A stretch of DNA of 64,000 bases. It comes from Siniperca chuatsi (Eukaryota; Chordata; Actinopteri; Centrarchiformes; Sinipercidae). The notes below the pieces were generated by a model that saw only the letters and a list, made by a program, of their open reading frames with translations, was not told the origin of the DNA and searched no databases. Positions within the stretch are counted from its first letter, which is position 1; every line of letters starts with the position of its first letter. A program made the position numbers and the translations under genes. Where the stretch lies: contig NC_058046.1 in NCBI RefSeq assembly GCF_020085105.1, positions 14,677,175 through 14,741,174 on the forward strand, given 5' to 3'. This document shows positions 1 to 64,000 of this stretch, one piece after another.

Positions 1-858
1 AGAGGGCAGATAGCATCTGTTTTGACGGCACTGAAAATCTGACAGTAGGCCTATCTCTCAGCGTCTCTCAGAGTCTCAGGCCGTATACGAACATGCTCAT
101 CAGATAAAGGAGCTTGTTGAATGGTGAAGCTGAAAGTTAGAAGAACTATTATTTTTGCACTTTGCCATTGTTAACACCTGTACTTCTGCAGGCTCAAAGA
201 GACACAATACATTGATTCACAAACACAGAAGACAAAAACAACATCCTCTTGGTTGTTTCCTTCCCTTTCTAAATCTGTCTCTGCACCACATGGATTAACT
301 GGATTTGGCAAGTGAATGATGAAAAGCAGCGAGGAGGAGTTTATAACATTACTGCCTTATCTCCTCGTCTATACTTGGATCATAGATTTTACATGAAGAT
401 TTTCTGATATATGGAAATAAAGCAGGTATAAATACCAAGAAATACAACGTTAAGTCCGGAGAGTTTATCTTCTTTATTTAGGGATCTGATTGTGAGATGC
501 AGTGAACAGTGTGGTTGTGGAGCCGTCGTCATGCTCTTCAAGGTGGCCAATGATGCTTTGAAAAACAAGCAGATCTTCATAACAGATGAGGAGAAAACCA
601 AACCACGACCACAAAGACAGCCTTTGTCAGTGCTCCAATATGCCGTGACTGTCTGACAAACTTGTTGGGAGTTGATAAGGAGGTTTAAAACAGCCCTGAT
701 TTTTTCACATGGAAACACTCGTAAACTTCCTCGGGCAGTGTAACTGGATCCCTCATGTTACGGTACCAGTAGAGCAGCTGCCTTTCTTCTCCCATCAGCA
801 GATACGCTGCTGCATCCAACTTATCCGATGGTTGACATTGATTGTGTGCCTGCAAACA

Positions 859-883
<25 letters not shown>
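859..883. repeat. GT microsatellite
   Basis: An uninterrupted GT run of about 25 bases followed by a short GAAA repeat. Confidence 0.9.
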
Positions 884-889
<6 letters not shown>

Positions 890-2613
890 AGAAAGGGAAA
901 GAAACAGGGGGAATACAGACAGCCAGAGAGAGAAGAGTAATTTTCCAGTGTTCTTATCTGTTGGATAAAGATATAAAGTAGTGGGACAGTTTACTGCAGA
1001 TTAAAGTGATTAGAGAACAGTATGACAAGGACAGAGGACATGGGCTGAGGGGGGCGTTCATTGTGCGCTTCAGATAAACAACCTGCTCATGGACAAGGGT
1101 GAAAACTAAACACATCAGGGACAACAACGTTACAGCGCAAGCGTACGTGTCCTGAGGCATGTTGGTTTGGAATCTCAATCATCTCAATACAAAATCTGAT
1201 CACTCTGTTTTTTCTGTCATTACATAGTGTATTGTGTGCAGGGCACAGTTGAAATGCAGTATTTGCCTTCATATAAACAGCAGAATAAATAAAACTTAGA
1301 CACAAAACTTTATAATTACTACATGGATAACTATGAACAACATAAGGTCAATGAGGGCAATGCAAAAATGAAAGTATGCATGCATCTACTCCGGTACTTT
1401 AAATGCAATGTTGATATGATACTCACACTGGTGTTGTGTGACCAGTCCCAGTAATGTGTTCACTCCCTCACCGTTATCTGAGGAAGAGCATTTACGGTCG
1501 AAACATTATTATGTCCATGTAGACTGAGAGTTGATTGACAGTTGCAGTTTGTGAAGTCATTATAATGTAAGGTGTTTCTGTTGTTTTGTCCATAGTATAA
1601 AGGGATCTCTCTTTCTGAGAGAAAAATCAGAGCAAAGCCAACAGTGCTGGGCTGACTGTGACATCATCACGTGTCTGAGTATTGGGTGGCCGATCCAAAC
1701 ACAGTGACGGCACATATCAACATCATCTCTGCCTGTGAGGATTGTCAGCGATGTGTCTGTGATGACAACATTTAAATGATACTATACCGCCCTCTACTGG
1801 AAGTGTACAACTCCTTCAGGAGACATACTTTAAAGGGTTTTATTTTTTCACTTACTGCTACTGGTATTTAGCTATGCACATAGTTTTGGTTTTGAGACAC
1901 TAGTTATGACATTTTAAAAGTTCAGCTACAACTTCTCTTTCCCCTAACTCTGGATAATCCACATATCTTGGTATGAACAGTTTCCATCTGAACTACTTTG
2001 TACCAAAAAAAAATAGCTCCTATGAAAACTGTTAATGGTGTATTTTGTGGAGTAATGGGGACAGTGATTATGGAAAAACAACTTTCTGTTGAATTTTTTA
2101 ATGTAATTTTTCAATGCTGTGAGCAATGTGGGTTTTTGTTTTAGCACATACTGATCACTGAACTGATGATGATGTCCACATCCACAGTGAGCACAGAATA
2201 AAGGCTATTCCAAATGAATAATTGCCCAGAGCCTGTTCAACAACTGCAGCTTCATTTCTTTTTAACCACACTAGCAGTGTGCATTTTTGGTAGTTTTTAT
2301 TATCCTCCCACAACAATTAGTCATTCACGTTTTCAGTGGTGACACTAAATGTAAAACAGAAAGAAAACCATTTCACACCCAAGGGAAATTACATTTACGA
2401 GTCAAACATCCCTGATTATTACTTATAAAAGGTGTGTTCAACATGAACCTTATATAATTCATGTTAATTTCCCTCAAGGTTTTTCCTCTTTTGAAATTGG
2501 TAGCACTGACCCAACTATACTTTGTAATAAAAACAGATTTACCATAACAGCAGTTAGATACAGTGTTGCCTCATTTTTCATGTTCTGGTAGCTGTAAAGA
2601 ATACAAACAAAGC

Positions 2614-2682
2614 AACATCTTTCGCAACATCTAAAGCTCTGACTGTCTCAATCAGAGTCTTTTAGATGTTGCGAAAGATGTT
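2614..2682. repeat. Inverted repeat, about 29-31 bp arms with a 9-nt loop
   Basis: The left arm 2614-2642 and right arm 2652-2682 are reverse complements apart from a two-base bulge. The loop is 2643-2651. The arm core reads AACATCTTTCGCAACATC. The stem is far better than chance and could be a folded transcript or a very small foldback element. No flanking target duplication was found. Confidence 0.75.
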
Positions 2683-3608
2683 GGTAGAGTATCAAAGCAA
2701 ATATTGATTAAGTTCAGAAGCAAAACACAAACACAGCATTCCTCACTTGCATGTTTATTTCAGCTCCAGTGTTACATACTGTAGCAGCATTATCACAATC
2801 ATTTCATATTTGCATGATCAAACTTCAACGCATTTCTGCTCTGGAGATGGCACTCAGCAAAAAATCATCCCAACTCCCATTTCAATCAGTTGTGCGTAAA
2901 TAGCATAAAAATATTTACATCATGGAAATCCCCACATAGAATATCAGCTCTCCTGCCTCCTTTAAAATGTAAGCATCTATTAGAAACACTACTTTGACAC
3001 ATTAAAAGTAGGACACAGGTGCGCAACACAGTTTGGGAATTATGATTCACTATTATGAATCAACACTACAAAGGAATGATGGAGGAGGGCAAGCTGTGTT
3101 GACCGCAAGTATAATGCGATAAATCAAAAGCTATTCTGACTGGCTTCATTTTACTTTTGTTTATCATATGATTAAGCTAAAATTAGAGTGGACTTGTCAG
3201 TGGATCCAACTGAAAAAAAAAAACTAACACAATGTGGGCAATAGACTAACCTATTGGTGATTAGACTTAGAATAAAAGATCTGTATGAATATATGCTAAT
3301 TAAGATGCTTTTATATTCAAGCTGAAAACATCTTATCCATTCATGTGAAATCCATATTGCATTCAATACAAGTAGTTTATAAAGTCTAAACCAGCTGATC
3401 AGTAAATAAAATGTAAAATGTTACAATGTAATTTTCCAAACATACTAAAAACTTTCCAGAATATTCATAATATCCACTTTAAACTGCTTTTGCTCAAGCA
3501 CTTTAGTAATCAATGAAACTTTTTGGAGGTGTAAATGAAAATGCTTAGGCAGCAAAGACTTTTCTGACTCCATCGAGCTCCAAACACATACAGAAAATAG
3601 AGCTAGAG

Positions 3609-3649
3609 CTTCAGTATCTCTCTCTCAGATATACTGAGAGATACTGAAG
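3609..3649. repeat. Inverted repeat, 14 bp perfect arms
   Basis: The arm CTTCAGTATCTCTC (3609-3622) pairs with GAGAGATACTGAAG (3636-3649) across a 13-base spacer that is itself partly self-complementary. Function unknown. It may be a structured piece of the slc25a37 3' UTR. Confidence 0.7.
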
Positions 3650-5368
3650 AATTCAAGTGATTAGGCAATGTAACGCCACTCCGCCAGGCAGCCGGCAGGC
3701 AAATAGAATCATAATTACAGGTACAAGCATAATGATTCTGTTGCTAAAGGGTTTGTGAGACCACTGGAAACTGACGAACTCTCTGAACTTGACCAAAGGG
3801 GGGTGGGGAACCAAAAAACAAAAAAAAAAATAAATAAAAAATTAAAAACAAATAAATCAGGCTGCTTGTTGGATTACAGCAATATCTGGAGGAATGTCTT
3901 GACTACTGAATGGAAAATAGTCAAGAGGCTGGAGAGAACAGTGAGCACACAGGAAACGTGTAACTACAACAGGATGAGTGAAAATAAAAGAAATGGCATT
4001 GCCTGCTTTCTAGCTGATTTGATCATGGTAACAAAGACTGCCCATGGTCATTGGTCAGTTATGTTTGTATCACAGAAAGTCTGCACTTTAAGTTTCAGCC
4101 AAACTTATACTAAAATAAAAATACTAAAATATTTTATATACAATCTACAACCTTGAGGTTCAAGGTCAATATGACACACGTAAAAATAAACTTAAATGCT
4201 AAACTTCACATCAGTACAAATGCACATGAAGGTTGAGATATGGCCACCATCCCAAGTAACAGCCTTATTTGATCCACCTTTGGATCTGCATAATGAAGTT
4301 TCTCAGAAATAGTCACCCTCAAAGTACATATTCATGTTTTTGAATACATATAAACAAGCTGCCTTCTTTCTGCAACAGGTATGATTCTTTAAATTAGACT
4401 ATTATTGTGCATGATTCAGGAGCATAGTAGTGCTGCACTTTAACAGGGCAAGTAACTGGACTAATGCGGCCTACACATCTTGATACTGAGTGATAAAGAG
4501 GGTCTCTGAGGGGGGAAAACGTGGTATTTTGCACTTAAAGCAAAAAACTAACAAAAAATAAAATTAAATTGCTGCCGACTGGTATTTGACCATTTGGTGT
4601 GGAGATAATTGAAAAAAACAAAACAGCATTCAGTTTAGTAAGTTCAGATTTGACAAATGTGACCAGTTATGACATAAAGAGCTACGATAAGATTTAATCT
4701 TATAACAGAACAGTGTGCTTCTTTGCAAGAACTTGGACCAAACAAAAATGAAATATGGAAATAAAGATTTTCTCTGTCAAAAACCAGAGAGCAAAAGAGG
4801 AAAAAAAGGTGAACCAGCATTTAATATTTATGAGGCACTTGGAAAGTGCAACTCTTCCATTTCTCCATCAAGTGGAAATAAAGAATAATAAAAGTTGTAT
4901 GTTTTTGTAATGTAATGTTTTTTTTATAAATACACAATGAAATAAAACAAACAAACAACATTGTGTTTCTTCCGCATCCATAAAATACAAGCCTCGGAAG
5001 CTAACAAAATAAATAAAAAATTCCAATATTAAGAACTATAAACACAGTTTGGAGAGTTGCAGTTGGTGCATTTGTGGAGAGGAAGAAAATTACCATTCAA
5101 CTCTTCTATCTATCCTTTTAAGAACAGTCATCTCTGTTGCATATCCTGGTTGTGCAACATTATCTTAAGTTGCACACACACACATACTTAGGTAACTGAA
5201 CAATAAAGAGTGCCATTCTCTGCCACTCCCCCACCATGATGTCTTCCCTGTGAGACAATAACTGATGTTATTTCCTCAAACAGCACACAGTCAGCTCACA
5301 CAGCTTCAGGTTAGAGTGTCCTTTCATCAGTTCCAGTCTGGGTGTGGTTTGTGCCAACACACTTTCAA

Positions 5369-8300
5369 TTACATCGGTCGAGGTCCTGCCTCCGGTTCCA
5401 GCTGCTGCTTTGTCAGGAAGTACTTGAAGAACTCGTACACTGACCAGGCAATGGCAGTGGAGGGCATCTGGTATATAATCCGAGCTTGGACCCCTTTGAA
5501 GAAGGCCGCCAGACCACCAAGCCGGTACACCGTCCTGAAGGCATTAGCCATTCCTGTCAGGTGGCCGCTGATGTTCATGGAGTTGAGTGCTACATTCTCT
5601 TGTGTGTTGAGCAGAGTTTTACAAACGTCAAGTGGAGTGGTTATTGCTGCAGAAATGGCTCCTGCTGCCGCTCCCGACACTATGTGGCTGGCAGGGTGGT
5701 AATGTCTGTGGGGGTTAAACTGTTCCTGCATCAGCTCGTAGGTGATGAAGTGAACGGCCTGGAAAGGGATGTTCATGGTCAGCTGTGTGCTGTAGCTGCG
5801 GTAAAAGGCTCCCATACCCTCAGTACGCGTTACTGTTTGAACACAGTCCCAAAGTCCTCGATATGGCGAGTTGTACATTTGCATCCGCTGCTTTATCACT
5901 GAGCCATAGAAGGAAACAAGGAACTATGTTGGCATGTTTTATCACATACATTTAATATCCATACAATTTTATACTTTGTATTTTAGACAAAAACATCTCA
6001 AACAACATGGCAAGGACAGGCTTTTAAAAGACAATTTCATTAATTATATTGTGCTGACCAGTACAGTCCAAGAACAGTGTTACTGTTGTTTTAAATGATA
6101 TGGCTGGCATTATTCTATATTTTTGATATTGTCAATGAGTCCCATGAAAAGACCAAAACCAACAATGCATTAGTTGGTCTGTGTGACCTACCTCCCCTAT
6201 TGGTGGCAACCAGCCCCAAGCCCATTTGTTCTTAATGGAGCTGAGGTCACAAATATATAGTTTCATTTTTAAATAAGCCTAGATCGTTTTCTAAAAACAG
6301 CTGGGCACTATAGTTTTTAGAAAACTTAACTCAAACAGGAGTAAATAGTGCATTTGCTGTGGACTATTTTCAGCTGCGGATTAATCTACATTTGGTGCTC
6401 TGTTGAGTACTTACTGCAGCAGGATGTTGTTTGCGGGATTGACTCGGAATAAACAACAGTGCCCACGTACATTGTAATGAAGGAACATGTCAACCAGTGT
6501 AACAATGTGGCTCACTGATGTTTTTGATTTGTTTGTTTCTTTTTTTTGGACAACAATAGAACTGTATGGCACAGAGGACTAAAGTATATCAGGCATTGGA
6601 CACACAGATGATATGTTTTAATAGGACCAATTCGTTGTTGGTTTTAGTCTTTTCATGGGATTTTTTGACAATAAGAAAATTATAGAATACCGTCAACTTA
6701 ATCCTATAAAGGACACGGAAGAACCTTCTTTTCTCACCTTCAGCTGGGTTCATGACTGCATCATGGAGAACAGTGGCCACACTACCTGCCAAACCTGTTG
6801 AAACATAAACAGACCTTGTCAAATCTAAATCAATGACTGTTTACAGGAATTTTAACATCAAATTAATTTGTTTTTTGGTTGAGAGTTGTCGGGGTTTGCG
6901 TGCTAAAAAACAACTGGTTTGTACCGACATATTCCAGATAGCATGTTTGGATATTTCATGTTTGGAATATGGCTTTATCCTTGCCATTGTAAACAGGATA
7001 TGCCATTAAAATTACTTAACTACACTCCTCCAGGCCATGTTGCCTAGCACAGTGTGAAAGCAGTTAGTAAGACAAGTGATTTGTGTTGAGATGTGGGAAC
7101 TTGTACCATTGGCTAAATGGCTGTTGCCTCCACTCTGAATGACGTCACTTAGTGAGCGTTTGACCCGTTCATAGCAGGCGAAGTAGAGAGCGTGGGCAGG
7201 TCCGGCTCCCATCATGGTGATGTTGAGGCCCCTCAGCGGTCTGAAGATCCCTTCTGTCTGGATGATCCTTCTCAGAGCCTCATACACACTCCTGTACTGT
7301 GCATTTGGGTCTGGCTGCAGACTCTGCATCCTTGTCTGAAAAAAATAAACATATATTTAAACCATCGTTTATCATTTGCTCCAGTTTGGTTAGATTTGAC
7401 AATTACAGTAACCAGTGATGATTCTGATTCTGTAAAGTGGGCACCTGGTGTAGGCCAAATCATGATTTCTATGTATTGTTCCCTGTAATGCTGTCACATT
7501 GTTTTGACAGTAAGTGTACTTGGCAGCAGTGAGGTCCTGACTGAGTGATGTGTGTCTGTCCTAAGGCTGGTGTGGGAGACTGTGGCAGCTCTTTGTTTTA
7601 CTCAGCCATGCCAAGTTATCTGGACACCACACAAAGCATGTTTTCATTTGTGAAGAGATCTGGGGCTGTTTTGGGAGAAAGGCCAAGTCTATTTTCCTCA
7701 GCATGCTCCCATGTGTTTCCTTCCTTTGGCTTAACAATAAAATATCAATTACATTTCCGTTTAATACAGATTTGTGAACTTGGGGTATACAGAACTTGGT
7801 AGAGCAGTTTACGTTTTAGGTTTGTGTGACTGAATTTATGCACAACAAATCACATTGTTCTGTTGAAAACAGAGGCAAAAGTGTGATGCTTTTTTATATT
7901 GAGGCCAAGTGATAAATAAAACTGCTTAACTACTTACAATATCAGTTTGCTCTAGAGATAATCTGAAGGGTAAATTATGCTGGGCACAAAGCAACCTACA
8001 GACAGTTCAAACTGTATCCTCGGACTGTGCTCTTTTTAGTGTTAACTTTCTGAATGCCTGACGACATCTCATGCACTCATGCATCAACATGGGTACGTCT
8101 TCTGTAACCAAAAGCCTAATACTCAAAGCTTAGCCATACAAAATAAATAAATTTATAGACATGAACAGATAAGTTAAACATCTAAAACTTGGCTAAAGTT
8201 AGGGAAATACTGTGGTTATGGTTTAAAAAAGCCAACACTACTTGCTGATCTAAGAAAGGACGTGAAATCTGGATGTGAATGTTGGATACATTACTTGCAC

Positions 8301-11300
8301 CCTTACTTTTTGCCTCTCTGCATAACTGGCATGTCGCAGAGAACACCAGAGAACAATGACAAGCTCATTTTTCAACCATAAAATGACTATTGGGCCATAT
8401 ATCATTATCAGACTTAACTCTCAAATACTGATATCTGTATTGGCCTTGAAAAGTCAAAATAATAGTTGGGCTGTAATAACAATGCCACAAAGTGGGCTGC
8501 CATGGGTAAACTGTTGTGAAGTGTGACAAATGCAACAGGTATGTGTGTGTCTAATAAAAAAAATATTCTTTTTGTAATACAATTTATGGTCATAATGAGA
8601 GCATTAAAAAGTTTAATTACTCAACATGCTTAGCTAACAACATTCTGTAAGAAAGCGTTCAAATTTAGATGTGAAAGAAAGCTGCAGACTAACATTTTAA
8701 AGAGCTGTTAAGACAGAAGATGAAATGTAGGGAAAAACTATTAGTTCAGCAGTTTGAGGTCTAACGTTAGAAGCATGTGAATTAGATTATCATTAGGTTC
8801 TCAACAGAATCTGTTAATACATGATTTATTTGCAAATACATTTTTTTTTACAGTACTCTTAATGTGAAACAGCCAATAACAACACTAAATTAAACATGAG
8901 CGTCTGCATAAAGATACTATTAACATCAATGTCCGACTGTGGTAACAAAACCATTTAAGCATAATAACAAAGGAAACACTCATCGTCACCATCTATTACA
9001 GAACACTGTGTCACATCTTTCTAATGTATATGCAGCAGTTCAGCTTTTGGCAGTTCTGGCTCTGTGGCAGTTTCTAATCAACACTGCAGAAGAATAATAG
9101 CATACACACACCCTTTGCTGCATGAGGCTGATTCCAAATGTGCGCAACACCGATAAGATCCCCCTCCTAGCATTAGCACAGGCTACTCCCTGAGTCCTAG
9201 CCTTGTCTCGTTCTTTAATGGGAGGTCGGAGCATACAGTAAGTTGACAGGTTCAGCAGATTGTCACCACTATCCACTGAAATTCAAAATAAATTAAAAAC
9301 AGAAACTTATCAAAAACAGACATTCTGCTAAACTCATCTCAAGTTTGATGTGAGACACCAATTCATTACTTCATCAAACACAGTTTAGAATTCTTAACTG
9401 GAAATAAATGCATTGGAATCTGTCTTTGATGTCTTAGATGCACTGTTTTGCTATACCGTAGGGTGGAAAGTAAATACAAAAAAATGGGAACCATGATTAA
9501 TTCTTTCATCAGTTTAGATCCACTAAAATTTCAAAACAGGTTCTTTGTCAACTCCAGACACGCTCTGATCAAACTGAATGGGCACCACAGCTGGAAGGTG
9601 CTTGTGAAAACTTAAAAACCTCAAGAGGAACCGGCAACAGTGGTTTGTGTAATAAAGGTCCATGGGTTAATTTGGAAAGATGTCTACACTGACCTATGAC
9701 ACTGAAACAATGAGGATATAAGTATTTTTTTTTCTTGCAGTATGTTAATGAAGTTGTCTGTGCCACATCAAGATTATTGATGGGGTACAGCAGCACGCCA
9801 AATTATCAAAACAACACTACATTGTTAGAAAACAATAGCTGAGCAGAACAGGAGGATTGTAGGGGCAAAGTTCACAATCAAACCAACAGTTTGCAATTTG
9901 CTTTGCAGACACGAGCCAATTATAACAGGCTTAAAACTAGCCAATCATTTCATTTACCTACTGAACATTAACTTCAACAACAGGCTTAAACTTCAAGATG
10001 GCACTCATCAGTGAACAAATTTGTTAAAATTTTGTTTCAATTTGCCAAACACCAGTCATACAAAGTGCCGAAGTCAGGAGGGGTTTCTCTGTTTATGAAC
10101 TCATGTGATCCCCGCCAAGTGTTTGTATTACCAAGGCTGGTCCAACAATTGCAAATATGTAAGCATCATCTGTGTACCTCTGTGACAGGCACAGTATTTG
10201 ATTCCAGAGCATCACCTTGGTAACTTGAACCTTAACTATGAATGACGTTAAACCAGTTTTGACCTTTGCTTGTTCAGTTTTGCAAAAAAAATCTATAAAA
10301 AAATTCACTTGGGCTAAGTTGTTATTGCTATGTGTTATGTGCAAGTGTTTCTGTGGCAAGTTTTAGTCAGCAAGTCAGAACTGACAGACTTTTCCTCAAA
10401 ATTTACTCAAGATAAAATTTGATCTTCCTTGAGTGTAACTGACGTCAGGAGATGATAGTATGTTCATTGTTTTCCTACCTCCAAAGTATTTAGGAAGCAC
10501 ATAACATTTGAAGAAAGAAATACATATTTTTACTGTGCATTAGGGTTGCAACTCACAATTATTTTCATTATCGATTATTCTGCAGATTATTTTCTCGATT
10601 AATCGTTTAATCTATGAGATGCGAAAAAATGGTGCAAAATGCTCAATCACAATTTCCAAGGTGTCTTCAAATATCTTGTTTTGCCCGACCAACAGTCCAA
10701 AACCCAAAGTTATTCAGTTTACAAAGATTAAAAAACAGAGAAATGCAGTAAATCCTCACATTTGAGAAGCTGTAACTAGCAAATATCTGTCATTTTTGAT
10801 TGAAAAATGACTGAAACAATTACTCGATTAACAGAACAGTTGCAGATTAATGTTCTTTTGATTGACTAATCGATTAATTGTTTCAGCTCTATTGTGTACT
10901 GCATTGGTTTCTCTCCAAAAAGAACAGAAAAAGCACCATCACTCATACTGTACATTTTCTAAATGGGCTTTTGTTTATTTTGTACATAACACAGTTACAT
11001 CCCTTTTTATAACTACCCCATTGGTTCATTTTTCATTCCGTACATTCATTAATTTTTATATATATCTGCTGTATATGCACTTTGCTACTGTTTGTAGTAT
11101 CTGGTTAGATGTTGAACTGCATTTTGTTATACTAGTATTTACTGTGTGCAATGAAAATGCAGTCCAATCTAATCTAATAAATGTCTTACTCATATTAGCA
11201 AATAGATAGAGACAATTTAAATGAAGCGTTGATTTAATCTTGTAATCCAGGACATTTCAAGTAATAGTTTTCTATTGAAACTGATAGCCCAACAGGGATA

Positions 11301-12239
11301 CATTGGTCAATGCAATGTGGCCACAAAAGTATACTTTGTAACTGCACCACAAAGTTTAGCAACATTGTTTACCCTTTAGGATTGGAAGTAAGGCTGTGGT
11401 AATAGGTCGAATTTTAAATTTCAAGGCAGTTTGACATATTTTACAGTCAAGACAGGTACTTGACCTTCACTTACCCTACGTCAGTAATAGGACAAGTCTG
11501 GATAACTCGTGTCGTTTCACTGTATGGAAAAAAAACCTGTGACTGAGAAAAAACCCTGGGACAGCAGGGAAACATGTTTACACACAGCAAAACGAGCTCA
11601 TGATTAAAATGACGATAACTTTATTAAACCTTAACCTTTGCTAAAATGTGACTTTGGTAAATTAAGGTTACACTGGGTGTTCTGTACGCTTATTATGTTA
11701 GCAAAGTTAATTGTTATATCGAGAAAGAAGCGAAAAGTAGTAAAACTGTGACTAACTGTTACTTGTTCGGGTTAACGTTAGCTAACATATTGTATTTTGA
11801 TTACGATTTAATTCCTGCTAGCCTGCTTAATTAGTTTGTTCAGTCTACTTGTTTCAAGCAGCTGTCGTGCTTAAATTAGCTAACACTGAGGCTAACTAAG
11901 GATGGGCAGCTTTAACATTTTATAGCTAACGTTCGTTAGCAAGCGATAGCAAGCTGTTTGTACAGTTAGCAGTGCTCTGTAGCTAGTTAGTGAATGAGCT
12001 GCAGTGGCAAAACAAGTGTGATTTGCTGCTACTGTGTGCGTTACCTTGACAGAGTCCACGGGGTACATCACCGTGTGCTCCAGTATGCCAGCCACGGCTC
12101 CTGCTGTCATGTGGGTCATCACTGAGACATGAGGTGGCAAGCTCTCGTAGTCACCGTCACCATCAAAAGGCGCGTCGTCTTTGCTTTTGATCTGCGACAT
12201 CTCCAGAGTTGCCACCACACGGTCCGAGCTCAACTCCAT
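5369..12239 (-). CDS. slc25a37: Mitoferrin-1, mitochondrial iron carrier (SLC25 family), four coding exons
   Basis: Imports iron across the mitochondrial inner membrane for haem and Fe-S cluster synthesis; family knowledge places it as the erythroid paralogue. Coding exons are 12045-12239, 7107-7335, 6738-6794 and 5369-5898, all with GT-AG junctions in frame, giving 336 aa, the usual length. Three carrier signatures are visible: YPVDSVKTR (about residue 59), NPAEVIKQR (about 157) and TPLDVCKTL (about 248), so three two-helix modules and six membrane segments are expected. The short acidic N-terminus and phrases such as [25 protein letters not shown] and [19 protein letters not shown] fit mitoferrin-1 better than mitoferrin-2 (slc25a28). 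The ATG at 12239 opens MELSSD, like other fish mitoferrin-1 proteins. entpd4 next door matches the vertebrate 8p21 order. Intron 1 is about 4.7 kb and holds a hAT-like MITE. Confidence 0.97.
10541..10891 (+). mobile_element. hAT-like MITE, near full length
   Basis: Non-autonomous DNA element with terminal inverted repeats beginning TAGGGTTGCAACT and ending near TTTCAGCTCTA. Both ends are rich in ATCGATTA motifs, the hallmark of a very abundant fish MITE family. The flanks CTGTGCAT and TTGTGTAC agree at five of eight positions, so an 8-bp target duplication is only faintly preserved. It lies in slc25a37 intron 1. Confidence 0.8.
10985..11180 (+). mobile_element. LINE 3' tail with AATCT-type end repeats
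   Basis: A 3'-end fragment in slc25a37 intron 1. It has a T-rich stretch, a phrase like TGGTTAGATGTTGAACTGCA, and an end in repeats of the form CTAATCTAATC, as in fish non-LTR retrotransposons truncated at the 5' end. The left boundary is unclear. Confidence 0.5.
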
Positions 12240-12480
12240 GCGTGGTGAGCTCTCCCACTCGGTCTTCTGTACAGGACAACACTCAGAGAGGTGTCGGCGG
12301 CATGGATAACCACAACACCATCACTACTTACTGGAGTTCCAGCGCCCGTGTGACGTTGGCGGCTGGGGGAGTGGCTCAGGTGAATCTGGACCAATCATTT
12401 CCCAGATACTCAACAATTGGGCGGGCTCTTGGTTTGAGGCGGCCAATGAAAAGTTTTCGTGGTAGAGTCCTCTGACACTT
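12240..12480 (-). promoter_or_regulatory. Putative slc25a37 promoter and 5' UTR
   Basis: The 240 bases upstream of the ATG are GC-richer than their surroundings and hold CCAAT motifs in CCAATCATTT (about 12392) and GGCCAATGAA (about 12440). The first base of the transcript cannot be read from sequence. Assignment as promoter is by position and motif only. Confidence 0.45.
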
Positions 12481-12704
12481 CACAGCCCTGTTGTGCATCC
12501 CTGCTTGTCTCTGTTTATCTCTGAGAGTTTTTGAATGGGTTTGACAAAAATATAATCGCACAGTCCTGCTTGAATAGATAAGAAGGTTTGGTCTCCTTAA
12601 CAGACAACATCTGTTCATTAATACAGTATAGAAATTGTGCAACTTTTCTTTTTCATAAGGACATATCTCCAATTCGTGGTTTCCTCGCACTGAATATGGT
12701 TGAA

Positions 12705-12854
12705 GAAATGGTGGAAGAAATATTCAGATCCTTAGACTATTTAAGCAAAAGTGACAACAAGAAAAAGTCCTTCAAAGTTTTACTCAAGAGTACAGAAGTA
12801 CTGACAGCAAAAATTACTTAGTATCAAAAGTACTCATTATGCAGAATGGCCCCT
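12705..12854. repeat. Dispersed fish repeat rich in AAGTA motifs
   Basis: The block starting GTGGAAGAAATATTCAGATC, with internal AAGTACT-like motifs and ending CTCATTATGCAGAATGG, matches from memory a repeat scattered in percomorph genomes. It is non-coding and of unknown class. Confidence 0.55.
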
Positions 12855-13204
12855 TCCAGAGAGTAATTCAGTACTTCAGTATTTCCACTTTACATAAACA
12901 GACAGGACAGAATTCTTAAATAATTGTTTTGTTGCTTATTTCTTTGTGGACACACCTTTTTAAGACAAGGTGTTATATCTGTGTTTTGCAGGTATAGTTT
13001 TTTGTTTTGCTTATAATCCATAAAGTTTTGTGCAATATAGAACCATATTAAGTTTCAAATCAATGGGAAAACGTTCAACTGCTACTGTAGTACTGGTAAA
13101 TTGTTTTAGTGACTGGTACTTAGACTAGAGCTTTTGGTGGCACTTCTTTTGGTCTTTTGGAGTGAAGAATTATCAAATAATTTGTTGGAAAATTCACTAG
13201 AGAT

Positions 13205-13976
13205 AAGACCGTGATGAGGTGTCCTGTAGGTGTGACAGAGGAGTTCAAGGTGGAGGTGGGTTTGCATCAAGGATCGGCTCTGAGCCCCTTCTTGTTTGCT
13301 CTGGTGATGGACAGGCTGACAGATGAGGTTAGACAGGAATCTCCATGGACTATGATGTTTGCGGATGACATTGTGATTTGTAGTGAGAGCAGGGAGCAGG
13401 TGGAGGAAAATCTAGAGAGATGGAGGTCTGCTCTGGAAAACAGAGGAATGAAGCTTAGCCACAGTAAGACAGAATACATGTGTGTCAATGAGAAGGACCC
13501 AGGTGGAACAGTGAGGTTACAGGGAGCAGAGGTGAAGAAGGTGCAGGACTTTAATTACTTAGGGTCAACAGTTCAGAGCAATGGAGACTGTGGAAAAGAG
13601 GTGAAGAGGCGAGTGCAAGCAGGTTGGAACGGGTGGAGAAAAGTGTTAGGTGTGTTGTGTGATAAAAGAGTATCAGCAAGAATGAAAGGAAAGGTGTTCA
13701 AGACGGTGGTGAGACCAGCGATGTTGTACAGCTTAGAGACAGTGGCACTGAAGAAAAGACAAGAGGCAGAGCTGGAGGTAGCAGAGCTTAAGATGTTGAG
13801 GTTCTCTTTGGGAGTGACGAGGACGGACAGGATCAGGATCAGGATTTATGGATGTAGTGAGAGAGGACATGAAGTTAATTGGTGTGAGTGAAGAGGATGC
13901 AGAGGACAGGGTTAGATGGAGGCACATGATTCGCTGTGGTGACCCCTGAAAGGGAACAGCCGAAAGGAAAAGAAGA
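13205..13976 (+). mobile_element. RTE-clade LINE, 3' fragment with reverse transcriptase C-terminal half
   Basis: The frame from 13211 runs 226 codons. It shows GLHQGSALSPFLFALVMDRL, then FADDIVI (the palm-domain ADD catalytic pair), then DFNYLGSTVQSNG, RVQAGWNGWRKV and LETVALKKRQ, all typical of the thumb and connection of RTE-like enzymes. The piece is truncated at the 5' end: no endonuclease or RT N-terminus lies upstream. A typical tail follows (GTGGTGACCCCTGAAAGGGA, then a GAAAAGAAGA end). The frame appears to shift near 13850. It sits between slc25a37 and entpd4. Confidence 0.85.
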
Positions 13977-16540
13977 CTGAGGAACCACAGACCAAAAGGG
14001 CTCTCTGACACCACTTGGTGCTACAATGAAAGTTCTTACTGTCTGAATGACAAAAAAATTCAAGAAGTTTATGAAATAAAGTACAACCTCACACCTGTAA
14101 CCCTCTTAAATTTTAATATACTGATCTGCAAACATCATCCCTGCTTCACATCATGTGTGTTATATGAAATAGTCTAGAGTGAGTCTGCAGTAGCCTCTTA
14201 GCAAAGGAGTGTAACACATCCACACTTTAGTTTCAGCTCCTGAATAAGAAGTATGTTATCACACTTTCAGACATGTACATTAGATGATGCTACCTGACAG
14301 GTTCAGATTAATTACTTATTCAATTAAATTAGCTCAAGGAGCCTGTTAGAGACCAATCATCTTAATGAGGCTAAATTAATGACTACACAGTTTTCTCATT
14401 ACATCTCTTATTCTTAATAATTTATCATATGTGTTTTGGCTGTGGCATCCTGTCTCTTGTTACAGGTCATTAGTTTAAATTTCACCTTGATATCCAACTG
14501 GATGCCAGTTTGTATTTAGGATATCATCTGATTTGACTGAACATGCTAAAGATTCAGCAGCTCTCTGGCAATCCACTCTCTTTTTTTACACTACAGAGAG
14601 AGATCTGAACATTAGTTTCTTCCAATTTTGTGAACTTTCTGTTGGTCTAAATATTTGATTAGTAAATTATATTATTCTATTAAAGAAAGAAAGAAGTATT
14701 AATTATCTTTACTGAATGAGTTGGACTTGATCTATTAACTATCCTGTGTCACTCACCATTGGCTAAAACATAAGCTCTACTACACACAAAGCACACTGTG
14801 GGTGTGTCAGCGAAGCAGTGTGACATATAAGTGACTCAGCACTATAGGAGCCCGACATCTTACAAAGCCACTTGTTCAAGCAATGTTGTTACGGCTGGTA
14901 TTCACATGTTCAGTAGGGAAACTACAGTCAGAGCTGTAAGACTGACAACCTCCACATTTAATGGTGCATACATACAAGTTTCAATATCTGCAATATGACT
15001 GTTAACGGGACCATGTATTTAGTCTAAATTCTGATTCAGATGTATAACAGAACAATTAAGTTGTTAACCAAACACTTTATAAGAACTGCAAACTTGTTTA
15101 CAATAAAATGTCTTCCTCCAATCTGTAAGTGGAATGATATACTGATTTACTATTTTACTGTGGAAGTTGTAACAAATGAAGGCTACTACTACCACCTAGT
15201 CTAGTGTGTCCCATTTGCTGAGTGCATCGAGTATTAACACTTCTCTCACACAGAGTACATCAAGTGCTGGATGACACTTGAAATCTGGAATGATCTGTTG
15301 ATCACTATTTAGTACATATGTCATAAATACACAAGTGGATAATTTTCTCAGCTGATGTGGCAAAGCTGAATACTGTGAGGAGCCTAGATGAAGACATTCA
15401 CACTAAATTCAGCCAAATTATTACTATGTTTGTACTTTATGCCATTTCCTTTACCAGCAGCCTCTTGCTAAGGACAGACACCATTTGTTTAGTCTGATCT
15501 CCTCCTCGTGAAATAAACAGCCAGACAAGTATACCATAAAACCTTTATTACTGAATTGAAATGTGACAACATTTATTTCGCATTCATCTGTGCAAACATT
15601 TCACTAGACCATTTTCATATAAATAATGATGTGCTCTCATTTACAATCCCCTCACAGCAGTGATATGACAGCTTCTGAAAATGAAGCCCATTGTAAATAT
15701 ATGCAACGGTATCCAACATAAAAGTCAGATAACCCAAAACAAGAATTTCAGCAGGGCTTTAAGAGAGATAATACTCTTGACAAACGAGCGGATGTGTTTG
15801 GAGAGTTTCCCAACAGTGACAAGACATGTATTGCACTAGTATAGCTATGAAAGGCTACTTGTCTTGTTGAGGCAGAACAATTTAGGAAATAAATACACAA
15901 AAAAAGACCATTCCAGCTGGAAAGTGCATCTCAACTGCATTACAAAGTGCTCCTTCCACTAATTATAAATCGTATTGCATTTGAGGTTTCTGTAGAAATG
16001 CCGAGTGCTTGTACCATTTAACAACTATAAAAACAAAAAAGAAAAGATGTGATCATACACATATAAAAGGCATAAAGAAAGGAAAATGGCCAATAAATTG
16101 ACGCTGTGGTATATTTGTCCACCTTTGTGAAATTCAAAGTATAGACTAAATATTTATTTAGGTACCGTATGAAAGATTAGCTAGCCAGAAAAGTACCGTT
16201 GTTTGTCTTTTTTAGAAATAAAATAGAAGACACCTGTAGGCATTTGCCATTTGATTTTGACTAAATGTGGCAGGCAAGACAAAAAACATTTCATTATTAA
16301 AACAAAATAACTTCAACAAATATTTTCATGGCTCATATAGGCCTCACGACTTACATAAGATCTTTCTCTTTTGAGGACATCCTCACTCTACCATCTCTGT
16401 TTCAACTCTCAGTAGGGAGCAGCCCTGCTGTCAGGGGGGAAGCCTTCAAAAGCTCACTGAACAAGCAGATGGCCTCAGAGAGAAAAGGAGTGACGACTGG
16501 CTTTGGAAAGTTGCTGTCCAAACTTTATGCTCTACAAAGT
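13977..16540. other. Intergenic DNA and entpd4 3' UTR
   Basis: AT-rich sequence with no conserved exon seen on either strand. The right part, from about 15540 to the entpd4 stop codon, is best read as the entpd4 3' UTR because a leftward poly(A) signal lies at its left edge. Nothing recognisable in 14000-15500. Confidence 0.5.
15544..15549 (-). terminator. Candidate entpd4 polyadenylation signal
   Basis: AATAAA on the minus strand about 1 kb past the entpd4 stop codon. It would give a 3' UTR of ordinary length. Other hexamers exist, so this is a candidate only. Confidence 0.4.
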
Positions 16541-19500
16541 TTAGAGGGTGATAGGGAGTGTGGGTGAGCCAAGGCCATCTTCCAACCAGGGTACAGACGA
16601 TGGGGTGCAGCGCTGCGCTGTGCGCCGATGGATGCGACGGAGTCGGAGTAAGTACAGCATAATAGACAACAACACAATAAAGAAACAAGCCAGAAATAAA
16701 TAGTGGTTGTTGACAAAAGAGAAGCTGTGCCGCCAGTGAGAGTGTGCTCCTTTCAGACTTTCCTGCTGGATGTCCCTGGAAGAGGCAAAAAAATAAATAA
16801 ATAAATAAATAAATAATGATTATTAATTAGTCTGGCTTTGAACAAAGAAATAGTGTGTATACGAAAATTCACTTCATGGCCCTGTTCATTATATGTTAAG
16901 ACATAAGCAAGTTTGACTTGATAGATGATCTGACAAGTATCCTGATTTTTCAGATCTTGTAAGCTTGCTTTAAATTGCAGAAAAACAGAATTTCTTGTCT
17001 GAGCAACATATTGTTAGGCTCAAACCTGCCTGCAATCTTATACAAAGTAAGCTAGATCAGGATGAACCTTTTTTTTTTTTTTTTTTTTCTAAGGGTAACA
17101 CCACATGTGGACAGATATGAATGCATTTTTCAAGAGTAGTCCGTTCACCAAGTCAATCACCAAGATCATGAGATTGAAAGATACCCATTTTGTTGAATAA
17201 TTACTTTGTTTTTGTCGTTCTGATTCATTTCTTGTGTCTATAATTTGTCATTTGGTAGAGGCTTTGACAGAGTTAAATTTCAAAGTCAGGATATGTTTGA
17301 GACCAGTGACATTCCTCAGCTTTAAATTCTGCTGCTAAATGCAGTAAAAAGCTGCTGTCTCTGTAAGCCTTAGTGCTATGCCCATTACCAGCCAATCCTA
17401 AGTACTGATCATTGTTTCAACTCTCCACTCTACATTTAATAACACATTTAACTAGATGGGATTTAAGACGTTCATTTTCGCTGACTAATATTATTCAAGG
17501 CTTGATTAGTAAAGTGACTAACAACTGGGCACACGTGAGAGAAAATCCATCATACCTTAAAGGCAGAAACCGTGTTCTGTAAAGAATAGCTCCAAGAGTC
17601 CATTGGACCTCCTTATCATAGACCAATAGGGCAGTCTTCAGGTTTTTATAATTGGCTGGGAAAGAGAAGCCTGAGTGCAATACTTCATACATCCATGCTG
17701 ATTTAAAACACTGGTACCTGCAGACATAAACATAAAGCCATTGATAAAAATTCTGGTCCAAACTAACAGGCTCATCTTTAGTTGAGCTTTAAAAGAAGTT
17801 TAATAATCCTGTGTGATTTACTTCAGTCTGTGAAGATCTGCGTGCGAGGCATACAAGCCAGAGTCAAAGCGTTCCCTCAGAGTCTTCCACTGGGTGAAAC
17901 AGTAACTCTGTAAACATCAGGAAAGTTTCCAGTGATCAATAAATAGTACATTAACCTCTGTTGTTACCAAATAATTATTCTATTAAAACTACTAGCATTA
18001 TACTAACAAAACTGCACATAACTTTTACTTCAACGTAAGTAAACTAACAACCTTGCAAAACATAAAAGACTTGGTAGTCTTAAAATCGTTATTTCAGATC
18101 GTAAGTGAAACAGTTTGAGCAAGAAAATACTGTATTGTCTTGAACACAGCAAAATAAAAATAACAAATGATGGTATGATGAGTAGCTATTTGACAGATTG
18201 AACTGAAATAGAATGGTGCTTTTAACAGGAAGTAAGATACCACTTTCTGAAAAATGTAAGGGATAATAAATGACTTATTGAGGGTATATCTGGCATGCTT
18301 CATGAGAGTAGATGTGATTTTTCCATGTAGCGTTTACCTTTGCAGCCCAGGCATATTTGGAAGCGTTATAATCCCCACCCATGCGCAGCACATCCTCCGT
18401 GCAGTAGTAGAACTCAGAGAAGCCATAGAACTGACTGTTGCTGTAATCAATGGCTGGCTGGTAGATACCATTGAGGGAGGTTTGGGTCTCGTTAGTGCGG
18501 TTGAGGAACGGCTGGAGAATCTGTCTACACTGGTCAAAGTCTCCTGTGCCTCGCAGATAGAGCTTCTGTGTAGATGGACCAATGTCATCCTGCAAGTCTG
18601 TGGGTAGACAAGGGTCCAGGAGGGGAGACTCGGCTGTTTCACCAATATGCTGATCTAAGAGCCTGGAGAAATCAGTAATACGGTGTAAATACATGCAATA
18701 CTGTGTACTGACTGGTAGGAAACATTTACAAAAAAAATAAATAAATCCAGCAATTAGATGGGGCTGTGGATCTCACTTGTTTCGAGTGGCAGTATTTCTG
18801 ATGAGGCTCTCCTCATATCTTTGGCGTGCTGCATTTCCTCCAAAACCCAGGAAGGTGGACACATAAACACGATAAACATGCTCTGTGCGATGTGCGTCAC
18901 ACCCCAGGTTGAACTCGGCCAGTAAGTTCTTGGCAACTTCCTCCTAGGGAACAAACAAAAATCAGCCTGGGAATGATGACGCCCTCATAATATACCCATG
19001 CATATCCATGTGTGTGTAACATTTACAGATGACAGCAGTGCTGACATGCAACACATGAATTCATAATTATAGTAGGTCACCTATGTTTGAGGCCACATAA
19101 GAGTAAAACTAAATATTGCTATGTATCTCAGAACATCAAAGAACAGAAGCTGAAACTAACTAACAAGAGGCCAGTGAAAATTCAATTAAAAATCATGTGG
19201 TGTTAAGATGTAATGAGAGCAAAAAGGACAAGCAGCGTAGGCCAAACCTGCTACTAGTACATAAATAACTACAACACAAAGAAAAATTCTTGGAATGGAC
19301 AACTTCCATTGTATTTGACGGTCTCTACATAAATGACTTAATGTTCTCAGTCCAAAAATCCTGCTATGGAGTCATGCTGCAGGCTTACAGTATGCCTTCA
19401 ATAGTGATGAATGGAGAGCAGATCATCTCCACGGGACAAAAATGGTGTATACAGGTTTAACCAGGGAATGACAGAGGTTGGAAGGAGGAAGAAGAACAAA

Positions 19501-21585
19501 GGGTGAGTGACAAAAAACAAAGACGGCACAAAAACAGAATTGGTTGTGGATAATAACCTGCTGTGGAGAAGCAAAGCTTACAGTTTTGGGCACTTCGTAT
19601 GCAATCTGTGTGGAGACCCCGCCCATGTCCAGGACACCAGCCGTTCTTTTCCTCACCAGCGCCTCCTGCTGATCGCTGCCTGGGACATGTACCTCCACTA
19701 CAGCTTCCCCATCTTGAAAGATTGATTGAGAGACAGGTGACAGAGTCAGGCAGGAAGGGTATATCATGTGATTACTGTGTTGCTACATATTTGTTTTTGT
19801 GGTAGAGTGGAAAGGCCCCTAACTAGATATGCATGTTTTTCATGCAGATTGTTAACATGTTGTACATTGTAGCACTTCAGCCATTTTAACGCAAAAAACA
19901 AAACGGTACATTTTTTCTTTTCTTTTTTTTTTTTTTATAAATGGCACACTGTTGAAATACTACTTGCTTGGGTACTTACCATTGTGCACATGGTTAAACC
20001 TTCCAAGGACAAAGTTTATTCCAATCCATGCATAGACACCTAAAGCCAATGATGACACATTGTAAAGTTAATATATAAACCAGCATCTTCAACCTTGCAC
20101 TACTTTTAAATTTGGGTCTACAATAGAGTGGAGAATCTTAAACCCCCTAATTTAGGAAATGCAAATTTGTCTCCCATATTAATTTGTCAGGAAATCTTTC
20201 AACGCCCATGACGTGATGAATCAAAACTATTGCACTGTATTAAATGTTATAAAATAATCAAAATGTTTTATAAAGTCATGTATCTCAATAAAGCTGCCAC
20301 TGCTATACATTTTAGTCAACCATACTGATTTTCATTCTTGTCTATTCCTTTTATTTACCTTCCTGTTTTCCAGAAATCACTTCCACATGGGAATCGGAGA
20401 AGAGGAAGTTGAAGTGGACTGGGATGTCTGTTCGCAGATCCTCAAGAAGTGCTTCTTGTTGACTGAGATTAAACAAATCACAGAAACTTCATCAGAAAAT
20501 GTATGGCATTTCTAACATCAATGCTTTTCTCTATTCAGTGTAACTTAGTGCCATTTAAACCTGCGGTCTGAACATTTCTTGCAGCTATATTTACATCTGG
20601 TGCTTCTGGAAGTAGTGTGAGTTTACAACTGTACCTTTCGGGAAGGATTCTCATTCCAGCTGTGCACAGGATGTACAAGGGTGTTTCTTGGTGCTTATTT
20701 TTGGGAATGTGTTGGGCTGCAAAGCTCAGCAGTGGATAGATATAATCACTGGCTTTCCCAGGTGTTTTAGCCAATTCAGAGATACCTATAAAGAAAAAAC
20801 ATTAAGACCAAAAATATTGTTTTATAGTGGGTAAATAACAAGCTGGCTTATCCAGGTATGTCTTACAATATACTTAATCATTTGAGTAAACAAACAGTGC
20901 TAATTGTCCAATATCTAATGCTCATATCCTCTCCTTTAAATACTGTTTTGATTAATGAGAAGCCAAGCACTGTATATCTTACCCGGTTTGATCTTCATGA
21001 CCACTGGCTTGCGGTGTTGATCTCTCATTTGCTGAATGTCCAGCAGTTCATGGGGATTACCATTGTGCCGGGGCCAGCAGTACACAAATACCCTGGAGCC
21101 ACTGCTGCCGCAGTCCACCACCAGGCCATAGTTCAGGTTGGGGTTGCTTGTATCTGTTGCATCCACATCGGTCACCCTTGCCAAGTGCCTTTTGGACAAC
21201 AAAGAATTGTTAAGATAATATAGCCTGTGTTCATTATAACATAAGCACTTGGAGAGCAGCTGTTAATTTACCTGTGGAAGTGATTTTCCTTTCTGATCCA
21301 GCTTCCGTGCCCCTTTCCAGTGACAAGCAGCAGGTAGAGTAGTCCTATGAGGCAGAGCACCAGGCCGATGAAGAGCAGCTGTCTGAGGGAAGGTATCAGG
21401 AGCCGAGGAAGAACCTGGGATGACAGGCTGAAATGCCATGAAGCTGGGAAAAGGCATGAAAAGCTGATCCTGTCAAGAGATAAAAGAGAGGAAAGTTGAG
21501 CAAAGTGTGCCTAAAAAATTCAGATATGAGAAAGTTCACGAATCAATCTACATTCCCTAAAATGACAGCACACCAACCTTCCCAT
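16541..21585 (-). CDS. entpd4: Ectonucleoside triphosphate diphosphohydrolase 4 (Golgi/lysosomal UDPase), 12 coding exons
   Basis: Hydrolyses nucleoside di- and triphosphates in the lumen of Golgi or lysosomal/autophagic compartments. Coding exons: 21578-21585, 21272-21469, 20983-21188, 20635-20785, 20359-20462, 19980-20039, 19558-19712, 18777-18943, 18338-18662, 17822-17907, 17556-17717, 16541-16775. They join in frame to 618 aa (human protein 616). Apyrase-conserved regions are visible: VVDCGSSGSR (about 92-101), YILCTAGMRILP, SGKQEGVYAWIG, LDMGGVSTQIAYE and FYGFSEFYYCTEDVL. A membrane segment lies near 34-52 and another near 566-585, followed by a basic tail LRLRRIHRR. The first coding exon has only 8 nt (MGR plus two bases, split codon), and the N-terminus MGRISFSCLFPASWHFS matches family members. 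Starting at the downstream MPFPS codon would use the wrong frame. entpd7 is the nearest alternative, but the adjacent slc25a37 favours entpd4. Confidence 0.97.
16790..16815. repeat. AAAT microsatellite
   Basis: Tandem AAAT units in the last entpd4 intron, just upstream of the acceptor for the final exon (in the gene's direction). Confidence 0.85.
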
Positions 21586-23239
21586 AATGCAGATTGTCTT
21601 CTACTTGTTGGTTAGTTGTTTCGATAAATCAAGAATCAGTCTGCTGAAGGAGGGAGATTTGGCTTGTTCCGCGGCTCCATCCCGTTTTCCTCACTTGTCA
21701 TCGTGACCTTTTGAGGGGGAAATGTCGGAAATATTAACATTATGCGGCTAATATTTGCAAAACAACTTCTGAGCTCTTGTATGAGAAAGGCCTAACGTTA
21801 GACGAAGTGCTCTGACTAGTGAACATGACGGTATGTTCTCGCTTCGTTGCGATATATCGACGCTGTAATGGTCAATTTCAACGTATTTAAAATGTAAACA
21901 TAAATGAGTCAAAATCTAAGGACGGCGGAGAAACACTATTGTTAAAAATAAAGCAGGTAACGTTAGCTAACGTTAACGTGAGACGTCTGTGGAGACTGAC
22001 TGTCGTACGTGTTTGGCTGTAGGAGCGAGCTAAAAGACTTGAATTTGACATATTTTTACTAATCGTCAGTGTCAACACGGCAAAGTTATATGTTCGTGGC
22101 CTTTAAAAGATTTCATACTCACTAACAATAAAAGTCAAAGCCCCCTCCCCCCCTTCTGGAAAAACTCACATTTCTGAGCAGCCAGATGCTAACCGCTGGC
22201 TAACGTTACCGAGTATGTGGCAGGTCTCCGGTGAGTGACGTGTGTGTCCCTACCACGGTGTGATTGATTTTTATTCTCCGCGTTTCCCGGATAGCAAGCA
22301 ACAAAATAGGTAAACCCACACCGCCCAACACTTCTCTTCTTTCTTTCCATTTAATAGCGGGTTACAACCAGGATTAAGGCGCATTACCGCCACCTACTTG
22401 CTGGAATGTGGACCAGGAAGAAACAACTTGAAAAGTCACCAGTCCAGTTTCTCTCAAGTTACTTTGTTCTTTCAGTCTTCCCAGGTCCCTCTTTAGTGTT
22501 CCTGTTTCCATGAATTATGTTTGGCTCTGTCATGATGCATTTTCCACTGACAACTTTTATTGATATTGATATTTATCTAGTTTTTTTCTATGGTTCTTGC
22601 ATTGTCGTTACATTCACTCATTAAAGTATATCTTAAATTATCATATATATTCTTAATTGTTTGCAATAATTTGTTTTTCTTACATTATAGTATATTATAC
22701 AGTATAGTAATGCAGCTGTAGTGTTGTATGGTGTAATACTAATAGTGTAATAATGCAAACCATTTGATGTCTTTTTTTTCTTACATTCTGAATTATTATA
22801 CTTACATTGTGAACCACCTGCAATATGCTTTGGCAATACTGTACAACACTAACCATGCCAATAAAGCACACTCGAATTTGGATGCTTGCCTATTAGATGC
22901 AGTTTTATTCTGTCTGGTATCCTCCAGCCTCCATGTTGTTATGATTTTCTCTTCTTCAGTGCTCCTTCGTACTGATCCCTTCTGAACAGAAGAACAATAA
23001 CAGTCAAGGATACAATATAATACATTTTCTCCCCCTTCTTTATTGCAAATCACTAAAATACCATTTAAAGAGGCAGCAATCTCGATACCTTCTGCCAAGT
23101 CCATATCAGTTTTAAAATCAAAACACTGAAAACTAAAAAAAGAGTCTCCAGATGTATTTCTTATCATTCTTAAGTGATTTTATACTATTGGTATACTGAA
23201 AGGACATAATACACACTACAGTGTTCGTCACGCATAAGT
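21586..23239. other. entpd4 5' region and intergenic DNA
   Basis: No conserved exon seen. The stretch from 21586 to about 22330 has several CG-containing motifs and is the likely entpd4 leader and promoter zone. Exact transcript start is not readable. Beyond 22350 it is AT-rich and contains a LINE-type tail. Confidence 0.4.
22820..22885 (+). mobile_element. LINE-type 3' tail fragment
   Basis: The phrase CATGCCAATAAAGCACACT followed by GAATTTGG resembles the 3' end shared by many fish LINE copies. It is short and 5'-truncated, so the family is uncertain. Confidence 0.4.
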
Positions 23240-23901
23240 TACCTGACCTACCTGGTGCAGTCAGAACAACTCGGAGCTCAATGCTCTCAAGACAGTGGAG
23301 ATGGTTGTGGATTACAGGAAGAACCCAGCTCCACCCGGCCCCATCACCCTGTGTGACTCCCCTGTTGACACTGTGGAGTCCTTCTGCTTCCTGGGCACCA
23401 TCATCACCCAGGACCTCACCAAGAAAGCCCAGCAGAGGATGTACTTCCTGCGGCAGCTGAAGAAATTCAACCTGCCCAAGACAATGATGGTGGACTTCTA
23501 CACCGCCATCAATGAGTCCATCCTCATCTCCTCCATCACCATCTGGTACACTGCTGCCACTGCCAAGTAACTTGGCAGACTGCAGCGTATCAATCGCTCC
23601 GCTGACAAGGTGATTAGATGCAATCTACCTTCCCTCCAGGACCTGTATGCCTCAGTTTCTTTCTGTCTGCAGCTGGCCTCAACAACAATCAACAAGCCCC
23701 GGGACCCCCACTGACACTGACTCTCATACCCCCCCGCCCCCTTATAGTACATATCTTACTGTTAATTTTATATTTTATATTTATGATTCTTGAGCTGCAG
23801 TACTTGCTTTATATTTATGTTTATTGTTTTGCACCAAAATACCAAAGCAAATTCCTTGTATGTGTAAATCTACTTGTCAATAAAGCTGATTCAGATTCTA
23901 A
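23240..23901 (+). mobile_element. Rex1 (CR1-like clade) LINE, 3' fragment
   Basis: Encodes the end of the reverse transcriptase: NALKTVEMVVDYRK, then CFLGTIITQDLTKKAQQRMY, then RQLKKFNLPKTM. It runs into the typical Rex1 tail with AAATTCCTTGTATGTGTAAA and CAATAAAGCTGATTCAGATT. The frame is open only in part, so this is a dead 5'-truncated copy between entpd4 and the LRR gene. Confidence 0.85.
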
Positions 23902-24236
23902 AACATGTTGCCTGTTCAATTCAATATTACTTTTAAAAAAAACATGACAGTGAACAGATTTATTTAAAACACCATACAGAAGACAGTTTGCAATTCATTC
24001 AAGGCACTATAGTGTAGAAATAAGTCCCGCATGTTTTAATATGAGACAAGTATTTAGGACATATTGCAGTCTGTCAGTGCAAAAACAGTCTGTAAAATCA
24101 ATCTGTGTCTGAAGGACTTTAGTTACAAAAATAACAAAAGTTATAGAGTTATAGTCATACAAGCTGAGATACTAATGCAAAGAAAAAGTGTGCATTGTAT
24201 TTTTGTTTGAATCATTTAAAGCTTCATTCATCTTCA

Positions 24237-27200
24237 CTACAACCAGACAACTTGGACATTACTGAATGTCTCGCAGCCCAACCACTCAAGCTGACTGATT
24301 TGCCAGCAGTAACTCACATCTACATACTTGAGTCTCTTGCTCCGTTGCATTATACTTCTCACTGTCATCATCTTCACATCTGTCCGCAGCAGCTCAATGT
24401 GTTGTACCCGTCCAAGTGGCATGGGAGGTAAGTCTGTGGAATCTGCAAAGAGATACAGGTCCGAGTCCACTACTCGCAGCACATCCTGTAAAACGCAGTT
24501 CAGAGGGCACGGCAGGGACACCAGTGAGAGCTTCTCCAGTAAAGGAGAACCAGTCAGGAGACACTTGAGCACCCTCTTCAGCGACATCCAGGACATCACA
24601 GGCTTCATTTGGCTGTGCTCGTAGGAGAATCTTCAGACGAATGGGAGACATAAAGAAGATGAATAACAAGAAGAAGATTACATATACTTTAATAGGAAGT
24701 CAAGGTAGTTTTAACCTAAAGACCTTTATCAAATTATGGCTGAGGGAGTGGGTTGTGCCTACATAATGTATGAAGCATATTACAATTTATTTTGATTGAA
24801 ATTTTTGACCAGTTTCCCTAATCAGCATTAGAGACAAAACTAACGTGTTTAAATGGGTTATTGTTACAGTCTGTAACAATGTGCTGTGTTGTATGGATCC
24901 TTTAATTAAATTACACGTGGAGAACTGAACAACTCATGTGCTTTGTTCGAAATCAATTGAACAGTGCAGTGGTGTGACTGTTGAGCTGAGTCCTTACTTC
25001 ATCTTCCTCCACATCTGGTTGCTTGTTTTTAGCACTACTTTTCTTTTGTGTTGTATGCAGCTGATATGCCTTTATAATGCCAAGTCAGGAGGAAAAAAAT
25101 TCAGATTGCTTCCATTTTCATTTTACTTTAATCACTAAGATATGTATTAGGTATATGAGAAACACAGTTACCACATCATAGCTGCGTCAAACACATGACC
25201 ACATGTGCTGGCTGTATCAGGAACAAACAGTAAAATTTGTTGTTAAAATTTTTGATGTGGACTCCCAAACAAGGGTCAATAGTTCCTCATGTACTACCTT
25301 GTGTACCTCAATAGTAGCCTTACTTGAGTGTGAGAGAGAGGAGGTTAGGTAGCCGTGGAAGATCCCGAACGTCCCGCTGACCCTCCTCATCTTCTTCCTC
25401 CTGTGGGGTGGTGGGAGGCTCAGCAGAGATGAGCAGGTCTCTGAGTCTAGGACAGACCTTGATGACCTCCAGTAGGGGGGTGTGAGGGCTGGTTTTCACC
25501 CCCTCCAGGTTGAGAGAGACCAAGGAGGAGCCTGCAACTTGCAAGGCAGGAAGGAGATCCACCAGAGGGCCTGGGTAGTGTACTGAGAGGTGCCGCAGCT
25601 GGCCTGACCACGTCTGGAGGCCTGTGGCTAACAGAGACCCCTGGCTTCTTCCTCTAGCATCTTCATAATCCTCAACATTCACAGATATGGAGTAGATGTT
25701 TGGACATAAACGACTTATACTGTCCAGAGAGTCACATGATAAGTCCTTGACGTCCTTTAGGCGCAGGATCAGGCGTTCATCACCTGACTGTGATGAAACT
25801 CTTCCTCTCCTTTTTTCCTCTGCTTGGTTCTGAGAGCCACTTGGCTCTTCACCTCTACTTACATCTTCCTCACTCTCACTACCACACTCCTCCCACAATA
25901 TCCTCTCCTCCTCCTTCTCCTCCTCCTCTTCACCCTCATCTTCCTCATCTGCTGCTGCTGCTCCTTCCCTCTTTTTCCTCCAACTGTCCATACCCTGCCT
26001 GTGCCTCCACTCCCTAAGCACCTCCCCCAGCCTGGGAACTCCTTCTCTGTCAGCGAACTCAGCTGTCTGGCCAAACTCTCTGTGCTGGATGAGACAGCAG
26101 GCTTGCGCAAGGCCCTCCATGGCCACTCTCTCCAGGCAGGGCAGGGAGAGGAGGAGGTAGGCTGCTGCCGCCACAGGGTCTCCCTCTTGTTCCCCAAAGC
26201 CAATATCCAGAGCCAGCAGACTGCTGAGATGAGTAGGAGACAGGGGTGCAGAGCAAGAAGGGGAAGATTGGGATGAAGAGGTGCAGCAAGAAGATGGCTT
26301 AGACGGACAGCCAGAGGACAAAAAGGAAGCCCCACCTCCAAGAGGAAGTAGTGCAGCTGGGGAAAGTAAATGACAGCGGGATACATCCAGATGGCGCAGC
26401 AAACGACAGCAGTGGGCAATCGTCCTGATTACACATCTGTCACAAGGTGTACCAGCCAGGGAGAGCGAGCGCAGGGCAGGTAGACAGCAGAGGGTTTCAG
26501 ACAGGATCTTCGAAGGCAGCTGCTGGGCTCCAGATAGGTCCAGACTCCACAGACCCTGAGACAAAAAGGAGGAAATATAAAGATATTAAGGAGGTATAGT
26601 GTCTACCAGTACAGTGAGTTTGGTAGACACACCCAGGCTATATGAAGGAGCACTTCCGCTTTTCATGAAAAATCCAGGTAAATTATGCCTCACTCATTTT
26701 CTCCATATGTATGCTACTCACAAAGGAAAGACAAGAAGAAGGGTTATAGAGGGATTTTTAGGCTTAGATGCATATAAGGTGTGGATTGAGCAAACAGGGC
26801 CCCACTCAACATCAGGGAAATCACCTTAATTTTTTTTGGACTTCACAAATACAACACACTCAGTGTCTCACATTTAGCATTTCCTCAGCTGCAGTAATCT
26901 GCCAAACTGTCAGACATATTTCGCTCTTGAAATAACTGATCCAGCATCTGTGCAGCTAACTTTCTCTGCTATTAACTGCACTTTCAGATTTTATCGCTGA
27001 AAGACAAAATATACAAAAGCCCTGGTTTGCGAATGCAGTCAGTAGTTAATGAGGACAGAGACATGGAGACTGGTTTTCATCTCACCTGGCAACGTGCAGC
27101 AATGTGGGGACAGAGGGCAGAGGTGACCAGACTAGGACACCTTTCCAGAGACAGGCCACGGAGTTGGGGGACCAGCAGGAGGTGGAGGGCTGCCCTGGAC

Positions 27201-27844
27201 AACTGCTTTCTGGTGCATAGCAGCCACGTCAGTTCCTCAACGAGCTCACCCGCTATAGAGAGATGTTGTAGCAGGATTAGAAGTAATCAATCACTTTGTA
27301 AATCACTTAATCTGTAGATAAAGCAGAGTTGTAAAAAGCACATTTGTAAAAGTAAATAAGGAAGTAGTTTAAGAAAAACATCTGCAGCCCCTTATTCAGT
27401 GCCTGACTTACTCTGCCTGAGAGTAAATAAACAAATTCCCCTTATAGGCAGACTTTCATTTTAATTTATATCTCAAGCATTTTGCCGATATAGTGAATCA
27501 GTATATTGCAGTTCACGTGTTTAATCAACATGTTACCTGTAAGAGAGGGACAAAACATGATCATTGTCTGTTAAATAAGCCCTCAGAAACTCACGCAGTA
27601 AGTTGAAAGGCCCCATGATGTGTCTGAATGAATAATGATCCAGGTATTTGTCGGCATAATCTTTCACCCACACTTCCTTCATGTTGTCAGCAAGGCTCAG
27701 CAGACACAGCCGTGTCAACGAAAGGACAGATCCATCTTCATCTGTCTTCCCGCAGCTCCCCATCCACTCAGTATTCTTCAGCCTCCTTTGGCCGGGCCGA
27801 GCCTTGGCCCCACCACGTTCACCCACAGCTCGAAACAGAGGCAT
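24237..27844 (-). CDS. Leucine-rich-repeat protein of unrecognised family, four coding exons
   Basis: Coding exons 27595-27844, 27086-27252, 25324-26555 and 24237-24630 join in frame (GT-AG) to 680 aa. A splice acceptor just upstream of the ATG at 27844 implies a non-coding first exon further right. Residues about 30-95 hold SLTRLCLLSLADNM and FNLLPGELVEELTWLL, an order reminiscent of BC-box/VHL-box substrate receptors; that is a weak inference. LRR units follow (LRGLSLERC, LWSLDLSGA, LRSLSLAGTP, LRHLDVSRCHLL). A serine/cysteine-rich linker and a strongly acidic tract at about 342-376 interrupt them, then more LRRs run to the C-terminus (LVSLNLEGV, LEKLSLVSL, LKYVDVSYCWQI). No signal peptide or membrane segment is evident. 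The ends are probably right because all four junctions keep phase. Possible role: ubiquitin-ligase adaptor, unproven. Confidence 0.85.
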
Positions 27845-28029
27845 TGCTGAACAGAAGTGGCTAGTTTCAGTGTTGATGTTGAATGAGATGATTAACAGAA
27901 CAGAAAAGAGAAAAAAAACTGATACCAAAATTTATGTTTACCTTTTCAGTTTTTCTTCTACAATTTGCAATTTTTCTTGCAAATTACTGAATGAGCCTTA
28001 CCTCTTAAGGCTCCTTAAGATAAATTAAA

Positions 28030-28166
28030 GGGGGGGGGGGGGGGATCACTTTTGGTTGAACTGGTTACAATTGGTAGTCATATGCAACCAGTAATGAGGG
28101 GTCAAAAGTAGACATTTCTTTGTCTTAAAGGGACACAGTCCAAAACGTTTGGGAATCACTGGTGTA
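28030..28166. repeat. G15 run followed by a dispersed repeat fragment
   Basis: Fifteen consecutive G at 28030-28044, followed by a segment ending in GGGAATCACTGGTGTAG, a phrase common at the ends of fish dispersed repeats that include hAT-like elements. Family not resolved. Confidence 0.4.
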
Positions 28167-30239
28167 GACTATCATCAATATTATGTAATTTATATGCTAT
28201 TATAAGTTCGCATCTCATCTTCATCAAAAATGTCATAAAAAGTAAATTATCACAGACAAGGTTCTGTGTACAAAATGTATTTGTGTAGGACATCATGAGG
28301 CACTGGACTGTGTACTCCCATTTATATATAGCTCCTTTTCGTGACTATTAATGCCCATATAAAGTCAATTCAAGAGTAGAGAGAGAGATATAAATTAATG
28401 TGTACAGCGTCATATCCAATAAAGAAGAAGAATTCATATTGCATTTAGACCTACCTGCCAAATCAATTATATTTTTTTATGTCCAATAAGAAAGAAGACA
28501 GGGGTGTAAAGCAAAAGAAATGTGAAACAACCTTTCTCGATCCACAGCAACACTTCCTGACTGTACTGTGAATCGATGTTACAGCCCTGAGTTTGGTCTC
28601 TCAGGCACAACTTCCTCTCAGGCTGTGCGGGGTGTTGCCAATAAATCAAGGGGCAGCCTTGAACCGCAACCGTGGTCTCATTCCTAAATCAACCAGTCTA
28701 TACATATTGACGATTTAATTGCTAAATGCGCGGGATACAGTCTAAGCGGTAATGTCTCCCTGAAAGTTAACACTTAGGGCAATAAACCTCATTAAAAAAT
28801 TTGAAGTTATGTTCAAGGGCAATATGCAGTTTCAAAAACTTTTCACATACAGTTGATTAATGATCCTAAAGCACTTTGAAGGCTAAAGGTTTAAGGTTAT
28901 TTTTCATTTTGCAGGCTATAATATTATAGGCAACGTTTACATAACAAATTAACATTTCTCACTTACCTCTACTGGTATCAAGCCGTGTTTTGGTTTTATG
29001 TTTTAATGAAAGCAAAAACAAAAAATAACAGACTTGGTTACTAAGGGCAATCAATCATTTTATACATAATGGCTAACAGTATGTTAAGGCCCATTTTCCG
29101 AGAAATGGATGCGTGTGAGTCATTACTGGGACATCTGAGCCAACATACAATTACAAACATGTCAACATAAAATGCCGTTTTAACTCATAAATACCTGTAT
29201 ATTATAATACTGCAGATGGAAATTGTAAATATCTGAGTCTAAGAATATGTAGAAAGTGACTTAACCTTCACATTTCCTAGTTATTGCTTTTTTTTAACTG
29301 GCTGCAAGTCAAAGTGGCACAATTAAGTGAGAAAATATGTTTGTGTATGTTTTTAGAATTTGGGTTTGTAAGAGTGGAGGTATCAGATATCTGATGTATT
29401 TGAAGTACAGTGTCTCCCTATAGTGGCTGTGAATGGAAGCATGACTTCTTCAGTGTACATGCTGTAATGGTCTATTTGAAGTGCAGCAGAGGCCTCTGTC
29501 AGTGTGACATGTCATAGTCATCTTCATGTCTCCCTTCTGCCATCCCACGTTCTCAGCTGTCTGGCCCAGATGGTGAAGAGCATGTATTAAAGAAGCTGTA
29601 GACTGGTCTGTTAGCAGGCTGGAAGGGTCAATGGGCATTTTGTTAATCCATATCTTTACCTACATCCTGGGGTTAGTAGCTGCTTGTTAAATAACTGCAC
29701 ACAAGAGATAAACATAAGCATTTAAAAAAATCAAAACAGACTTGGTGATTTTTTTTTATTTCCCACGATGTGATACATCAAAGTGTAGCTACAAAGAGTT
29801 CCTTTAATATGTAACATTTGGTTTCACAGTGATATGTTGTGTAAAAAATGGCTATATTTCAGTAAAGAAGTAAATTTATCGTAAATGCATTCTAATTTAT
29901 CATGACACAAAATCAGCAATCGTTTAATTTCCCTTAATTTCCCAACATTCATAAGACAATGTGTAATAATATAAATTAATTCATATATTTCACTTGGGTG
30001 TCCCTTAAAATCCATAATCACAGTAATAAAAGCACTTGAATTGATGAGTAAATCTAAGGTTAGTATGACAAAACTATATCAAAAGTAACTGATTCTGATA
30101 AGGCACCAGGTTAAGCGCAATTTCACTTTCCATTGAGTGTGATCTGGATGTGGATTTTGATCAGGCAAATGTTAGCACTGCTAAATGTTAAAATGAAATG
30201 TAAAATTCTTATTTCAGTTCATACAGAGAACAGTCCCAT

Positions 30240-30434
30240 AACTGGAATATTGCTCTATTACTTATGACTTATATTACTTATACTATTATATTGTATTATA
30301 CCTCTAAATCCACTTTGGTACTTTCACTTATTTTATCTTTTATACTTATATCCACTTTGTACTTAATTTATCTTAACTGTGTTATAGCATATTATATTTT
30401 GAGTTTCCCCTTGGGTATTTCTGATTCTGATAAC
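30240..30434 (+). mobile_element. LINE-like 3' tail
   Basis: AT-rich stretch ending TTTCCCCTTGGGTATTTCTG then ATTCTGATA, the form of tail left by Rex1/CR1-type LINEs truncated at the 5' end. It lies just downstream of the gda stop codon in that gene's direction. Confidence 0.4.
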
Positions 30435-30649
30435 TTTTCAAGTTTGTATCATGAGTTCCCAGTTTCACCACAGTGAGTGCTACAATCTGATGTAGACTGT
30501 ATAAAAAATTATTTATGATTATAACTCAAATCAATCCCAGCCTTCTGATCATAAAGCATTTTCTAGCTACACAAGCGCAAATATGAGATCATCAAGCCAA
30601 TGCAGCTACAGAAAGCAGTTTTACGTGACCAGCACAAAGTCCCAAGCGT

Positions 30650-41514
<10,865 letters not shown>

Positions 41515-42354
41515 CCCTACAATAGATCAGTCGGAGTCCAGCAGTAAGATACCTGCAGCAGCAACAGCGCAGCGAGTTTTGTCCTCGGGAAGCAACAGGA
41601 CGTACGACTCCACACTCTTAGAAGTAGTAGAGCCTCGAGGAACCTTTTGGGGTTCCTCACCATTGCCACTGTGGAGGAACCTTTTCAGTTCATAAAGGTT
41701 CTTTAAGAAACCGCTTTGTGGGGTTTGGGCTTCAATTTTGAACTCATTAAAATCATCATTATTATTAGACCTATTATTATTGATAGTCATATTTTTACTA
41801 TTAATATTATTATTGACATTGCACAAATGTTTTCTCAGACATTTTATTTAACCAGAATATAATGAGTGATAACACATAGAATTCAGTGTTGAAACAAGTT
41901 TATCTTTACAATATTTCATATTAAGTCAAGTGACTGAATATGATATGATCACATGATATAATAACAAAGCAACATTCATACAAATGTGTAATAATAACAT
42001 TAGAAGTAATAGTTCTAGTAGTAGTAATATGCATATAATTTGCGAAAATATATAATTCTCAAAAATACAAAATGTCTTAAATATTACATATAGAGACAAT
42101 AGAAGATGCTGATAAATATATTTTCATATTTCTCCTTTCTTTTTTTCAAATGGTTTCTCCACCACAATGCTTAAACTTCAGTTCAATAAAGACTGTACAG
42201 ATCAACACAAATACAACACTGGATGTTATTCGATGCTTAAACTAAAGACAATAATAGCTGCTGTTATTAATTAACTAACTAATAAATAGTTATTGTTGTT
42301 TGTGTGTGAGAGAGGGGTGAGGGAGGGGATAAGGGAGGAGATGCAGGAGACTGC

Positions 42355-43088
42355 TTAAGAAAACAGGTAGTCAGCCATCTTGATGACAGTGGGTGAAATC
42401 TTTCCATGAGGTCCATTTGATATGAGGTACTTTTCAATTAAATTTAGGGTGTTTTTGACCCTCCTGTGGATGTTAAAAACTAAATAATAAGACATCAATT
42501 TCCCCAGCCCCAAGGTGATGTCATCAACCTGATGACCCTCCAAGAAGGCGTTTCTTGTAATTACAAGGACAGGCGTTGGGACCTCTGGATTCTAGGGCAG
42601 TAAAACAACAACAACAATCTCAATGTTATGTTGCTCAGAATTACCTGGACAGTGTTGTGGCCCACTGACAATAACCCATGTGTCATTGTAACTACATAGG
42701 CATACCTTCTTGGGGTCCTCTTTGAATAAATGTTGGAGGAGTAACGTATCCAGGATCACTTGCAGACTTTGTGTTGGAAAGATAAATAAAAATTAACACA
42801 TAAAAGTGGCATGCCATCAAAAGCAACACCAAATTTACATATATCAAAACACAATTACAGAATTTGTAGCCAGAAATTGCCCATGTAATTGCTTCTATTA
42901 TTATTGGTATTAATATTATTATTAGGTATTAATATTACCTCTGCGTGACTCCTCTGCACATCCATTCTAAGCATCTTCATACATAGGGAAGAGGTCTAGC
43001 CCAGTTGCTCCTGCTGACATTCTTCCATTCCTGTCATGATGCTGTGATCAATGCCAACATCAAGCTGATCTTGCGATTCTGTGAGGAG
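42355..43088 (-). pseudogene. Exon-like fragments inside the CACTA element
   Basis: Three pieces on the gda strand have splice-like edges. About 42951-43088 includes SQDQLDVGIDHSIMTG and appears interrupted by a stop. 42706-42758 gives ILDTLLLQHLFKEDPKK and is followed by GT. 42355-42591 starts after AG and gives 78 residues containing TPVLVITRNAFLEGHQ and LMSYYLVFNIHRRVK, then a stop. The second and third pieces join in frame. They resemble, from memory, the C-terminal part of a multicopy fish family often labelled uncharacterised or SAM-domain-like. I cannot confirm this. They may be element-encoded or a second host capture. Confidence 0.45.
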
Positions 43089-43101
43089 CTGTGAACAACA
43101 C

Positions 43102-43164
43102 ACACACAAACACCACATAAGCAAAAGTTCACACATAACCAACAATCTTGACAAAATACAGCTA
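43102..43164. repeat. Direct repeat, left copy, bracketing the captured gda segment
   Basis: CACACAAACACCACAT, then TTCACACATAAC, then AATCTTGACAAAATACAGCT. The second copy follows the captured segment at about 43893-43950 in the same orientation. It ends some 17 bp before the gda-derived block starts. Confidence 0.8.
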
Positions 43165-43180
43165 CAATTTTTTAGCAGCA

Positions 43181-43478
43181 ACATATCTGCTGATTGGAGC
43201 ACTGTCAGGTTAACTGTAATAAAGTTACAAATTTCAATTACTGGGCTTAATCTGATGGATTACGGTCTCACATTGTATTCTTCACCACAGTCAAACAAGG
43301 CACACAGATCCATTATCACATTTTGAGCAGCTGATCTGCTTATAATAGCAACTACACACCCTGAATATGTCAGACAAGACAGTGCGGACATTTCTCTCTT
43401 TATGCACCACATCACTATGAATATAACATGGCTGTGTTAACAGATTTACATTACTAGAATTTTCCAATTTTTGTATTT
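43181..43478. repeat. Captured gda intron block 1
   Basis: Matches 35446-35743 over 298 bases with two substitutions and no gap. It comes from gda intron 4, downstream of exon 4 in the gene's direction. Confidence 0.97.
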
Positions 43479-43494
43479 ACTTTATTACCACACA

Positions 43495-43881
43495 CAAAAT
43501 GTGTGTGTGCGTGTGTGTGTGTGTGTGTGTGCATGTATGTTTATGTGTAGGTCTTACTTGCAATCTGGGCCAACAGGAGAGAGGCATCTGTATGTATAGT
43601 AGCAAAGTAACATGCAGTGGTTGCTCCGTTTCTCAGGGTCCTTTTCTGTGAAGCACAGGGATCATATTACAGGATTAAGAAAACATCCAAAAAATGTTTT
43701 CTTTTCTATATGTTTTTAAGCCACTGAATTGTTCACACCCTTCTGAAATCATAGGCTTTTACAATTATGCAATTGGTCCTAGGGCCAATTGGGAAATTCT
43801 GGCCTCCTTCATCTCCCCTTCTATCACATGGGTCCCGAGGCTTGCTATCGCCTCCGACCCCTCCACCGGCTATACCTGGGC
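43495..43881. repeat. Captured gda block 2 (GT tract, exon 4, LINE edge)
   Basis: Matches 36061-36445 with seven substitutions and a two-base length difference in the GT tract. It begins beside a CA/GT tract, which may mark the internal deletion junction, and ends inside the 5' part of the L2-like LINE. Confidence 0.97.
43558..43645 (-). pseudogene. Copy of gda exon 4 inside the transposon
   Basis: An 88-nt copy of gda exon 4 (36122-36209) in the same orientation as gda, with its acceptor AG and donor GTAAG unchanged. It differs at one base, turning the Thr of NGT into Ala (NGA) in the conserved NGTTTACYF stretch. The full 14-exon gda reading frame does not need it, so it is a duplicate that could at most be an alternative leader exon. 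Confidence 0.9.
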
Positions 43882-43892
43882 TATAACATCAA

Positions 43893-43950
43893 GCACACAA
43901 AGACCACATGTGTTTCACACATAACTAATAATCTTGACAGAATACAGCTA
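43893..43950. repeat. Direct repeat, right copy
   Basis: CACACAAAGACCACAT, then TTTCACACATAACTA, then AATCTTGACAGAATACAGCT. Roughly 85% like the left copy at 43102-43164, with a short gap. Confidence 0.8.
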
Positions 43951-44180
43951 TCAGCTTACAAATGTCAATTACAAACACTGCCCAGTATATAATTATAGTT
44001 ATATTTACCTTACCTGGCTTAATACTGGCTAACAGCTAAAACTGCTAGTGAAAAACTCTAAACCTCTAAACTGAGCTGTTAAAGGTTCCTCCAGGAACCC
44101 CTAAAGTAAGCGAGGTTCCTTGAATATCCCCAGAGTTCCTTGAGGCTCTCCTAATTCTAAGAGTGCACCTGACGGCAAAG

Positions 44181-44196
44181 CCAATCTGCAGCCAAT
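44181..44196. promoter_or_regulatory. Paired CCAAT motifs at the outer edge of the transposon
   Basis: CCAATCTGCAGCCAAT starts 16 bp beyond the transposon end. With the element removed these boxes would lie about 115-130 bp upstream of the gda ATG, a typical promoter distance. The inference is that the element landed between the promoter and the start codon. Confidence 0.4.
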
Positions 44197-44789
44197 GAGA
44201 AAATAGGGGTTGTTTCTATGTGTGTTAGGGTTTGTCTGATCGTCAAGTTTTTATGGCAAAATGAACTAACTAAAGTTAGAATGAACTGAACCAAAAGTAA
44301 TGGGCTGGGAGAGAGAGAGGCTGACAGATGTAATAACCAACCGCAGTGAGCTGGCAGCCACACTTGTGCCTAATCAAAGACACATACTGTATCTCTCGCT
44401 CTTGTTTTTGTATAATTTTGGCACTCTGTTTTTGCAGATGTGCTGTTTAAAGGCACTGGGCCCAAAGGCTGGGGGAGGGATTTAAAAATGTTTTTGGGCT
44501 AGGTCAGTGTCAGTAACAAAAAAACAATGGGCTGATCTACCCATTTTATGGGCTGTTCAAAAAAACAAAGACAACAAAAAATACATTAAAAAAGACAGTT
44601 GTGTCGGCCCAACAACTTAAAGTTGTTGGTTGGTCTTTTGTCGCTTCTAATAAGTATACACCAACAACATGAAAGAAACTAACAGTTATACACAGATGTT
44701 AAGCACTGTAATAGAATGAATCTTTTCTCATTTCAAGTAGCCTATAGCTGAGGGCAGAGAGCAGAGAGCTTTTGAAAAAATTTGCATCT

Positions 44790-45362
44790 TGTTAGGTTTT
44801 ATTAAACGGTTGAGCTCAAGTGCAGGACTCAGACAAACGGTAGGAATATAAAGAGATTTATTTAAGAACAGGAAAGGGGAAGTGGATGAAGACCAGGTGT
44901 TGGGATCCAGAGCTCGCAGAGAGGATGTGACGGTATGGTGGTGGTGCTTGGCGAGACTGGGATGAAGATCCAGAACAGGTAAGCAGGTAGGTGAGCTAAT
45001 GGTGGCGATGAGGGCGTGGCTGAGAGACATGTGGCAGACAGACAGGAGCAAACCAGGAGCAGGCAGGTGAGTTGTGATCCTTGAGCAAAGAAACCCGGTT
45101 AGCGGATATAACACAAGAACAGACTGAATGCTTTAGAAAACACAATGGTTGGCCAACTAGTAACTACCACAGTGGTTGAAACAACAATCTGGCAATGAGT
45201 GAATGGAGAGCCAGGGTAGATATACTGGTGTTGATGAGCTTGATGGGAGGCAAGTGTGTCGACTGAGCAGAGTGATTGGTTTAAGGATCTCAGGTGAGTG
45301 AGAGTAGTGGAGTCATGAGTCAATGGAGGGAGACACAGGAGGAGTAGCCATGCCTCCTGACA
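44790..45362. mobile_element. Solo-LTR-like fossil
   Basis: A 573-bp block with ends TGTTAGG and CCTGACA, flanked by CATCT and CATAT, an imperfect 5-bp duplication. It has the mixed CA-rich composition of fish LTRs and an AATAAA-like motif near one end on the minus strand. No internal coding region is present, so it looks like a solitary LTR of a Gypsy-type or similar element. Age moderate. Family from memory only. Confidence 0.4.
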
Positions 45363-46461
45363 CATATGCACACACAGAGAGAAACAGAAGACACAGGGCA
45401 TGGGAATAACGATTGGAAACACAGCTGTAACACATCTGAAAATAAAGTGGATCGATCATATTGGGCTCTCAGATTGTTGATTTTCTGTGCCTTCAGTTCA
45501 GATCATTTGAATTGGTATATTTGCTCAAAAGATTTGTGCTTTTATGAGACATCTACTAGCTTTGAACTGCCCGTGGGAAGAAGCCTAAAAGCTGTGTTTT
45601 CGCTGTCTACTTTTCTTAGAGCACATGCCAGAAAAAAAAAGTTCTGACCCCCGTACAGCTCTGATCGCAGGCTGTGCTCATGCTTGTGGTTTTATTATTA
45701 TGAAGGAGTACAAAAAATCTTGATGAAAACAATTCATGCAGGGACTTAAGGGTTTGATGAACACTATTTTCAGTAGCTTTTCCGTTATTTGACTAATACG
45801 CACGTCATTTAGCCATTTCCAGTTAGGCCCTATGCAATTTCCAAGTCATCAAATTTTATCCTGAGTAAGAATATGCACTCACACTAATCCAAATTCATTT
45901 CCAGATTCCAGGCCTGGAATTAAGTAATTTTTAGGGCAAGGCCACTTTGGCCTTTGATAAATAAAATGTATTGGGACATCACGACCAAAATGTAGGGCAC
46001 CAAGGCCAAAACCAATGTTGCAATAACAATAAGTGATTATTACATTGTATGAAGACAAAACAGTATACAATCAACAATTAGGAGTCAGAGTATTGAAAAA
46101 CAGTACTAAGTTTATTAAAACTGTAGACTGAATCAAGCACATCATGTTTAATTAGTAAAGTAGTTTAAAAACATGCACACAAAGGGCAACCATTTACTGC
46201 ATACTGCCTTTAGAAACAAGACAGAGTACAATTAGCTGATAATTAGCCTGATCAGCCACAGTCTAACACATAAATGCAAACACATACTAGACTGTAAACC
46301 ATTAATAACTAACCACAATCAACGTCAGATAACCTTATCTTATGCAGTTACCTAGTGTTTCTGTAGTGGTGATAAAACAATAAAAATATACATACCGTAG
46401 CAGTTTGAATTAAATGGAAGCTCCCTGCGCTCTGTGGGGAAAATATTACGCCAAACTCCCA

Positions 46462-47436
46462 TTTAAGGTCCATTATGTAGGATTTAGTGGCATCTAGCAG
46501 TAAAATTGCAGTTTGCAACCATTTGAATACCACTCACCTCACCCTCCCATTCCAAGCGTGAAACTATGGTGGCCGCGAAAAACGCGAACGGCCCAATCGA
46601 AAGCCAGTGATTGGTGTGTCCATTCTGGGCTAGTGTAGAAACGTGGCGGTGCAACATGGCAGCCTCCGTGGAAGGGGACCCGCTCCCTCTGTAGATAAAA
46701 ACGGCTTATTCTAAAGGTAATGAAAACACAACGATTATTATTTTTAGGCGATTATACACTAATGAAAACATACTCATAAATATTAATATTATTATTATTC
46801 TGCCGATAGCTCCTCCTAAATCAGGGCTATTCAATTGGGCCAGATTTTAAAACCAGGAAATGTAGATGGGCAAGACATTTTCAGCAGCCTACTTAAAACC
46901 TTTTTTTTTTAAAAGTTTTTGGTAATGACAAATTTTAAACAAATGCAAATGAATGTACTAAAAAATAGTAGGTGTTTGGAGATGGCGGTAACATAAACAA
47001 ATACTTGCCCATCCAGGAAGGGTTAAACTGACAGTTTTCATTGTCAAATTCACATTTCAGGGTTGACAGAGACATATTTTCAGTAGAGCACTTCCCTACT
47101 TGTGACTGTCAATAGCCAGATGTTTTGAAAAGCTACTAAGCGTGGTGGAACTCACATGAGAAAACGTTGATTTGTGAAAGATGTGGTTGGCGGTGTCGCT
47201 ACATCCGTAAACATCCTGCCCGATCGGTACTGCGCATGTGCAACTCTCAACAGAAATGAGAAGGAAGCGAGATGGCTCACTTGTTAGCTACTTCCACACA
47301 CTATATATGTAGTTTATTTTGTCATATATCAGATTTATGTATGCTGGGCCCCTCGGAGGTTGCTTCTAGGCCAGATGTGGCCCCTGGGCCGGCAATTGAA
47401 TAGGCCTGTACTAAATGTTACATACTGGACCTTTAA
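46462..47436. mobile_element. TTTAA-flanked MITE, interrupted by a nested element
   Basis: The left end TTTAAGGTCCATTATGTAGG and the right end TACTGGACCTTTAA form short inverted ends flanked by TTTAA/TTAA. The interior phrases TTTAGTGGCATCTAGCAG and AACATGGCAGCCTCCGTGG belong to a very common fish MITE. A separate element (46822-47408) sits inside it. Confidence 0.8.
46822..47408. mobile_element. hAT-type element nested in the MITE
   Basis: The left end CAGGGCTATTCAATTGG is mirrored by the right end (reverse complement CAGGCCTATTCAATTGC). Flanking TCCTAAAT and TACTAAAT give an 8-bp target duplication with one mismatch, as hAT elements make. No transposase frame is seen, so it is non-autonomous. 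Confidence 0.8.
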
Positions 47437-47754
47437 GAAATTGACATTAACAATTCCTTACGTGTCCTCAAAAACACGTTCTATGTCGACAGTCTTGTCA
47501 ATTCAGCATCAACATAATCCATAAAAATAAACTGTACAAACTTTACATTTTGGATTTTGTCACCTCAACTCGCTACCAGCCTCCGTTGTTTAGCGGCGCT
47601 ATTTTAGTGGAAGAAGACAACAGGAATGAGAGGCAAACCATTAAAAAAAAAAGGCAACGATTTCTCACTAAAATATGTGCTGGTTGGTGGATCAGATGCA
47701 CACTGAATTAAACACAGACTCATAACACTGTTAATTCCCCGTCTATGTGTGTGT

Positions 47755-48185
47755 GACGGTGTTATGGCTGGAATGCCGGGGAACAGGGAAAAGACCCAAA
47801 CGCAGACAAACTAGGCAGAGCAGGTGCAGTTCAATGGTATTCAGTGAAAGTCAAAACTAAAAGCTTACAGTGTGGTGATGAGGCAGGCAGAGAACAAAGG
47901 TAGTCCATGAGTGACAGACAAATCCAAAAGAGAAGGCAAAACAAAAACAACTAAGGGCGGCTGAGGAGTCCAGGTAAAATCCAACCAAGGAATAATTCCA
48001 AAAGAAGTCCAAACAAAAAATAATCCATAAAGAATCCAAGGAGCAGGGTAATGCAGGAACACAGGAGCCAGTGGCCTGAGAGCTGAACAACGGCTCCCAG
48101 ACATCCCTTCAGAAACAAGTCCAAAAAGTCTGAGTAGAGCTGGGTGGGTGCAGGGGGTCTAGAGGAGGGACTGGAGAGCAAAAGC
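47755..48185. mobile_element. LTR-like fossil fragment
   Basis: Starts near GTGACGGTGTTATGGCTGG, with GACCCAAACGCAGACAAAC following, a form found at one end of several fish LTR families. It is A-rich inside with no coding region. Boundaries are uncertain, and it looks like a lone end fragment. Confidence 0.3.
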
Positions 48186-48199
48186 AGTGCATGAACTGG

Positions 48200-48440
48200 T
48201 GACCGCCACTCCGGATGTTTGTATACAGCAGAGCCCAATGGCTTGCTCTGCTGCTCCGTGCTCAGATACAGAGCTGATCAGCTCACTGTTTTTTCAAAGT
48301 CTACTAATATTAAATGTGTCACATGTTCAAATTGCACCAAATCGACACTGCACTCCCTCGGATCCCCAGCAATACACCCGCAAAGTGTGAAGTCAATTGG
48401 ACAAACGGTTCTCAAGCTATGCAAAGGACAGACATAAAGA
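48200..48440. repeat. Dispersed fish repeat
   Basis: Contains CAATACACCCGCAAAGTGTG then AAGTCAATTGGACAAACGGT, a phrase I recall from a repeat scattered in teleost genomes. Class not determined. Confidence 0.35.
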
Positions 48441-50645
48441 GATTCCTGCTTTATAGTTAGATGCAGGCTTGCTTAATAATGTCCTGCAGTTGCTGCGATC
48501 AAACTGCATTTTGGGTAGTAAGCTGTACAAATTGGTAACATCAACAACTAAAGAGTACTGTAATTGTTATGATTTCCAATTATTGATTTAATATTGGGTG
48601 GAAATTACGATTTATCATCTGTCCACCAAATTGCACCTCATGCATTGCTGGCTATAAGGGGAGACCAGGAGCAATTGGAACATCTCAAATGGCCCCAATC
48701 AGAAACGAGACAGAACCATGAAACTCATTATGCACATGGTCTGTGATGATCTCTCTCTGCCTGCCAAAGGACAAACTGATGTCTCATACTTGTTTTCTGC
48801 CAAGACTAATTTTTGAGTAAGTAATTTTTTTCATCTAAAGTATTTTCCTTATAGTGTCTTAACCTTTAATGTCTATGAATTTAAATCTGTCTAGTTTTGA
48901 TGACCATTCTGTTGTCTAATATTTGATTGCAATTGTAACGATGTTCGTTTAAGTAAGGACTACAATTGATACTATTAATGCAACTTTGTTGTTCTTGAAA
49001 ATGCTTCATCTGCAGTAACTTTTTGGCTGTAAAACAATACTTCCATTACGTGAGTAACAGTTAGTTTCTTTATATTTATATAAATATATTAAAATATATA
49101 TAAATTTATATATATCTATATATTTAACACTTTTGCATTGCATTGAACAATAAAATATGTGAACACATTAGTTTAACAGCATTAAAAAGTGTATATTATT
49201 TTATAGTTTTTTTTACATCATATATCATTTTATTCATTGTTTTTTTAAATACAGTTGATAACTCAAATGCATTCTGTCCACTTGAGTGGACATGTGAAAA
49301 ACTCCTTGAAAAATCTATGTTTTAAAAAAATTGTACACTAGTCACAGACTCCCCAAGACTGAGAAAGAAGACGTTTCCACTTTTTCTTCTGTTTCAACAA
49401 AGGAGTAAAGAACAAACTTTTGGACCATGAAATCTCCCTGTGTGTTGACCTCTCCCTCTTACATAACTAAGATGTTGTTTCCAGTATGTTCGTGTGCTGT
49501 TCCTTGACCAGAATTCAGAGAACTCATTTCTGCTTTTCCAGGAATCAGCAAAAGTGAAGTGTTACCCCTCAATGGCCAGCTCGATCCAAATGCAAGATGT
49601 TTCCTGTCTCTCTGCTCTGATCAACTTCCCCTTCTTCCCCCAAATTAGCTTGATTCTTAAAAATGGATTATGTATTTTATAACATACCAGTAACATAGAA
49701 TAATAACTTGTGTCAGTGTACATCATCCTATAAAGATGACAAACATTCCATATGCAACATAACCTGCCTGGCATCAAGAACTGTTCTGATGGTCACAGGC
49801 GGTCTGTTCTGCTGCTACAAAAGTGCAGAATCTATATGTTGTATTTTTCCCTCAACACACAGGACAGTCTCAGCAGGGCTTCTTATGCAATGGAATAAAT
49901 TAAGATTAAGCTGAATAACGATAATATTGTACTGCATAGCCACTACTGGATCATATTACTGAAACAGACAAAAACCACATAAAAACAAAATAATAATGTC
50001 CCACAGTTGCTGCAATTAAACTGTATTTTGGGTAGTAAGCTGCAGGGAGATATGGCTATATATACTGTAGATTGAAAGAGGACATTCTGTACCATCTGTC
50101 TTTCAAGAGTGACCGCAGCAGTTCTATGTCCATACATATAAGAGGGTATGCAAAATAATGTGAACACTTCCTCCTGAAAGTGGGCCTAATAATTTAATAA
50201 AATCCTCTTTGTTCCTCTTTGTCAGTGCCCTTTACCCATGTTTGGCATAGGCTGTCATGGTGTTTGAGACATTTCCTCATATTAAATCTGTTTCAACAGC
50301 ACTTTACATTTCATCTTCATAATAACAAGAGTGGTTATTGCTTATGATGATGAGCGCCATGTGAGAAATACATCAAATGAGCTCAGATTAATCCATCCAT
50401 ATGCCAAGATGTCACGTATCCTAATGAGGAAGGTGAGACAAGCATGCATGCAAAGCACTCTGAGGAAAATCAATTTGATATTTTTACTGTGTATTTAAAT
50501 ATTTGTTTATTCTAGCGGAGACGAAAGAAGAAATTCTAGCCCAAAACAGCAATATTCTGGTACATTTAGTATTTCAACACACTTAAAATGTCTACCTATA
50601 GAATACCATTTTTTTGTTATACTGAGATGCTTCTAATACCTGGTC

Positions 50646-50892
50646 TACCCTCAGTGATATAAATGCAGTGGACAAAATATTAGAAACACTTCTCATTATA
50701 ACACAGAACAGTTCAACAGCACCACAAACTACAGCCTCTAAAATTATCATAAAGTTGAATCACCTCTCTAAAACAGTTTCAACAAAAACTGCACATTATA
50801 AGCTTCATGAAGGTAGCATTTATTGTGGGGCTGATGTATTAGACTGCATTGGTTTTAGCTAGGTGTTCCTGATAAACTGGCAATTGAGTGTA
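50646..50892. mobile_element. MITE with TACMCTCA ends
   Basis: The left end TACCCTCAGTG, then GGACAAAATATTAGAAACAC, pairs with a right end GTGTTCCTGATAAACTGGCA that closes TTGAGTGTA, giving imperfect inverted ends of about 30-40 bp. Non-coding interior. Known-looking fish MITE. Confidence 0.65.
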
Positions 50893-50929
50893 AATATATG
50901 ATTGTGCGTGACAGGGTCAATATTTCAGA

Positions 50930-51240
50930 GTCAGTTCATGATATCCTGGCAAAGCCTCTACTTCTGCTTTTACTGCTGCTGATCCTTCAAGGCCTCTATT
51001 AGCTCAATTATTGTGGAAGGAATTGGTAGCTTCAGGGGGTTGAATAATTTTGAGACTGGAGAAGTCATAAGTTGCATTTTCAGTTGAATTTGGGGAAACC
51101 ACTTGAAGCATTTGTTGTGTTGAGCTATTTCAATTGCTTTTGTTTGAGTTGTTCACTGCAAACAGATGAAAGTCTGGAAATTTTGACAATAAACCTGATT
51201 TGCAATGGCAGTTGAGTAATTTGGATTGCAGCTGTATATC
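50930..51240. repeat. Dispersed repeat, possibly DNA-transposon derived
   Basis: Contains GGGTTGAATAATTTTGAGAC and, near its end, AATAAACCTGATTTGCAATG with TTGGATTGCAGCTGTA, phrases typical of a fish non-autonomous element. No inverted end established. Confidence 0.4.
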
Positions 51241-51389
51241 CAATTGGCATTGTTTGTGAATCGGTTTGTGAATGTACAGCACAATGTACAACTCATTCAT
51301 CTTAAATTACTGTACTTCAGGTTCTTTAAATAAAAAAATTATATACAACCATCTGAAATCTTCCTGAATTATCTGCCCCAGTGTTGACA

Positions 51390-51592
51390 TTAAAAGGACC
51401 ATAGTGTAGGATTCAGTGACATCTAGCAGTGAGGTTGTAGTTTGCAACCAACTGAATACCCCTCGTCTCACCCTCCCCTTCCAAGTGTGTAGGAGAACCT
51501 ACAGTGGCATACATACTTATGAATATTATATTCCATTTCTGCCATATTCTCCAAATAGAGGCCCCTAAATCTTACACATCTTACATCTTTAA
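51390..51592. mobile_element. Second, internally deleted copy of the TTTAA MITE
   Basis: Same family as 46462-47436: starts TTAAAAGGACCATAGTGTAG, shares GTGACATCTAGCAGTGAGGT, and ends near CATCTTTAA. Most of the middle is missing. Confidence 0.7.
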
Positions 51593-51739
51593 TTCATCGT
51601 CCAGGTTGTGCATCAACCAGTAACATTTGTTAATTTGCCTTGGTTAATTTGAGTGTGGTCACATCTCATCTTTTGATTAGAAAACATGTTTTGTATATAT
51701 GTAAATAATAAAAAAAAAAAAAAGTCCACTTCATTGTCT

Positions 51740-53773
51740 TTAGTCTTTAACGTTGACCTGGGATACATCTGGGAGCACATCAGACTTGTTCTGTGTCTTC
51801 TTTGGTACTGAGTCACTATCAAAATCCTCATCATTGCCATCTCCAAGGTCACTTAAGTCATCATCGTCATCACTGTTCAAGTCATCCCTGTCCTTCTTCC
51901 CTCGTCCATATCCTCTCTTTCTCTGTTCACCATCTTCTTCTTGCTCCGTCTTGTCCACTTGTGAGTTTACTCTACACAGTGAGAGAAACAAAATGAGGCA
52001 ATATCAAGACTGAAGCTAAAATGCTAAAATGAGTAATTTCCAAAAATGTTGTGATGTATCTCATTGTCCACAAGATGGCAGACTTGCAATAGAATTTACT
52101 GTAGGTGCTTGACAGTGATGAAAAATACAAAGATTAACTTAATAAAATACATGTGCATGTACATGTACCACACTTCTTACAATCGTTTAATTCATATACA
52201 ATGTAAGGACATGTGATATGAATGGCTTCTTTATGAGTCACTGATGGCAATGTGGGCAAGAAAAACATACAACGGGCTATAAGATAAATATACAACAGTA
52301 CAGCAGAAAAGTTGATCACTGAGTAAGGTCAGAACATAAAATAACTTATTAGTCATTAATCCTCTATAGATATGAATCTGCACACACACTAATAATACAG
52401 GACCACTCACGGAATAACAATGTCCTCTTTCTTCCCGCACTTGCAGCAGATCTCTAGCTGAAGGGAACAGGGCTTACAAATGATGTGATACGCATCCTTC
52501 ACAGTCTTTTGAGAACACTTGACACTGAAAGAAGAAAACATGCATGCACAAATGTCATCAATTTTCACATTGGAACCAACTCCAAAACACCTTACTGCAC
52601 ATATACAGACTGTTGTATCCCTGAACTCAACTCATAAAGAAGTTTGCCATGCTAGCAGGAGATAACTGGACACATGCAGCACATTATGGGTTTTCCTGAG
52701 TGCCAGCTGACCTGACCAAAACAAAATGTCTGTACCATGCTTTTTGGTAGTCCTGCATTTAACTTGCCACCTGCCTTGCTACAAGCATGTATGTGGCAGA
52801 CAAATCAGTCTGGTTTGAATTTCCAATGGCTCCTTTTGGTCAAATCTGCCCCTCTGTGTCAGAGATTCTGGGAGCTCAAAGTGATGGCTTAATATTTCTT
52901 ATGTAGCCTGACCAGAAGCCAAAAATACCCCCGTGTAATAATTTTATAATGGTATAAAATGTGGAACCTGTAACATTCAAGTGCTTTGGTTGATAAAATG
53001 AATACACTGATTAACTAACTGATAAGTGTAATTATAATCCATACTGATTATCTTGCTTTATCGATTACTCACTAATCGCTTCAGCATCAATTACTTGCTT
53101 GTTTACTGTAACAGATCAGATCAGTTGAGATGTGTGCAGTGATGAGCAGTTGTAGCAGTGCAGTTACTTTTCTGTAATGAAATGAATGTCTGCCGTACCC
53201 AAGTGTACTCACCATTTTCGGGGCTGTGTTAGTGTCTTGTATTTGTTGTACTTCACTTTCCACTCAAGAACACCCTTACAATGTTGACAGAGCCCATCAT
53301 GGATCTTTGATTTTGCCTTCTACAAATCACATGAGCAGAAACATGGTGGAAAGGTTTTAATAATAATGTTATGACATAGCTTGACAAAACAACAGGTTGT
53401 AAAGGCAGGTTTGAAAGGAAATGTATTATTATTATTATTGAGAAGATTGCTTGAACCAAAAAAAAAGTATTTTTATAAACAATTTCTGAACAATGCCACA
53501 ACAATATACAGACAACGTTAACTATAACCTCGCCTCTACACAAGAGCACAATGTTAACTCTATAACAATATACAATGTAACGTTAACTCAAAAAGTAAAG
53601 TCCCTTTAGTTGAGCTAAGTAAGGCGTTACCCATGTAGGCTAGCTACACATTTGACACAACGTTACTTCACCTTCACTTGTACAGTCGCTCCGTACTTGT
53701 CGTTTTTGAAGGCAGCGGTGTTTTGATGCTTCTGGCCTCGCGACCGAGATACATTACCTTTCTGAGAACTCAT
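51740..53773 (-). CDS. c9orf85: C9orf85 homologue, small cysteine-rich protein, four coding exons
   Basis: Coding exons 53672-53773, 53213-53319, 52411-52524 and 51740-51971 join in frame to 184 aa (human protein 179). The N-terminus MSSQKGNVSRSRGQKHQNT is nearly that of C9orf85. Four cysteine pairs, C45xxC48, C70xxC73, C86xxC89 and C96/C97xC99, suggest one or two zinc sites. The C-terminal exon is charged and disordered (DDLNSDDDDDLSDLGDG), and less conserved. Function is not known. It is probably a nuclear or cytosolic zinc-ribbon-like protein, by inference. It is divergently paired with abhd17b, as in human 9q21. Confidence 0.94.
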
Positions 53774-54480
53774 CTTATTTTCCAATTTTTAGTTACACAT
53801 GTTATGTGGGTACACAAATCCAAAAACCACGCCAGAGAGTGAGTGCCCTAACCCGGAAGAAGTACAAGCACGTCATGTAACGTCATTGAGGTCAAAACAC
53901 GAACCCTCCACGTTTCTCAAAAGTGGTTAAAATAAATCAAGACAAAGAGCTGTTTGTTGGAATAAAAATTTAAAATATCTCAACACTTTTTGAAATTGAC
54001 AAATACGCTTAAAAAATAGTTACAGGTCAATGACGTCACCCGATTAAACGTTAGTCACCTCGATCGATGCTGATTGGACTGTGCCTCGCGATAGTAATCT
54101 CCGGTTGGTTCTCCTAAACGTCAATCAAAACATTAGGTCACCACTCTGCAGCGTCGACAGATCCGCCCATACATTTCCACACATTGTACCATTGGTGGGC
54201 ACGTTTCATCAACCTCTTTGCTATTGGTCCATAAAGCTGTCAACCACGTCCTCTCCTTTCCTCACTAGACAAGATCACTAGCAGAGTGATATTCACAAAG
54301 AAGGCGGCGATGATTTCGAGCCAAGTGATACTGCTGTGAAGTGTTCGGCGAACCACTACGGGCGTGTGACAACAATTTAGTTGATTTTAGACCTTTATCG
54401 AATTTACCCATGTCGCTGTTGAGTTGTATTGACTTGAACGTTTTGAATGAATCGATCTCGTTATCATTCAGGGCCATATG
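53774..54480. promoter_or_regulatory. Shared divergent promoter region of c9orf85 and abhd17b
   Basis: About 0.7 kb between the c9orf85 ATG and the abhd17b leader. It holds a perfect CRE palindrome TGACGTCA (54031-54038), ACGTCA-like half sites near 53871-53886, and several CCAAT boxes in either sense (about 54070, 54190, 54223). No TATA box stands out. The layout suits a housekeeping bidirectional promoter. Transcript starts are not directly visible. Confidence 0.55.
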
Positions 54481-54792
54481 TTGAGAAAATCGAGCGGAGG
54501 AAAAAGAAACGACAGTTTCGGAGGCTGTCTGGACCGGAGGACGAAGCGGCAAGCTAATAGTAACTCACACAGCTGAGGTGCCAAGAGGGATATATACACG
54601 CTCAAAGTGACATCGCTAACAAACAGGGCACGGAACAGGATAATCTTGCCGAGGATAACCTTGTCAATCTCCTGGCGTCGAGAAGAAGATAAATTAGTTT
54701 GCTTGGTGCGAAGATAACACCTGACTACGCTGGCCAATACTGTCAGCTCAAAATAGAAAGAAAAACAAAACAAGCGTCCAGCTGCCGTTCAG
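54481..54792 (+). other. Putative abhd17b non-coding first exon
   Basis: The segment is CG-richer than its flanks and ends in CGTTCAG followed by GTAATG, a good donor. It would splice to the acceptor at 56452. The 5' end is a guess. Confidence 0.4.
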
Positions 54793-55189
54793 GTAATGTT
54801 GGGATCATTTCTTTCCTCAGTTTTGATAAGAAACACACGCACATTTGCATGTTTGGTGTTGCATGGCTAATTGGCCCATCACACTTGGCAATAAAGTATG
54901 TCTAGCCACTGGATGTTAAACCTCCACAAACCAGCCTAGAATCACTGTAATCTGAACACATTGCTGCCTCCACCACCATTTTACAGTAAATCACTGCCAG
55001 GGCTCCATTCTGTCTCCAGGGCTAGAGATTATTGACTATTTTGGAGAATATGGGAGGCAAACATCCACTATATATTTGGATGTCACTGCATCTTGCAGAA
55101 GTGACATTACACGTGATTAAATCTAATCTGTTACAGCCAAATTGTTTATGTAAAAGGCACACAGGTAATTAAGTGGAATTAAAGTCACC

Positions 55190-55720
55190 TGTGTGTGTGA
55201 TCAAGATACACAAGTGATTTCTACACCTGTATCTGTAAGAGATCCTGTGTCCAACAGCTGGTTAGCAACTTTTATGTTGAAAATGATATGAAGACAGAGG
55301 ACCATTCCATACAAATCCATTAAAAGGTTGTTGAAATACCATCAGGAGAATGATACACAATTAAATAATCAAAGGCTCTGAAAATCCATCAGAGTGCGGA
55401 CAATTGTAGAAGAATGAAAACAGCTGTAAATCTGCTATGGGCAGTTTAAAGACATTAAGTGGACAAGAAGAGTACTTGTGATCGCATGGGAGGCCACCAA
55501 GATGCCTATTACAAATCTGTAGCTTCTTCAGAGTTGCCAGAGTTCTATGGATGGGAAGCCATACGGCCAACATTTGTTGCCTATGTGCTTCATCATTCAT
55601 AGTTTTTTACAGGAGTAAGTCACTGTTAAATAAAACAGCATTATGCTGCTGGGATGCTTTTCTGCAGGAGGACCTGCAAAAGCTTGTCAAAGCTACAGGA
55701 GAAATTAGCAATATGCCAGT
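55190..55720 (+). mobile_element. Decayed Tc1/mariner-family remnant
   Basis: Scattered phrases match the order seen in fish Tc1 copies: GTCACCTGTGTGTGTGATCA, GGGAGGCCACCAAGATGCC, TAAGTCACTGTTAAATAAAA and ATGCTTTTCTGCAGGAGGAC. No long frame remains and the inverted ends were not found, so it is old and dead. It lies in the intron ahead of the first abhd17b coding exon. Confidence 0.5.
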
Positions 55721-56464
55721 GTTTCCTGGCAAAAAAGCCATCGCAGACTGTTAGAGAATTGCAATTGCATATTTGCATCAAGGATGTAATTGCGAAAATG
55801 TAATAGTACTTCTAGCACCTTTTTTATTGGAAATACTATCCACAACACATTGTCATCATCCTGCCCGTGGTCTGCTTGGGCCTATTCAAAAGGGCATGTG
55901 TAGTTATGCAGAGTCAAATTACACAGCCCCCCCATCTCCAGTGCTGGCCACTGCAATTCAAAAGCACCTGGCATATCTAAAAGGTAGCCTTAGGTTGGGG
56001 TCCAGGTGCAGGGTGAAACAAGAAAGCCTTTTAAGTCAATACTGTCTGAGTGGTTGTGGAGCCAGGGTTAGATTTTTTTATTTTATTTTTTTTTTTATAT
56101 TATAATCCTGGCTGAAGAGAGCCATGCAGCAGCCTGGCTTTATCCCCCAGTCCCGGAAACCCCCTGCTTTTCCACTTAACAAAGACAAGTGTTTATATTC
56201 ATGGAGAGAACATCATTCAAGAGTTCTGTGGCACGAATTTGCTCTTGTGTTGTTTTTCCTTGTGATCAATCTACAAGGGATGCAGTGGCAAATTAGTGTT
56301 TCAGTTGTTTGAGAGAGCCCAGATGCTCTTGTTTGATGAGGTTGTATCTGTTTTCTCTCTCATTCTTAGTTCTCAAAGGCAATTCTTATATTTAATCCAC
56401 TGATGAAATGTATCTTTTTTTATTTTAACCATCCTCACTCTCTCTGTCACAGTGTTTTTTGAGG

Positions 56465-56931
56465 ATGAACCACTTATCCCTCAGCGAGCTATGTTGCCTG
56501 TTCTGCTGTCCACCATGCCCCAGCAAGATCGCCTCTAAGCTGGCCTTCCTACCCCCAGAGCCCACCTACAGCCTCATGTGTGATGAGAGTGGCAGCCGAT
56601 GGACGCTGCACCTCTCTGAGCGTGCCGACTGGCAGTACTCGTCTCGTGAGAAAGACGCCATTGAGTGTTTCATGACACGCACCTCAAGAGGGAACCGCAT
56701 TGCCTGCATGTTTGTCCGCTGCTCACCTAATGCCCGGTACACTCTATTATTCTCCCATGGAAACGCAGTGGACTTGGGCCAGATGAGCAGCTTCTACATT
56801 GGCCTGGGTTCACGCATCAACTGCAATGTCTTCTCCTACGACTACTCGGGTTACGGGGCCAGTTCTGGAAAACCCTCGGAGAAGAACCTGTACGCCGATG
56901 TAGATGCTGCCTGGCAGGCACTCCGGTCACG
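56465..56931 (+). CDS. abhd17b: ABHD17B depalmitoylase, first coding exon (gene continues outside the window)
   Basis: Serine hydrolase of the alpha/beta fold that removes palmitate from membrane proteins such as Ras and PSD-95 (family knowledge). This exon encodes residues 1-155 plus two bases of codon 156. The acceptor AG is at 56451-56452 and the donor GTAAGG starts at 56932. The N-terminal cysteine cluster [12 protein letters not shown] (Cys10, 11, 14, 15, 18) is the palmitoylated membrane anchor. [10 protein letters not shown] (HGN about 98-100) forms the oxyanion region and [15 protein letters not shown] follows. The catalytic Ser (GQSIG), Asp and His lie in later exons that I could not find before 64000. 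The start MNHLSLSE corresponds to human MNNLSFSE. abhd17a and abhd17c are alternatives, but the identity level and the c9orf85 neighbour favour abhd17b. Confidence 0.96.
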
Positions 56932-58576
56932 GTAAGGAGAGATGATGATGGACGGAGGCAAGACGGAAGAACCTGTATACAGATGTTGGCACTGCCTGTA
57001 GAGAAAGGATGCAGTAATCGATTAGTAGTGATAAATGCATTGATATTAGAGTAATTGAATAGCACACAGACTCTAACCTTGATTTTTCACAAGTGTTGCT
57101 CCCCTGTCCCCGGCACTCAGAACATGCTAATTACTGACAGCATGAGGGAGAAATAAAAGTTAATCCCCACAAACGTTTAGGGGGTGAATTAAATTCCCAC
57201 AAGTGGATGAACACCTGAAATGCATTACACGGTTTTAACTTGCATGCAGTAAATGGTCTCAAACCCAGATCTTAAGGGAAACCTTCCCGTATAGTGCATG
57301 ACAATAGTTGTAGCCTGAGTAGTTCTTGAAATTTTTCCTCTACATATTGCAAGTCACAAATTCAGCTGTGTAAACAGGGAGGACAGTCATATTAACAGCA
57401 ACTCTCTGTTCATGTCATTCTCGTTGACAGTTTTGCATTGGTAGTGAGAAATGATGCTGTGAATACCTTTTACAATGGCAACCTTCCTTGGTTTTCTCAT
57501 GCTGTGAATGTCTACAGCTATGGGGAAGTTTGACAAAGTAAATGGGGACTGCTGAAATATAATCTGATGTAAAGTAAAATCTGAAGAAACCGTGCTGATG
57601 TAGATTGATGTGGAAAATCAGAGACATGGAGAGAAAACAAAAAGAGCTGAAGAGTGAGAGCTGAAGATGTGAAGAGTCTACAGAAGGAGCTGGGTGGAGG
57701 GATGATTAGATTGGACCTGATAAAATCATGGGTGAAGATGATGAGGGATCGTTTAGTAGCGATGACATGATGTTCTTGTAGGCGATAATAAGGAGCGTGT
57801 CTATGATTATGCTGGTCAGCCATATGTAGGTGTGAGTGGGTGCTCTGCTGCATCTTTTTTGCTGTGTAAGCTAAGAATAGACTGATATTTATTGGCCGAT
57901 ATTCGACCTCTACTGATTGCCTATCTGTGATTTTCCAGCTCATAAAGCTTACTTATTCAGTGCTTCTTGTTGATGATGTCTGCATTAAGCTGTATCAAAG
58001 TTTGTAATGTTAACGAAACGAGCAAGGACCCCTGGACTCCTCGTGGTTTTACATTGCAGATGGTCTAGAAGAATTTGCTGTTGAATTCCTGCTCTTACAG
58101 TGCATTCATTCATGTACTTGAAAGAAAACAATCCTGGAAAACAATTTTTCTTAATTTCGTCAACCTGTTTTTTCCTTTTCTTATTCATGATGTACAAAAC
58201 TTAATACAGTTCTTAATGAAATTACAGCTAAAAGGATGTTGTATGCAGATTGATGTTGCTTGCTTAAATTCTGAATCATTAATATCTGTCCAAAATCACC
58301 TATGGCCTATCACTACTTACGCACGGAGTCTCCTCTCAGCTTCAGACCCTTCCCAAGGATAAGGCCTTTCTACCAGTGCTGAGCAGTGTTCATCAGTCTG
58401 TCTGTTTAACCCCGTGTCTCACTTCCTTCAATCCCTCTGTCATTTCCTTCTTTTGTCCTTTTGTAACACCATAGGCATTGTACTCCTATGTTGTTGGGGC
58501 TGGCTCGCCAGGAGGGGCAACATTTGTCGCCCTTGTATTGGGGTCTCACAAACATTCAATACATACATGACATATG

Positions 58577-58864
58577 TAGAGCAGAAACAATTAGTTGAAA
58601 CAGAAAAGTAATTGGCAACTATTTTAATAATCAGTTATTTGTCTTTTTTTTTCAAGCCAAAATGGCCACCATCCGACTATATCCGATGATAGTAAACTTA
58701 AATATCTTGTGTTTTGGGCTGTTGATAGGACAAAGCAAGCAATTTGAAGATGACACCTTGGGTTTTGTGAAGTTATGATGGACAGTTTTCACTACTTTGA
58801 CATTTTATGGACAATTAATGGGTATAATCGTGGAAAGAGTTGACAGATGAATAGTTGCAGCCAT
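58577..58864 (-). mobile_element. hAT-like MITE, degraded copy
   Basis: Same family as 10541-10891 but inverted and more diverged: TAGAGCAGAAACAATTAGTT at one end, GAATAGTTGCAGCCATA at the other, with CACCTTGGGTTTTGTGAAG inside. Confidence 0.65.
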
Positions 58865-61800
58865 ATACGCATGCATACATGACAGATGTTCTTTCTCTGC
58901 ATAAACAAGAAAGCATACAGCCACACACCTGTTCTGACAGAGGTGTGTGTGAGAGAATAATGTGTTCGTCATAATGGTGCCTTCTTGCTTATGTGGATGA
59001 AGGAGAAATAAAAGTTCATCCAGTAGGCCTGGTTGTTTTTGTATACTTCCTGCTGGAAGACAAACAAATGACTGAGAGGAGATGGGGGACGCTGGCTCAG
59101 GAAAACTAAAAAGGCCGGAAGAGAAGAGCCAAAGCTGTGCATATCAACCACAAAGAGGAAAGACTAGGCTTCTAGTGTAAAGTGCCCCTCCTGGGTCTCA
59201 ATGCAGATGTGGGTGTATGTTCTTTCTGTGGTAAATGAATTTGTTGGCACTGCGGAGATTTAAAAGTGCTGATGGATAACACTGGTAGGTCCACTGGCAA
59301 CAAAATGTGTTTCTTAGCTGCTGACTTTTGTTGAGTCTCTCTCAGCACTTCTTTCACATTTTACACCATATACGGTTTCACAGACTATACTGATTGGTCT
59401 AATGTAAATAAGGACCTTTTTAAATAAGGAAGCTGGCAACTTTAAACAGGAAACTCTTGATCATAAAGGTTCTGCATACAGGAAACAGGCCACTGCTGTG
59501 AAGAAGAACCTGCTTTTCTGGTGGCCAGTCACTGTCTGTGTGTCGGATCAAATACATTTTGTTTCTTTAATGTTGAAACCTTTCTGTCACTTGCGTTTTC
59601 AATTTAACATGCATCATTGCCATGGATGCCACACAAACAGTTTTACCAAAGCTTTAGTTACAATGTCGAATGTGATGGAAAGGAAAAGAGAGAAAAGCCT
59701 AAGATAGGCCTTCTGGACAGTCTGAAACACATTCTCTTTTCTTTCCGTACACAGCTCCAGACAACTTGAAAGAGAAAGGAGTACTTACAGCTGCTGTGGT
59801 GTTCTGCTCCTTTTATTTATCTTTTATTTTTATTTTTCCAGCTTGCTTACTTATTTTTGTTGATAGACCAAGGAACCTCCTGCTCCCACACATAGTCGTG
59901 ATCGGTGCAGAAATTGAATATGAAATGAAATTGCACACTCTTCAAATCATATGAAATTACACTTGGTGATTTGTGTGGGGGGGCAGGAGGTGGTAACAGC
60001 AACTATTGGCTACTCTTCTGCACACTGTGTGGCCCGGGCTCTGTAGAGATGCATGATGTTGAAATTCTTTACCAATAACGGATTTTTTCTATGGTCTCTT
60101 TCGTTTTTATTGCAGTACAACACATCTAGTTTCCACTAGCGGAGTAATTCATACTGTGACTGTAATGGTATGCAGTTGTCTAGAAAGCATTACTTCATTA
60201 ATACTTTTATGTGTGATGAATTTTGATCACAGTGCGATGCACAGTGCATCCTGCATGTGACTCTAGTCAGCAAAATATTAGCTGATTGTCTGAATAAGCT
60301 AAATTTGTCCTTCAATAACAGCACTGAGATCATAGTCCAAATACACATTGGCACTACCTAATTTGCCTAGGCAAACTACACTTTTACACCTTAATCAGAT
60401 GGGGTGGCTGTTTTGCCTGCGAGTGTTACTGAAGGCTTTGGAGTGTGTTGTAATATCTGTAACAAGCTAACTGTTTCTGTACATGGCGTTAATCAGCTGT
60501 TTTATTAAAAAAGGGCAGAGCATGTATACATCAATCTCTGTATCACATGGCTTTGTAGGTTAATCAGGGAAGAATCCTCTTCAAGATCAGATGAGAGGCT
60601 TAAAGGAACAAGAAAATAACTTGATATTCAAGAAGCCTCAACTTGCGTGCACACTGTCCCGTGCTTTGTAGTCCCATGGTTAACAGTCCTTCAGCACAGT
60701 CAGACTGAGTTCCCTCTGGCTCTCGCAATAAAGACGAGTTGAATGGGGTGAGGTGACTGAGTGCTTGTTGTTCTTTCTCTGCAGTGCTTTGTTATGCGTT
60801 CACATAGTTGTAATTACACTGTCTATCAGTTTTAATAGATTCACACAGTCGCTAATAAAACATTAGGTCTCTGTACAATACAGGCCACTATTTAGGAACA
60901 GGTCATGAGATACTGGGGCAATATAGGGTTTTAGAATTCAGTTTTTGTATGCGATTCTTCTTACTGAAGTAATTTTCTTTTGTGTGAGTGTGTTTTAGAT
61001 AATGTATTCCACAGAGAAGAGTCACGGGATATCTGATATTTGAGAAGTACCACAATGGCATGTCAACTGTGCTGCCCTGTTTTGTCACTAACACATTAGT
61101 GATAAAGTCTTTAGCACGGCTAAATCTTTATACATTATGACATTCTCAAAAGCCAAGTTGCAAGTCTGAATGCCAACTTGTAATCACATTTCTTTTTGGG
61201 GATCCCTCTTCTAGGCTTCTACTCATGTCACAGTAAGAGGGCTTATAACATAACATGTTTGTCTGAATAATGGCATATGGAGATCTCCTCATTTGTATGT
61301 GTTGGGAAAATGCAGATGCCACTTTTCATGCAAAGATAAGAATAAGGCTTGATGTTAGAATATACCTTAAATGTCACAGGGTTTTAAAAAAAAAAAAAGA
61401 AGAAAAGACAGCAACATTATGTAACAATGTCATACGGCTGCTTTTATGGCACACAAGGCACTTGTTATGATGGAGCTGGGCACACAGACATCCTGCTCGG
61501 GACGTACTGCTCCTTTGTTTGTTTGGTTTTTTTTTTGGTTTTTTTTTATAACCAAAAAATCGTTCTCCAAGTCCATTTTGCATACTGTTTTTGGCTTAAC
61601 CAAATGACAAGCGTCAATGTAAAATTTGTGGTTGGGATACCTCGATCACTGGGGAAAATAACTTTTATTGCCATGTCAGTGTCACTCGTTTTGTCTGCAA
61701 GAGCTCTGCTGTCTCTCCAGTTACAGTATACATCATGTTAATGGCCCTGCTGTCAGGATTGTCAACACTAACTGCTTATGTTGCCACACATGCTAAGGCT

Positions 61801-63543
61801 TTTAAAACCCCCTAGCATTATATCAGCTCAGCAGGCACTTCAGTCACATTAATTGTGTGCTACAAACATTTTTCTTACACAAAGAAACTTAAATGAAGTT
61901 TTTAAGGATTTTTCACAACCGATCGGGGATGATTGCTAGCTAATCACTAGAATTAAAACATGGGACTTAAAGTCTCATTCATGTGCTCAAAATTACAAGT
62001 TAAAAAGGGATTTATTCACAGAAAATGATGGAAATCTTGTGCACAATTGTGAATGTTATTAGCCTTGCATACTTTTCCACTCTTGTGTACATAAACTTTT
62101 AGGGTAGAACCTTCAAAGCTGAGTGTAAATAAGGCTCCTAGTATCCATATTTTCTGCCTTTTTGACTCAGCTCTCTGTGTGTGATGGTCGGAGGGCTGTG
62201 CCAGATTCCTACTTGACTGTCTGTGATAGAAATAGGTTTCAACCCAGCCTTTTGGCCCTGCTGAACATGAATCTACTAGATTGTGTTTATCACATCAAAA
62301 GACCTCACTGCATGGCCTCACATTAGTCTGCTGCCTACAGTATATCCCTCGTGTCTCATGTCAGATCAGACAAACAGCCTGAATGAAGAGTGCGTCTCCC
62401 GCATCTTTCACTTTCTCTGCTTGTTGTACTGTCATGTCTTTTTTCTGATTATTTGACATTTTTAACGCACCAGATTCTGTCGTCTTCTGCTTCTGTTTTT
62501 GGTTTTGTGTCATCCAATCTTTCTCTGCTTATTCAGCAGTCAGCAAATTCACCTTCTCTTGAATGCTGACACACGTGTAGGCTGCGTTTACTTTACTCCA
62601 CAGTCATATGACAGAGGGCAGCCACCTGTCACTCTGCTAAAAGTCTAACTACCAAACAGCTTAGCCAGGCACATGACACACACTCGTCGTGTGTTTGTTT
62701 TGTTCAGCCGGAGTGGATGAGGCACTCCCTTCACCTGAGCAGGGAGTGGGCCAGATGATTCAGCAATTGTATGAGTCAGAAGGTTTACACACTCATGTGT
62801 TCTCCATTATCTTACTAAGGATTACACATACTAATAGAACTAGAACGTGTTGTTCAACACTAGAGGAAATGGAGCATGGAAAAAAAGGTAGGGTTTATTG
62901 ACTAAAAAGTGGCCAAGCTGACGAAAGCCATCAGCCCACTTACCGTGTGTGTGTGTGTTTTCCATCCTTTTCTTTTCCCTCTGAGATGGAGGCGGGCCAG
63001 CAGTCAATCCTGCTAGTCTAATATTGAGCGGTAGCCTAGCAACCGATTTCCAATGAGCGTTGAGACCCGAGGTCTTCCCACACTGTAGCCAGTTAAAAAA
63101 ATTTAAAAAACAGGACAAACTCACTTCCTGGTCAATCATCTTTATCTTCTATGAATTTTTTACTTTTCTTTACTTGAAATATCAGTGGCATGTAGGCTGA
63201 TGGGGCCCGCAGGGCAAAAAAAGAGACAAAGCTTAGTGACGGTACTAGCTGATTATATGTCCTGACATCTTAATATTTAATTCACTCCATACTGAATTTA
63301 TTTAATTTTTTTTTTATATGTGGGCATTGAGCCAGAAACAGAGATCTCAACATTTATTTATTTTCAAGACAATTCTGAATAAACAAGTATACAATGGCAG
63401 AAAATGAGTAAAAAGGTGCTAAGCATAATAACTGATCATTGGAGCGCTTCAGTGAAAGATCCCCCTGCTGTAGTGCAGATGGTACACAAATCTGTTAAAC
63501 ATGCCTGTACATATGTTCAGGATTTCCTAAAATATCTGTTATT

Positions 63544-63572
63544 CCCATAGCAGTCATAGTGACTGCTATGGG
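63544..63572. repeat. Perfect 13-bp inverted repeat, 3-nt loop
   Basis: CCCATAGCAGTCA pairs exactly with TGACTGCTATGGG around TAG. Short stable hairpin in the abhd17b intron. No element boundary seen. Confidence 0.8.
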
Positions 63573-63900
63573 ATGAGAATATTTTTGGTCTTCAGGGAGC
63601 ACAAGGTGGGCAGCCAAGAGGGAGCAAGAGACATAATAGGGGGACGAGGGAGGATGTGATGCATAATAGATTGGATTTGTGTCAGGAGACTAAATTGGTG
63701 AAGGTCTGGGGGAGGGGTATAACCATGGAGCATGGCTGGCTATGGCTTGGTGAGGTCTGTTCAAGCTGAAATGCAATATAGTAAATTGTAGGCTAGTGTT
63801 GGCTGGGGGGGGGGGTTGGTAAAAGCCTCTCATAGTGCCGTTTTAACACGAGTGCAGCTGCAGATCTGCACTGCGATTTTCCTCATGTGCCAAAACAGCA

Positions 63901-63970
63901 GGGTGGGTTATCGGTTAGAGTGACCTTGTTGTAAGTGGAAGGTCACAGGTTTAAGGCTTGCATTATTCAT
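63901..63970 (+). mobile_element. tRNA-derived SINE head
   Basis: TCGGTTAGAGTG resembles a pol III A box and GGTCACAGGTTTAAG a B box, about 25 bases apart, as in tRNA-derived fish SINEs. The rest runs towards the window edge, so the tail is not resolved. Confidence 0.55.
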
Positions 63971-64000
63971 TGTGTTTACTTGTTGGTGTAAATCTGTAAG

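Follow-up and report, generated by a model that had tools for sequence, protein, structure and literature searches.

A CACTA/EnSpm-like element at the 5' end of the gda gene of Siniperca chuatsi contains a copy of gda exon 4, probably acquired by repair in place

The window, as we call the whole stretch of 64 kb of Siniperca chuatsi DNA that was analysed, is part of a 33-Mb contig in an assembly of 718.8 Mb and harbours on its minus strand the gene gda, which codes for guanine deaminase. The detected exons span the positions 30668-41514, and the coding matches extend from exon 1, which has the ATG at 41514, to about 30668. When the exon pieces are joined they match the PDB entry 2UZ9, annotated as 'guanine deaminase', with an E-value of 3.2e-74; we take this entry to be the human enzyme. 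One segment of the gene, comprising intron 4, exon 4 and intron 3 (35445-36445, minus strand, with exon 4 at 36122-36209), is of particular importance here, because a second version of it is found outside the gene. The right end of this donor segment together with its flank (36354-36502) represents a dispersed sequence of about 140 bp, the relatives of which on C20, C5, C18 and C3 show 73-79% identity.

Upstream of gda, 98 bp away from the ATG, starts an element of 2,553 bp (41613-44165, no strand assigned) without a recognised transposase. Its termini are CACTCTTAGAA...TTCTAAGAGTG and belong to the CAC...GTG inverted type, and its 31-nt inverted arms (41613-41643 and 44135-44165, inverted repeat I1) are complementary at 90%. 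The hexamers GGAACC/GGTTCC occur 19 times in the 64-kb window, and the six that fall into the element are each located within 82 bp of one of its ends. Repeated motifs in subterminal position are a feature of the CACTA/EnSpm family, and in plants the target-site duplication of EnSpm elements is 3 bp long. The element in the window is flanked on the left (41611-41612) and on the right (44166-44167) by the dinucleotide CA, read from the sequence as a candidate for a target-site duplication of 2 bp. Flanks could be read in three copies including the one in the window: L014 has CA on both sides, while L009, the left end of which is damaged, has probably TA on both sides. According to the sections of the source used here, fungal EnSpm elements have duplications of 3 bp and the CMCT clade as a whole covers 2 to 5 bp, so that the 2-bp flank is inside the range of the clade but below the 3 bp of EnSpm (PMC12730594). 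We call the element CACTA/EnSpm-like, a label which is based on the ends, the 2-bp flank and the subterminal motifs.

An open frame of 78 codons within the element (42358-42591, minus strand) is probably the leftover of a protein formerly encoded by it. The frame has no match in Pfam; a sequence from the protein collection (P0001) is 52% identical to it, and tblastn finds damaged relatives at L012 (the same place as L007) and at L013. No transposase, which in an autonomous partner would be a DDE enzyme of the CMC type, was recognised by Pfam in seven open frames chosen from four of the six longer loci that were fetched near related sequence. A frame of 651 residues near the C5 end was considered as the autonomous partner and rejected, as it contains a TPH domain (P0002) and has the appearance of a host gene.

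Studying the interior of the element reveals two blocks of gda sequence. In the raw BLAST alignments the positions 43180-43487 correspond to 35445-35752 with 98.7% identity, and 43495-43881 correspond to 36061-36445 with 97.4% identity and one gap in a TG run. After trimming at the joints, block 1 (43180-43478, minus strand; donor 35445-35743) consists of a segment of intron 4 with two mismatches in 299 bases, and block 2 (43497-43881, minus strand; donor 36063-36445) consists of the end of intron 4, exon 4 and the start of intron 3 with eight mismatches in 383 bases. In total this gives 10 mismatches over 682 aligned bases (98.5% identity) and one 2-nt indel. Between the two blocks 308 bases of the donor (35753-36060) are absent from the copy. 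The copied exon 4 (43558-43645, minus strand, 88 bp) has both splice sites and the reading frame intact, and is in the same orientation as gda. It shows a single replacement, Thr to Ala, at a position where 2UZ9 has Thr. From edge to edge the distance between donor and copy is 6.7 kb, and both have the same orientation.

The initial annotation, which was made from the letters of the window, had described a 2.55-kb element with inverted ends and GGAACC motifs 98 bp before the gda start codon, had estimated the two blocks matching intron 4, exon 4 and intron 3 of gda at about 98.6% identity, and had concluded that the segment stems from gda, so that donor and recipient are one locus. The measured length, the arms, the hexamers near the ends, the distance between the ATG and the element start at 41613, the trimmed identity, the BLAST blocks and the nature of the donor as a guanine deaminase gene bear this description out.

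Chance similarity between the blocks and gda was rejected on the E-values of 1e-150 or lower in the genome searches, and a retrocopy of gda was rejected because introns are present in the copied segment. A later insertion of a transposable element into the donor as the origin of the 308-bp gap is not supported, as this stretch is without any other match among the best 40 of 132 candidates scored. It could further be supposed that a piece of gda was misplaced into the element during assembly, and a TG-rich stretch is indeed found at the joint between the blocks. We regard such an artefact as very improbable, because ten scattered differences, the filler at the joints and the repeated flanks are unlike a mis-join of one molecule, and both copies are within the one contig of 33 Mb.

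Another explanation is that an old capture or duplication was later homogenised by gene conversion between the donor and its direct copy. Conversion would be conceivable over the 7 kb that separate them, both differences of block 1 are near the left joint, and when the trimmed blocks are read end to end 287 consecutive bp are identical (269 of them in block 1), for which shuffling with random placement of the 10 differences gives a P of 0.045. However, the eight differences of block 2 are spread along the block, and the run test, itself post hoc, gives a marginal result on a run that crosses the joint. We consider gene conversion quite improbable.

A search of the genome with the whole element gave 61 matches from the best 40 of 230 candidates scored, and one with the donor segment gave 60 matches from the best 40 of 132 candidates scored; the counts for the element are lower bounds. 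Among these best-ranked candidates of both searches the gda segment proper is found only at the donor and in the element of the window, which settles for them the question, raised by the initial annotation, whether other copies of the element carry it. The other matches to the gda segment concern the TG run and the dispersed sequence of about 140 bp mentioned above for the right end of the donor. For the right end of the element there are seven matches including itself, those at C11, C8 and C2 with 90-91% identity and those at C20, C5 and C13 weaker, and relatives of its interior are, among the matches listed, at C8, C9, C20 and C3. That the element is CACTA/EnSpm-like, as had been proposed, and has related copies elsewhere agrees with its ends, its motifs and these right-end matches. 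The related element on C9 (L010, G000:C9:29218800-29224700, positions 1684-4319, minus) is seemingly split by several long open frames, which by eye resemble LINE endonuclease/reverse transcriptase.

For comparison 20 regions were fetched, of which 14 were used in an alignment of the breakpoint region (L009, L012, L013, L014, L015 and L028 were left out). In none of the 14 aligned loci is the gda segment present at the breakpoint region. Twelve of them are uninterrupted there, while L025 has an insert of 37 nt and L026 a short deletion.

On the left side of the gda insert the interior of the element (copy A, 43056-43164, no strand assigned) runs up to the breakpoint, and the last part of it, about 43098-43164 (TACAGCTA), can be aligned colinearly with the 14 loci. 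It is followed by a filler of about 15 nt (43165-43179, no strand assigned), which is colinear with neither the aligned relatives nor the donor. The joint between the two blocks (43479-43496, no strand assigned), where the 308 donor bases are absent, is either filler or altered donor sequence. On the right side the element resumes at the equivalent of 43056, as seen in the alignment of the two flanks, with copy B (43884-43950, no strand assigned), in which about 38 bp are missing relative to copy A. The element sequence equivalent to 43056-43164 is repeated in this way on both sides of the gda insert. In a core of 37 nt (43128-43164 versus 43914-43950) the two copies are 92% identical, with three of 37 positions differing, plus gaps.

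The repeats A and B are more diverged from each other than the gda insert is from its donor. Because of this, copy B would have been templated by another copy of the element, or A and B were already duplicated. This divergence counts against a simple repair from one template, which would give nearly identical copies A and B.

There is no clear microhomology at either joint of the gda insert, and a long junction microhomology, which was considered as well, was not established by comparing the joint sequences. The 37-nt insert of L025 at the breakpoint region (about 978-1120 of that locus), which is absent from the other 13 aligned loci, contains CAGCAACAT and may hint at a short overlap AACAT, in one locus out of 14. 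As to a templated origin of the junction fillers, exact 10-mers of the fillers recur at many places in the window; because they are so common, nothing is drawn from the match of TTTTTTAGCA at 35746.

BLAST aligns L018 with the element positions 1478-1639 at 68% identity, an alignment that extends about 70 bases into block 1. When the donor stretch 35445-35570 was compared with the 14 loci, using 300 shuffles for each, the match was reached by 1 shuffle for L025, 7 for L018, 10 for L010 and up to 166 for L027. The outcome of this shuffle test, which was post hoc, is too weak and uneven to support an ancient relationship of gda intron 4 to the interior of the element.

Concerning the relative age of element and insert, we counted as private changes those sites at which the window copy differs while its relatives agree (at least 75%, with two or more relatives). 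Four regions with 5, 7, 10 and 3 relatives were used, and these sets are small and chosen by hand. The private changes of the element amount to 24/451, 12/116, 7/154 and 3/80 by region, or pooled to 46 of 801 comparable sites (5.7%). The difference between insert and donor is 10 of 682 (1.5%), summed over both copies, and the contrast between the two pooled counts has a Fisher P of 1.4e-5; the right-end region alone (3/80) is not significant (P 0.15). Private changes of the relatives range from 2.7% to 17.6%, and the 3.7% to 10.3% of the window copy are ordinary for the family. On these counts the lineage of the element is several times more diverged than the insert. The contrast favours that the insertion came before the capture without proving it, because the private changes include the time which the lineage spent elsewhere before insertion.

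The wording of the initial annotation implies the opposite order, in which the element took up the segment and then moved beside the gene. Such a transduplication would be a capture of gda exon 4 during transposition elsewhere or on excision, followed by (re)insertion at the gda 5' end, for example by local hopping. The inverted ends and the identical 2-bp CA on each side agree with a transposition into the site, and capture and insertion could be nearly simultaneous if the source lineage has few sampled relatives. However, no second gda-bearing copy appeared among the best 40 of 230 and the best 40 of 132 candidates, and the element is more diverged than its insert. In addition, for an element that lands at random in 719 Mb the probability of coming to rest within 10 kb of the donor is, by simple arithmetic, about 3e-5, unless hopping is local. 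We hold transduplication to be unlikely, and a capture in place after insertion is favoured over the order implied before, without being proved, because the sole gda-bearing copy among the best-ranked candidates is only 6.7 kb away from its donor, has the same orientation and resides in older-looking element DNA.

The best reading in our opinion, and a probable one, is therefore that a resident element was broken and then repaired in place by copying gda from a distance of about 7 kb. The anatomy, the donor, the lack of a second gda-bearing copy among the scored candidates, the repeated element sequence at both joints and the divergence contrast are observed, whereas we infer in which order the events took place and by which pathway the repair proceeded. 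A CACTA/EnSpm-like element would have inserted at a distance of 98 bp before the start codon of gda, where it remained. Later a break or a stalled fork would have arisen inside the element, near 43164, and repair synthesis would have jumped along the chromosome to gda, about 7 kb off, without a change of orientation. There it would have copied exon 4 together with sequence of the adjoining introns 4 and 3, skipping 308 bp, and, as the anatomy suggests, gone back to the element at a point about 109 bp upstream of the one it had left, with another copy of the element or an older internal duplication as the return template. The product would be a single-copy Pack-TIR generated by transposition-independent gap filling.

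Plant Pack-CACTA elements contain pieces of several unrelated genes and are mobile, whereas the element described here contains one piece, derived from the adjacent gene, and is the single such copy found among the scored candidates. What it has in common with them, as judged from the soybean element Tgm-Express in the part of the publication considered, are CACTA ends around host gene fragments (PMC1947982). Turmoil-1 from C. elegans is likewise an animal transposable element with host coding sequence; in the description used here that sequence is part of the inverted terminal repeats, whereas the gda piece is in the interior (PMC2572040).

The closest parallel is found in the Pack-TIRs of Tan et al. 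(2021, Nat Commun 12:4280; PMC8277862), and the following statements refer to the sections of that paper considered here. The authors surveyed 100 animal genomes, 81 of them vertebrate, and describe 370 Pack-TIRs from 55 of the 100, with eight cases in zebrafish, so that the initial annotation, which was not aware of a well-described vertebrate case, is to be corrected in this respect. Among the single-copy Pack-TIRs 56.9% of the unique cases are within 15 kb of the parent, the breakpoints are skewed to the interior of the element, and in 91 of 97 primate cases the empty transposable element was already in place. Microhomology at one or more breakpoints was reported for 67.6% of the published Pack-TIRs, exonic capture for 13.4% of the cases, and 87.2% of the list are hAT or TcMariner elements. 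The locus described here resembles these cases in having host sequence in one copy of a TIR element, with element sequence on both sides and the parent within 15 kb on the same chromosome, as well as in the internal breakpoints and in a capture seemingly after insertion. At 98.5% the insert also lies above the survey's threshold of at least 90% identity to a unique parent, and the donor is the unique top match among the scored candidates. It differs in that the element is CACTA/EnSpm-like and not from the hAT/TcMariner majority, that a complete exon with both splice sites is placed upstream of the ATG of the donor gene itself, and that the joints show a 308-bp gap and repeated element sequence. 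Two filters of the survey have to be mentioned: one excludes transposable elements within 100 bp of the parental copy, and the other asks for a length ratio of captured to parental sequence of 80-120%, which is meant to keep only recent captures that have neither lost nor gained sequence since. As regards the first, the right part of the donor and its flank coincide with the dispersed sequence of about 140 bp. As regards the second, the whole insert with its 308-bp gap is outside the ratio (702/1001 bp, 70%), while each block alone is inside it. We take the length ratio as a screening filter that is not part of the definition of a Pack-TIR. In the literature considered we found no CACTA/EnSpm element of a fish with a host exon, and the eight zebrafish cases may include one (PMC8277862).

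A protein function of the exon 4 copy is not expected. As an 88-bp exon with normal-looking splice sites upstream of the ATG, it may at most alter the 5' UTR or prime recombination with exon 4. In the survey cited above an intron of the human gene H2BC15 has been copied into the 3' UTR of the same gene, and in the worm rpb-4 gene a Pack-TIR supplies an alternative 5' UTR, as given in the sections considered (PMC8277862). A more far-reaching scenario, which we think improbable, would be that splicing adds the copied exon to gda transcripts as an alternative 5' exon and that two templates served in the repair, gda in cis and another copy of the element in trans, giving a chimeric element. If this were true, gda would have placed a duplicate of one of its exons in its own leader by means of a transposon. 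The direct repeat over the gda 5' end and the first exons could make the locus prone to deletion or duplication.

The element would be a well-marked and roughly datable example of a DNA transposon serving as a local repair patch, in which an older element contains a recent copy of the adjoining gene. The gda case supports gap filling in place over mobile gene capture. Although this type of process has already been described in animals, a CACTA/EnSpm-like element with a whole exon would be a new entry in a list in which hAT and mariner elements predominate.
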